Positions 1-64,000 of a stretch of 64,000 nt of DNA are shown here, one piece after another; position 1 is the first letter of the stretch, and each line of letters starts with the position of its first letter. Below the pieces are notes generated by a model. The model searched no databases. It was not told the origin of the DNA and saw only the letters and a list, made by a program, of their open reading frames with translations. Source of the DNA: Kalmusia sp. IMI 367209 (lineage: Eukaryota; Ascomycota; Dothideomycetes; Pleosporales; Didymosphaeriaceae); NCBI GenBank assembly GCA_027946365.1, contig JAPEUQ010000009.1:1302001-1366000 (forward strand), written 5' to 3'. Made by a program: the position numbers and the translations under genes.

Positions 1-3000
1 TGATGTAGAACCGTCATCTTGGACTCTTCGCCACCCAGATACAGACGGGGTTGGGAAAGCAGTGCATTGACAGACCGAGTAGCAAATGCAGAGCTCTTTG
101 ACTCATTTAAAAGAGAGAACAGACGCAAAACCAAAGTGGTCGTGATTGGGAAATGTCCGTTGATATCTGGCAAACGTGAGCTAATGAGCCTTTGAACTTT
201 GCTCATAGATATTCCATGGAATACGACGTTTCCTAGCATATCGAAACCACGGCGACCGGCACGACCTGCAGCTTGTCTAAAGTTAAGAGTGCCGACAGGA
301 ACACGGAGTCTCCGGTGAAGACTACTGTTTTGCAAGGCTGTGGCAAACGTTAGTTTCAAATATTTCAATAAAACAGCCATGAACATACCATATTGATACC
401 AAGCGCTAGTGTACCTGTGGCGACTACAACGCGAAGATATCCTCTCCGAAACAACATCTCGCAAACCTGACGATACTTCCTGTTTAAACCAGCATGATGA
501 ACTCCTATACCACGTTTCAGGGCGGTAATTAACCATTCAGGCACATCTCGTCTGATAAGATCTCTCTCTAGTTTATCCATCTCATCTTGGGAGAGTTTCT
601 TATTGTCGGCGAAGTGGAACCTCTCGATAGGCTTGTCAGGATTGAAGGAAGCCCATGGGCTTGCGTCGTTGTTGGCTGCATCTCGTTGGATATCCTCCTT
701 CGTCAGGCCGTCCTCAGCAGTGCCCTTCTTCTTGGACAATTTCGGAGGTCCGCGTTTTCCAGCTTTCGCCATGACCTTCTTCCATTCCTCCCACTTAGTC
801 AATGTGCTCTTCCATTGAGCGCTGGATTCCTTCCATGATGTTTCCGCTGCGACAAGCTGCTCCATCAGCCTTCTACAAATGCGTTCACAGAGGCCGCGGT
901 CGTAATTGAATAGAATGGCAGGGAGTGCGTCCTGTTCATGCAGCCTGGACAGCATAGGTAGGATGCTCTTGATGTCATGCTTTATTTCCACCTCATCTTC
1001 TTCGTAGATGTCGGCATCATTGGCAGAATTCTCATCAAGCGTAGAGACCGCGTCATGAGCTGAGTCCCCATGCCGTGAGCCTAGGTCTTTCACAACAGCG
1101 TCAAATGGTGAATTTGGATCCTGCATCCATCCGCGAAGAACGGATTTCAATGCAGCCTCCCACTTGATCGTGTCGACTTTTCTAATCACAGTAGGAAGTG
1201 CCGCCGTAGGGTCCAGTGACTTATCTATTGGATAAGCTGCAGTCTGAAATTTAGACATGCTTTGCCACAATAAATAGCAGTCCCGTGCTTCTAGAGCCAA
1301 ATCGGCCGGGATGCCCCTAGCCCTGTTGACCTAAAAAGAAAACAATAATTAGCAGATGGATCAAATCATGCACACTATTTAGTTGACTCACAAGGCTAGA
1401 AACAGGATGGATGAAGTTGAAATCACTACAATCATCCAAACCCAGCTGTGCAAATGCGTGACTCTCCTCCAGACCAGTGAATTTGTTAGAGTCATCGGTC
1501 CTGGTAGGATTATAGACGAACTTTCTCAGATCCGAGTAACTAAGATTTGGAGTTAGTATCGATATACGGCACGACTAATTTATAGAAAGAGAGAGGGATG
1601 TGTCATGCTCGACTTACCGATGGGGATGTTGCACCATTGTCAGCGTATTCCCGACACTCTTCTGTGTGGAATCCAGCCAGGCACTGAATTCGTCTGGGTT
1701 GCCGATGGTAGCTGAAAGCGCCAGAATCGGACAAGGAGCCATAAGCAACAATTGCTCCCAAATTAGACCATCCTCTGCTTGGCCAATACAGTGGACTTCA
1801 TCAAAGATGATCCACTTCATGCGCTTTGACCATGAATTGGCATTGGTAGGTGACAACAGCATGATCTGCAGGATATGTGGTACCGTCACCTACGTTGCGT
1901 GTTAATAAAGCAGCCAAAAGTACACGCCAAGACGACTTACCAAGACCTGACAACCTGTTGGATTGTTTATCCTCGTATCACGAGTATGAATAGCCCAAAC
2001 ACTGTTGCCAGCGAAACCGTACCGCTTGGAGAAGCGCCCTTGAACTTCGGCAGCGATCTGGTTGACAAGTGCCTTAGTCGGTGCCACATAGACGAGAACG
2101 TCTTCATCGTTTGCTTCTAACACCTGTTTCATAGCATAGAAGGAGATGAAAGTCTTTCCTGCTGACGTTGGAGCAATGACTAACAGGCTGCGCTTCGCAT
2201 CAATCTCGTCCAATACCTTGCGTTGCCATGCATCCGGCTCAAATGGCACACGGGGATCGGGTGCTGAATCGATGCTTCGATCAAAGTAGGGGCCGCAGTG
2301 GAGCAATTGAAATTCATTCGTTGAAATTGGCAATGCCAGCGATCGTCCAGATGACTCAAGGGCAAACTTGAAAGCTAAGGGCCTATCACCTTCTGGCTGC
2401 GGTATGGGCAGCTTGGGGAATGCAAGTTCTTTGTAGACTGTCTGCAGGCACTTTGCAATAGTCGATGTGATTGGTCGATTGAATTTCGAGAACGAACTGA
2501 GTGTGTCGAAGATTAAAGCAGCAATGTTCAAGGCTTTGCTCTTATCGTCATTCTTACAGGCAACCAGCCAAGGACTCAGCAGAGCATTTAACATGTACAG
2601 GCGTATCTCAGCCTCCAAGGTGTTGCGCTTTAACTCTGTGTTGAGAGTATTCAGATAAGCTTTCGCTCTCTGATAACGTGCTGTTGCGGTAGGTTCTTTC
2701 TCGATGTTGTTGCAAGTCACACGCCAGCCTTGGATCAGAGTTTCTGCAGTGGCTTCGTTCTTGGTGTTTCGGTCTGCGGCGATTTTGGCGAGCATGGCTT
2801 CCTTTCGAGAAGGTACTGCCTTCTTGTTGCCCTTTGGCGCTTGTTTTGGCTTTGGCTTAGTGTTCTCCTCTGTCTCGGTAATCACTTTCGCGGCCTTTCC
2901 ACCTGTTGTGACAATCTCAGGATCGAGAGCTTTCCCAACTGTATTCGTAAGACTAGCCGCATATGCCGTCATCTCAGCCATGAACCACTGGTTCCGCCGG

Positions 3001-4721
3001 CGCGTCCAAAACTTCTGCTTCTCACTTTTTGCCAACTGTTCTTCTCGTAATTTAGGATCTAATGGTCTCTTGTGATTATGCCAATGAGATATTTCTCTAA
3101 ATATGTTCAAGGAGGTTGCCTCCTCCACCTCCCCAACTCGGTCGATTGAAAGCTGCACGGGTGCAAGATGCCGATCGAATACTTCGTTTGTGAAAGGAAG
3201 GACGGTGTATGACTCTGTAGTCTGATTCGATTTAGATGTTCGTGTTGTAGATGCTGGAATATAGTTAGCTAGAGAAGCGCAGAGAATAATGATCGCATAC
3301 CTGCGTGGCCATTCGTGTTGGAGGTTTCATCGCTCGACGCTTCTGCTCCTAATGCTCCACAAGCCTGTGCAAGTGTTCCGTATATTTCGTTAGTCCCTAT
3401 CGATGAATCCTGGAGACAAGCCGAGAGGAGGCGTCCATCCACGAGGTCGGCCACATCACACCCGCATTTCCAGGCCTCCATATTTTCGGCCCATTGTTCA
3501 GAAGCCAGGATAGTACAAGCTTCTTCACAAAACAGCTCTAACGATGCGCTGTTCTTCTCATCGAAGTCGGCGGCGGATACTAGGCGCTCTTGGAGTGATA
3601 GCAGGGAAATCAAAGCAGTATGTCGAAGGAAAGCGGCAACAAAATCCTTGGTGACTCTATTTCCTGCGAGAAGCGCCGATAGAACAAGTACGGTAAGGTA
3701 TTGTCGCTCCGACAACGGCTCTTTGACCTTCGTGGTAATCCTTTCCCAGGTAGCACGCTCAACGTATCGCTGACGCGGTTCGCTAACGGCATCGTCTTCG
3801 TCTAGATCGATCTGAGTGTTGTTAGCAGAATTCGACAAGCATAATAACAAATCTAGGCTGCTTGGATCAAGGGTGTGTTGTCAGGTAGAGCGTAGGAGAG
3901 CACGCTCCTATCAGGCCTGATTAGTGAATAGTAGCAGGGATTGTTCTTCGAAAATGGATGTTGCGACAGAGAGGGAGTATATCTACCTCTGTTGATATTC
4001 CACTGCCTGTTCCACGTAAATTCTCCAAGACGGTAGCGATGATACGAGCATCTTGGAACTCGAGGCCGTTTATGAGCACTATGCTGGAGCCTTGCTCCAT
4101 GGACCAGTGTATAAGCTGACGGAAGACGATTTTCTTGCGTAGCTCCTCGTCTTCATCATCACGCTCTTCATCGTTGAGAGTGTCTGGACTCTTGTCTAGT
4201 TTTTCCTTCTTCTTGAAATCTCTCGCCGAGGCGCCGTCATGGCACAGAACAAAGTAGAAGTCTGTAGATTTAAGATACTCTGTGAACTCATCTGAAGTGA
4301 CGGAAGAGAAGATGTTAATCTGCACCTCTGGGTGTGTGGGCTTCAGATTGACAGAAAGATGGCGGATGATGGCTTCCCTCGCCAGAAGGTACTTGGCGTG
4401 GGATGCTGTAGACGCAGACGATGGGATACAAAGCTCGCGGTGCTGATCGAAGAAGACAATATGAAAATTAGCTCTTCTCGCTAGAAGATTGCGCAGAAAA
4501 TGTTCGACTGCCCAGGTCGCGTGGAGTTGCTGGTAACCGTTCTCGATATCGATGTGCTCGTCGCTGAAGCAATGCAGCAGCAGAGAGTCGCCGTCTACTA
4601 GAAACAGCTCGTTTCCGGCATAGTCGCCGACGATATCGACGCGGCGAGAGTAAATGCGCGCGTACCACTCAAGTAGAGCATTCTGCGGCTTGGAGGAGCC
4701 GTTGCTCACTTCGTTTGCCAT
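1..4721 (-). pseudogene. DDX60-like Ski2-type DEAD/DEAH helicase, 3' end outside window, two apparent frameshifts
   Basis: Large RNA helicase of the DDX60/Ski2-like superfamily 2 group. ATG at 4721. Exons I can trace: 4721-3987, 3945-3301, 3253-1941, 1889-1618, about 1562-1390, about 1330-392, then about 317 to beyond position 1. The N-terminal ~250 residues resemble the DDX60 N-terminal domain. Helicase motifs follow: I (APTSAGKT), II (FDEVHCIGQ), III (LALSATIGNP), IV-V (GVHHAGLNRKYR, ATGTLALGINM) and VI (QAAGRAGRRGFD). Two breaks are not explained by GT-AG introns. Near 3871 the frame leaves ...YALPDNTP and resumes as LDPSSLDLLL, as if one C were missing from a C run. Near 264-272 it leaves ...GDSVFLSAL and resumes as NFRQAAGR after two extra bases, resembling a CT duplication. 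The family reads straight through the second point. The gene may be decaying, or the assembly may contain indels. Family assignment is firm; pseudogene status is inferred. Confidence 0.75.
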
Positions 4722-5185
4722 GTTTGTGGGATGTCAATGGCGTCAGCTTTAGACCTTCAGCATGGTAATCAACGGGCTGCAGCCTCTTTCTTGTCTGGCT
4801 AGGCAGCGGTAGTCACACCAGCAGATGTAGGATGCACAAGTGCAAGTGAGGGGTGAAGTGGGCGGGTGAAGCTTGGTGGGGGTTTGCGGGCGGGAGACGA
4901 AAAATAGTGCAAGCGCCGCACTAGCGCGTCTCGCTAAAGACGCGCTCCGCACCGGCCAAGCTCGCAGTGGTGCATTTCCAACCCGCGATCCACTATTGCA
5001 CCAGGTGGCGACTTGCATTTTGCATCTATCTTGCATCTATCCTACACAGTACACGCGACGTCATACTACTCGTCGCAACCCTCATCCCCCAGCTACGCAC
5101 GATGCCTGGATGCCCTTGAATAGCACTCCTTCGATGCCGTCGTGTTGCACTTCTACGGGTCGAGGCGGTCAGCCCACATGCCCAG
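4722..5185. other. Intergenic, upstream of the helicase gene
   Basis: No supported gene. It holds the 5' flank of the minus-strand helicase gene and the 3' flank of the esterase gene. Short open frames here show no recognisable family. Confidence 0.5.
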
Positions 5186-6088
5186 CTACCCATCACTACT
5201 GCGATTGCTTACCAGGTCAAAATACTGGAGCACCAGGTCGTCCTGGTTCGGAATGTTGTGATCCACACCCGCCGCTGAATATGCCTCGAATTTCGGCCCA
5301 TATCTGTACCGTGTCCATCCCTGAAGCGGTGTGTTTTGCGTCGTTTCAACACGCGTCACGTTGTAACCGAAGACACTTGTCCACTGCTTGATTTCCTCTT
5401 GCAGGTTCTGCGGATAGAGCACGTTGTCGGCAGTCCCGTGGAAGACCTGCAGCTTCGGGCGGAAGCCGTGATAGCCAGGATATGCGTTCTTGACCAGCGC
5501 CGCCCATTCTGCCCCAGTCTTGATCACCTTGCCTGTCGCACAGGCATCGCTCCAGACGCCGTATCCGTTACCTGCGAAACACCCAAATGCAACTCCGGCC
5601 CACGCGCTCCCTGCAGCAAATACGTCTGGATAGGATCCGACCAGGACGTTCGTCATCATGGCGCCTGAGCTCGTTCCCGTTACGAAAACGCGATCTTTGT
5701 CCGCATCATACTTCTTCAGCGCCCACTTCACCATACTCACAATTCCTAGCGCATCGCCTCCACCGTTGTGTGTTAGTGAAGCATTGCTGCTTACATCCCA
5801 GCACTGGTCGGCCGCATTCGGCGAGTTCGGATAGATCGAAATGAAGCCGTACTGGTCACCAGCAGTCGCCCAAGAACGGCCATTAAAAACATCTTGTGCA
5901 GTGCCGTGGCACCAATGAGGAGCAACGAGGATTGGTGGCTTTGGCTGAAGATTCCTAGGAACGTAGATATAGAATGATACATTTCTAGGATTCGGTCCGA
6001 AATCTTTGACCTGCGTAAGTTGTGAGGACAGCTGCTGCGCGGACGCAGACGCTGCTAAGAGCAATGCAGCAGTTAACCACGCAAACAT
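5186..6088 (-). CDS. Secreted carbohydrate esterase family 1-type acetylxylan/feruloyl esterase
   Basis: Single-exon gene encoding 300 residues. The frame is open further upstream, but the ATG at 6088 is chosen because it begins a clear signal peptide (MFAWLTAALLLAASASA, followed by QQ). The mature part is an alpha/beta-hydrolase of the PHB-depolymerase/CE1 type: an early PPILVAPHWCHGTAQD segment (oxyanion region), the nucleophile elbow GTSSG with Ser near residue 140, a GTADNVL segment supplying the likely Asp, and a C-terminal VDHN His. Length and domain content match secreted fungal acetylxylan esterases and feruloyl esterase B-like enzymes, which remove acetyl or feruloyl groups from xylan in plant cell walls. 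No carbohydrate-binding module is present. Acetyl versus feruloyl specificity cannot be decided from sequence alone. Confidence 0.9.
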   Translation of the reverse strand: MFAWLTAALLLAASASAQQLSSQLTQVKDFGPNPRNVSFYIYVPRNLQPKPPILVAPHWCHGTAQDVFNGRSWATAGDQYGFISIYPNSPNAADQCWDVSSNASLTHNGGGDALGIVSMVKWALKKYDADKDRVFVTGTSSGAMMTNVLVGSYPDVFAAGSAWAGVAFGCFAGNGYGVWSDACATGKVIKTGAEWAALVKNAYPGYHGFRPKLQVFHGTADNVLYPQNLQEEIKQWTSVFGYNVTRVETTQNTPLQGWTRYRYGPKFEAYSAAGVDHNIPNQDDLVLQYFDLVSNRSSDG

Positions 6089-6863
6089 GGTGACTCTTAA
6101 CGAAGAGAAAGACGGCCAATGTTTGAGAATGTCTGCACGGCACGGTAGGCTTCTCTTATATTCGTGACTTACTAGTTCTAGACTATACTCTATCCCACGT
6201 GGCAAACTCATTTATTCCGCCAGTATAGATGAACTCTGATTAGAGCAACAGTCCGCCGAACTGGCTATCCCCGGTTCTGGGGATGTAGTTGGAAACGGGC
6301 GTCACGATGGTAGACTAGTCGATCGCTTTAGCCTTTTCTGCCACGGAGCAAAGGAAAATATATGAATTTCCCCGTTCGCTAGCGGATCGCTCATGCGCAA
6401 CCGAATTGTCTTTCACATACTCATGTCCTCCTAAATAAATCTTTGAATCCGGTTGTCCATGCACTATTGAAAGAAGGCCATCACGGAATGTGTGTTACCA
6501 CATGGTCATCGGCGACACCTTTGGGACCTGCTACACATAAGACTTGCTATTCACGTATAGCGCAGTACTCTTTCAAGATCAAGATTTCTCCACCTATATG
6601 AATTCTATACAAATCTTTCTACTGAGATGGATGTTCAATAGCTGAAGGAAAGATGAGAGAAAAATGCGCAACAATGTCAGCGACTCCGAACCCCCTTCCC
6701 TCTCAAATGCCCGAGGCATGCTTGCTGAGCTTCCAGATGCGCCATCCTAAGATATGAAATACGCACCAAGCATCACAATATCTTTAACCTACGCGCATAT
6801 TGCAGAGAAAGCCTACCAGAGGGCATGTTGGCGCAACCTCGCCGTCATCACTTCTCCGACAAC
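6089..6863. other. Intergenic region between esterase and MFS gene
   Basis: Promoter region of the esterase (minus strand) and 3' flank of the MFS gene. I see no gene or clear repeat here. Confidence 0.5.
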
Positions 6864-8666
6864 CTAGCTCTCCGCATACTTCGACCTCGCGCGGAGCCGC
6901 TTTCCAAACTTGTGAATGACAATCGTCCCAATAATACCCACAACGCTCAGACCACCCAAAAGACTCACTCCTTTGTGGACGCCTAAGCTAGTAAACAACG
7001 GCGTTGCAAACACCACACTCGCGCCAGCAGTAATCGATCTCCACAGACTGTTCCCCGCAAACAGACTCGCCGCATACTTGGGGTACGAGAACGGGAGGTA
7101 GATGAACAGACTTTGCATGAGCCAGAAGTGTCCGATGCAGAATATGGCTACGCCGATGAGCGGAACGATCCAGTGGATGGCTGAGTCGGCGGTCCACGCG
7201 AATAGAAATAGGCCGATGGGTAGAAGGAAGGAGCCAATGATTGCGGGGACAAGTCGGTGTTCTTGTTCGCGGGAGCGCTGCAGGTTGTCGGGGATCATGT
7301 AGAAGTGCAGGTAGGCGAAGTAGGCTAGTAGCGCGATGATGACGCCTACGAAGCAGGACAGAAACGCGAGACCAGTTTGTCCCAAATTGAAACCATAGAA
7401 TGGCGGAAAGACTATAGGGAAAACTTCGAAGAAGGTGTAGAAGACGCCATAGAAGTAGCCGGTGTATACGTTGACGAAGAAGACAGACGGGTCTTTGAAC
7501 ATAATCTCGAGAGGGCGAATGAGCGCCGAGGTAAGGATCTGCGAGGCCGTCATGTGCCGTTGATGGATCTCGCTCTGGGACTGGAGCCTTGGATTACCGG
7601 TCAACTTGCGCAGGCGACGTGCGCGTCGCAGAAGAATGTTCTCGGGCGACGTCTCGGGCATTAGGGTGAGGAGGATGGCGAGTACTAAAGAGGACAGCCA
7701 GACGATCTCCCACAGGGGCCATCGCCAACCTTTCGACATGGCGGCAAATCCTCCAATCAATGGCCCGAATGCGGGGCCGCACCATGCGGCGAGGACGTAC
7801 CACGATAACCCATAGGGGACGTATATGAGTTCGAACATATCAGATGCTGTCGCTCCGCCATTAGCTAATGCAGGGCTACCGAAAAAGCCCATCCAGAATC
7901 GTAAGGCTAGCAGTGATCTGAAGTCGTCGATGATAGCTGTAGGGAAGGCTAAGATCCAAAAGACGATGAAGGTCAAGTAATACACGGGATTCCGTCCGAC
8001 GATGGGAATCTCACACAATGGAGCAAACACAATATCGCCGATCCCATACGCCAGTATGAAGAGAGATAGACCAAGAGATGCGACAACCGGGCAAATGCCG
8101 AAATGCTCTTGGAGCCCACCGCCTACGGAGGCAGCATAGATGGGGCCTGCAGAGTAGACAGCGGCAGTGTAGAACGAAATGATGAAGACAATCAAGCCCT
8201 TCTTGAAGCTGGACCAGTTTTTGGGATTGGCGGGGTCGTCATTGGCGTACCAGTCTACTAAGACGGTACCATCTCGTGTCCTTTGAGGAACAATGACTAG
8301 GGAATCGGCACGTTCCATGTTATTTGCCTCGTTCTGCACTCTTTTCTCCATGTAGGCAACGGCATTGACATCGCTTATTGTTCTTTGTTGCATCTCCAAG
8401 TCAGGATCTGCATCATTATGAGGCGTTCGTGCCAGAGTGACTTCCTTCTCGGTTCGATCAGAGCCAGTGTAGCTTGCTTGTGGTGTGTTCTCGCCCCCTG
8501 ACTCGACTTCCGAGGCTGATTCGAGGAGTCCGACGTATTGTGCGGGTATTTCGAAGTCTGACCTGTCCTCTGGGTACTGAAATAGGTTATTACCCGACAG
8601 AAAACGTATTGCCTGTCCCAGAGGAGCGTCGCGGATGATATCGAGCATAATGTTTACTGTAGACAT
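6864..8666 (-). CDS. MFS multidrug exporter, DHA1 family, FLR1/CAF5-like
   Basis: Intronless 600-residue major facilitator. A hydrophilic N-terminal tail of about 150 residues is followed by about 12 membrane segments. Family marks include VDWYANDDPANPKNWS just before the first membrane segment (typical of yeast FLR1/CAF5-like drug:H+ antiporters), LSLFILAYGIGD, the RFWMGFFGSPALANGGA segment and a PETSPENILLRRARRLRK central loop. It likely exports toxic hydrophobic compounds across the plasma membrane. Start is the first ATG of the frame (8666). The next gene upstream on the same strand is a Zn2Cys6 regulator, an arrangement often seen for inducible drug or metabolite exporters; that link is inference. 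Confidence 0.9.
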   Translation of the reverse strand: MSTVNIMLDIIRDAPLGQAIRFLSGNNLFQYPEDRSDFEIPAQYVGLLESASEVESGGENTPQASYTGSDRTEKEVTLARTPHNDADPDLEMQQRTISDVNAVAYMEKRVQNEANNMERADSLVIVPQRTRDGTVLVDWYANDDPANPKNWSSFKKGLIVFIISFYTAAVYSAGPIYAASVGGGLQEHFGICPVVASLGLSLFILAYGIGDIVFAPLCEIPIVGRNPVYYLTFIVFWILAFPTAIIDDFRSLLALRFWMGFFGSPALANGGATASDMFELIYVPYGLSWYVLAAWCGPAFGPLIGGFAAMSKGWRWPLWEIVWLSSLVLAILLTLMPETSPENILLRRARRLRKLTGNPRLQSQSEIHQRHMTASQILTSALIRPLEIMFKDPSVFFVNVYTGYFYGVFYTFFEVFPIVFPPFYGFNLGQTGLAFLSCFVGVIIALLAYFAYLHFYMIPDNLQRSREQEHRLVPAIIGSFLLPIGLFLFAWTADSAIHWIVPLIGVAIFCIGHFWLMQSLFIYLPFSYPKYAASLFAGNSLWRSITAGASVVFATPLFTSLGVHKGVSLLGGLSVVGIIGTIVIHKFGKRLRARSKYAES

Positions 8667-9462
8667 ATTAGCTCATGTCCACTCCACTCAAACTGTACTG
8701 GTTAGTCACCTTGGGGGATCCTACCGACGATTCGCTCTCAGACTCGACAAGGGATTGGTGCGCGTATTGTCATTCGGGATAAAAGATGTTTGGTGACGAG
8801 GAAGTGAATACACTAATTGAGATGGCAAGTGGAAAAACGAAGTGAGGGTTACATAGCCATGGTCGAACGGACGCATATTTTATAGGAGTGATGTCGGTGA
8901 TCAACGCGACATTTGTCATTGCGCGACCTAAAGGTACTTTTTTGGATTCTTTTGGATACTATAGATGCGAGTTAATCGTGTGATTAGTAAATCCAAGCCC
9001 GAATTCCAGTGGCTGGTCTGTTGCATTCAAGCACCGATGTGATGACTTGAGGTGGAGCGCTAACCTGCTTCGGCCTAATTTCGAGCGGACCAGGATGCCC
9101 TTGTCCGCTTCTTCACATCCATAAGGCGCCTTGCACAATAAGACTTGCGAACTCGCAATCACGTTGCTTATAAATTGGTATAATTTAGAAACCTGTTCTA
9201 GACACCTCAAGTTTGCAAGAGCTTGTTATCGCAAGCTGTCTCGTATCCTTAATAGCGCAGTCCCATAATCTGAAATCGCTGCCGATGAAAGTGTAATGAA
9301 GGCTAGCACACCTCTGAGTCATATGTTGGTATTCGAATCATCGCTCGGTCAAGTAAGAATCTCGTAAATATTATCTTCGAATCCTAGTGAAAGCGTTTTG
9401 GGGAGCAACCGTCATAGAAGGCCAGGTACCACTCAAATTTTCCAAGGCGTCTAAAAACCTCC
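8667..9462. other. Intergenic, promoter of the MFS gene
   Basis: No supported coding region. Open frames in 8959-9210 lack an ATG start and any recognisable family. Confidence 0.5.
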
Positions 9463-11102
9463 CTAGTGAATGTTAGACCATCCTGTGGCATCCATGATTT
9501 TGATAGACTCACATGCATCCCTCCATCTCTTAGTCAATTCGTGAAGTAGGATTTTGATAGAGTCTAGATGCACCTTGCAGCTTGGATCATTTCTTTGCTT
9601 CCAGATCCGATACTGAACGACTGCCGTTTGAAACAGGGAATATGGACAGTACGGTGAATTTAACTCATGGAGGGTAGTACCTGCGCGCTCACCGTATGAA
9701 CTTTCTGCGAAATCAATACAGCGCAGCGATACATCTTCCATGCATTCTAGGATCCGCTGTTTCTCTTCAGTACTGAGTTGATCGCTGTAATTCAACTTGA
9801 ACTCGTAAATGATATAGAGTGCACTGTTGTTGTCAGCATATCGCTTGTGGACTATAGACATTCCCCTCTCCCCAGGGCACATGCTATAGACGCAGGCTGT
9901 ACGATCCAAGATCGTGTGTCAGCGCCCACAGTGGTCGCACTTTGACTCACCTGTTACATATAGCAAACTCACCGCAGTATTTGCCGATTCTTAGCTCTTC
10001 TTCTGCAAGAAGGGGTACATATGCCCTCAATGTACGCTCAAGTTGGGCGCATTCTTCTGCATTAAATGCAGGATCTAAGGTTGGATTAGACATGTGTCGT
10101 ATGACCCGTCCTACGATATGCGATATTTGGCATTCTCGTGCCATTTGTCCAAGAGTGATATTGAAGGGCGTGTCGAGAGAAGGCGACCCCGACACCAGGT
10201 CTTCAAGCTCTTCCGGTGATGAGCTTTCTGACCACAACAGGTCTTCGATAGGAAGTGTGTCTGTTATTTCCGGATCCTCCGTCAATAGAAGAGCTTCGCC
10301 ATGACACAACCCCATGAATCGGTCCAAATTGACAATCGCCCACCAAGCTCTCTTTTGCTCTTCCAGTTCTAGTATGTCTTGTTCTTCATTGATGGTGTGC
10401 CACGCTTTCTTGTGAAGACCAAATACCCGCGCGGCTCTAGCGGAAGCGGCAAGCGATAGAAATGCTGCAGTGTGCAGGCCGTGCCCCATCTCATAGAAAC
10501 ATATGAGAATCCTACAGTGTAAAAGATCGATATTGAAGTCTTCAGCCAATTCAAGGAGAGCAATCAGATTCTTCACATGGACGTAAAGTGGCGACTGCAT
10601 ATCGCTTACACATTTTCCGCGTGGCTTATCCTGGACTAGAAGTATGCATAGACAGAGAATTGCAATTTCCGCACGTGGCCTAGTTGACAGAGTTTGAATT
10701 CGACGATAGAATCTGAATTTGGATAGCACCGGGAGTCTTTGATGGGTCGAGATAAAGAACTCGCCTGCCATCGCATAAATGTTGTTGTACGAGCCGAAGA
10801 CGCGGAACGCGAATTCGAAAGTATGCTTGTGAAACGTCGAAACATTGAAAGGATTAATGGCGAGCAGAGGCGTGTCAAGACGGAGAGTCGCATTGCTTGT
10901 GCTTACTGTGCTCGGGAAGTACGTCTCGAGGGTATCTTCACTATACTCGCAGGCACGGTGCAGCCTGTTTACTGACTTGTCACCACTGAAGTTTTTGGAC
11001 TGCTTTGAACACTTACCGAGTACAATTGGAGCATGATGGTCTACTTTTGTTGCATTTGCGCTTCCTCTTCTTGCAGAAAGTGCATGCATTCACATTCGCC
11101 AT
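9463..11102 (-). CDS. Zn2Cys6 transcription factor with fungal-specific regulatory domain
   Basis: Three exons, 11102-11017, 10964-9951 and 9883-9463, encode 506 residues; introns are 52 and 67 nt. The binuclear zinc cluster is split by the first intron and is only complete after splicing: Cys7, 10, 17, 24, 27 and 34 with spacing C-x2-C-x6-C-x6-C-x2-C-x6-C, including the basic KKRKRK stretch that contacts DNA. The long second exon matches the fungal_trans/middle homology region seen in such regulators (segments AILCLCILLVQDKPRGK, AARVFGLHKKAW, KRAWWAIVNLDRFMGLCHG). The open frame extends above the ATG at 11102, but zinc clusters normally sit at the very N-terminus, so 11102 is preferred. It sits upstream of the FLR1-like exporter on the same strand and could regulate it (inference). 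Confidence 0.88.
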
Positions 11103-11597
11103 GGCGCACAATGCCAGACAGATTGCTGACACATTCCCCAGGTTAGTTCTAAAAGTAACAGATGAGAGGGGGAACCTAGCAGTTGGTAAGTGTAAGATGT
11201 TCGACACATTCGTGACTAGTATCACACTTTAACGCTAACCGATAATGTATCTAGCACCCTCTCCCGTGTCTCTTGGCGTAACGCGCCCCACATCGTACCT
11301 TACCGAGCAGGTCAGCACGAAAGTGGAGATGGTGAAGCCTCAGGAGCTTCAGCGACATTGACAGGCTTCTGCGCAAGCTTCTTTTGTTACAGCTTTTATA
11401 GAAAGTCTCAAAAAAAAATCTTTTCCTTTTCTGGCAATTTGGATGCTATTTAGGTGTTACTACTCTAAGCACATAACTTTCTTTCTATAGAAAGTATAGA
11501 TTTATTCCTTACCAATATTCGATCTCCCTATCTAAATGGTTTAACAAGCTTTTATTACATGTAGTTAAGAACAGAGGTAAGCCCCTCCTAAAGCAGC
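11103..11597. other. Intergenic, AT-rich 3' part
   Basis: Promoter side of the zinc-cluster gene and 3' flank of the protease-like gene. Around 11380-11560 it is A/T-rich with a run of A. No gene seen. Confidence 0.5.
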
Positions 11598-13272
11598 TTA
11601 TCTTAACTCCGGGATGGGCATTGGTAGCTCGTAAACAGGTGTGGGCATCTCATGAACCAGCTTTTGCGCACCGCCGATCTCAACCGAGTCAAATTTTTCG
11701 CCCGGTAATTCGCTGCCTCTATGATGGCTCTCTAGCTCTGCAAGTTCACTGCCCAAAATCTCTGCGTGCATTACGGGCTGGGACGATTGGTCATTACTTC
11801 TAGCCTCCAACTCAAATCTCTGCCTGCGGCGAGGATGATAGTACCACCAGATCCCAATAAGCAGCGCGACCACAAAAATAGCAGCGACCGATACTCCAGC
11901 AATGATACCAGAGGATAGTCTGTGTTTCTTTCCCGAATCGTTGGGAGATCCTGTGGTTGAGTTCCTATCCGTCGGCATATCGACAGGTTCGATCGTCACA
12001 ATGTTCACTGCTGGCGCCGCCTGTGAATAATTGGCCTGACTGACGTTAAAAAAATTTCTTTCATAATCGACAACCAGGTACATTTCTTGCAGCAATACTC
12101 TTCCAATCATGTACTGGCTACTGTTCACCGCCCTTCGGATTGGGAAATAACTCAACGGATCCATAAAGATCGGCAACCCAGCTTGGAGATCAAAAGCCGA
12201 GTATGGAAGCTGAATAGTGATATTGGTGCCATCTGTGAGTTGGGAACCAATGGTGAAGTTCAGCGACGGACTGTTTTGTTGTAACAGAGTCTGGTTCCTG
12301 GAGGCAAGTATGTAACGATTTGTTTCACTGTTGTATTGGAGACCGAACGCAGATTCGAATTCGTCACAGACGGATTTAGGGAGCCAAAGATCGGTTACGG
12401 ATGAGTCTATTGGCGCGAGGAAAGGAGTGGTAGAGAGCTCAACGTCGCCGTTCAAGGAGTCGGATGCGGTGATCTTTTGAACAGCGATGGTCAACGGGCG
12501 GTCGTCATCATCATTTATAGGCACTTTTAGGTTTTCCCCCATACGCCCTTGGTCGTAGCCTCCCAATGTTAAGCTCCCCGGAATCTTGAGTGAACCTTTC
12601 TATTATCAGTGTGCAGCCCCTCACCAATTAAGGTCTTGCGTCACTTACGGTACGGAACGCCTGCTGTATACCCGTAGCTAAGGCTTGGAATGCTCTTAGC
12701 ATCTTTCAAATCCGTTAAGAAGCTCGATGGAAGAACACCCTGTCCGAAATCCATCTCTCGATTACCTAACCCGATCTCTCCAAGCCAAAACTCTGGAGTA
12801 GCATAAGCGGTCACGGGATGATGGTTAACCTGGATGTTTTTGCTAGCATCACCTCTTATCAGCGCCACCGTATCATAACCAAAATTCCCGTTCCCTGTGA
12901 AACCCAGGAAGCTATTTTGTCCGAGCTTGTACCTGCCAATGTTTTCCCAGGTCGAAGAGAGATTCTGCTGGAATCCAGGGCTTATGGTATTGTTGAAAGG
13001 ATAGACACCACGTTTTGAACCACAGTCGGTTACGTTAAGAGCTTTGCAGTCGTCGGCGATGGGCACCCATGTGTTTGCGACGTTTGTGGCTGGCAAAACT
13101 GCGAATTCTTGCGGTGGATTTCCGACCGCTACCATGAAGCTAAAAATTGAAATTAGGCAACAGAAGACAAAGCTGAGAGGCAAATGTACGTAGACCACGA
13201 CCCATCGTTGCCGTACCAGCTTCCAGAGGCTGGTACTGCCAGCGCTGGAGGCACAGCCACGGTATTTGCCAT
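11598..13272 (-). CDS. Membrane-anchored aspartic protease-like (A1 fold) protein with altered first active site
   Basis: Three exons, 13272-13190, 13139-12649 and 12595-11598, encode 523 residues; introns are 50 and 53 nt and all phases agree. Landmarks of the pepsin-like fold are clear: GSWSTFMVAVGNPPQEFAV near the N-terminus, GSLTLGGYD at the middle, and LAPIDSSVTDLWLP for the second active-site loop. At the first active site the usual Asp-Thr-Gly is Ala45-Thr46-Asn47 (PATNVANTWVP), so the first catalytic Asp is missing and normal protease activity is doubtful. A single membrane helix (GIIAGVSVAAIFVVALLIGIWWYY) is followed by a ~75-residue cytoplasmic tail, suggesting a cell-surface sensor-like or structural role (inference). 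No clear signal peptide lies directly upstream: an in-frame stop precedes the ATG, so a further 5' exon is possible. Confidence 0.8.
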
Positions 13273-13642
13273 GCAGTCAGCTCAAATGAGCAATGCGCGC
13301 TGCGAAAAAATGTGTTAGCAGATACGAATCTTGAAATCGATGCGGCTGTGTTGTCGTGGAATCTATATGCAAGCTCGAAGGCGAGGCCGGGCTGTTTGCT
13401 GAATCCGGGGAGTAAGCACGAAGTTAATATCTAATGCCTGCATGTGCAGCTCTGCAAACACCAATCGATGTTGCTCACTGCACTAAATAGTTACACTGAT
13501 TTATTAGCTGAGCTTGGTCTGGCTGGGGGCGAAATGCAAGGCTCGAGTGCCTCTTCTTCAACAACCTAGTAGTAAAGCCCCGATCACATTTTTCAGCCCA
13601 GTGATCAGACTTCACGACATACTGCAGCATCAACGAACGAAG
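13273..13642. promoter_or_regulatory. Shared divergent promoter region
   Basis: 370 bp separates the start codons of the protease-like gene (minus) and the secreted repeat protein (plus). A branch/acceptor-like sequence on the minus strand near 13310-13320 may belong to an unrecognised 5' exon of the protease-like gene. Confidence 0.45.
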
Positions 13643-15202
13643 ATGCGAGTGAGGATGCTCAAATTTCTACTACCACTACTGCTGTCATACGCTAGTACAG
13701 CTATCAACGCTCAAACGCACGAAGGTGAGTAGGCTGATACATAGTACGAAATCAACTGACCAAACCATGTATAGTTACCAGTATCGCAGCTTTACCGTCG
13801 CCACCTTCCTCTTTGTTACCTACAGAGGTGCCGATTGTCACGGGCAGGGTACCATTGCAGCCCGGTAAATTTTCGCCATGCTGGGGAACTACAATCACCA
13901 ACAGTCTAACTTGGGACATCCTAACCACAACTTTCACATACTTGATTGTGATCCCCCATATAACTCCCTTTGCAAATGGGACAAACATCACGAGCTATGA
14001 AACAATCTTGCCCCAAGGACCAGCACCTACGCATTTCCTTTCGACAACAATGGCCAACGGCTCCGTCTGGTACAACACCATATCGTTCTACCATGACTTA
14101 GAGAGGCGCTGACAATGACAGTGTTGCACCAACTCCGTGCGTAGAGCTGCTGGCTCAAGGCTGCGGCTCACTTCGCGAGAGACAACTCTTTGTAGCTATC
14201 GACTCGACGGGCTCGGGCGGCTCGATACCTTTCACGAACCCTTCTACATTCATAACTGCGACTTCCTTAATCGAGACGGCGTACACCGCTCCACCAAAAA
14301 TTGAAGCAACAGTTGATCCTAGTCCAACAGCGATACAAGCGCCGCAGCCAGTATTACCTCCAGCAGTAACTTTTCCGCAAGGCAAACCCACTATCGCAGA
14401 GCCCGCTCCAGAAAGTCCCGGTAGTTCGGGGGACAACAACAGTCCAGAATCCAATCCATCACGAACACAAGTTCAGACCGAAGTACAAGTGCAAGCACTA
14501 CCACCAGTTATAAGTAGCTTGCTTGGTGAATTCGCGCCTGCCCAGGGATCTGCACAAGCAACACTCACCGTCTTCGAAGCAAATGCCTCCGATAGTCCGG
14601 GACCCGGCGGTGGAACCAAGGTTCAAGCTACTACTATCGTAGTATCCGCTCCATCTATTACCATTGAGCTACCGAGTGGCTTCTCCGCGTTGCCCTCACG
14701 GTCCGGATTAGTTCTTCCTAATGGCCAAACACTGGAGCCAGGTTTAGCCACCACGGTCAGTTCTGTCCTGATATCGCTGGCGCCTTCCGCCAATTTTATC
14801 GCTATCAACGGCACAAGAACTATCCCTCTAGTCCCAGACGTCACTCGCAATGTTGTACTTCCAAACGGAGAAACACTGGTACCGGGTGTATTGACTACTA
14901 TATCCGGGGTCCCGGTTTCTTTGAGTCCCGGTGAGACACGCGTCTTCATTGATGGTAGTACCATTGTGCTTGCTCCTGCGACCATGAGTGATATAGGAAG
15001 CTATATCTGGAGCGGCATAGGTGCTGAGGCTACTTCCTCTGTATTACCTTACGGGAACGCGACGTCGTCAATACCGTCGAGTGAGTCGCCTGCATCTCTA
15101 CTACCACCACAGCCCACTGGCGGTGCACCCCCGAAAACACAAGGAGTCATGACAGCTTTCGCCCTTTTTCTTAGCTTCATGGTGGTCTTTCATTGGTGGT
15201 AA
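13643..15202 (+). CDS. Secreted, probably GPI-anchored repeat protein
   Basis: Three exons, 13643-13724, 13775-14069 and 14122-15202, encode 485 residues; introns are 50 and 52 nt, the second with a CTGAC branch site. The N-terminus is a signal peptide (MRVRMLKFLLPLLLSYASTAINA). The C-terminus is a hydrophobic segment (TAFALFLSFMVVFHWW) after a Ser/Pro-rich stretch, as expected for GPI attachment. Two copies of a module occur in the second half: LVLPNGQTLEPGLATTVSSVLISLAP...INGTRTI and VVLPNGETLVPGVLTTISGVPVSLSP...IDGSTIV. Such VLPNG-x-TL-x-PG modules recur in fungal extracellular proteins of unknown function. Four or more Asn-x-Ser/Thr sites fit a surface glycoprotein. It is likely a cell-wall protein; no enzymatic domain is recognised. 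Confidence 0.75.
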
Positions 15203-17343
15203 TGCGTATTGTCGCTTGTTCATTACACGGTAACGTTTGGAAAGTGTACATACATCCTGTGTTAGAAACTAGTAGAAGACGTAATGATTATACATTTATT
15301 CTTGCTCACGACCGAAAAGAATGACGGAGCACCACGCACTGTGTGTACACGCAGTAGACAGCAGCTCATTTGTCAATTTTCTTGAGAACGTCGGCATTGC
15401 TGTGATGGTTTTGACTCGCGCAGCTGTCATGGGGCAAAAGAAAGGCTAAGATACTCACGTTCTAGCATTCGTTATTGATCGCATGTCTTTCCTCTCAGCT
15501 CAACCACTGCTCTCAGAACTATGAATTTATATGGACGTGAAACACTTCAGTTTGGCTTAGTGTGAAAGGAGATTCGATAGACACCTGCGTCCAATTCTAA
15601 ATCTTCCAGCATCTTTGCCTTCCTTGAAGCACGAGACCGCGATATATACATAGAAATCCCCGCCGTTTCGCACATTGTCGCTTCTACGCCGTCAACCGAG
15701 GATAGAGGAAAGGAGACGCGACTGAGGTGAGAAACACCAGAAAGAATGCATATGCACTTGCAAGCACAGTCGGTCACATTTTATAGCTTCTCTCGGACCA
15801 TTTTTGGGCCCACATTACGGAATAATCGTCATAGATACGCAATGCTATCCCAGCGGAGAGAAAGTAGCCGACGACGCTCAAGAATGCAATGAGACTTTGA
15901 GCAACGACTATCAGCTGGAATTGTCGCGTGCTGTGGAAGTATACTCGCAGAGATTCGTGGGTGGTTTTTTTCGACGTCCTCAGCTATTCCAAGATGTCTG
16001 AACTAGACGGCGTCGTGGATAATGTGGGGACTAAAAGACCTTACTCTGCGCACTCTGGGTCGTGGTAATAGTAGTGGCTGTGGTCGTAGTCATGGTGCCT
16101 ATAGCGGAGGTAGTGGAACCGGGCTGTTGTATATACTTCAAGTAGTACGTAACGATGCCATATATTGGGCCGAGTAGGAGCATCATGGGCAGAACCTGTC
16201 CGAAGTTCATCTCATTTAAACAGTCCACGACGCACGAGGGGAGGTCGATAAACCGTGGTATGAAAAGCTAAAACGAGCTCCACGCGAGATTTAGGCCGGC
16301 CAGGAATCATGAGAATGCCCATAACCCTGTGATCTCTATAAATGCAAGCACAAACCTGTACGTGCCGACGATAGCTTAGTGCGCAATCTTGCGATTGGAC
16401 TTTTGAGAGTACTACGATTTGTGTGTACGATTCTTCGTTCAAATACAGCGGCTTCTAGAAGATGTTGCTAATAGTAGTATGTACTTTCGGGAATAACATA
16501 ACAGATTGCCACATGTGGCTTGCGATAAGTATGATATAGGCGACCATATCTTACGGTATAAGCGAGCCTCGTCTATAACGTGCTCTGTGACAGTGGACTT
16601 CAACCTTCTCTTCAAGGCCAAAACAACTTATTTAATGCTAATATAATCATTATATCCATAGCTCCGGAGGTTCCAAGCTCACCACACATACCCTAGGCAA
16701 GGATTTTAAAGCGTAGATAAATAGTGTTGTCTAGGAACATACTGCGAATGAGACTATGCAAGGCCTCACTAAACGACCTGCCACGTGATGTTTGATTTGC
16801 ACAATGCAGCTTTATCTTCAATAAGAACCCCTACCCTCTGTCATATCAGGTCTATGCCAGCCATTGAAAGAGTGCATTTTAACGTCTGCTGTACTATAAG
16901 AATACCAGGAATTGTGCTGCCATACTGCGTTAGCGACCAGTCGTACATGGTTGTGTGTTTTGTCCCTGCATCTTGTAGGTCTAGGTAGGAATAGTGCGAA
17001 ACTAACCATTCCTCGCCTTCGCGTCGCGTTCCATCACGCGTCATCTCTTCAGTACTCATCAGCTCACATTGTCGACCGACACATAATCGCTTTCAAGTCT
17101 CCAATATATACTCCGCTGACATGGACGAAATTAGGCACCCGTCCTTTTGCTGTTTACGGACGCATGAATTTCACCATGTGGGGCTGCGCCAAGCGCGTAG
17201 GATCACCAAGACGGGAGCCGTTCTCGACAGCGGCGCTAAAGTTTGAGAGCAAGCTCATTCGAGCTTTTTATATCGTATACAGATTCTAGATCCCGTCTCG
17301 TCTTTTCGTCTCATCGTTTCTTTTCTTGTGACGCTGTTGCGCC
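15203..17343. other. Gene-poor interval of 2.1 kb
   Basis: No gene with good support. A short minus-strand remnant at 16031-16228 is listed separately. The right end holds the promoter of the DUF3433 gene. Confidence 0.45.
16031..16228 (-). pseudogene. Possible remnant of a fungal membrane protein C-terminus
   Basis: A short minus-strand frame contains MNFGQVLPMMLLLGPIYGIVTYYL followed by a Thr-rich tail. The FGQ-[VI]-[LV]-P-hydrophobic pattern resembles the last membrane segment of uncharacterised fungal multi-spanning proteins. No upstream exons with other membrane segments were found within 1 kb, so this is at most a decayed fragment. Confidence 0.2.
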
Positions 17344-20300
17344 ATGACATATGCTGCCGTTGCCGCGAACGATGTGTATTTAGAACCAGCGCCATCTCCC
17401 AAGCTGTATCACGAATCTAAGCACATCTTCACTCAGGATACAAAGTATTCGAAAGTTCCAGTACAGAGCGAGCATTCTGTCTCGGATTCTACGGCCACCC
17501 ATCAATCGCTTCAACCATGGATCCCTTACACGCTTCGGTGGCCTTTCCTTATTTTTATGACTTTGGTATCGCTAAGCTTGTGCGCCATCACGGCTGCTCT
17601 GACTGGCTATTCGAGGCATCATTATGGTCTAGGTACTGACGATGGATCAAGCGGTCTCCTCTTCGGCTGGAGGTTTACCCCTACAATTATTGCAGTCATC
17701 TACGCGCGCCTGATCGGCATGGTGTTCAACGATTTTCGACGAACGGAACCTTTCGCTAGAATGGCTAAAGATCATGTCTCTGCTTCGACTTCGGTTCTTC
17801 AAGTGTCTGGAGCGTGGTGGAAGATGTTGGCACAAGCCTTGTCTCGGAAGAAAAATGGAGGCGCTATCAATTGGCCACTGGCAGACGTCACCATAGTCTT
17901 TGTGCTTGCGAGTCTAGCCATCAGTTCGATTTCGTCGAGCTTTCTAACGACCAAAGATACGACGATTTTCGAAACGGTCCAATTGCAGAAAAGGGTACCG
18001 AAGGCAAACTCACCACTGCAGCTGAACGCTTCGCCGGATGTATTTCTTGGGACTACCGGTGCTCTCATATACAATTCATCAGTTGACCCCTGGACATTAG
18101 GAGCTTATACTGTGCTGCCATTCTGGCCCGAGGGTTCAGACACAGCTACCATGCTTGAAGGCGGCGAACACAATAAGAAGCAAAGTTGGAAGACGACAAC
18201 CTCAGTTTTCCGTACACAATATAGGTGCATTTCTATGGATACTAAGATCACCCTTAACAACACAAAGCACTTTTCCACACGTGGATATCGATTCAATACG
18301 ACGACCGCAAAGAAAATTTGGAGCATGGTTAATGGCACATCTAAAATGGACACAACAGTTCTATCATCTACGGACGGTTGCTCATATCAAATTGATATGT
18401 CTCCTACTCTCATGGTAAACCGACTAAGAAGTGCGGTATGGGGACGTGCGGCTGACCCTCTTTATGACATTGGAATGGGATTCAGTCCAGACCAGGACGC
18501 AATGAACAAAACACAAGGCTGGATATATTCGCCTGGACCTTATGCCTATACTCTTGATACGGTCATCGATTTCAAGAGCCCGCTACTGAGACATAATCGC
18601 TCTGCAGCTTGCGTGGATAAAGACATCATTCATTTATCTACTGAACTCGTGGATCCCGATGCTGAATCATTTCGGAAAAACTATTCCCAGAAAGCTTGGG
18701 AGTGTCAATTGGATATCAGCACAGCAGACATCCCTGTCACTCTGTTGCTGTCGGAAGATGGGTCCGAATTGACTTTCGATCATCACGAGTTCTCCCAGAA
18801 AGAAAGCCTTATTGGCCATGATCTTCTAAATAATTCAGATGTACGAAGAATTTTACATCAATCCAACTGGCTGTCATACCTGAACCCTGCGATTTTCAAG
18901 ACAGACCGTTCTGCCCTTCTCCTTTCAGCCGAATATGACTATGAGTTCGATCGGATGATATCGGACAATGCACTTCCGGATAAGCTGCAATCAACAGTGG
19001 AAACCTTCTTTGCTGCTCTACTGCAGAGTTCATTAGCAGTTGAAGGCGCCTCAGAGACGGAGGCGACTTCCGGCATAAACACAATGGTGAAACCTCGCGT
19101 TGAAGTCTTTGAAGGGACTGGTATTGCATTATCTATCCTTTACGGTTTATGTGCGCTCCTACTCGCTGCGTTAGCATGGCAATGTACAGCTAGTCACCGA
19201 TCACTCAACTTGACGAGTAATCCTTCTACTACAGAAGGGGTTACTGATCTTGTCGCAACAGGGCACTGGGATAAAGCATCTTGGAAGCCACTGTTTATCG
19301 CATCGACAGAAGAGACAGAAAGGTTTCTTCGGAGTAAGATCTACACTACGGCTCCAAAGCTGCAAGAGCACGTCGAGAATCCGAACCTAGAAACATTTGA
19401 CACAAGACATGCACTGGATACAAACAAATCAGTGCATGATTGGAAACCTACAACCCTACGTATTCCCTCTCTCATCAGTCTTATCATCTATTTGGTCCTA
19501 TTCGCGGTCGGTATCTCAATACTGTACGATTACGCGACCGGCAACCACCTATACCAAAAACTCTTTGTCGATCAAGTGGAGATTGGAGAGATCGCAGGCC
19601 ATGTTGCTAGGCTTACGCCTTTTTCTATCGTTCCGACGTTCATGGCTGTAATACTGGGGATGTGGTGGGATGCAATTCAGCAAAAGTTCTGTCAGCTGCA
19701 ACCTTTTATCGCCATGACAAGACCAGAAGGAACGCAGTGGAAAGATGGCCCAGGGATGCATTATAGCACTACCAACTGGGTTAAGAGCTCTGTTCGCGCA
19801 GTACGAAATGGTCATTGGCTATTGACGCTTGTTGTGATAGGAAATTTCTTGTGCCAAGTTTGTACGCATCCAAAGTTTACGATGCGTAAAATCCTAGCTG
19901 ACTCTTCACAGTAATCATTACAGCTTCCGCTTTATTTGCGCGTGAGACTGGATATATATCTACTGATAAGTCGCTGAACAGAACGTTTGAATTTCGTCGG
20001 CTACCTATCATTACTGAGACCAACAGTTCTTTCCAACTAAGCACTACGTGGCTGCAATCTGTCGACTTGTCTGAGAAGCAGATCAAGGGGTTTTCCACTG
20101 AAGACCTTGAACGGGTCTTTCCGATTGTTATGCCTGATCTCTATTGGGCTGAAGATTCCAAATGGCTCTTTAACGCAGCTAACAAGCTTGTACATAGAGG
20201 TGAAGATCCTGTTTGGAGCATGAATGGCTGGACCCTCACGCCAGCTGAACTTCCTCCTAGTACAGAAGATGAGACCACTTCAATCAGCACGCAAGCTATC

Positions 20301-21912
20301 AGAGCTCGGGCAGAGTGTAGTCCCACTTCTGAAGGTTATGCGGCGTCTGACCTAGATTCATGGCTTCTCACCTATGATCTCACTAATGAGACTGCCTGGA
20401 ATGTCTCTTCCAATCCAGGGAACCTCCAAACAGGGTATTTTATCGGTAACATCACATCTTTTGATCTAGGCGATGGGTTTTTTCCTTTTTGCGCAAATGC
20501 CTCCGGTGGTGTCCTTAACGGCGCCATGTGGAGCGACTTTACTGCGAATAAGTCTGAAAGGTTCCCGTACCGCTTCTCCCAGTGGCCGATCAATTTCACT
20601 GCAAATTGGATACAAGGGTTCGCCCGTTCCGATATCTTCACGAGAAACAACTTCACACACAGTCTGGATTCGTACGATGAGAGAATCTTTCCATTCACAA
20701 TGTGTGATCATGTCACAGAACCACGGTTTAATCTCACCATGTTCACCGAGATTCCGAAGTTTCAGTCTGTCAATTGCAAACCGGTCATTGAAAGCGCCAA
20801 CGCGAGAGCAACGGTTCTACAAGATGGAAGTGTCATCTCTTTGGAGCTTTTGGATGACCCACAACCTATTGACGACCCTTGGAAAGATGTTTTCGTCATG
20901 TATACCCACAACAGTAGCGACGAGAACTATGCGCCGAGTTCCAACTCGAGAGCCGAGCGGAATCTCACATCTAGGTAAGTCTATCGCAGCACTGCTTAAG
21001 GCTCACACAACTGAACCACCCAACAGTTACGGTATATACTTCCTCTCTTCACTCCTCAAAGCATACTCCGTCGGTTTTGAGTCTGACGACGATGACGTTC
21101 TCTGGGGCTTCGATGAACTGTATCCCGACGCCAATGAGGGCACCAACTACGCCTACTTCATTAATGACGATTATTCTGGAATGGATCTAATGTCGTATTG
21201 CGTCTATACTCTTGCAGACCGAAATGCTACGGCTCTATTGACGAACGCCACACTATTTTCCGAACTGGTGGACACGACGTTCCAAACATTCTTCGCGCAC
21301 TTCATCACTGGAGATTCGAACTCGACAACGAGACGGGGGTTTCAAAAGGTGGGAGAAACGATGCCAGATCTAGGTAGGAAAGTCGTATACGATGCGGACT
21401 CAGCGTTGTTGAAACAAGAGGACCCGGACACATACCCAGTGTCGAACACGAATAAGATGGTAGACGGCCAAAACAACCAGAAAGTCCAGCTACTGAAGAT
21501 GAACCGTGCAGTCACTTGGCTCTCCTTCGCGATACTAATTTCGCTTCTTTTGATCACGGTCACTATTATGTTTCTACATCGCCGGTTCTTGTCGCCACTA
21601 CATCGCAATGTAGAGTCTATGGCCGACATAATGCTGCTCGTCGCTGGAAGTGACCATTTGCTAGCGCTGGTGAAAGAAAGAGGAGTGCAGGCTTTACGTG
21701 AGGATGACACATTGCTTGTGAGGCTAGGCTGGTTCAGGAGCGATAATGGGAGATTAAGATGGGGTATCGAGGTGTTGGAAAGTGGCGAAGCCCCCGCCGG
21801 GCAAGGAAAAGGCATGGATGTTGTGTGGGAAGATGGAAATGGCTCGAGATCGCAGAGCAAGTGGGAGAGGGTCAGTACGGGGTTATCAAGCTTTGTAAAA
21901 AAGAAGATGTGA
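17344..21912 (+). CDS. Large DUF3433-type membrane protein
   Basis: Three exons, 17344-19861, 19912-20974 and 21027-21912, encode 1,488 residues; introns are 50 and 52 nt and phases join cleanly (NFLCQ-VLIITASALF and NLTS-SYGIYFL). The protein resembles the fungal DUF3433 family. Each half carries membrane helices around a big extracellular-looking domain with many Asn-x-Ser/Thr sites. Visible helices include WPFLIFMTLVSLSLCAITAAL, FVLASLAISSISSSFL, IALSILYGLCALLLAALAW, LISLIIYLVLFAVGISILY, LLTLVVIGNFLCQVLIITASALF and WLSFAILISLLLITVTIMFL. GWRFTPTIIAVIYARLIGMVFNDFRRTEPFARMA and its partial repeat TPFSIVPTFMAVILGMWWDAIQQKFCQLQPFIAM suggest internal duplication of the membrane core. Function of the family is unknown; a cell-surface role is inferred. 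Confidence 0.85.
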
Positions 21913-22359
21913 GGTATGTCAGACGTATAGTAGCTATTTACCTTGTTTCGGAAGGACGTAAAAGCTTGTCTACTCGCTTCACATGAATACAACAAACTTC
22001 CTCTCGAGCATCCCTCGATGGCATATTGGACTTTAGCAAGCTCTAAACGGAGGGCGAAGAATCTAATCAGATCAGCGACATTGAATTCGTACTATAATCG
22101 GTTCAAATATCACATACCTTACGCCAATACACTCTTCCATCATCCCTATATGGAGCTGACGTGATACAAATCGAGCGACAAACTAATTTGGTTAGGGCTA
22201 ACGAAGGACTGACTTAGTGGGGTAAAATTGCGTCGGATCGGATATGCGGATATCAATGATCGTTCTCCGCGCAAGAAGCAAGGATTTTGAGCTCGGACCC
22301 CATATGAGAGGTAACAACGACTGCATCACGAATATTGCACCACCACACTCATCTACAAG
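21913..22359. promoter_or_regulatory. Intergenic, promoter region of the P450 gene
   Basis: 447 bp between two plus-strand genes. No gene seen. Confidence 0.4.
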
Positions 22360-24145
22360 ATGGCTTTGCTCGGTGTTCCGTTGGTGCAGCTGGCCTTATA
22401 TCTTTGTGGGGCTGTTAGTGGATTCGTATGCGCTTACTAGCTTAAAGCTAACAACCATAGTACTTCACCTTCAGCGCATGTCGTGCGATTTACAACATCT
22501 TCTTCCATCCGCTCGCAAAATTTCCAGGACCCAAATTACGTGCCGCATTCTACTTTCCTCATAATTGGGATCTATTCACGGGAAATATTGCACACAGTTG
22601 GCACGACCTGCATGAGCAGTACGGCGAGGTCGTCCGCGTATCACCAACATGGGTATCGTTCATCAATCCTGATGCATGGCGAGGTAAGTTGTATCTTACC
22701 GTATTCAGCATGCGCAATTATAGAGGCTAAAGTCTTAGACATATACGGCTATGGAAACAAGAAACCTATTCCAAAAGATCCGGTCGTCTACAATACGTTT
22801 CAAAACAAACCGCGCATAGCAAACATCCTGTGTATGCACGCCACAAAGAGTAGTTGGAGCGAATCAGCTAACATCACATAGCTTCCAATGATGCAGACCA
22901 TTCCCGTATACGTCGTTGCATGAATCATGCCTTCTCTGATCAAGCTCTTCGTAACCAGGAGCCCATCATAAACTCCTACATCAACCTTCTCATCTCCCAA
23001 TTACATGCCAAGGCCAAGTCCAACACCTCAGTAGACATCATGCGTTACATCAATTTCACAACCTTCGACATACTTGGCGATCTCTGCTTCGGTGAGTCTT
23101 TCGGTGCACTGGATGCGGAAGAGTACAACGAATGGATGGCGAATCTATTCAAGGGTGTCAAGCTTGCGCCCGTTGTCAGGATCGCAAAACAATACCCGAT
23201 CATTGGACTGCCATTTTTTCTCTTGACGAAGTTGTTCCCACAAGTACTAGAAGCGAGGGTCAAGCACGACAACTACACTGTTGAAAAGACCGCAAAAAGA
23301 ATTGAGAAGGAGACCGATCGAAAGGATTTCATGAGGCAAGTGCACAGTTCCATGTACTATGGATAATATACTGACCTACACAGCTATATCTTGAAGCACA
23401 ACGATGAAAAAGGCATGACACGGGACGAGATAATGCGCACGTCAGGTGTTCTCATTGTCGCTGGCAGCGAGACTTCAGCCACACTACTTAGCGGAGCAGT
23501 CTACTACCTTCTTCAAAATCCCACCTGGATCCATAAAGCACAACAAGAACTCGACAGCACGTTCAAGGCCGAGTCGGACATGACTTTCGCATCTCTCAGC
23601 CAACTTAAAGTTCTTAATGCAATCCTCACGGAGACTTTTCGCATGTACCCGCCAGTACCCGTCATCCTTCCTCGCGCAACCATTGAAGAAAGTGCAATGG
23701 TGTGTGGAACATTCATCCCGAAAGGATGCACCGTAGGCGTTACACAATATGCAGCATCTCGATCGTCCCATAATTTCAAGTCCCCGGAAATATTTTCTCC
23801 AGAGAGACATCTTGGCGACCCGGAATTTAAAGATGATAAAAGATCCGTTATACAGCCGTTTTCTGTCGGACCAAGAAACTGTATCGGTCAAGTAAGTTCT
23901 GTCCAGTCTCATAACAGCGTTAAAAGTTCCAAAAGCCACGATGCAGGGAGGACCTTTAGCACGTTGTATAAGCTGACACTCAGCAGACTATGGCTTGGCT
24001 GGAGCTACGAGCCATCCTTGCAAACCTACTTTGGCACTTCGACATGGAGATGGTAGATAAATCGTACAAATGGGACGATCAAAAGGTGTTCATTCTATGG
24101 GATAAGCCGGCATTGATGGTAAATCTCAAAGCGAGAAACCACTAA
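22360..24145 (+). CDS. Cytochrome P450 monooxygenase (isotrichodermin C-15 hydroxylase-like, CYP65-type)
   Basis: Six exons: 22360-22413, 22461-22683, 22739-22831, 22882-23335, 23384-23891 and 23987-24145, encoding 496 residues. The N-terminus has a membrane anchor, then NIFFHPLAKFPGPKLRA (proline-rich hinge). The I-helix motif AGSETS starts near residue 301, the ExxR pair is E358-T-F-R361, and the heme loop is FSVGPRNCIG with Cys441 as ligand. Length and motif order fit a full-length microsomal P450 of the group common in fungal secondary metabolism. The intron at 23336-23383 begins with GC (AG|GCAAGT) and only this junction gives the conserved KDFMSYILKHNDEKGMT. The first intron could alternatively start at 22426 without changing frame. 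No biosynthetic core gene adjoins it, so the substrate is unknown. Confidence 0.88.
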
Positions 24146-24744
24146 AGTGCGAAATGTGTATTGCGAACATCGTCCCTAAGTGCCCAATGCGAACGCGAAC
24201 ATTACAGTCTCTACTTATCTTATCAACGTCATTACGGCCAGCGCACCTCAGCGAGCTTCTGGAGCACCGTCTTAACTTTCGTCATGTCTGCGATACATTT
24301 CATTCCTTTCCTATGGGCATGTTGCATGACTTACGCTGTCTGTTCCCTGTATAGGATGTGAAAGCTTTTCGGTGTACAGATGAAAAGACTAGGCACCAGC
24401 AAGGCAGCGTGTGCTTGCTTCGCAGCGTAAAACACGTCAATCTCGAGAGCCGCTATGATCCTAGGTAGTCGTGGGCTTCCAACCGTGGTTGGGCGTGCGT
24501 TGATTCGGTACGCTATGCGATCCAACTTCGTACCCTCTCAACATGATCTTCCACGAAAGCCAGGTGTCCCTTCCCATAATAGCAAGCCCAACGTTGCGCA
24601 AGCATCCCATGGTAAGACTGGATTGCGAGTTTAAAAGATTTTTATGTCCACTTCAATTTCCTTCTCCACCAACTTCCCACTGCGTACTCCTTGCTCCCAA
24701 AGCTTTTTCAAAGATCTTCCAGAAATTTCGCAAGAAACCCTAAG
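24146..24744. other. Intergenic
   Basis: About 600 bp without a supported gene, the right end acting as promoter of the next gene. Pyrimidine-rich stretch just before 24745. Confidence 0.45.
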
Positions 24745-25642
24745 ATGGCTCTGTCGTTTTTCGGCAACAACGGTAACGGCAGCAGCCGAGACGCCCAACT
24801 TGAGTTCGGCAATGATGATGGAAGCCGTAGCGCTTGCGATGATCGAGGGCCCCTAGACCGCCGCGTGAGAGTGCAGTCCGAGCCAATCCAAATACTTCCG
24901 AGGAGTTCAATGGAAGCTGGCAACCATCCGTCTGAGCCTCCACAGACACGCCTAGCTTCAATCAAGTTGAGGCGCGACAATTGGAAACACCGGAACAGTG
25001 AGTATCACTCCAGCTTCAGTAACATCGTATTGGACGGGTGCTTGTCACCACTGACGACGTACATAGACCAAGAGACCTTTGCTGATATGTGCAGTCCGAA
25101 GCATATTGACAATGAAACGCCGCAACTATGTCCGAGCGGCCGTCTTCCCTTGTCCTCTTCGCGCCAAAGTGAACAAAACTGTTCTACGACTACGAAGCCC
25201 AAAAGCCAAACATGAACTCGACTCCCTAATGAGACTGGCACACACCAAGTACGAAAAGGAGGCAGTAGAGGAAATGGTGGATGCGATCGACATTCGCAGC
25301 GAGTGCGAAGACCAAGTCTTCTTCGAAGAGAAGATTTCCGGATTACACAAGTTGCTGACCGATCCGCATCGGCAAAGGCAGACGGCGTGTATTGAAGATG
25401 AACTCGCAGGAGGTCTAAGGGGGGTGACTATCGAGGACAATGTTGGTGAGAGTTCCTCCGCGGTTGATGCTGGAATCACTGTAGACGTCGAAATGGCCGA
25501 TGATTTCGCGCACGCCAAAGGGACTGCCAATGTCGGAGAAGGCGACATATCTACGAGCGAACGTTGCACACTTCAAGAGGATGAGCTAGATCTTGCCCTT
25601 CGAGAGATAATACTACTAGGTAGCAGTCCGTTGTCTTTTTAG
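24745..25642 (+). CDS. Hypothetical protein, polar, no recognised domain
   Basis: Best model is two exons, 24745-24997 and 25095-25642, encoding 266 residues; the 97-nt intron is required to move into the long second frame. The product is hydrophilic, with a basic middle (MKRRNYVRAAVFPC, RAKVNKTVLRLRSPKAKHELDSL) and an acidic C-terminal half. There is no signal peptide or membrane segment. A closer acceptor at 25066 would keep the first frame and end at 25215 with a different, shorter tail. I do not recognise the family. Confidence 0.5.
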
Positions 25643-26604
25643 CTCGCGCTGGTCCGCATACGGGGATATGACGCGTGCAAGGTCAGTGCTGCCATTCTCA
25701 TACGATACCAGTACGTGACAGAGCGCGTAGGATGCTTCAGTGGACCTCATCGCCATACGCGAGCGAAATCAGCTCGTTGTAGACTCTCTTGTATAGTATA
25801 ATTCCATTCAATTGTTGCACGCCTACATGCCGATGTCCATCTGCGCTACTAGAAGTTCATTCGTCAGAGGCCCTATCGACCTCTACGTAGCGCATTGATA
25901 TGACGGCGCAACTTCGGCAGTCGTTGCACACGATATGTCGTAAAAGTGTCTCGCATCGAACTCCATTTGATAGCTGCGCTGAACAAAGGTCTTGGTAAAG
26001 GCATTATCTCAGGTGATGGTATTAGTGAGGAAGGAACACCGAGAGAGCTGTTCCAGGCCTCCGATTTTTTCTCTCTCGACTTGCTTGGAAGAAGTTAGCG
26101 CCAGCGTCTCTGGCGATTACGCGCTTGGCATAGCTGCAAACTTATACTGTCCAGGGCCTAGCGTGATACCAAAGATCGTCGTAGCACTCACCTACTATGG
26201 GCCCAAAAGTTTTTCTTTATGTAAAAACATACCAATGGTCGTTTTTGCCCCATGTAAATGGGAGAAATCCAGGCTGACTCGGTCGTGATCAGGCCCGCAA
26301 ACCCAAGACACATAGATATGCGTTAGCGCGGCCAGAAACCCCGGATAATGGCATCGGTCCTGGGGAAGTTCGCAAGTTCCCCAGCCCTTCTTATCTAGGC
26401 TGTGGGGAGTCCATGCTTCGCTGCAGGTGGCGTTGAGATAACTGAGATAACATGGTCAATACCAAGGCGCTTGACCAGGACCATATACTATAAAGATGAT
26501 CCCTATCCCACGGGTACTGCCAGCATTGTTTGCGAGAAGGATTCAACAACACCTATTCATTCCTTTCTTTACGCTTGGACTTTTAAGTCCTCCCATCTTT
26601 CATC
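25643..26604. other. Intergenic, promoter side of the permease gene
   Basis: About 960 bp with only short, unsupported open frames. TATA-like TATACTATAAAG lies near 26484-26495, about 110-120 bp before the permease ATG. Confidence 0.4.
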
Positions 26605-28356
26605 ATGGGCGTGAGCCAAGAGGAACCCTCCAAAGCTGCCGCTTCGGAGACCATAGGCACCTCCGGTCCTGATGCCGAAGTCGGCGATGTCTCCTCGCTC
26701 AAGGTCCCGGAAGCCGTCAACCCTGGCTCTGCGCACACCCACCGTGGTCTTCGCCCTCGTCACGTGCAGCTCGCGGCTATCGCTGGAGGAATAGGAGTTG
26801 GCCTCTTCGTCGGCATTGGAAAAGTGCTCGTCAACGCTGGCCCCCTCGCTCTACTACTCGGATACCTGATATACGGAATTGGCTTCATATGGCCGTGCAA
26901 CTTGTGCACCGCGGAGATGGTGACCTGGTTACCTGTCCGTGGTAGTGTTTTTGGTCTTGCAACGCGATACGTGGATCCTGCTCTGGGTTTTGCGCTCGGA
27001 TGGACGTACTTCTACGCTGGAGCTATGTTCGTGTGTACCGAGCTCAGCGCTGTAGCGACGGTTGTACAATTCTGGGATGTCGATGTCAATCCGGCCATAT
27101 GGGTTGCGGTAGTGCTGTTCCTCTGCACTACTTTGAATCTATTCGCTGTCAGGTAAGTACATGTCGCTATGCTGTTATCGCGCATTGCTAATAAAACCGA
27201 CAGGTGGTACGGAGAATCCGAATTCGTCATGTCGATTACCAAGGTTCTGCTTCTTATCGGCCTCGTCCTCTTTACTTTCATCACTATGGTCGGCGGCAAC
27301 CCTAAGCACGACGCATACGGATTCCGTGCCTGGAAGAACGGGAATGCGATGCATCCGTACTACACCGGTGGCAATACTGGACGCTTGCTTGCCGTAGCAA
27401 TTGCCATTCGTTTCGCAGTCTTCACCCTTTCTGGGCCGGATTTCATTTCCTTGTCCGCTGGAGAGATTCAAAATCCCCGTCGTACCATCCCAAGGCTTGC
27501 TCAGCTTATCTTCTACCGCTTGGTGGGTTTCTACGTCATTGGTAGCTTGGCGGTTGGCATCATCTGCTCGTCGCGTGATTCTAACCTTATCACTGCTATC
27601 AAGGGTGGCAAGCCTGGTGCCGCCGCCTCGCCGTGGGTTATCGGTATCCGCAACACAGGTGTTACCGGTGGATTGCCCGGATTGATCAATGTCTTGATCC
27701 TGGTTTCTGCCGTATCGTGCGGTAATGCGTTCGTGTACCAATCTAGCCGAACACTATACTCTCTGGCACAGGAAGGCCAGGCTCCCAAGTTCTTCCTGAC
27801 GTGCTCGAAACAAGGTATTCCTTACTTCTGCGTCTTGGCCGTGTCTTTGATCGGATGCATCACCTTCTTGGTTGCCGACAACGCTGCTATCAACGTATTC
27901 GGATGGTTCGTCGATTTGTCGACTTCCGGGCTTATTGTTAACTTCACCTGTTTCTTCTGGGTATACTTGGGCTGGTACCGCGCTCTCAAAGCTCAGAATT
28001 TTGATCGCAAGACGCTCCCCTACTATTGCAACTTCGCACCCTATACTGCGTGGTTTGGCCTCATCTTCGGCTGCCTCATCATCTTCTTCCTAGGCTTCGA
28101 CTCCTTCTCGCCGTTCTCCGTACAGTCATTCATCACCACGTATTTCGGCGTCGCATGGTGTGGCTCCATGTTCTTGCTGTGGAAGATTCTGAAGAGGACC
28201 AAATTCGTCGATCCGGCGACTGCGGATATCTACGAAGGCAAGGCTGAGGTGGATGCCGAATGCGCCATCTGGGAGCATGGAGGACTGGTTGAGAACGAGA
28301 AGCATCGCTTGGCCGAGATGAGCGCTGTGCGAAGAGCTTGGGAGAAGATCTGGTAG
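26605..28356 (+). CDS. Amino-acid permease of the fungal APC (YAT) family
   Basis: Two exons, 26605-27152 and 27204-28356, encode 566 residues; the intron is 51 nt. The cytoplasmic N-terminus leads into RGLRPRHVQLAAIAGGIGVGLFVGIGKVLVNAGPLALLLGY, the standard first-helix signature of yeast-type amino-acid permeases. Later marks include CTAEMVTWLPVRGSVFGLATRYVDPALGFALGWTYFY, SLSAGEIQNPRRTIPRL and NAFVYQSSRTLYSLAQEGQAPKFF. About 12 membrane helices are expected at the plasma membrane, importing amino acids with protons. The C-terminal tail (EHGGLVENEKHRLAEMSAVRRAWEKIW) is typical of the family. Substrate range cannot be read from the sequence. Confidence 0.92.
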
Positions 28357-30894
28357 ATTCTCGATCACTGCCGGCACATGTTTTGAGCGCTAGGGACCAA
28401 GTGGTTATATCCCAACTTGTACATTGAATGGAAGCTTTTGTGACATTTACTGTTGATACTGAATTGAAACGTGTCAATATTTCCAACCATACCAATCCCA
28501 CAAGAGATGACTAGTCCGGACAAGTGTCACAAAATAATCGGACAAATCATTCAGAGAGACGGAGTCAACCGCACCTTAGAGAGTGAGGTTGGTGAAGGAA
28601 GATTCCGACCCGTGCGCACGTACGATTAGTCATTGTGTAGTCGTGTCGTCCCTAACTAACTGGCGAGACAACGCCACCAATTTCCACATTCGCTTCCTTC
28701 GCGAGCTGAAGTCTATTGGCTTTGCCTAATCTTGGCCCTAAATCTTCAAAGTACGCCGTCGTACTATGTCGTGTCCAGAATCGGCGACGTGAATCAATAC
28801 CTTCAGCTAAAGTGCACTAAGCGCTCCACAATTTCACATCCTATCGCGTTGCACTTGATTGCAATGCCACCACAAGAACCGCACCAACAGCTGACGCGCG
28901 TTCAGAGCGCGAATAGACCTTCCAGCTGCGAGCTGAAGGCTTCACGCAAAAGGAGGTTGGAATACGTCTGGGCCTCGACCTGCATAATGGCCAGACCAGG
29001 GTCTCTTCGCAGCCCTGTCGACGTGCGCTGTTCTCCGCAAGATACCTATGAGCCCTCGAAGAAATTTTAGTACGTCATACACAGGACGACAGGTCAAAGA
29101 TCAGAACATAGACCGGTGCGCCACCAACATTAAGGAGAAGTGGTCGAGTACTCCGACCGTGAGCCAACTGAAGCGGATTTTGCCGATTGCCAGGCCTATA
29201 GAACAGAAAAGCTGTCTCAAGAGTAACAATGTGTCTAAATTGTATGGACATGTTTGGTGCAGTTGCACGTCATGCCCGAGACCATTGTTGCTGCTCACGA
29301 GCAAGCCAGAGCCCCAGCGCATATCCAACGCGAGTGCTTTCCATGCCCAGGGAATCGCCAATTGACCACGATACAACTTCGTATGACTCAATCAATAATC
29401 ACCCTTTGAAATTCAGTTCAGCAAGACTTCAAGGCGAGGCCAGTGTTCAAGTCGAAAGTGAGACATGAGCGCAACGCAAGTTGAACACTGCAATCACCAT
29501 GTCCCCCTCACAAGGACGACCCCATAGATGCTCTATGTCAAAAAGCAGCGAGTCTATACTTCTCGAATGGTCAGCACTTAGAACATCCAAACCCTTCGAG
29601 CATATCCAGGCCAGCGGGCATGAATCTAGACTGCCCCAGCCATGGAAATCATCGCCACTAAACGCGGTACCCCCTGACACCGCAAGCTCGATCCTGTGCA
29701 AATCGTTCTCGAACATTTCTCTCCGGCGGTCCGTTCCCCAGATGCTCCAAGGCCGTCTCCCCACCAAAGCCAACAATGGCGAACTATGCACAAGGCACCC
29801 AACCGACCCATGGGAAGAACTCGAGTGCACAAGCGTAGAGGAGCACGACACGATCGCCTCCGTCGCCGTCCGGAAAGCGGCATCTAGAGATAAAACCCAC
29901 GCGCCTTACGGAGAATCGCGCCCTGCATCGCGCACAAGAGTGCGTTCTCCCATCGCACACACACCCCATTAGCGACGCGCGGCAAAAGCCCACGAGTGGA
30001 CCTCGCACACCCACCCATCTAACCCCCTTCCCGCAACACCCCGGACTCTCTACCGCCCATCCCCAAAAACGCGACCCCAACCACTAGACGCTAAAACCCG
30101 TCAAGTCCACCCCGTAGCAGCAGACCGATTCGATTCCGCATGCAATCGATAGGCGGACTTCTATCGACGTCGGCGTTGGCGCTTTCGCACGCACGCAAGC
30201 GCAAACCCTTCCCACCCCCCATTTCCGCGCTGCAACCTCGCTCTCTCGCTTAATTGTTTCGCTGTTTCGTGTTTGCGAATTGTCCGTCCGTGATTCGACG
30301 CGCGCGCACGCCTTGTTTCGCACTCACCCGTCTGGGGTTATCTGCAGGAACAGTAGCCCGTTGTTTGACGTTTGGACAGCGCCCGAGAAGTGGTGGCCGA
30401 GAGTTGAGATGAGCGGATGTGCGGCGGCGGGTGGTGGTGGTGGCGCTCTGCAGGAATGACGTTGCGAGATTAGGCATGCTGCCTTTCACTTCGGATCGAG
30501 GTGGTGTGCGTGCGCGGGCGGGCGGGGGCCGCGGTACCTGGCGTTAGTGCGGTTCGATAGTCAGGCACAGCTTGCGATAGTGGAAGCGACTTTATGTGGG
30601 TAGTAATGTGGGCTGGAGCCATTATTTATTAGAATTAGAGTTTTTAGTTTATGTGGCATATGTTATGCCAGCCGATATGTACCCGTTCCATCCAGTTAAC
30701 GCGCATGAATGCAATCAAGTTTCGAAACCATCCCAAATAGTGCTCATCCCCTTGAAATGCAGAGTAGATGAAAAATCCCAGAGTAATGCAAGGCCACGTC
30801 GAAATGCAAACGCTAATGAGCGGGTATTGAAAAAAAAGTGAATGGTATTTCCTCTAACTCAAGACAGATATGAAAATTTCGTAGAGATAAAGTT
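28357..30894. other. Gene-poor interval of 2.5 kb
   Basis: Several open frames occur (for example an ATG-started one at 29499-29972 of 157 codons), but none has a recognisable domain, convincing splice partners or typical protein composition. The stretch 29950-30550 is C-rich on the plus strand with long CT/CA runs. The right end is the 3' flank of the tyrosinase gene. Confidence 0.4.
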
Positions 30895-31995
30895 CTAGTA
30901 GTTGTACTTGTAGCACAGGAAGCCTCCAAGCGTGTTCATGATATCGCTGACCTTCAAGTTGGGCTGAAGGCTGTTAAGATAGATGGGGGTGTCCATGGTG
31001 AGGGGCACACCGTTGGGGCCGTTGCCGTCAATGTACTTGGTGCGTCCGGAGTCGTTGTTTTGCCAGATACGGAAATGACGGTCGACCATGCCGTGGTGCA
31101 GCCAGAAGATTGGGTCACCGGGGGAGGCATACACGTCGCGCATGACACCGCCGATGCCGTTGTGGCCGTAGGCGTGCGCACCCTGCTCGGCGCACCTGGC
31201 AAAGTCCTGGTAGTCAGTCAACGCCGTGCAGCCGTTGACAATGTTGGAGTTTGTGTTGGCCGTGTCGGCAGCGTTTCCATTACGGGCAAGGCAGTGGTAT
31301 GTGTTGCTTGTGCTGGGGCCGACGTTAAGGGCCAGGTTGGCGAATTGCTGGTGCATGTTAGCGAACTGTATTTCATATACGGCGAGTGTACTTACGCCAT
31401 TGGTAACGCAGTTTCCGCCCAAGTTGATGGCACCGAGCCATTGGTTGGAGAAGATGGAGGACTGCGAGAACCTTCCGGCATACTTGGTCTCATCGAACCA
31501 GGGAAGAGCGTCGGTGAAACCGCACTCGTCTTGCAGAACCTTCTCGAAGGCCCACAGGAAAGCGCGGTGCCATACGATAAACTTGCGGTTGTTGTGTACG
31601 TTATCGGTCACGGCCTGGTGGACCTGGACAAAGTCCTCGTAACGGTTCTTCGAGCCTGGGTAACCGCCCTTGGAAGCCTTGCCGAGCAAGCACTTGATAC
31701 CGTTTACAAAGTTTTGCTTGGTGGTGTCCGAGGTCTGGTGCCACTCCGTGCGGACCTTGGGGTTGGTGCACGTCGCGGCGGCAGCGAAGGTGCTGAATTG
31801 AGCCTCTGGCTGTGGGGGAGCAGTCTGGTTCAGGACCATCTCGGTGATGTCGGCGAGAGAGAGGGTGTGGATTTCCGTCGTCTCGAAAGCGGCCGGGTTG
31901 AGCTTCGGGGCACCCGTGGGGATGGGTTTGGACGGAATGGTGGCCGCCGACGCGCCTGCCGCGAGGGCCGCGGTGAAGAATGCGAACTTGGTCAT
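30895..31995 (-). CDS. Secreted tyrosinase / catechol oxidase-like type-3 copper enzyme
   Basis: Two exons, 31995-31396 and 31347-30895, encode 350 residues. The ATG at 31995 is preferred over one at 32031 because it starts a signal peptide (MTKFAFFTAALAAGASA). Copper-site motifs are present: for CuA, FVQVHQAV, NVHNNRKFIVWHRAFLWAFE; for CuB, HAYGHNGIGG and GDPIFWLHHGMVDRHFRIWQ. The short length and lack of a large C-terminal shielding domain match the short secreted fungal tyrosinases/catechol oxidases acting on phenols outside the cell. The 48-nt intron (31395-31348) has a perfect GTAAGT donor, CTAAC branch and CAG acceptor but is a multiple of three and free of stops. No other biosynthetic gene lies within 3 kb. 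Confidence 0.92.
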   Translation of the reverse strand: MTKFAFFTAALAAGASAATIPSKPIPTGAPKLNPAAFETTEIHTLSLADITEMVLNQTAPPQPEAQFSTFAAAATCTNPKVRTEWHQTSDTTKQNFVNGIKCLLGKASKGGYPGSKNRYEDFVQVHQAVTDNVHNNRKFIVWHRAFLWAFEKVLQDECGFTDALPWFDETKYAGRFSQSSIFSNQWLGAINLGGNCVTNGVSTLAVYEIQFANMHQQFANLALNVGPSTSNTYHCLARNGNAADTANTNSNIVNGCTALTDYQDFARCAEQGAHAYGHNGIGGVMRDVYASPGDPIFWLHHGMVDRHFRIWQNNDSGRTKYIDGNGPNGVPLTMDTPIYLNSLQPNLKVSDIMNTLGGFLCYKYNY

Positions 31996-34900
31996 GGTGT
32001 TCGACTTGGTCCTTGGTGTCCAGAAAACCATTGTCGGGTTGATTAAAAATTACCAACTGAATGGATTTTTAGCTTGGTAAACGAATGGCTGCAAGGAATT
32101 GCAAGGGCAGTGGACAAGAATACATGGAATGGGAACGAGGGGAATCTTATATCCATCCCAATTTCCTTTGCGCACTGCGATACGACGCTGGTCCATGCCA
32201 GCTCGCGAGTCCATTCCCCTCCGGTACCCCTAGTCGCGCGCGGGTCCCAAGCGCTGCGTATAAATTAGGCTTAGATCAGCAGCTTTCGATATTGGGGGCA
32301 TTGACGCCTACAACGCCACGGCCCATTGACGACCTGACACCGCATCGCGCTTGTCTTTGTTCGGCTGATGCGCGAGCAGGGGATGCGCTCAGCTCGCAGT
32401 GACTTGCACACTGGAAGCCCTACTAGCTAGGCTAGAATGGTTTACGGGTTGCCGGTTCCCGACTTTTGGGCCACCAAACCGTTCAGAGGATTTACTGTGG
32501 AGTCCCCTGTGCCGTCTGCTAATTGCAGGGTATGCACTGCCCCTTTCTCCGAAACGCAGCTCTCCGCTGCTTCTGGAAGAAGAAGTACTGAGGGCCGCTG
32601 CGGAAATAATTAACACCGTCAGCACACGTGTATGGCCTTTTGGTCATGTCATGGCTGGCGAGCGTCGCAAGATGCAATTTCTCAACACGACCGCGCTGAA
32701 GTCATAGCCTGCGAATCAGCTAAGGATTGGCGCAACGCTTGTGTCCTGCCGCCTCCAGTGCGAGTTGTGCCGATCCGACGATCGCCGACGGTGTTCATGT
32801 CCTGAAAAGAAGGCGTTGAGCAGGCGACGTTTGCAGCCTGGTCACGCCCTGGTCGGGGATGGTTGCTCAGTCCTCTCAACCCCATCACACCTCGTTCAAT
32901 TCACCCATACGAGCGGGTCAACAAAGAACATCTCCTCGCGTTGCTGACACAAGCTGCCTCATCCACAAGGCGGCCAATAGCGTCTCCACGCGTCAGTACA
33001 AGCTTTTCGCTCGGTCCTTCCAAAAATACATTTTTCGATCAGCTCACCACTAGTCTCCCCGAGGTATCCTGGAGTCGAAAAATGCAACGTCAAGAGTGAC
33101 TACACTTCAGGCCAATGCCACGCCGGCGAATTCAATAACATTTCCTAATATGGAGCGGTGCCGGTGTTGTAGTCTGCTGCAGCATGTGTAGCGTAGATCG
33201 CGAATGCACAAGGTGCGGGGTTGTGCCGAGTGACGTCGGTGAATTCTTGAGTAGACCTGCAGCCTAAGGCGGGCTGCAGATACGGTGATTGTGAGGTAAG
33301 AGGGTCATGAGGACGGCCCTGGTAGTTGTAGCGGTGAGTAGGTCGTTGGCGATGGCATGCGGTATGTTGCGCGCGCACAGCACGGTCTAGCTTCAGCCCA
33401 AGCGTGAAGGCGGTCGCGACAATGTCGCGCGCATGCAGTGAGGAGGGACACCGGAAGACTGGCTGGCCTTGTCATTGTTTACACAGGCAGAGACATCGCC
33501 AGGATACGGCCGCTACGATGCGCCAAGGTGGTTGTTCCCATGTCCCTCGTCATGCTTGGATCGTTCGATGGGCCGTCTTACTCGGGGCCGACTAGGTCTG
33601 TGATCGCCAAAATACCTCCTTTTCAGACCACCGGTCTCTCCAACAAAAGTCCCTTTCGTGTTCGATAATTGACGAGGACCCCGTTACATGGCCAATAAAG
33701 CTATTTGTGGCCTAAGTGACCTCGGCTTGTAGGCTCCGCCGAGTATGCCGAGTAACCGTAGTCAAGCAGTAGCATTGTTGGTTCGCATCGGTCGCTGGCC
33801 AGGGCCACTTCAACGACTAGTCGCGGCGGGGCTGATGCTGTGCCACCTGCGATTCGGTCATCAGCCGTGAGCCACAGCTACACTAGGTGGCGTTCAAGAT
33901 TTCTTCACGAATGCAGGGAAAGGCGCACAACATGCTCGAGGTCAGATGCGCTTCGGGAACCGGCGGTCTGCGTGAACGCGTTCGAAAGAGGCGAGGAGAT
34001 GCGAAGAATGGAGAGTTGGAGTATCGCTTATCGTAGCACGGTGAGTCTCGTTGGCAAGGCGCAAGGTCACGATTGTTGCGTCATGAACCGTCCCTACTCC
34101 ACTAAGGAGAGGAGGAAGGCGCAAAAAAAAAAAAAAAAAGCATCACAAGAGTCAATTGGCATCAAACCGAGCATATCCTCTGTCCATGGACATTCTGACG
34201 CCTCGATTCAGCTGCCTGCCAAACTTCTGGTTCATCATGCATCAAGTCACGTCTACAACAGACGGGAAAGCCAGCCGCCTCACCACGCCCCTTTGTCTCT
34301 CAGCAAAGCCATCTGACCTTCACCACCCTGTCAAATTGCAATAAATACTCACACAATTGAACACATCTCCACCACCACACACGATATCAGGTCAATCAAC
34401 GAGAACAAAGCTGAGCTCCACGCCATGCGCCCTCCCTCCAGACCCTCCCCTCCCCTCCCTCCTCAACCGCGCCATCCGACACCAAACTCCCACCAAAACC
34501 CACGCCCCAAACTCCATCCCTCCGTCGTCCTCCCCTTCCCAATAAGCCATCCACCCTCCACGTGTATCCCCGCCGGCCCCCTCTCTTCAAACCATCCCAT
34601 CCCAGCCCAGCCCAGCTTACCCCCGCCCTCAGCACCACGTCGCGCAAACCATGCAGCACCATTACACAGGGCTGAACCGCGCAGTCGCAGCATGCACGAC
34701 ATGCCACGGGATCTGCGCCCGCTCGCGGCGCCTCTGCCCCCCTTCGCTAGTGGGCATGCAGCCGCTTCGTGACGTGGGCGCCTCTCTGTGCGACAGGGTC
34801 TGCGGTAAGCGCGCACGCGACGTCGCACGAAGAGTTATCGGCGGGGCAGAGCGGTGGTGGGAGAAGAACAACCGGTGTGGGAGGCGGAGTGATGGTGGTG

Positions 34901-35451
34901 GTGGTGGGACGGCGCTTGGGGAGGTGTGTTGGGTGTGTATGTGTGGCGATGGCACGGGGGAGGAAGCGTTCGAGCGGCTGGTTAGATGCGGTGAGCTAGG
35001 GATATTGAGGGGGCGGCGTTGAGATGCAGATACGCTGCTTCGGTAAGCTGCGGGAGCGTGTGAACGGTCAGGAGCACGATGGCTGGATGAAGAGAAGTAT
35101 TGGCAGGTTGTGATCGGTCTATTGCGGGACAAGATGAAACCCAAGTATGCTCCACGCGAATGCCTCGGATGCAAGATGAGGTGAATGAACGCAAGAAAAT
35201 GCCATACCGGGAAACGCCAGACCAACGCCCGTAGCAAAAAGCAGAGGGCCAAGCAAGCAAGCAGGACTGAGACATGCCTCCCGCTGCAAGCAAAAGACTC
35301 CGATAGTATGACCAAAAAGACGTGTATAGCAAACTGAGACCAAAGAAAACCTAACATTACCACTGCCCTCCACTCCTCATCTCAGCTCTTCCCGCATACA
35401 TTGCACCAAAGCATGCATGCTTTTATCCAACCCGCCCCATCCAACATACGC
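31996..35451. other. Gene-poor interval of 3.4 kb
   Basis: No supported gene. A run of A is present near 34119-34139. From 34400 to 34640 the plus strand is strongly C-rich and purine-poor, creating long open frames on both strands that look like composition artefacts. The left end is the tyrosinase promoter. Confidence 0.4.
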
Positions 35452-37301
35452 TTACTCATCATATTCCGTGACCGCCACGCTATCCGTGTCGCTGATGAAA
35501 TGATGATGCGGATGAATAGCCTCATGCACTGCATCCTTTACCATATTCTCCACCTTTACGCTATCTTCCCATTCCTTTGGAACCCAGCACAACTGCACCG
35601 CGCCTACAACGGCGCACCCCGCGAGGAAAAACCACGCCGCCGCACTACCTCCTGCGGCGTATACAACGCCTACAAGCGGGCTCGACACCGTGCGTGCGAG
35701 GCAGCACGCTGACATTGCTGCGCCGTTGACGCGACCCAACACGAGCGGGCTCGGCGTCGCGTTCTTGAGCAGGATGAGCGCGCAGGGGAAGACCAGGATG
35801 CCGAAGAGGCCTTGCAAGAAGAGCGAGAGGTAGACGCCTGGGGAGATGAGCTTGTCCGGGAGCGCCGAGATGAAGGGTACGATGAGGTAGGTGGTTGGGT
35901 ACAGGACGATCATGCTGACGAAAGTGTTCCAGACGCCCACCTTTTCAACGAAGAAGGGGAAGATGACGCCTTGGGTGAAGAGCGCAATGAGCCCGTTGAC
36001 GGCGAGGAAGGTGCCGACGTCATGAAGATCGAGGCCGAGGCCACCTTGGAAATCGATGCCGTCGTGTATTGATTCGTCGAGTAGGTAGACGGGTAAGTTC
36101 GTGATGTAGGCCATTTGGTGGAATGCGATGATAGTCAAGGCGAGTGTGAGCATGACTACCGTAGTATTGAAGGTCTTTTTCGGAGCTGCGGGCCCGGGTC
36201 GTACAATCGAAGCTGGTAAAATTTCATGGTGCGCGATCTTGATACTGTGCATGGTACCGAAAGAGTCACGGCGGATATCAAAGCGCTGGTCAATAACTGA
36301 AGGCATGCCTTCTTCCATGAAAGAAGGCTTCTTGCGGATTTGGCGTATGCCATCCGCAATGGACAACGAGCGGTGTCGGAAACTGCCACCAGAAAAGGCA
36401 CGCGATCGTGAGGCGCGAGTTACTGAGGCACGTGATATTGAACTGCGATCGCGTGGGCGTCCGGCGTGTAGTGTCGCGCGTTCGTTGGGGAGCAATGGAG
36501 CTCGCTCATCGACGAGAGCAGCTTGGGTGATTTCTTCCGGCTCTTCACGACCTACGGGGTTCGTCTCGTCTAGGAAGAGCATGCCTTGAATAATGGCCAA
36601 GACGATACCAACGGCTGCTACGACATTGGGTAGCAGATACGGATATCTTCCAAACAAGCCATCCTGAGAGAAGGTGCCGGGATAGAATCTCGCAGGTTGC
36701 GCTAGGAAACCACCCATTGCTGATCCAATGATACCTCCAAGCGTCCAGACAAATGGCTGCGTCGCATACGCCTTTGCTGTTCAATGTAAGCTTCAATCAT
36801 CCCCAAAACAGAACCGACACTCACGCTCATGCGCCGGATTCTTCACCATCTCCTGAACCATCGTCTGCATAATGGCGACATTTCCATTCAACGCGCCGCC
36901 CACAAACCTCGCCAACAGCGCGACCCAATAACTCTTTGCGAATCCAAACGCCAGACTGCTCAGCGCCACGCCCGCCAACCCAATCAGCGCAACAGGCTTC
37001 CTCCCATAGACGTCGGAAATAGCGCCCCATCCCAGCGCCGTAATCGCTTCGGCAACCGCATACGCACTCAGCAACAATCCCGAGTAAAAGGATGCATCTT
37101 TTTCATGAATGCCCAAGTCCTTCACCATGACGTACGAGTACGCCAAGATGGAGTTGAACGCAAGGGGCTCGGAGAATCGGCATATTCCTGCATTCCACCT
37201 ATCAGCTTTCAGCAGCCCTTGCCGCACGAATCTGGGGCACGCGCACCGACGATGATGAGCTGTTTCCAAGGAAAGGGCTCATCTTTGGGATCCAGAGGCA
37301 T
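35452..37301 (-). CDS. MFS transporter, ZIFL/YCR023C-like
   Basis: Three exons, 37301-37247, 37187-36825 and 36776-35452, encode 580 residues; introns are 59 and 48 nt. Splicing joins MPLDPKDEPFPWKQLIIVG to ICRFSEPLAFNSILAYSYVMVKDLG, the usual N-terminus of this fungal group. GWGAISDVYGRKPVALIGL is the major-facilitator loop 2-3 motif. A Ser/Arg-rich cytoplasmic loop of about 120 residues (SRASVTRASRSRAFSGGSFRHRSLS) separates the two six-helix halves. The C-terminus ends in a His/acidic tail (HEAIHPHHHFISDTDSVAVTEYDE). Related to plant zinc-induced-facilitator-like and yeast YCR023C carriers. Substrate unknown; vacuolar or plasma-membrane location is not evident. Confidence 0.88.
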
Positions 37302-37966
37302 TGTAAGAGAGATATGGCGGTCGAAATGTGCTGAGGTTCAACAAAAGCAAGAGCAGGGTTTTTAGAAGGCGTTATCGCGGACCCTTCGTTAGCGTGGGAG
37401 CACGTGCAATGCACTACCCCTCCTAGTCCTCCACTTCCTTCACTCGAGCTTCCTACACGGGTAGCCTGGGGAACGGCGCGCGTTGAGCGTAGACTCGCCG
37501 TCTGAGATGCTTAGCTGCATGATCTGGAGCGGGAATTTAATCTGCTTCGTTTTCATTGCGCACTTCCTCTTTCCTACATGCGCGTGCTATTGTCGTGACG
37601 TCCATGTCAGCCTGAGGATGACTTCACCGCCGTGTTGCCTGATGCCATGCGTGACGGGCGGTACGACCTGCAGTCAACCGCAAAACAGCTAGCTTGGAGT
37701 CGCGAATCTTTAATGATGACGTCACACGTGATCAAACCACTCTCTGGCGGGTCGGTTATTCAAGCCATACCTCGCCACGTGCTCGCGTATCTGGAAGTTC
37801 ACGTATCAGCAAACGGTACGCGCGATGATGTACCTTTAGCATTCCATATGCGATATTGGTAGCTATCATCACTTTTCTTTTGTTCCTGAGAGTGATCTAG
37901 CGCGCCCATGGCGACGAGGAAGGATTGCGCTCCTAAGCGCCATAGATGCAGAAGCGCCATGTACAC
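37302..37966. other. Intergenic
   Basis: Promoter side of the MFS gene (minus) and 3' flank of the flavoprotein gene. No gene seen. Confidence 0.5.
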
Positions 37967-39622
37967 TCACCGCCTATTTGCAGATGGCGCGCCATCCAAC
38001 TTAAAGTACCCGGGTTGCAATACCTGAAACACGCCCTGTGGATCGTATTTCCTCGCCACAGCTTTCAACGCCGCTTGGTTCTCCGAACCGTAACTTGAAA
38101 TCACATCTTGGAACTGACTGGCGTAGTTCATATAAACATATTCCACGAACAATCCTCGCTTTTTCGCTTCTAGTGTCGTCCTGTCTATGATCCTCTTGTT
38201 GGCCGCAATTATCCTTCCATCGTCCGCTCCGTCCGCCCACATCATGTTTGAAAGTAGCAAAAGCAGCGGACCATCGTGATCCGACAGACCGAGCGCATTT
38301 CCGCCCTTCCTCGCGAAGTTGCGCAACATGGGAACGGTGATGACTTGAAGCGAGGCAGCTGGTAGTAATTTGGCGGCATCCTTGATTGAGGCAATCTCTT
38401 CAAAAAAGACGTCTGCAACGAAGGAGGTCAAGTCTCTCTCCAGTCTAAAGGTCACTGTCCAATACATTTCGCGTAGGCCGCTTGGGTTGCTATTGTTCAA
38501 TTGCAGGGTTAAGTCGGCGAGCGTGGTGATCATAGTACCGTCTTGTATAGCCGGGATGGCGAGGTATTCGGAAAATATGGATGCATTAGCGATTGGTTTT
38601 GCGTACTCTAGCTCCGCTGAAGCAATCCTCGTACCTTGCACGTATGCAAACGAGAGGATCTGAGCTGCGGCAGTGTCTTGGGGTGAGTTGACGCCTAGGT
38701 TGTAGAAGGCTTCGATGACCGCCGGGAACTGTTCTTCGGCATACGCACGAGGGCCTCCCCACATCGCACCTTGCGATATTGTCTCAAAATTGAATCTTGT
38801 CACGATGCCAAAGTTGTTACCGCCGCCACGAAGTGCCCAAAACAGGTCAGCATGCCTCGTTGGAGAAGCAGTGACAATGCGACCGGATGCGGTAACCACT
38901 TCGAAGGAGGCTACGTTATCGCATGCCCAGCCATATTGATTTGACAAGAAGGATATTCCTCCACCCAGTGTCAAGCCTCCGACCCCAATGGCAGCAACTC
39001 GACCACCAATTACAGCAAGGCTTTTGGGTTCAAGCTTGGTGTATACTTCGTACCATGTGTTTCCTGGCTCAATGCTGGCGATCTTGTTATCAACTGACAG
39101 CGCAATACTCTTCATATTGTCGAATGTTACGGTAATACCACCTTCGATGTTACTTGCACCTGCAAAAACCGCATGACCACCACTTTTGACCGCAAATGGA
39201 CAATGCGTAAGTCGAGCGATCAGAATAAGCGTGGATATGTCTTGGGCGGTGGTGGGCTGGAAGATGCATTGTGGATCAACCAAGGCTTGCTGCATCGACC
39301 AGTACGAGCTGCTGAAGGCATCGTAGCTGGAGGAGTTCTGGGTGATCACGTTTTTCCCGAAGAGGTGACGGAGAGACGAGCACTAGAGCCTGATGTCAGT
39401 GGAGACTGACTGATAGGGAGGACCCGAAACGCTTACAGCAATGGAGCAGGGATTTGCTGCCGTGGAGGCCGAAAAATCGGTCAACGCTGGGACAGTAGAT
39501 GTATCGACACCGTTCAGATTGAAGAGAACACTGGTCATATCGAAATGAGGGGGTTCAAACCTCTCGGCTACTGTGCGACCGATGAAGGCAAATAGGGAAA
39601 GTACCACCGACATACCCCGCAT
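37967..39622 (-). CDS. Secreted FAD-linked oxidase, berberine-bridge-enzyme-like
   Basis: Two exons, 39622-39437 and 39382-37967, encode 533 residues; the intron is 54 nt. A signal peptide (MRGMSVVLSLFAFIGRTVA) fits secretion. The FAD-binding type 4 domain is clear: AVKSGGHAVFAGASN with His near residue 132 and GWACDNVASFEVV with Cys near residue 216, the two residues that carry FAD bicovalently in this family. VGGLTLGGGISFLS and LFWALRGGGNNFGIVTRFNFET are further FAD-domain marks. The C-terminus holds the BBE segment (YGSENQAALKAVARKYDPQGVFQVLQPGYFKL). Such enzymes oxidise alcohols, sugars or secondary-metabolite intermediates with O2; the actual substrate is unknown. Confidence 0.92.
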
Positions 39623-40225
39623 TCTGCTGGGCTGTCGCTCAATGACGAATGACGAAAGCAACAACAATCGAAGAAGCAAAATAAACAATGTTCCACCGTT
39701 GTAGGATGAGACAGCTTGAAGGCGATGTAAGATGGTATCTCTGCTTTTTTGTCATCACAGTCACATGACACCTTCCCGTACGATACATGCATATCTTACC
39801 TCTGCAGTAGTACCACTGAATCACGAGCCCGGTTGCTTCATGTTGGATTTGGTGCGACATAACTCAACCTTATACACCGGTATCTGAACATCCATCATCG
39901 ATAAGTATCATCTCTTTCTCCAGAGTCGAATTTTATATGAAATTTCTAGCTTTCAACAGGGTTCAATCTCGAGAGGAATAGGCGTATTCCAGCTTATCGT
40001 ATCTCGTATCGCAAAAACTTATTTTCATTCTATCAAGGCTTTTGCTATTCATCCGAGGGTAAGTGATTTTATCCGGGCCAAGTAGTGCCGCTTGCTGAGT
40101 TGACGCGCTTCGCGAAATACCTGCTTCATGCTTCACGCACTCAAAGAGGATCACTTGATCAACAACCTTGGCGAAAGAAAGGGAGAGTGCACATTGTTTA
40201 GAATTTCCACTGACTACCAGAACGT
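39623..40225. other. Intergenic
   Basis: Promoter of the flavoprotein gene and 3' flank of the next minus-strand gene. No supported gene. Confidence 0.5.
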
Positions 40226-41495
40226 TCAATTTCCTCGGTACTCCTCAAACCCAAAATGGAACGAAACCCCAAAGTCTTCCCGATTGATCCAGAGCGCACC
40301 ATCCTTCTCCGTCGCCCTGATACTCGTCAGGCAGTCGCCATCTGGAAAATGCGTCAGCGCAATGCTTCGCAGCCGCGGCAGTCTTTCCTTTGAAACGTCA
40401 AGCAGCTCGTGGAACTTGCAGAGATGCCAGCAGATCAGGTCGACGTCATACGAAGACTCGCGATTCCAGATGTCTTGTATGTGCAGGACGCGCTCTGGAG
40501 TCATGTAGGCGATGGTGGGCGGTGGGTTTGTTTCGAAACTGTAGTTCTCTTCGGCACCGTACAAGACGGTAGGTCGCCTGGTGCAGCATACGTCAGCTTA
40601 GCTTGCAAACGAGCAATATGTGTTGGGCATGGGAAGACACGAACCTCCGCCGCAAACTCCGTGTTTGCTCGGTGTGTGGCCAGTATATTTTCTCTAGACT
40701 TTCCCATTGCGTGTGGTATCTAGGGTTCAGGTCAATGCGCGTAACGCATTTGCTGAAAACGCGGCTGACGATATCCACGACTTGCTCTGCAGAGTCAAAC
40801 CCAGGTGGCCGGTCGTCTTCGCCTTGCGGCCGCCAGGTCTGGATCGCATTGGTCACCATGACTGTTGTTGGCTGTGCCAATATGGGTTCTTGCAGTGGCT
40901 CTGAGAAATTGTCTTCGTTCTTATCAATACCATAGAAGATACTCATGACTTGCACTTTTACGCGGCAGGCTTTAAGCGCGTGCGAGCGCGCCTCGGAACA
41001 GACGGTCGCCATGGGAAGGCTGTTAACTAAGACCTGGAATTCGTTCACGCCAATACGCAGCTTGCCTTCATTGCGCGAGGCATATACATATACGCGAAGA
41101 GGATCTCTCTTTTTGTAGGTTGGTAAGTTGTCGTAGCCGACGAGAGACTGGCGCTGGCGCTCAGCGAGCGGGCTGGAGGACTTTGGCTCGCCATCAGCGA
41201 TACTGTGGTTTAAGGATAGGATGTCAGCGCAGTGCTGCATTTATATATAGCTTGACCTCCTAGAAGTTGTAATTTGACGATGGGATTCCCAACACACATG
41301 GTGGAGGGTTTGGAAACGTCTTTGCTAGGACAGGCTGGCTTTACTTACTGTATGATTATCAGTAAGTCTTTGAACACTGGTTACAATACAGGGATTGGAT
41401 TAGAAACACACCTACTGCACCTGAATGGCAGCAGCTTCAGCCCATATCATGTCCTGTATCTCCTGCGAGAGTTGTGCGAATGTAGTAGCCGACAT
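40226..41495 (-). CDS. Probable 2EXR-domain protein of unknown function
   Basis: Model of three exons, 41495-41421, 41234-40645 and 40577-40226, gives 338 residues with consistent phase. The N-terminus MSATTFAQLSQEIQDMIWAEA matches the F-x-x-L-P/S-x-E-I-x-x-x-I-W pattern of fungal 2EXR/F-box-like proteins. Later parts (RVYVYAS, LPMATVCSEARSHALK, LPRLRSIALTH) fit the usual P..L.VC.EAR.. arrangement. The first intron would be 186 nt, long for this window, so the first junction is uncertain; the second (67 nt, CTAAG/CTGAC branch) is better supported. These proteins form large families in Pezizomycotina and their role is not established. Confidence 0.55.
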
Positions 41496-42439
41496 GGTTT
41501 TAGAGCTGAACAATTGAAAACGAGGTAGCGTTGTGAGCTGGTATACTGCTGGTGTTGCAACTAAGAGGACACTGTAGGGGCGTACTCTCGTAAGCAGCCA
41601 AGTCGCAGGCTGGCCGAACCTGATCTCGTGCAAGGTCTTGGTTAACGGTGTGCTTTGATTCCGTAAACCATACCCACCTTGACAGTCCTAATTAGACAGT
41701 TGATCCAGAATCTCCCATAGAAACCTACTATGAGGGCGCAGTTTCGGAAATTCGAAACCTCGACCGATGGGGGCTGGGCCAGCTTCGGCGTGTCGTCTGC
41801 AGCTGTCTAAAGCTGAGGACGAGGCTAGCCAATGCGCGAAAGTTACATGAGCCAAGGCTGCTTAGCCTTACCCATTGTGGAAGTCCGAAGTCCGAATTGC
41901 CGAATTACGCTCTTTAGGCGACTCGCTTAGGGCCTTAACCCGCAGACAGGCGGACATAAGCTTTGGAACGCTGCGCCCTATGATATTTTTGAGCGGCCTG
42001 CCTAGACATTGTACAATTATCCCTAAAAGGCTTAGGTTCATTAGGCGTTCGTGTAAGGACTGTAGTCCGGTAGTACCAGATCAGGCACTCAGAGCTGCTT
42101 ACTGTACCCCGATGCCGTGCAGAGTTTATGGGCACATCAGCCAACCGCACCGACATACAGCATGGTGGAGATGATGGAGCCTCAAGTTACGAGGCGAAAT
42201 TGACGCCCCTTAGTATAAATTGAACGCCCCGTTCTGTGTCTCCATCCATACGAGCACTCAAGCCTACCTTTCATTCATTCAGTCACTCACTTTTCAGTCA
42301 GTCCTTCATTCACAGTCTGTCGTTTACTCACACACTATCTTTCCATCCTGTTCGAAACAGGCACACATTCTTTTTCATTTCTTTTTTTTTTTCAATTCGA
42401 ATCAACCACCTACTTCTGCTGAGCCAACGTTAAATCGCA
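41496..42439. promoter_or_regulatory. Intergenic with promoter of the modular secreted protein
   Basis: A TATA-like TATAAAT lies at 42214-42220, followed by a pyrimidine-rich leader with a T run near 42378-42392, before the ATG at 42440. No gene seen in 41500-42200. Confidence 0.45.
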
Positions 42440-44878
42440 ATGCGCGTCGATTTGCTCCCCACTCTTGGGGTGGCACTGAGCCTCCAGGCAGCTGGAGCGC
42501 TTGGAAATGTCATCTGTGACTCCAATCCTGATGCTAACATGAAGAATGCCGCTGAAAAAGTCGAGTTCTGCCTGGAGCACTTCTGCGAAGCTCCGGGAAG
42601 CAATAGCCCAGCTGTGGCGCACTGCGGGGAGATTGTGTTCTCGGTCACCAATCTCGGTGCTGCACCAGCTGAGGCTGATTGTCTTGCGCAATTCAAATCT
42701 ATCCTTGGTGATTGTCTGACGGCCAAAGGTGTCCAGGGAGGTATTTCCCAGACCCCTGGGGCTTTGTACGAGATTCACGCGGCCGACAGTGAGGGTCGCG
42801 AAGTTCCAGACGAGGGCGAGCCAAAGGACGTAGACGAGGATGAAGATGATGAAGATGAAGGAGATGATGAAGAAGATGAAGACGATGAAGACGACGAAGA
42901 CGACGAAGACGAAGAAGACGAGGAAGATGAGGAAGAGGAGGAGGAGGAAGACTTTACGCCTGCAGGCAACGAGACTTCCTCAACTGAAAGGGAACACGTG
43001 GAGACCCGAGCTATTAGCATTGACGAGAACGAATTCGACAATGGGGATCTTCACGGTCTCTGGGATCATGAGGACTCGCCGCGATCTTTGGAGGTACGAC
43101 GTTCTCGAGGTGGACGAACCAGGAAGACCAGACCCAGGCCCACCAGGCCGAGGAAACACAAAACCCCGAAGAGACCCAAAACCCCGAAGAAACCCAAGAA
43201 ACCCAAGACTCCGAAGAAACCTAAGACTCCTAAATGCACGGCCGCGATGAAAAAGGCCGGCAAGTGCGGCAAAAAAACACCGCCCAAGTGCACGGCCGCG
43301 ATGAAGAGGGCTGGCAAGTGTGGCAACGCTACATGTTCGGCAGCAGTGAAGAGGAAGAACGGTGGCAAGTGCCCCCCTACGTGTTCAGCGGCAGTGAAGA
43401 GGAAGAATGGTGGTGTGTGCCCCGCTAAATGTTCAGCGGCAGTGAAGAGGAAGAACGGCGGTGTGTGCCCCGCTGTGTGTTCAGCAGCAGTGAAGAGGAA
43501 GAATGGCGGTGTCTGCCCCGCTAAGTGTTCTGCGGCAGTGAAGAGGAAGAATGGCGGCGTGTGCCCCCCTGTATGTTCAGCAGCGGTGAAGAGGAAGAAT
43601 GGCGGCGTGTGCCCCCCTGTATGTTCAGCGGCAGTGAAGAGGAAGAACGGCGGTGTGTGCCCCCCTACGTGTACCGCTGCAGAGAAGAAGGCCAACGGTG
43701 GGAAATGCCCTACGTGTACCGCTGCAGAAAAGAAGAAGAACGGTGGCAAATGCCCTCCAAAGGCTTGTCCCATGAAGAAGAAGCCAGGCACAGCCGGAGC
43801 AGGCGCAAAGAAGGGCGGCAAGAAATCGGTTCGTGATATCGTGGAAAGTCTTCTCCCCGAAGTCGTAGCTAGAGCAATCCTCCCTCGCACAAAACGCCCA
43901 GCCTCTCCAACCTCACCAGGAGGATCGCCCGGATCGCCAGGCTCACCAGGATCTCCAGGCTCACCTGCTGGCGCAGGAGGACAGGATGAATGCGGACCTG
44001 ACTATAGAGAATGGTTCAAGCCCAGGTTTCTCGATACGAAGACCAAGCATTGGATGTTCCAGAAAAGTTCTGGCTGGTCACACGGTCTCACCGAAGCCAT
44101 TAAAGCGAATCCAGGAGATGCAGCTCTGCCCGAAGCTAAAAAGGTTCTGGCGGCGATGACGGACCATGGTAAATTGGACGTCATCAGGGTAAAGAGGGGC
44201 AAGATTGAAGTCAAGGGTAAAGCATCGGGCGGGTCTCACCCTGAGGAATGGTTGACGGGAATGGGCAGCTATGTTCTCAGCAACGGTGGCTTCTACGTCA
44301 TGGACGGAGACAAACAGCCACCGATCGGAAAAGCTAGTCATACCGAGAACAAATATGCTATCCCGGAGGAATACATAAACAACTATCAGTACCTGGGGAG
44401 TAAAGCTTCAGGCAACTACTTCGCCACCGGGCCGAACCTCGATAGGGACTTGTCATTCTCCGAAGCCAAATGGCAGTATTGGGAAAATAAAGCAGAAGGC
44501 AAAAGAACTGAAGTTGCAAAGAAGCCCGGTAGCCTTGCGCACGCGAGAGAGCCCAACGAGCGCCTCGTCTACGTCGAGCTCGGAAACGGCGACAAATACC
44601 TCTTTGCGTACACTGCCGTATCCAGGAACAATGGCGTCGATCTCAACAAGATGAGGCATATTATCTTAGCGTTCCTAAAGGACATGCAGAAGATAACACA
44701 CCCCAAGACGATCCTTAACATGGATGGAGGAGGTAGTGTCTATGTGGCCTGGAAGCCTACAGGCAAGCCGTTCGAAGTAATCGCCAGAGGCGAGACGGGA
44801 GACGATATTCCTGGCACAGATGGCTTCCGGGATGGACACATTAGAGAAGTGACCAACTATCTTAGGCTTGATGGGTAG
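42440..44878 (+). CDS. Secreted modular protein: Cys-repeat array, collagen-like linker, phosphodiester-glycosidase-like domain
   Basis: Intronless, 812 residues. Modules in order: signal peptide (MRVDLLPTLGVALSLQAAGA); a Cys-containing domain (about 22-110); a nearly pure Asp/Glu stretch (about 130-172); a Lys/Pro-rich basic stretch (KTPKRPKTPKKPKKPKTPKK); eleven Cys-repeat units from residue 266 to about 440, seven of them CSAAVKRKNGG[KV]CP; a collagen-like GSPGSPGSPGSPGSP linker; and a C-terminal domain of about 290 residues. That last domain contains YVLSNGGFYVMDGDKQPPIG and ILNMDGGGSVYVAW (DGGGS near residue 762), which match the conserved core of NAGPA/DUF2233 phosphodiester glycosidases. 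Each CSAAVKRKNGG unit includes a Lys-Arg, a possible Kex2 site. Function unknown; sugar-phosphodiester cleavage outside the cell is an inference. Confidence 0.85.
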   Translation: MRVDLLPTLGVALSLQAAGALGNVICDSNPDANMKNAAEKVEFCLEHFCEAPGSNSPAVAHCGEIVFSVTNLGAAPAEADCLAQFKSILGDCLTAKGVQGGISQTPGALYEIHAADSEGREVPDEGEPKDVDEDEDDEDEGDDEEDEDDEDDEDDEDEEDEEDEEEEEEEDFTPAGNETSSTEREHVETRAISIDENEFDNGDLHGLWDHEDSPRSLEVRRSRGGRTRKTRPRPTRPRKHKTPKRPKTPKKPKKPKTPKKPKTPKCTAAMKKAGKCGKKTPPKCTAAMKRAGKCGNATCSAAVKRKNGGKCPPTCSAAVKRKNGGVCPAKCSAAVKRKNGGVCPAVCSAAVKRKNGGVCPAKCSAAVKRKNGGVCPPVCSAAVKRKNGGVCPPVCSAAVKRKNGGVCPPTCTAAEKKANGGKCPTCTAAEKKKNGGKCPPKACPMKKKPGTAGAGAKKGGKKSVRDIVESLLPEVVARAILPRTKRPASPTSPGGSPGSPGSPGSPGSPAGAGGQDECGPDYREWFKPRFLDTKTKHWMFQKSSGWSHGLTEAIKANPGDAALPEAKKVLAAMTDHGKLDVIRVKRGKIEVKGKASGGSHPEEWLTGMGSYVLSNGGFYVMDGDKQPPIGKASHTENKYAIPEEYINNYQYLGSKASGNYFATGPNLDRDLSFSEAKWQYWENKAEGKRTEVAKKPGSLAHAREPNERLVYVELGNGDKYLFAYTAVSRNNGVDLNKMRHIILAFLKDMQKITHPKTILNMDGGGSVYVAWKPTGKPFEVIARGETGDDIPGTDGFRDGHIREVTNYLRLDG
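43235..43760 (+). repeat. Tandem ~48-bp coding repeats (Cys-repeat array)
   Basis: Eleven in-frame units, the central seven about 48 bp long and nearly identical, each encoding a CSAAVKRKNGGVCPP-like peptide. High DNA identity between units suggests recent expansion. The antisense strand is also open across the array. Confidence 0.85.
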
Positions 44879-46124
44879 ACATTAGTGGGTTATTACTTGA
44901 CTTAGCTTATAGATTATAGACTAGTAGGGGTTTCTAAATTAAAACTATAGAACTATTAAGATCTATAGGAACTAGCCTTATAAATCTATAATATATAAAT
45001 TAAGAACTAGCGTTTAATACTATTGTTAGTTTAGAGAGTGAAAAATGTAGAATCAATATAGCAATCAACAACAGAGTATATTCTGCAGTAGTAAATAGAC
45101 GAATCGCTGCCTGGACATACGCCCTCCCTTATACGTGGGCTCCTTTATCCGGCATTAAACTCGTCCAAAGAAGCCCGTCTAATTATTTACGCCTCCCTAT
45201 AATATATAAGATTCTTAAAACCTATTAGGCTAATTGTTAATAGTGACTCCTACTATATGAGCGCCGTTACGTCCACTGAACTTATATATAATCTAATTAT
45301 TTATAGGCCTCTATTACCCTCCCCAAGGTATATCTCTAATGACCTTAGCTAGCTTCTTTATATGATGATAGTAACTTCGACGACTAGCCTTAGCGCCTTC
45401 CTTCACCTTTATCTTCTATATACTTTTAACCTACTTTCTAAGAAGCCCTTTGAATAATGACTTAGATCAACTACTCCCTTATATATCTTAATCCCTAATA
45501 ATTCACATGCCGCTAGTTGATTATTCCGCGCTCGACTTATGGTGCGACTTATTCAACTCCTAGTTCAACTTACCCTAACGCAAGAAAATCCACAGTTCCT
45601 CCTATCAAAAATACTATATTATATAGGGCAGTAGGCTTAGTACTACAGTTAATAAGTTCTACCTAGTTAGAACTATGCTTCGTGCATGAAACCACGGTTA
45701 ATACTGAAAATCTAAGAACAGCAATCTAAAAGTTGCAAATAGTCTCCAAGAAAACCATCTGTAAGCTCTTGCTTGGGCAACAAATCTCAGCTAGTCAATG
45801 GTCCACACAGATGGATGGATTTGCGGCAAGTAGCTGTTTTCTCTCAGATACGGAGAACATTCTGAACACTACCTGGGCGATACGCCTGGCTGTTTCCTGC
45901 TGTCACATCTCCGTTCTGGGTCTAATATGTTGAAATGCGGACGGTGCTAGCAATCGTTGCGGTCGCACTAGCTGAATTAGGGCGCATTGAAGTTACGAGG
46001 CTTTCCACATTTCAGAAGCTAAAAACGGTAGATTTACGCGCAGACACGGCGTGCAGAACCTCTTATTGAGTCCTACGGGATAGTAATACCTCCAGCATAT
46101 AGGAACTTCGTCCCCGTGGGCCCT
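44879..46124. repeat. AT-rich, TpA-dense island, probable RIP-degraded repeat
   Basis: From about 44890 to 45720 the sequence is dominated by TA, ATA and TTA steps (for example tataatatataaatta), with stops in all frames and no gene. Composition differs sharply from both flanks. This is what repeat-induced point mutation leaves behind after C-to-T changes. No terminal repeats or transposase motif could be recognised. The part from 45720 to 46124 is of ordinary composition and holds no gene. Confidence 0.5.
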
Positions 46125-47066
46125 CTACGCATTGCCCTGCTTCTCAAAAATCCCTACCTCGGCCGCAACCCTCGCAATCCACGCACTTACCAGAAAATCC
46201 ACCGCATCAGCCACCACTGCCTTACTCCTTAGTCCCACCAACTCCTCCAACCCACCTCTCAGCACCAACTCGCACGCCCCCACGAACCCCCACTGACTGC
46301 TTTTCCTATACTCCTCTGCTAGCACCCGTCCCTTGTTATCCTTGTATACAAGCTTATTCTCGTCGATTTCTTCGATCTTCCATTTGCGGTCCTTATCCAG
46401 CTTGATTTTCCACCCCTTGTGGATCTTGCGCTTGGACAAGTAAGCAGTGGCAGCGAGGTAGTGCGCACGACGATGCTCAATGCGGATGGTTGACGAGGGA
46501 TTGGAAGGATCAGACGGCGAGTCGATGCGGTAAATGCATTTTGCGCGCTTAAACTGAGGCGCAAGTTGGGTGGCTGCTTCGTCTGCATTCTTGGGCTCAA
46601 CTTCTACGTCGTCGAGTAAAGAGGATGTCTTTTCTTGCTTTGAGTCGTCCTCGTCTGAACTTTCGGTGTGGCTGTGTTCTGACTGCTCTTTCTCGATATT
46701 CTTCATGTGCTTCCACCATTCTTTGCGGAGTTGGTTTCCTTGCTCGCCTGGTATGCCTAGGCCGGACTTCCAGCTAAGCTTGATGACTGCGAGGTTAGAG
46801 TATCCCGGTTGAAATGCGTCGGGGATCGTGTAAATGGGAAGGAAAGAGTTGATTTCAGCACCAGCCATGGCTGAGATGTACGCTCCGTCGTTCTCGTTCT
46901 CCATGAGAAAGAAGCGCGGTAAAGGGTTCGTAGAGCCAATGGTGGCATTGCGATCGGCTGGTGTTTCCCCCGGCTTTCCGATGTCGAGGTGTTCACGGGT
47001 GAGGGGATTGAGGGGGATGATTGAGGTTTCTGGCTCCGTGGTGGAAGGATCAGACACAGAAGCCAT
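46125..47066 (-). CDS. Conserved-looking hypothetical protein
   Basis: Single exon, ATG at 47066, 313 residues. Soluble, with an acidic Ser/Glu-rich middle (EQSEHSHTESSDEDDSKQEKTSS), a lysine-rich segment (KRKIHKGWKIKLDKDRKWKIEEIDE) and a hydrophobic C-terminal helix region (AVVADAVDFLVSAWIARVAAEVGIF). No signal peptide or catalytic motif is seen. Normal composition and a clean single frame argue that it is a real gene, but I do not recognise the family. Confidence 0.7.
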   Translation of the reverse strand: MASVSDPSTTEPETSIIPLNPLTREHLDIGKPGETPADRNATIGSTNPLPRFFLMENENDGAYISAMAGAEINSFLPIYTIPDAFQPGYSNLAVIKLSWKSGLGIPGEQGNQLRKEWWKHMKNIEKEQSEHSHTESSDEDDSKQEKTSSLLDDVEVEPKNADEAATQLAPQFKRAKCIYRIDSPSDPSNPSSTIRIEHRRAHYLAATAYLSKRKIHKGWKIKLDKDRKWKIEEIDENKLVYKDNKGRVLAEEYRKSSQWGFVGACELVLRGGLEELVGLRSKAVVADAVDFLVSAWIARVAAEVGIFEKQGNA

Positions 47067-47756
47067 GCTGCTGATTTAACTGAGTGTATTAGCTGTAAAC
47101 TAGAATTGGTTTATTCTATGTTGATAAAGAGTATTGGGAAAACTACAGAACACTAAATCGCAATCTCGTTACGATCTTTTTGAGAAACAACGTTGAGTTT
47201 CAGCCTTGTTGCTCGGAATGCAGTATAACGTCATACCCGACTTGGCAGCTTCCTTGGGACCCGGTCCTGGATGAAGACTGCAGGGCACACAGAGGGGGGG
47301 AAATGAAGAGACTTGAAGCATGATAGATAGCAACCAATAGGGTGCTAGCCCCCACATTATCTAGGCTGCACTGTCAGTATGCCTCCGGATGCAAAGTGCA
47401 GGTCGCGTACACTTTGCCTGATATGTGGTCATCCTATTTACCGGCCACTCATGTCAGATGGTGAACCTGTTGCAATGCTGGGAGTTTGCCTAAACGATAT
47501 GAGCCTTGTGTTGACCTTGAGGACGACCTTACGAAGAATAGATAGCCTACGGAGTGACTACTACGAAATCGATGAGTCGCTTAGAAGGTGGGAAAGAATC
47601 AGGGCATTTTTCTGCCGCTGGGTTTGATACATGTAGGTTATACAGCAAAGTCGACGCGATGGCTCCTGGCACCAATTCCTAGACTCCCCTTACTCTTACA
47701 ACTCAATGCAGACGTACAACAACTTATGATACAAATCTTGTAGATGCTCTTCAGTC
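47067..47756. other. Intergenic
   Basis: Contains one ATG-started frame of 82 codons (47379-47627, plus) with a CLIC pair but no second Cys pair of a zinc finger; not convincing as a gene. Confidence 0.4.
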
Positions 47757-49062
47757 CTATTCTTCTTCCGCATCTTCCTCGCACTTCTTGATCGCGTCTT
47801 GGACTTGTCCCAGGTAGCCATCAGATCCTGATTTAGCAATCTGTTTGCCTTGTCTTATTGACAGCCTTTCCAAAGCCTCCTCGCCTTGCTGAAGAAGTTC
47901 CCGTAGTTGACGCTGCACACGCTCAGCTTCGTCAGCCATAGGCATCTCAGTGTCGAGCACAGTGCGTGCCGTGCTTAGCCCATTCCAAACTGGAATCAAA
48001 CTGGTTAGGCTATTGGCCAGTTGAGTCAGAGCATCCGCTTGTTTCAGTGTTTTGGCATAGTCGGCTTCGCTTCTCGAGGCGCGGACCTTTACTTCTTCGA
48101 TCTCGGCCTGAACGCATTAGTCTGGTGTCTGTGGAAAATATGGCCGCAACCTACACTCAGAAAGTCATGCTGTTTGAGAGCATTCATCAGCCGAACAGCA
48201 TACCTCCTCACTTTTTCGGTATCGCCATCGTGTCGATATGCTAGCTCAGCTGCCATCTCGAGTGGTACGGCAACGACAGCCGGCTGTGTCCTGGGGTCGG
48301 TGGTGGAGGCTGTCTTGGCCGCATGCCCATCATTTTCCATGAGTTGCACCACTTGCTCGGCCATGCTTAGTGCTTTCTTGAGCTCATCTTTGTTCCAATC
48401 GGCCTTCCACGCTCTTTCCCTTACGGCCCGTATTACCTGACCCACCACGCTCCAATTTCTTAGCCTTAGGCCCGTGGCATCCGGCCTCTGCAGCGCCTTA
48501 AGGATCAAATGATACATGCCAGCTTTGCTCAAATTCCGAACTACCATCTCGAACTGCGCCGGACTCCTTTGTATGCCTGCATTCGCATAGCCTTCCATAA
48601 CACGAAGGACATTCTCCCAGTCCTCGGGCGTCTTGCTTGCCCGGATTATATCGCGCCATGTGGAGTTGAATGCAGGTTGGTCTCTGTTCCGGTCGATATG
48701 TTCAAGAGGGAGGGTGACGTCGCCGAGGGTAATTTCGATGGGCTCCGATTCGAGTTTTGCGCGATTCTCGGGCTTGTAGACGAGCTTCTCTTGCTCTTTA
48801 GTGAGGTGGCGAGGAAGGAGGACCTTCGAATTCAACGTCGAGAGGAGGGTAGAGAGCTCAGGCGACGAGGGTTCAAGGTAGACAGGGAGTGCGCCTGGTG
48901 CTTGTTAGGCGGTGCCGTGGGTGCAGCTTCGCTATGGGGGACATGCGCACCTCGATGGTGGATGGCGCTTCGCGAAAAGGCGCGCCGCGAACCATTGGCG
49001 ATTGAAAAAACTGCATTGCTGTCCTGGAGCGCCGAACGGCAACTCCGCCGTATTGAATGCAT
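47757..49062 (-). CDS. Predicted mitochondrial protein of unknown function
   Basis: Three exons, 49062-48951, 48894-48155 and 48107-47757, encode 400 residues; introns are 56 and 47 nt, and the first carries a CTAAC branch site. The N-terminus (MHSIRRSCRSALQDSNAVFSIANGSRRAFSRSAIHHRG) is Arg/Ser-rich with no acidic residue but one Asp, as in a mitochondrial targeting peptide. The middle (FNSTWRDIIRASKTPEDWENVLRVMEGYANAGIQRSPAQFEMVVRNLSKAGMYHLILKALQR) looks like helical hairpins resembling PPR-type repeats. The C-terminus is a coiled-coil-like helical region with an acidic end. A role in mitochondrial gene expression or assembly is a guess from these features. Confidence 0.75.
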
Positions 49063-49281
49063 CGTGTAGTGGACGGACAGGTGCACCTAGCAGCCGCGAA
49101 GCTTGAGCCGCCAGAAAACTTTGGGCCAAATGCGCCAAACACGCCAAGCTGGATCATCAATTCCCCGACATCGCCTGACCACGTGCGCACGCCTTCCTCA
49201 CGTCCACATCGGGCCACCACTCATACATACTCGCCATACTGGCGCTTTCTCGGGCGTTACACACTTCCCTTCCGTAGGCAC
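49063..49281. promoter_or_regulatory. 219-bp bidirectional promoter
   Basis: The start codons of the mitochondrial protein gene (minus) and the Naa38-like gene (plus) are only 219 bp apart, head to head. Confidence 0.6.
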
Positions 49282-49727
49282 ATGGCAGCCATGAACAACG
49301 ACGAGGCGACCTCCTATCTCTCTCAGTTCATCGACAAGCCGCTGCGCATCCACGCCTCCGATGGCCGTGTCTTCGGAGGGCAGTTGAAGTGCACGGACAA
49401 GGTACGCATGTCCGCAGCCTGATCCTCCGTTGCCTTTTTTTTAGTAGAATTCGAGCACATCTTCATCGTCGAACATTGCCTCTATTCACTCTAGCCCCGC
49501 ACTGACCACCGTAGGACCGCAACATCATCCTTGCTCTCACCTATGAATACCGCGCACCCTCTGCAGAAGTCATCCGCAAGGCCGTAGAAGAGTCTGGAAA
49601 TCCTTCGACCCCTGTCAATTGGAATAGTCGCTACGTCGGTCTGGTCGTTATTCCTGGCGCTCATGTGAGGAAGATTGAGTTCGAGGAGAGTACGCTGCCT
49701 GGCCAGCGAAGTGGAGTGGTTGTATGA
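49282..49727 (+). CDS. naa38: NatC auxiliary subunit Naa38-like LSM-domain protein
   Basis: Two exons, 49282-49401 and 49515-49727, encode 110 residues; the intron is 113 nt and phase 0. The protein is a single LSM fold: Sm1 in LSQFIDKPLRIHASDGRVFGGQLKCTDKDRNIIL and Sm2 in YVGLVVIPGAHVRKIEFEE. The arrangement, with a loop of about 35 residues between the two Sm motifs, matches LSMD1/Naa38, the auxiliary subunit of the NatC N-terminal acetyltransferase (with Naa30 and Naa35) that acetylates nascent proteins starting with Met-hydrophobic residues. Start is taken at MAAMNND; the frame is open further upstream. Other LSM proteins are shorter in the linker and less similar. Confidence 0.85.
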
Positions 49728-50302
49728 ACAGCGTTATTGACCATAACTCTTACTATTCCTGGAAAAGGAGTTTGGGGCGCTCAGCGTTGGCTATGTCGAT
49801 CGCTGTCACTTGAAATCAGCTCCCGAGAGACGATGCTGCCGTAGCGATACTATCAAGCCTATGAATTGGCAGGAACATAGGTGCTAAGCAATGCCGATTG
49901 GTTGGAAATGGATTGCTGAATAGAGATTAGAGAGGCGGGAATCTTGCATGAGGTGTCAGAAGCGAGCGAGGGGTCCGGAGACGAGTGAAGCCTAGGTGAA
50001 CTATACTAACGTGGGACCAAGCAGAGCTAAAGCTCTTGTTGACATTACGGGTGCTTTGGATGGTTGAGAGAAGCCAGAATCCAGTATTTCCCGTCAATTT
50101 GAGCTTTGTATATAGGCTTTGACACATCCTATTTGCCTCTTGTTCCTGCATATGCAACCGTCATTTTTGTTGCTAAGTGCGGTTAGCCTGGGTTCTAACG
50201 TCACTGCTCCGCTTCCCCACACTTTCCAACCCGAATCCAGCCCTCCCCGTCCCATGTAGCTCCGCATCCCCTTCCTTATATCCGACCCCAATTCTATATG
50301 AA
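49728..50302. other. Intergenic
   Basis: 575 bp between two plus-strand genes; no gene recognised. Confidence 0.5.
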
Positions 50303-51372
50303 ATGTCTCCTACGTCGGTGTCGCGTAATCTTGATGGCAAAAACATCCTCATCACGGGTGCCAGCTCCGGTATCGGCCGCAGCACTGCCCTCGAATTCGC
50401 ACGCACGTCACCCTTTAATCTGAAATTAATCCTTACAGCACGACGCGTTGATCGCCTACTAGAGCTTAAAGAGAAAATCAGGCAAGAAGTCGGCGATGGT
50501 GTGAAGGTTTGTATTAAAGAATTGGACGTTAGTAAGAAGGAGGAGATCGATGCCTTAGTGGAAGGATTGCCGGAGGAGTTCAGGGATGTGGATGTACTAG
50601 TCAATAATGCGTACGTTATGAAGGAGAGAGGGTAAGGAGAGCTGGTGCTGATGAGGCGTGTAGGGGCTTTATGTCTGGCGTCGAACGACCGCCTGATGTC
50701 CCGCCTGATGTTATATCCAGCGTGTATGCGACCAATGTTATGGGTGTGATACACATGACGCAAGCAATTCTTCCAATTCTCAAGAGGAGGCCTGATGGTG
50801 GAAAGGGCGATATTATTATGTTGGGAAGTATCGCCGGTAGGGATGCGTATGTGGGTGGGACCGTAAGTGCAACTCCACTCGAATGAGTACTGGGCTGAGA
50901 TACTAGATATACTGCTCAAGCAAAGCAGCTATTCGATCATTTACAGATTCATTGAGGAGAGAGCTAATCAATACTCGTATTCGCGTCATGACTGTGGATC
51001 CGGGACAGGTGTTGACTGTACGTTTTTCCTTCCTCGCATGCCTTTCGGTCATTGATGATACTGTATAGGAATTCACTAATATCCGATATCGCTTTGACAA
51101 AGAGAAAGCCGACGCGGTCTATGCGTAAGTACAGCTGGTCCATGCTTGGGTGGCACTGACTTTTAGAAGCGGATGCGACCCTCTAACACCTGAGGATGTA
51201 GCAGAGGTCATTGTCTTCGCTGCTGGGAGACGGGAAAACGTTGTCATTGCGGATACGCTGTTGTATCCTTCGTATCAGGTATGTAACCGCTCACAATCCA
51301 CGCAACTAAATCCTAGCAATGAGCTCTACTGATTCATCATAGGCTTCTTCCACGGACATCCATCGACGCTAG
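50303..51372 (+). CDS. Short-chain dehydrogenase/reductase (YMR226C-like)
   Basis: Six exons: 50303-50610, 50664-50862, 50907-51017, 51069-51124, 51167-51278 and 51343-51372, encoding 271 residues; introns are 42-64 nt. Classical SDR marks: NAD(P)-binding [21 protein letters not shown] after the first splice, the catalytic Ser in [13 protein letters not shown], and Tyr-x-x-x-Lys in [35 protein letters not shown]. The Arg-rich LTARRVDRL segment after beta-2 suggests NADP(H). Overall it resembles yeast YMR226C, an NADP-dependent dehydrogenase of 3-hydroxy acids and related small substrates in the cytosol. The last exon encodes only the final ten codons' worth of sequence (ASSTDIHRR and stop), as often seen in this family. 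Confidence 0.9.
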
Positions 51373-52276
51373 TAGAATTAAATATGTTGGATATATGCAG
51401 TCTTAAATCCCCACATCAGGATACAATCGTATGAATATGTCGATTCCGCACCCACCTACCCGCTCCCCCCTCTTTAACGCCTTTCTTTCCATAGAACACA
51501 AGAAGATTCTTTCGAATGACCATCGAATATACACCAGTGTGCACTATATGAGATACCCTGGAAAGCTTTTGGGCAGTATACTGGAAAGCCAAACCGTGAG
51601 AAACTCTTGATCCTGAAATAGCCGACGGCCGCAGAAAGCACAGATCCGCCCACTATACAAATTATATCGAAAAAAACCATCAAATGTTGTATAGAATTCT
51701 CTCTGTTGTCATATCAAGTATACGTTACTCATCACTGTTATCAATCTGTCTTGATATGCACTATCATGAAATGGAGAATTTTGTGCGTATGATTTCTTCG
51801 AGATGCCGACTAGGTATCCCTCCTCTCGTTCGCTGTATGCCTCCTTCCTGCCTTCGTTGCGCGACATCAACGTCTTACTTTACATGATAGGATATTCGAC
51901 CTTCCAAGCGAGCGCTTGCAACGGACTGTCCAAGAAGACAACTGCTCCAAAATACAAAGCATAAATAATGAGAAAATGTTCCCATGTAGGCTATAGACAC
52001 TGGTTCAATAGGGTTAAGTATTGAGGTCTAGAGAGTGTGGTTTTGCAACATATGAGAGCTATATCATCATCTAACTTATATTAACACAATTGTCATAGAA
52101 GTTGAGAATACCTAATGCGCGTGGACGATAATTCCTTATTAATGTCATCGACGCTCTGAACCAAACAGACCTCTTCCAGAAAATCTACCACTGGACAATC
52201 CTTTCGATTCATTCGAAACTCTCCAAGAAGATCTACCACTGAACAATCCCTTCGAGTTCTTCGAAATTCATTCTTC
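51373..52276. other. Intergenic
   Basis: About 900 bp, AT-rich in its right half; no gene recognised. Confidence 0.5.
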
Positions 52277-53979
52277 TTATTCATCCTCGTCTTCGTCCTC
52301 TTCATCCTCCTCTTCGTCCTCTTCATCCTCCTCTTCATCATCCTCTTCATCATCCTCTTCATCATCATCTTCATCATCTTCGTCTTGCTCTTCATCCTCC
52401 TCTTCATCCTCCTCTTCATCCTCTTCGCCTTCCTCATCATCTTCCTCTTCTTTCCCATCTCCGTAGTCCACATAGTCCTCGTCAGAATAATAATTATCGT
52501 TATTTCCATTCGTACCTCTTTCTTCCGGGTTCAAGAAATCATCTAGCGTAGCCGCACGCTTGAGTGCGAAGTTCGGACTGCTTTTTTGAATCTCTGTATT
52601 TGATTTAGTATCCTTCACGTTCGGGATTACCGAAGTTGCTCGGCGCCATTGATCGATGCAGCTGGAGAGCCACGGCCGCAGGTGGTTCATCGCCCAAAAG
52701 TGGAGATGCTCGATGATAACGCATAGCTTTACGTTATCCACAATGTTCTTGAGGCTTCCTGCCCATATACAACGCATTCGCTAAGATGATCAGTACGAAA
52801 TCCGTAGAAGCTGTGTAAAGACACTATACATATTTATAGTGACCATCATTAATCTCGGTCACATATGCAACCCACACTCTACATTCAGGCCCACTAAATG
52901 TCATACAAACAATGGGGCGGATCTCGTTTAGCTCTGGAGCTGGTTGCCCCCCTGCGGCGGCATTGGCGAAAAGTGTCAAGCAGACAGCCGCACCATTTGC
53001 AGCTTGACAAAACAAGTATCGCTCATGACTGGTCCCAATTTTACCGTGATGTTTCCACTCACAAACAGCCCATGGAAAACAAGTTCGATACTTGCAAGTT
53101 TTCAAGGAGTGGAACGCTTTCTGTGGACTAGGAAAGAAGCCGAATTGTCGACGTGGATCGTGCCTGACAAGCTTATGGTACCTTTCGTAGAGTACGTTTA
53201 ATCGTGTCAAACTGAAGTTTTGAATATAGTCATCTGCGCTTAATGGTCCACTCTCCGTATCATGTTGGGCGAATGCATGGAAACTGAAGTAAAGGTCTGG
53301 TTTTGGTGCCTTTAGCTTGAAGCTTGTTGATTGGCAATATGCCTCAAGTATGTCTCCGCCAAAGTACCAGACATGTTCAAGCTCTCTGTTCAAATGCATT
53401 AGCTTTTGCTATTGTGTTGAAGTTGGGAAGTCTTGTACGCTCTAAATCGTTGTAGAACATGCGCAGCAGTTTTCTTATGCTTGGAACCTTCCGCATCTCT
53501 TGCCTTGTCAATCAATCTTTTGAAGACATGGTTCTGAATAACCTCGCTCCAACGCCTTTCGTCATAGGATACGATTTTGTCTGCCTCATTTTTGATATTC
53601 CACGCTGTTTCGAAATTGGCCTGACAGCGTTCGATATCATAACGATCCGCAAAGTCGTCATATCTGCGGGTTCCCTCATCCGGCAGTCGCTCTCTTATCA
53701 CGATATACTTTCTCTCTTTCGGATGGAGCTGATCCCGGTCTCTTCCATCTAACTCACGCTACCCCGAAATGCTCATGTTAGACAACGTATCAATGCATGT
53801 TTATTTAGAAGGCAACTTACCCAGTCCTTGCGGGTAATGATATGCTTGAAATCAAGAAGATATTTGACGAGCATTCTAGCCTGAGGGCTCTCCTTTGTCA
53901 ACACCTCGAGGGACACTACCTCTTCGAAGAACTCGATACCAGCATCCTCTAGCGCAGATTTAGTCAGAACTGTTCTCAT
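52277..53979 (-). CDS. Unknown protein with possible PD-(D/E)XK-like core and long acidic tail
   Basis: Four exons, 53979-53821, 53758-53439, 53385-52830 and 52780-52277, encode 512 residues; introns are 62, 53 and 49 nt with consistent phase. The N-terminal part is charged and helical. The middle contains KPDLYFSFHAF, RRQFGFFPSPQKAF and CFPWAVCEWKHHGK followed by a predicted helix (CQAANGAAVCLTLFANAAA). An Asp followed by an E-x-K within beta strands is reminiscent of fungal PD-(D/E)XK nuclease-like proteins; this is a weak inference. The C-terminus ends in a tail of about 65 residues that is almost entirely Asp/Glu, encoded by a simple GAA/GAT/GAC repeat. Confidence 0.65.
52278..52460 (-). 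repeat. Low-complexity acidic-codon repeat
   Basis: Irregular trinucleotide repeats (TCC/TTC/ATC on the plus strand) encode the Asp/Glu tail of the unknown protein. Confidence 0.8.
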
Positions 53980-54988
53980 TTCATCCAGATAAAGACAAAA
54001 GCCTTTTTATTTTGAAAGAGAATCTTGGTAAGATGTTCGCCAAATATCTGGCTATTTATCAATGAAAAATGTTGCTGGGTACCGCTTTGATCCTGCCCCG
54101 TAAGCACTTAAATGTTATATCCCCTGTGTATCGCGACTGTGCCGCACAGAAATTATCCCTGCGCACGGTGATATATCCTATTTGGTCGTGCTCATCCCAA
54201 GATGGTAGGACGCATGCAGCCACCTTTTTCTGCCCTATCAGCGGAGAGTAACCATGGCATCAGTAATTTTACGCGCATAGGAGCAATTCAGCGACTTCCC
54301 CCTTTTCTTATTTCCTACCGGTTACCCCGGTGTCTTCAGAAGTCCCACGCATTGGCTGAGCTATATCACATTGGAATGTGGTTAATCCAGCCTTTTTGCT
54401 GCTAATTTCCATTTCAGGGGCCCAAGCTGGCGCTTGACAATGTACTTGATTGATTCGAGTCTCTACCCGCCTATAGACAATTGTCAAGCACACCATACGA
54501 AATGTGGATCAGGTGCTTGAGTTCACCAACAATCCTCACGAGCTGGGTCCATCCATTCAGGGTACTGTAAGCATATTCATTCGTGTATGTTCCAAATTCT
54601 GAAAGTTTACACCAAAATTCTCAGTTCAAAGATATAGGCCTGCGATGTCTTCACCATCTCGTTGTGCATCACCTGAGGATTATGATAAATAGCAGTAAAA
54701 AGAATTTGATGGGGTAAGAAGGTGGATTGTTTCCGAATATACTTGCCATGGGAGCGCTGAGTCGCATTGTGTGCATTATGCATGTGAGCATATTCAAGTA
54801 AAGGCGGTGTCCGGTTTCAGCAACTACAACTAGAATATTATCGTAGATTCGTTCCATTAATTCAGAGTGTCGGATAAACTGCCTCTCGCAGCATGTAGGT
54901 TCTAAGTGTCTAAAAGTCTGTCATGATTCGAAACGGCCACAAACCGCTTGCTTAAGCCCAACTCCAGTCGGTCACTCAGTTGCTGGCT
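53980..54988. other. Intergenic
   Basis: About 1 kb with no supported gene. Confidence 0.5.
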
Positions 54989-56322
54989 TCATGTCTTGAG
55001 CATAGCTTCCACCCACTCCTTCTTAGCCTTTGCCCACTCCTTCTCCCTCCCACCAAAGCCCCACACCTTCTTTTCCTCAACAAGCTCTGCCAGACTCTGC
55101 TTTAGCGTCTCCTTTGCCTTGCTCAAACACTCTTCTTCCCCGTTGTCCACCATCATTCTACCTTCTACCTCGGTTTTCAACTCGCCCAGAGCAATCTCCT
55201 CACTAATCAGTCTCAATAATCCGTCCCAGCATTCCTCGTCCTCCAGACCCAGCCTCTCGATCAAGGCTACGACCTTGTCGTGCTTGTCGACGTGTTGCGT
55301 TATAACACGCGGTGGCGGTGGCAACTCGCCTCCCTCGATCTCTACGCGGCAGAGAGGACAGGTGCGGTGAGGATATTTGGCTGGGTCCGCGAGGGGCGTT
55401 GCCATCCAGGTTTCGAGACACCCCTTCCCAATGACGTGCCCACAATATTTGATCTTGACAGGATAATCGCTAATAAGATCTGTGATAGGGAAGGTAACGA
55501 AATCCAAGTACTTATTGCGGCAGATTGGACAAGCGTGATCGTCCTCGCATGCAGAATCTGCGATCGTAGAAACGGGTACTGCGCATGCAAAATTGTCTAC
55601 CTTAACAGACTGAACTTTGTCCAATATTCTTGCGCGAACCGTCTCTCCGCCATCTTTCTTCTTCGCAAGTCTCAACCTACGGTCTTCTATCTCTTGTAAC
55701 TTCTTCAATACATCGCGGTGTTTCTCGGCGTAGTTGTAATGTAGCACAAGCGCAAACGCGTAATCCAGCCGATCTTCCGCATCATCAAACCCCAGATCTG
55801 AAAGTGCCATATACAACCTCTCCAAATCGGACCATGCGCTCTCCGGCTTCTCATGAGCAGATCGAAGTATGCGTATGAAGTGGTGGTTGTCTGCGTATCG
55901 GGCCTGAAGGACGATAATTCGCAGGAGCCACGTGCGTGCCTGCCTCGTCTCTTGCATCAGCTGATCGATGGAAGTCAAGTCGTCTAAACGGAAGGATATG
56001 TCCGGGTTGACCTGTTCGAAGCGTTCACTTATCATGTCCAGGTAGAGTTGGTCGCACTGCAGTAGGTAGTCTTTGTCCTCGCGAATGAGCGCCCGGACTT
56101 GCGAGAGACGCGCGAGACATATGCGAACTCGTCTATATACTGGTACTTGTTAGCTGAGGATCCTTCGCGCCAACTTTGTGAGATTTCTGTGATCGGAAGG
56201 CATCATCGAGGCTGTCTCTTCCAAATCATGTGACGGGCGCTCGTCTGCGACTTACCTTGCTCCTTGGCAGGCACGCTCCTTGCGGAGGGAAACAGATCTT
56301 CTAGGCCTCTCAAGTCTTCCAT
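54989..56322 (-). CDS. RING-type zinc finger protein, probable E3 ubiquitin ligase
   Basis: Two exons, 56322-56256 and 56139-54989, encode 405 residues; the 116-nt intron joins AKEQ to VYRRVRICLARLSQVRAL. The N-terminal two thirds are helical. A RING-like finger follows: CPICRNKYLDF as the first Cys pair, KIKYCGHVIGKGCLETW as the central Cys-His-Cys, and RTCPLCRVEIEGG as the last pair, with a 15-20-residue insertion before the last pair. The C-terminus is a Lys/Glu-rich helix. RING fingers usually recruit E2 enzymes for ubiquitin transfer; substrate and location are unknown. Start is taken at MEDLRGLEDLF. Confidence 0.8.
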
Positions 56323-58609
56323 ATCTGCGGTGTTTGTGGTGGTTGAGTGGTTGGGGGAGGTTGAATGGAGCGGGGCTTGTCTAGAAAGGCGGTCGTGGTG
56401 GGGTATAAGGTCCCGGGCTAAGCGCGGTGGGGTGGGGTGAATGCAGGTACCCGTAGTAGCATTAGCGCAAACATGATAAGACACATTACAAATGCAGCAA
56501 TGAAATGTGAGACATTCGCAAACCCTTTTCGAAAACCTAATAATGTCACATGCTTGGTCACGTTCCGGGACCTTGTGACCACAACCTCGTGACCCTGGAA
56601 AACGAAAATCAACTGATCGAGAGCAGCTTTCGGATGACTAAATTGCAAAAGCCTTGTGCAATTTATATTCAACTATCTAGTTAATAGACCTTGTCAAATG
56701 TCTTGAATACCACAATGGGATTCCGCTGTCATACATCGCTCTACAAGAAGTCTTTCAAGATTACTTGGCTGAATTATGTTTATATTTCCTTTCTTCAACC
56801 GTGCCATCTTATTGCTACTGCTCGCCTTCATCTCGCAGAATGCAGTCATGTCTTATACATGGGATCTGCGGCTACGACCCTTTTTAGCACTCGATGTCTC
56901 GATTCACATCTACAGAGGTGCTACTCTCGATATATAATTTATGAGCTACGTGAATAAATCTGCTAAGCCAGTCGGGTCTGTACAGAACGTGTCAGCACAT
57001 AATTTGGTCTTCAGATAGCGTGCAAAGAGAGTGTCAATGAAGACTCAAATGAAATACACGGTACTTACGATTGTTCACTATGAACCGAAAAAGTACTGGT
57101 GGTACGCTCATTGGATACGGATAAGGAAGAGCTGTGAAGGAGCGTCATTACTCTCGTATACGATCGTCCCAAAACACTTACCATCTTCTATGAATTCTTG
57201 GAGCTCCTACCATACTACGGAATAGGCCTGTCAGATGACCGAGTGTGCTTCCGTAAGAGCCCTAGAGAAATTTACAAGAGTCCGTCGACAAAGTTCAAAC
57301 AGACCAAGCCTCGAAGACGCATCCAGGGCCAGAGATGCCAGCAGTGTTCGTGGGCGGTCTTAGACTTCTGTACCTCTTTCTCTGGTGTCAGATGGTCGGC
57401 TAATCAAGAGGTCACAACTGCACTATGAAGTATCTGAATTGCTTGAGTCTTCCCTCAGGGGGTTTTTATGAGCATCTAGCATGCGGCTCGAGTCAAAAGC
57501 AGGATCCGTGCCTCTTATTGAATAGCATCCAGATTGCTTACTGAAATTTGTCCTTGTACGATGCACAGCGACTCGATCCATTATCCTATCATTGCTAAAG
57601 ACTTAGACACGTACGCCGGGTCTGTGATTCCGTTGGCAGCTGGTTTATGCCTCGACTAGGACAACTACAGCGGCGCTGCTCAATGAAGATACGATGAAGG
57701 GATCGAAACGTGTTGCCTTCGTCTTTGAGTTTGTTGTTCTTTACTTTCACCATGGATTTTGATGGTGAATTGGACTTTTGTCGCCTTGGGATCGTATAAC
57801 ATCGCACATTGCGTGTAGCCTCACTATGATCTATACGTCTTTTATATCGTCAAATGAAGGGTTGAACTCATGGTAAGCTTTTCTTGAGATCGATTATGAG
57901 GATTTATTTCGGTCTCGGTTCACACTCGAGAAGCCCTCCCTGTTTTTGGGGCCAGAATTATGTGCCTTCTACTATTGTACTGTGCATATCAGTTGGTATG
58001 AATAGTGTCATGTCCAGGTAGAGAAGACCGCGCGTACTGGTAGAAAACCTCGCAAGTCGGGTATTGAGAAGGATACCATGATGTCTGCTGCGTATAGATG
58101 TGTGATGCTCTTTTATGAAAGTTGTGAGCAGAAAGCGTGTCGGCGTATGTCGCGCCGTAGAAGCAGACGTCTCTTGAATATAGAATGCGCTATTAGCCAT
58201 CGGCTGATGCAATCTCCGGCCAGCTCCGCAAGATCATGACATAATCTGCCAAGTCCTTTAGCGCATCTTTGGATTTCCTAGACTCCCTCCTCCACCCTTT
58301 GTATCAACACCTCTCGCGTACCATCCTGACTCTAGTCTATACTATGGCGACTCTTCTACTCATGACTTTGTGCTCAAGATACTCGGCGTTCATATGACAC
58401 AAGCTGGGCCGGTCCTCCAGCGGCATTAAGGGCGAAACGCTAGACAACGCCACATATGAAAGCAGCTGATCGGTTACTGCCAAGTAATAGGAAGCACGCG
58501 AAATCGCTCTGCTGGTGACCTTTTCCCTTATCTATCAAGGTGCTGTGATGGGCTATTCTCGTAGCCACCCCATCATAGGCTTCTAGTGCGTAGTCTTGTT
58601 ACTCCCGCC
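56323..58609. other. Gene-poor interval of 2.3 kb
   Basis: Several short frames on both strands without recognisable domains, conserved motifs or splice partners. The right end is the promoter region of the HET gene. Confidence 0.4.
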
Positions 58610-60709
58610 ATGTTTATTATAGCGTCCCATAACACCACGTGTGTTTCTCACAACTGCGCGTTATCTCGGCACATGAGACGTCTTTTTCGTGGGTACCATC
58701 AGCTACGATGCTATTTCATCTACCAACCGCTTGAAAAAGGAGAGTTACGTCTCCTCCGTGGGAGGCGTAAACAAGATGGCGACCTCCTGGCCGAGCTTCG
58801 GTCCTTCCAGATCCAATCAACAAACACACCGCCGTATAATGCCATTTCGTACGCCTGGGGGCCTCCAAAGTTTGAGAACTCTATCACAGTGGAGGGTTCG
58901 CAATTGCCTGTGCCGGATTCCCTGTACCCTTTCCTAGCTATGGCATTGGAGGGCGATAATGAAGTGTGGTGGTGGGCCGACTCTCTTTGCATCGATCAAC
59001 ATGATGATTTAGAGAAAGCTCAGCAGGTACGGTCGATGGGTGAAATTTATGAGTCTGCAGAGAATACATGTGTTTGGCTTGGAGAACAAAGTGAGGATAG
59101 CGACAAAGCTATGGACTTCTTACGTTACTTAGGGGATGAATTTTGGTACGAGTCTCGTTGGTCGCCTACGGGTCAGCGTTTCCCTTGGCTCGATAACCTC
59201 GCGTCTAGGAATGGAGAAAATCGTTCTAATTGGAGCGCGCTCGAACGTTTTTTTCAAAGACCTTGGTAAGCGAGCATGTCTGCTTCGAAACCCAACTATC
59301 ACATACTGAACAATTTCAGGTGGCGGCGGGTGTGGACAGTTCAAGAATTCGTTGTCTCTAAGAGCGTCATGTTTCGTTGCGGCAATAGCATCCTTACGGA
59401 ACAAGTTTTTCAGAAAGCTTTATCAGCGATCTGGGAGTGCCATGGAGCAAGCGGCGCCTTCAGGTACGATGCTCAATGGAACCGTAACCGCATCGTCGAG
59501 TGGCGAAACCAACACCATTTTACCAAAGGCTCCCATTTCCCAGGGCCTTCCCTGACAGCTTTGTTGTCTTATCTCGGGGATCATCTTTCGACCGATCCTC
59601 GGGATCGATTATACTCCCTGGCCGGTCTTGTTCGTGATCCCGACCTGATGGGTCGTCCGAGCTACGACATTACCATTACAGCTCTATGTACCAATTTTGT
59701 CAGGTCCTTCATTGAAAAATATCATAGCCTGGACATTATCTGTTTTTCCACTAATTTTAGTGATTTATCACGTTCAAGGTCAAGTACAGAAATACCATCT
59801 TGGGTACCTGACTGGAACATTCCTGCGACGCCCCTGGTCGTACCGCTGATGGTGAGCCAAGGCGCACGACAGCACATTGGCAATCTTAGGCCCTATTGGG
59901 AACAGAGGCATTCTGCCTGCTATTCAGCATCGCTTGATTCTACTCCCAGCATATCGTTTTCCGCCGATGCCCGCCAATTAAACTGTAAAGGAATACTTCT
60001 CGGCGGTATTGATGGTCTCACCGCCGTCACCAATTGGGCAACTCCCAGAACGAATGCAGAACGTGAGAATGACATTTTGATACAATCCACATCATCCCAC
60101 CGCGTATCTCAAGTCAACCATTGCACTCCGGAACCGACGTTGAGCATCGACGCCATTCGATCCATCATGCGCTGTCTGGTACTCGACCGGCAAGACCACT
60201 ACTTGAATCATGCCGCGCCCGAAAAGCAATTTATGGACGAACTTCGGTCGCAAGCCCATGCAGCAATGAGCGTAAATACTGACGTGCATACAAACTTCAC
60301 AGCATGGTTTCATGCAAACAGATCTTTCCAAATTAATGGCCTAGATCTTATTGCGCTCTTCAAGGAGCCACCTGGCAGGGCAGGGTCCTCCAACGCACAG
60401 GAGCTACATGATAAATCGAATCTATCGGAGCGACAGACTTTCATTGCTAGATTTCATGACACCATGATCAAGATGGCGAGACGGCTCGTTGTTACCGAAT
60501 ACGGGCATCTCGCTATGGCACCAAGACTATCAACAAAAGGTGACATCATTTGTATCTTTTACGGATGCAGTGTTCCTGTCGTACTTCGCAAGGACGTCGG
60601 GACAGGACATTATCGGCTGGTCGGGGAGTGCTACGTTGATGGGTACATGAATGGCGAAGCATTCTCCACCGAATCAAACTTTGCGGAGCGGATTTTCACA
60701 CTCGTATGA
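58610..60709 (+). CDS. HET-domain protein (heterokaryon incompatibility type)
   Basis: Two exons, 58610-59265 and 59320-60709, encode 681 residues from the ATG at 58610 (an ATG at 58673 is equally possible); the intron is 54 nt. HET-domain blocks are complete: PPYNAISYAWGPPKFENSI, WWADSLCIDQHDDLEKAQQVRSMGEIYESAENTCVWLG, and, spanning the splice, FFQRPWWRRVWTVQEFVVSKSVMFRCG. A DPRDRLYSLAGLV segment and a C-terminal CIFYGCSVPVVLRKD...YRLVGECYVDGYMNGEA region are typical of this family. HET proteins can trigger cell death on recognition of non-self partners in filamentous ascomycetes. No partner gene (NLR, SesB-like lipase) is seen next to it. Confidence 0.9.
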
Positions 60710-61416
60710 AAAGAGAGCGGATTCAGTGCCAAACGAAAAGCTGGACACGCTTCGTAGATCAGAAGCAGGATGAACGTCCAAATCATTGACTGTTTCTTTT
60801 TATCAGCGACTAAATACACATTCAAAGTGGGACCAGTCTACATGCAAAGTCTAGACGATCGGACCGCATTTCCTTAAAGTAACATTCGATCAGGGTAAAG
60901 ATCGTTGCTCGTTTTGAGCTCATGACATGAGGTCAAGAATCTCAGTGACATTCGCATGCGTTTCAAGCAACTACGTTTCCACGAAAGGAAGGTGGAAACT
61001 CGGCTAAGCTATAACATGCGAGTAGGCTTCTCTCAACATTGAAAATTACTGGTCGTTATGATCTCGGCGCAAGGTCGCTGATGACAACCTTTTTACTACT
61101 ACTAGAATAGTCGGAGATGGATATTCCAAGAGGCAGTTCTGGCCACATTCCTACTGCGTGAGTAAAAGCAAGACTAAAGCGTGGGCATGCTAATGTATTT
61201 GTAATGACATAGTTTAACATAATCGACTCGCACCGTGCAGCACTGGCGAAATTTTCCCGAGAAGACTTCAACCCAATCCTAGCTTCCTCCAAACCCCATT
61301 GACGACTCTGGAGGCCAACATCATTGTCGTAGCCCAAGCTGGGATCGGCGCACATAAATATTGGCGTTGCTGTTTGCTCGCCATAGAGCACCCTTGGCAG
61401 CAGACTGTGTAGTAGC
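60710..61416. other. Intergenic
   Basis: 3' flanks of the convergent HET gene and RiPP precursor gene; no gene seen. Confidence 0.5.
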
Positions 61417-61938
61417 CTAGTTTTTCAAGCCGCCAGTGTAGTATAGAGGAGCATAGGTGGCTGCCTCAGCATCCGCCTTAGCATCCCTCTTTAAGCCGCC
61501 GGTGTAGACCAGAGGAGCATATGTAGCTGCTGCCTCAGGGTCGGCCTCAGCATCGGCCTCGGGCTTAGCTTCCCTCTTAACCTCCCTCTTCAAGCCGCCA
61601 GTGTAGACGAGAGGAGCATAGGTGGCAGCGGCCTTAGGGTCAGCCTCAGCATCGGCCTCCCTCTTCAGCCCGCCAGTGTAGACGAGAGGAGCATAGGTGG
61701 CGGCGGCCTCAGGGTCGGCATCTTTCTTCTTCAAGCCGCCGGTGTAGTACAGAGGAGCATAAGTAGCAGCGTTCACCTCCTCTTTCGGGGCGGCGTCCTT
61801 CTTCTCGAGCTTTTTACGATCAGTATTACTTTAGAAGGACACAGGTAATATATGCTGTTGTATGAGAAGTGTACTTACCGGAGTCGGAAGAGCAGATGCC
61901 ACAGAGGCGAGGCCGGCAATCAACACAGAGACCTTCAT
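61417..61938 (-). CDS. Putative RiPP (dikaritin-type) precursor peptide with five core repeats
   Basis: Two exons, 61938-61879 and 61809-61417, encode 150 residues; the 69-nt intron follows the signal-peptide exon. The signal peptide is MKVSVLIAGLASVASA. After a short pro-region (LEKKDAAPKEEV) come five copies of A-[TA]-T-Y-A-P-L-[VY]-Y-T-G-G-L-K-x. The three central copies have core YAPLVYTGG; the first and last have YAPLYYTGG. Copies are followed by KK, KR, KR, KR and a final KN-stop. The linkers are acidic, Ala-rich and variable (such as EADAEADPKAA). This is the architecture of precursors in ustiloxin-, asperipin- and victorin-type pathways: secretory leader, repeated Tyr-containing cores and Kex2-type sites. 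The divergent neighbour is a UstYa-family gene, which supports the assignment. Product structure and activity are unknown. Confidence 0.85.
61420..61773 (-). repeat. Five imperfect coding repeats of the RiPP core
   Basis: Each unit has a conserved ~45-bp part encoding ATYAPL[VY]YTGGLK, separated by linkers of variable length. Conserved parts are nearly identical at DNA level while linkers differ in length, suggesting expansion and selection on the core. Confidence 0.85.
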
Positions 61939-62975
61939 TACGACGTTGGGGGCTGGGCTGTAGGCTTCTCGGAGACGACACCGGGGCTATGGTAATGGTC
62001 GGATGATATTCAGTACTTCTTTTATATGTGTAGGAAGACTCAGGCATGAACCAAGACCTTGGAAATGCTGCTAAACTTGATGCCACACTTGCTGCAGATA
62101 TCGCGTGTTCTTCGCACGAGACAAGAGGATTCCGGAGACCTCCATGCGGAAGGTGAGTCTGTCAAAAACTACTGGCAGGTTGTTGGTGGGTGGTGATCAA
62201 AGGACTACTGGTCAGTGCAGCCGCGTGTGGTGGCCACCTTCCTAGAGCTCTGCTGTCATCATCGTATCTACAGGACCAGGACTTCGATCGGACCTGATGT
62301 GCAACAAGGAATGGAGTGTGAACCGAGATACTATCCATCACGAAGGGCCGATAGCCTGGTTCACGCGGTGTGGGAGAAGCATAGCCAGCTAAGAGGCAAA
62401 GTAGTTGATTGTTACACTAGTACTTCCACCAATCAATCGTGGAGCTTCGAGAGCCCACTCGGTGATGGTATAGTAGAAAGATTCGCGTGATGTCTATCTC
62501 CCTCGTTCATGCGGCCGTGGTATACGGACTATTATAGATATGACGGTACAAAACCACGCAAATTGATTATTGACGTAGTTTCGTTGCCGCTAGTCGAGAC
62601 TTCGGGCCAACATCGATTGCCGGATAAGGAAGGTGAATCGCCTGCCGAGCCTATACGAGGCTATCTCGATCCTACGCCCAGGAAGCCTTGAACGATTGAC
62701 GCGAGCCGCTTCCCTGGAATGGTCAATAGAAACTGGCGAAGGATTTTCGGTTGCAGTCGGGTTTACTGATAGATAGAACTTTTAAATGTATAGATATCAC
62801 TCGCACGATAAGCTTTGAGAAGCCTTGACCATACCCGTAGGCTGCTCACATACCCGGCCGAGGCTACAGCGGCTCTATAGGCCCTGCAAGGCTTGCCTAA
62901 AGCCCACTGACATAGGCAGCGGGGGTCATTCTTCCTCTACTCCTGGCTCTCTTCCCCTCACAGCCCATAGGAAAT
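61939..62975. promoter_or_regulatory. Divergent intergenic region between precursor and UstYa genes
   Basis: About 1.04 kb separates the two start codons. It contains no convincing gene and is likely to hold the regulatory sites for both. Confidence 0.5.
62020..62026 (-). promoter_or_regulatory. TATA box of the RiPP precursor gene
   Basis: TATAAAA on the minus strand, 82-88 bp upstream of the precursor ATG at 61938, within CATATAAAAGAAG. A strong TATA element at this distance is consistent with an inducible, highly expressed small secreted peptide gene. Confidence 0.5.
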
Positions 62976-64000
62976 ATGTCGTACAGCGACTCTATAGACG
63001 AGCGCGCGACTTTCCTCGACGAAGAGAAATGCAAGAACAGCCCAGATAAACGGGCCTTATCTCCACGGTCATTTAAGCTCCTCACCATATGCAACATAGT
63101 ATTTTTCCTAGCCTCGTTGTCACTGTATAGTTCGTCATGGCTCCAACACTCCGCCACTAAGAGACCCAACGCAAAGCTTCGACAAGTTCACTCATACTGT
63201 AAGATCCAAATGTCATCCTTCCAACCACTTTTCGCTCACATCCGCAGCTCCTCTTCTCGATGCTGTTGATCTCCCATTGGAAGTAAAAGCTTTAAATGGC
63301 ACATTATACCCCAACCATCACCCTTCAGTCGCACGCGGCCCGCCCAGTCCCGAAGCAGACGCCATATGGAACGAATGGGAAATTACACGAGTCTACGCTA
63401 TCACCGCCGACCAAATTCGCGCCATGGGCAAAGACCCTTCGACAGCCACAAAACTAGAAGTATGTTCTCCTCTGGGTCTAAAGCATCTCAACACATGCGC
63501 TGACTTAATTAGGATGACATCTACGGTCTTGGGGACGACGCATACGCATCCACATTCGACATCTACCACCAACTCCACTGCCTGAACATGCTGCGAAAAC
63601 TCGTCTACCCGGACTACTACAAGAACGCGCGGATGCAGTTCCCGCACGCCAAGGACCCGCAAGCTATGTATGAAATTCATATGGGCCACTGCATCGACAT
63701 GTTGATGCAGACGATCCAATGCAGCGGAAACCTTAACCTCATCACCATGCATTGGGTCAACGAAGAAGCTATTCCCTTTCCGGACATGAGCATTAACAAG
63801 CAATGTGTTGCTGATTTCGACTACTTGACTAAGTGGCGGAAGGAACATCAGGTCGACCCGGAGAAATATGTCGCGATGAGTACGTTGTATTCTTCTGAAT
63901 TAATGTGGGGAATGTACTGACGGGGCCGTCCCTAGAGAAACCTGCTGGCGTAAAGCAGTTGCCGGAAGCGGATATGTGGTACAAGTATTTCCGGCCGGAT
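62976..64000 (+). CDS. UstYa-family (DUF3328) oxidase-like protein, 3' end at window edge
   Basis: Exons 62976-63198, 63248-63459, 63513-63879 and 63936-beyond 64000; introns are 49, 53 and 56 nt. 289 residues are visible. An N-terminal cytoplasmic stretch precedes one membrane helix (LLTICNIVFFLASLSLYSSSW), then the luminal DUF3328 domain. Both signature HxxHC motifs are present: YHQLHC (His164, His167, Cys168) and HMGHC (His201, His204, Cys205). Other family marks are DDIYGLGDDAYASTFDIYHQLHCLNMLRK and ITMHWVNEEAIPFPDMSINKQCVADFD. In ustiloxin, asperipin and related pathways, UstYa proteins are needed for oxidative cyclisation of Tyr-containing core peptides. The adjacent Tyr-repeat precursor makes the same role likely here. 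The coding region is close to its usual end, so little is missing. Confidence 0.93.

Follow-up and report, generated by a model that had tools for sequence, protein, structure and literature searches.

The right end of the DNA analysed here, a window of 64,000 nucleotides at C30:1302001-1366000 from the endophyte cf. Kalmusia sp. IMI 367209 (Didymosphaeriaceae; published assembly of 30 contigs and 42.78 Mb, PMC10027605), raises the question of whether a secreted repeat precursor divergent to a UstYa/DUF3328 gene marks the edge of a dikaritin-type cluster, as the initial annotation proposed, or a locus of only two genes, and what kind of peptide such a pair might make. The repeat precursor and its partner, N0V90_008778, constitute a correctly observed locus of this fungus.

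The precursor gene (61417..61938, minus strand) encodes 150 aa in two exons (61938-61879 and 61809-61417) separated by a 69-nt GT..AG intron (61878-61810), a splicing of the ORF that we chose among several possible ones. Its product carries five TYAPL[V/Y]YTGGL units, two with YY and three with VY, between dibasic KK/KR sites. A genome pattern search placed their cores, all on the minus strand, at 61736..61761 (core 1, YAPLYYTGG), 61670..61695, 61595..61620 and 61496..61521 (cores 2, 3 and 4, YAPLVYTGG) and 61430..61455 (core 5, YAPLYYTGG, followed by LKN and the stop codon), unit 5 terminating in KN-stop without a dibasic site. An N-terminal hydrophobic stretch, identified from hydropathy and by eye rather than with SignalP, forms a putative signal peptide, and the Tyr-rich repeats, KR/KK sites and signal peptide initially annotated on a 150-residue precursor were thus all found in the two-exon gene. 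Each core holds two to three Tyr, as is typical of dikaritin cores. Kex2-processed repeat proteins (KEPs) have been defined by a signal peptide and three or more repeats, each 8 aa or longer and set between Kex2 sites (Umemura 2020, PMC7329392), a definition that the precursor matches with its signal peptide and five units when it is applied directly rather than through the published pipeline. Differences among the repeats are mostly silent, and pN/pS over the 10 repeat pairs inside the core is 0.12, a value that is low in part because the compared stretch was selected for its conservation. The core is kept at the protein level.

N0V90_008778 (62976..64000 and beyond, plus strand), delimited by its PF11807 match and by splicing, encodes 307 aa in four exons (62976-63198, 63248-63459, 63513-63879, and a last one that starts at 63936 and runs out of the window, its stop codon ending 57 bases after position 64000), and the gene is intact. 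The spliced protein is identical (100%, full length, 307 aa) to the public N0V90_008778 record (P0002). Its PF11807 match (E 2.2e-52, 178.5 bits against a cut-off of 25) and its HQLHC and HMGHC motifs, at 164 and 201, bear out the annotated divergent UstYa gene with two HxxHC motifs, the six motif residues being conserved in 41 to 44 of 44 aligned homologues. The predicted structure (mean pLDDT 80, pTM 0.70) contains a long hydrophobic helix at 30-62, judging from which the protein may be membrane-anchored. It offered no functional lead, and searches of the PDB returned no meaningful relative by sequence (best E 0.7) or by fold (17 matches, best E 2.2).

Precursor (minus strand) and N0V90_008778 (plus strand) lie head-to-head on either side of a 1,037-bp intergenic region (61939..62975), the presumed site of both promoters, a proximity characteristic of dikaritin gene pairs. 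DUF3328 genes have been reported to be commonest directly beside KEP genes, with 1,758 KEP genes having a DUF3328 gene among their 15 nearest genes, mostly next door (Umemura 2020, PMC7329392).

To the right of position 64000, the 50 listed ORFs of at least 110 aa across about 36 kb yielded 15 Pfam families, including sugar transporter, SDR, CoA-transferase, transcription factor and acyl-CoA dehydrogenase, and no further UstYa, methyltransferase, peptidase, tyrosinase or P450. To the left, all 66 of 66 ORFs of at least 110 aa between 25000 and 61416 gave 14 families, among them HET, RING, FAD-binding, SDR, MFS/sugar transporter, amino acid permease and tyrosinase, and no UstYa, methyltransferase, peptidase or P450; both scans would let pass multi-exon genes with all exons below 110 aa. 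A HET gene is the direct left neighbor of the precursor, the nearest tyrosinase (30895-32031, by Pfam) lies 29 kb off, and the only other PF11807 match on the contig (C30), from a genome-wide profile search, is 1.34 Mb away. The initial annotation had looked to the sequence beyond the edge for more UstYa genes, methyltransferases and peptidases and had named their absence as evidence against its proposal; within the DNA scanned, they are absent. What stands of that proposal is a precursor/UstYa pair resembling those of ustiloxin and asperipin, and what does not is the cluster, since no further cluster genes were found on either side: within the DNA scanned, the window pair reads as a two-gene locus and not as a cluster edge. 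The phomopsin-type set of S41 peptidase, methyltransferase and tyrosinase is not present around it and, by comparison with an asperipin-like minimum, would not be required.

A second precursor/UstYa pair was identified on another contig, C29. Its precursor (P0001, 125 aa, minus strand, ATG at C29:1387806) has the core TYAPLWYVGGL, and its UstYa gene (L019, plus strand, ATG at C29:1388864) lies head-to-head with it across a gap of 1,057 bp, against 1,037 bp in the window pair; the C29 UstYa protein is our own provisional reading, with the first exon junction and start chosen by us. P0001 (locus L002) comprises two unit types, an outer pair SYVR..VPLGFKIN and an inner pair TYAPLWYVGGL. The pattern YAPLxYxGG occurs seven times in the 42.8-Mb genome, always within these two precursors, and a reversed-pattern control gave no occurrence; pN/pS between the cores of the two precursors is 0.23. 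Around the C29 pair, the 68 listed ORFs of at least 120 aa in 40 kb include no dikaritin gene besides its own UstYa, the families found being Med18, chorismate synthase, Nup133, DRE2, PNK3P, a transcription factor domain and two others. The chance of a given gene lying within 1.5 kb of a UstYa gene is roughly 0.4 to 0.5%, and that of both precursors doing so 1 to 2e-5 if the two cases are assumed to be independent. A promoter motif shared by the two pairs was sought and discarded, as only two 10-bp matches were obtained at chance level (E 0.8).

The spacers of the window precursor display a further regularity. After the dibasic sites, units 2, 3, 4 and 5 open with 4, 6, 8 and 4 in-phase XA/XP dipeptides, which fill the spacers apart from one further Ala in unit 5, and unit 1 shows a partial ladder (2 of 5 dipeptides). 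The resulting 24 in-phase dipeptides compare with 5.2 expected, and none of 20,000 shuffles reached as high a count. For this count we set the spacer limits ourselves and disregarded the two residues enclosed by a pair of KR sites ahead of unit 4. The ladder is partly kept in P0001, with 0/6, 2/5 and 5/7 in-phase dipeptides. The window precursor therefore presents the Ste13 ladder of alpha-pheromone precursors in full in units 2 to 5 and in part in unit 1. Such ladders have been described as generally dedicated to alpha-pheromones in the Ascomycota, and Le Marquer et al. (2019, PMC6339444) do not predict Ste13 processing for the precursors of ustiloxin and phomopsin. The combination of ladder and DUF3328 gene is nonetheless not without precedent: an ascomycete pheromone-like KEP, from Rutstroemia, has been reported to lie two genes from a DUF3328 gene, and such a gene also accompanies 17 of the 76 KEPs that are homologs of putative basidiomycete pheromones.

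The UstYa partners of the two pairs share 27% identity over 248 aligned residues. In a first tree, built from 16 of the 120 listed homologues and 14 of the 30 loci of this genome (the latter as joined matched segments, five own-or-duplicate loci and eleven under the length cut being left out), the window enzyme shared a clade (100/99) with L040 of this genome and with homologues belonging to other families and classes, and the C29 enzyme grouped with L014 and L027, also of this genome (99/96; 98/96 in a second tree). In the second tree, whose 16 rows were chosen after the first and in which long branches remain, the wider clade of the window enzyme received 88/97, and the grouping of the C29 partner with L014 alone was weak (67/36). 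On these rows, a topology uniting the C29 enzyme with the window enzyme and the latter's three closest homologues was rejected by an AU test (p 3.1e-5). Given this result and the low identity, the partners are not sisters, so that near-identical cores adjoin putative cyclases of different clades. L040, in turn, has a different repeat precursor of TEFAPWYRATNILPASD units about 1 kb away in divergent orientation. In these few cases, then, similar cores are found beside enzymes of different clades, and a single clade is paired with unlike cores. A precursor sought beside L014 was set aside, with no Kex2 repeats seen by eye in L014 or about 3 kb on each side.

Relatives of the window precursor at E 0.01 or better were limited to P0001 among 5.8 billion proteins, in a search whose short-word prefilter can let distant relatives escape. 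Since the window precursor was itself absent from the public proteins returned, with only P0001 appearing, it may be unannotated. Below this threshold, a metagenomic protein of 75 aa (P0122, E 0.16) ends in EEADAEADVEAASYAPLVYTGGLKN, with 11/11 residues of YAPLVYTGGLK and the final N-stop identical, and is probably a real relative as judged from this match; two other weak hits (P0123 and P0124) have in common only a Glu/Asp-Ala ladder. UstYa homologues are plentiful, with 140 proteins at E 0.001. Among the 120 listed, DPSP01_007633 of Paraphaeosphaeria sporulosa is 79% identical to N0V90_008778, SLS60_008738 of Paraconiothyrium brasiliense 87% identical over 77% of it, and relatives at about 50% come from the Xylariales, Apiospora and others. 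The core strings were not found in the open-access full texts searched, which agrees with the earlier remark that the core is unlike known ones, and the main text of PMC7329392 does not name Kalmusia.

Repeat precursors beside UstYa genes are not confined to these two loci. A genome-wide PF11807 search gave 102 exon-wise matches at E 0.001, which inspection by eye resolved into some 53 loci, and the best 30 of these were scanned with about 1.5-kb flanks (L013/L035, L024/L033 and L036/L038 overlap). Repeat candidates were detected at 9 of the 30 UstYa loci against 2 of 32 control tiles under a lax threshold, and at 5/30 against 1/32 under a strict one, window locus included; without it, the counts are 8/29 and 4/29. 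Control tiles were taken within the window and beside either pair rather than at random places, the L035 hit looks spurious, and L019 was not counted as a hit, the precursor repeats lying beyond the end of its scanned flank. The window pair is hence one of several repeat precursor/UstYa pairs in the genome. Kex2-type candidates lie at L025:1-300 (minus), L017:151-537 (minus), L040:3043-3465 (plus) and L039:3184-3450 (plus), with the other cores DEGFSKIIY, PIGQFISIWYGEDGDD, EFAPWYRATNILPASD and PVPPLWDGGVE. A UstYa-linked repeat fragment at L011:2-172 (minus) has EA-EA-NP or DA-EA-NP spacers before its core, a possible Ste13 ladder, and short secreted-looking ORFs with partial repeats adjoin UstYa genes at L022:2-304 (minus) and L018:3205-3525 (plus). 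The single strict control hit is apparently an 812-aa ORF of the window (42440-44878, plus strand) with an acidic stretch, repeated CSAAVKRKNGG units and no Pfam match. For comparison, nine dikaritin clusters have been reported in Venturia inaequalis alone (PMC9632046).

The most likely reading of these data, and one in which sequence evidence gives us good confidence, is that the pair forms a two-gene ribosomal-peptide module. The precursor would enter the secretory pathway and be cut by Kex2 after KR/KK, a Ste13-like dipeptidyl aminopeptidase would trim the XA/XP ladder, Kex1 would remove the basic residues from the released unit, and the UstYa protein would oxidatively cross-link a Tyr in TYAPL[V/Y]YTGGL, or in a closely similar trimming product, to yield a cyclic, secreted peptide. 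With no peptidase gene found in the DNA scanned around the pair, the trimming steps would fall to housekeeping enzymes; the genome contains one Kex2-type P-domain match, on contig C11 and hence not beside the pair as kexB is in the epichloecyclin cluster, and three DPPIV_N matches, of which two are strong. The epichloecyclins offer a likeness in their core, which ends in PYTG. Epichloecyclins, cyclic 8-9-mers made from gigA in Epichloe endophytes, resemble the present case in their endophytic producer, repeat precursor and DUF3328 neighbor, and differ in that gigA sits in a four-gene cluster with kexB (PMC7317419, PMC9233826). The asperipin-2a pathway of Aspergillus flavus (aprA, aprY, aprT, aprR) is likewise a small locus with one UstYa, a repeat precursor and a Tyr-rich core with a YTG element (FYYTGY), and the single UstYa homologue AprY is essential for it, indicating that one UstYa protein can suffice (PMC6514808); TYAPL[V/Y]YTGGL is longer and different, and here a transporter and reductase are not directly adjacent. 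Ustiloxin, phomopsin and victorin share the signal peptide, Kex2 repeats and UstYa-family proteins, whereas at the window pair no peptidase, methyltransferase or adjacent tyrosinase was found and the spacers carry the Ste13 ladder. Not every core relies on Tyr, as ring closure in victorin has been reported to involve Phe (PMC9233826). Against the module stands the breadth of the UstYa family, whose members can act in hydroxylation or chlorination and are also encountered outside RiPP biosynthesis (PMC12048977). The lack of another tailoring gene in the DNA scanned and the incomplete ladder of P0001 and of unit 1 likewise count against it.

The ladder, which places a Kex2 site and XA/XP dipeptides before most repeats just as in ascomycete alpha-pheromone precursors, would also suit a linear pheromone-like or hormone peptide, with Kex2, Ste13 and Kex1 releasing unmodified TYAPLVYTGGL and the UstYa gene being incidental. 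A canonical pheromone gene was not found elsewhere in the genome with the patterns used: PYG[LM]P[IV]G gave no hits, PYGxPxGK one, whose frame stays open for fewer than 40 aa, and CxxxGQPCW one, in single copy within a 123-aa ORF antisense to a 317-aa ORF. This outcome is among the points in favor of the pheromone interpretation, whose standing is lowered rather than removed. We nevertheless consider it unlikely, as the core has neither Dothideomycete pheromone motif (PYGxPxG or two Cys) and contains two to three Tyr, a UstYa gene adjoins the precursor at two of two loci with non-sister enzymes, and in one survey only 3 of 216 putative fungal pheromones lay near a DUF3328 gene, at 15, 12 and 2 genes.

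That the pair belongs to a larger dikaritin pathway with distant or unlinked genes is quite improbable. Tyrosinase and FAD-binding genes do occur to its left, and a sugar transporter (L004:513-1410 and beyond) and an SDR (L004:2325-3130), both assigned by Pfam, lie about 6-9 kb to the right of N0V90_008778, recalling the transporter and reductase used by asperipin-2a (PMC6514808). Yet other genes stand between the tyrosinase and the pair, a long gene region without Pfam match (L003:5752-9251) separates the UstYa gene from the transporter, and the C29 pair sits amid Med18, DRE2, chorismate synthase and Nup133 without such neighbors. A relic or chance neighborhood, in which the repeat protein would be structural or an effector, could account for the near absence of precursor relatives beyond P0001, but is highly improbable when both genes are intact, pN/pS is low, a second pair exists and P0122 shares the core and KN-stop.

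The two-gene module thus remains our preferred interpretation, and the window pair is a further example of a well-known fungal peptide-factory type with an apparently new core. An antimicrobial or host-signalling role of the peptide in the endophyte would be a guess. It is a tentative and rather doubtful proposition that core and cyclase evolve apart, as TYAPLxYxGGLK lying twice head-to-head with different UstYa clades might suggest, and that the Ste13-ladder precursor represents a living pheromone/dikaritin intermediate. If the ladder is used, it would be relevant to the published question of a possible origin of cyclic fungal RiPPs in genes for mating pheromones (PMC7329392, PMC9233826). As a minimal natural substrate-enzyme pair with a second pair of near-identical core and different enzyme, the locus would allow a partner comparison of UstYa recognition.
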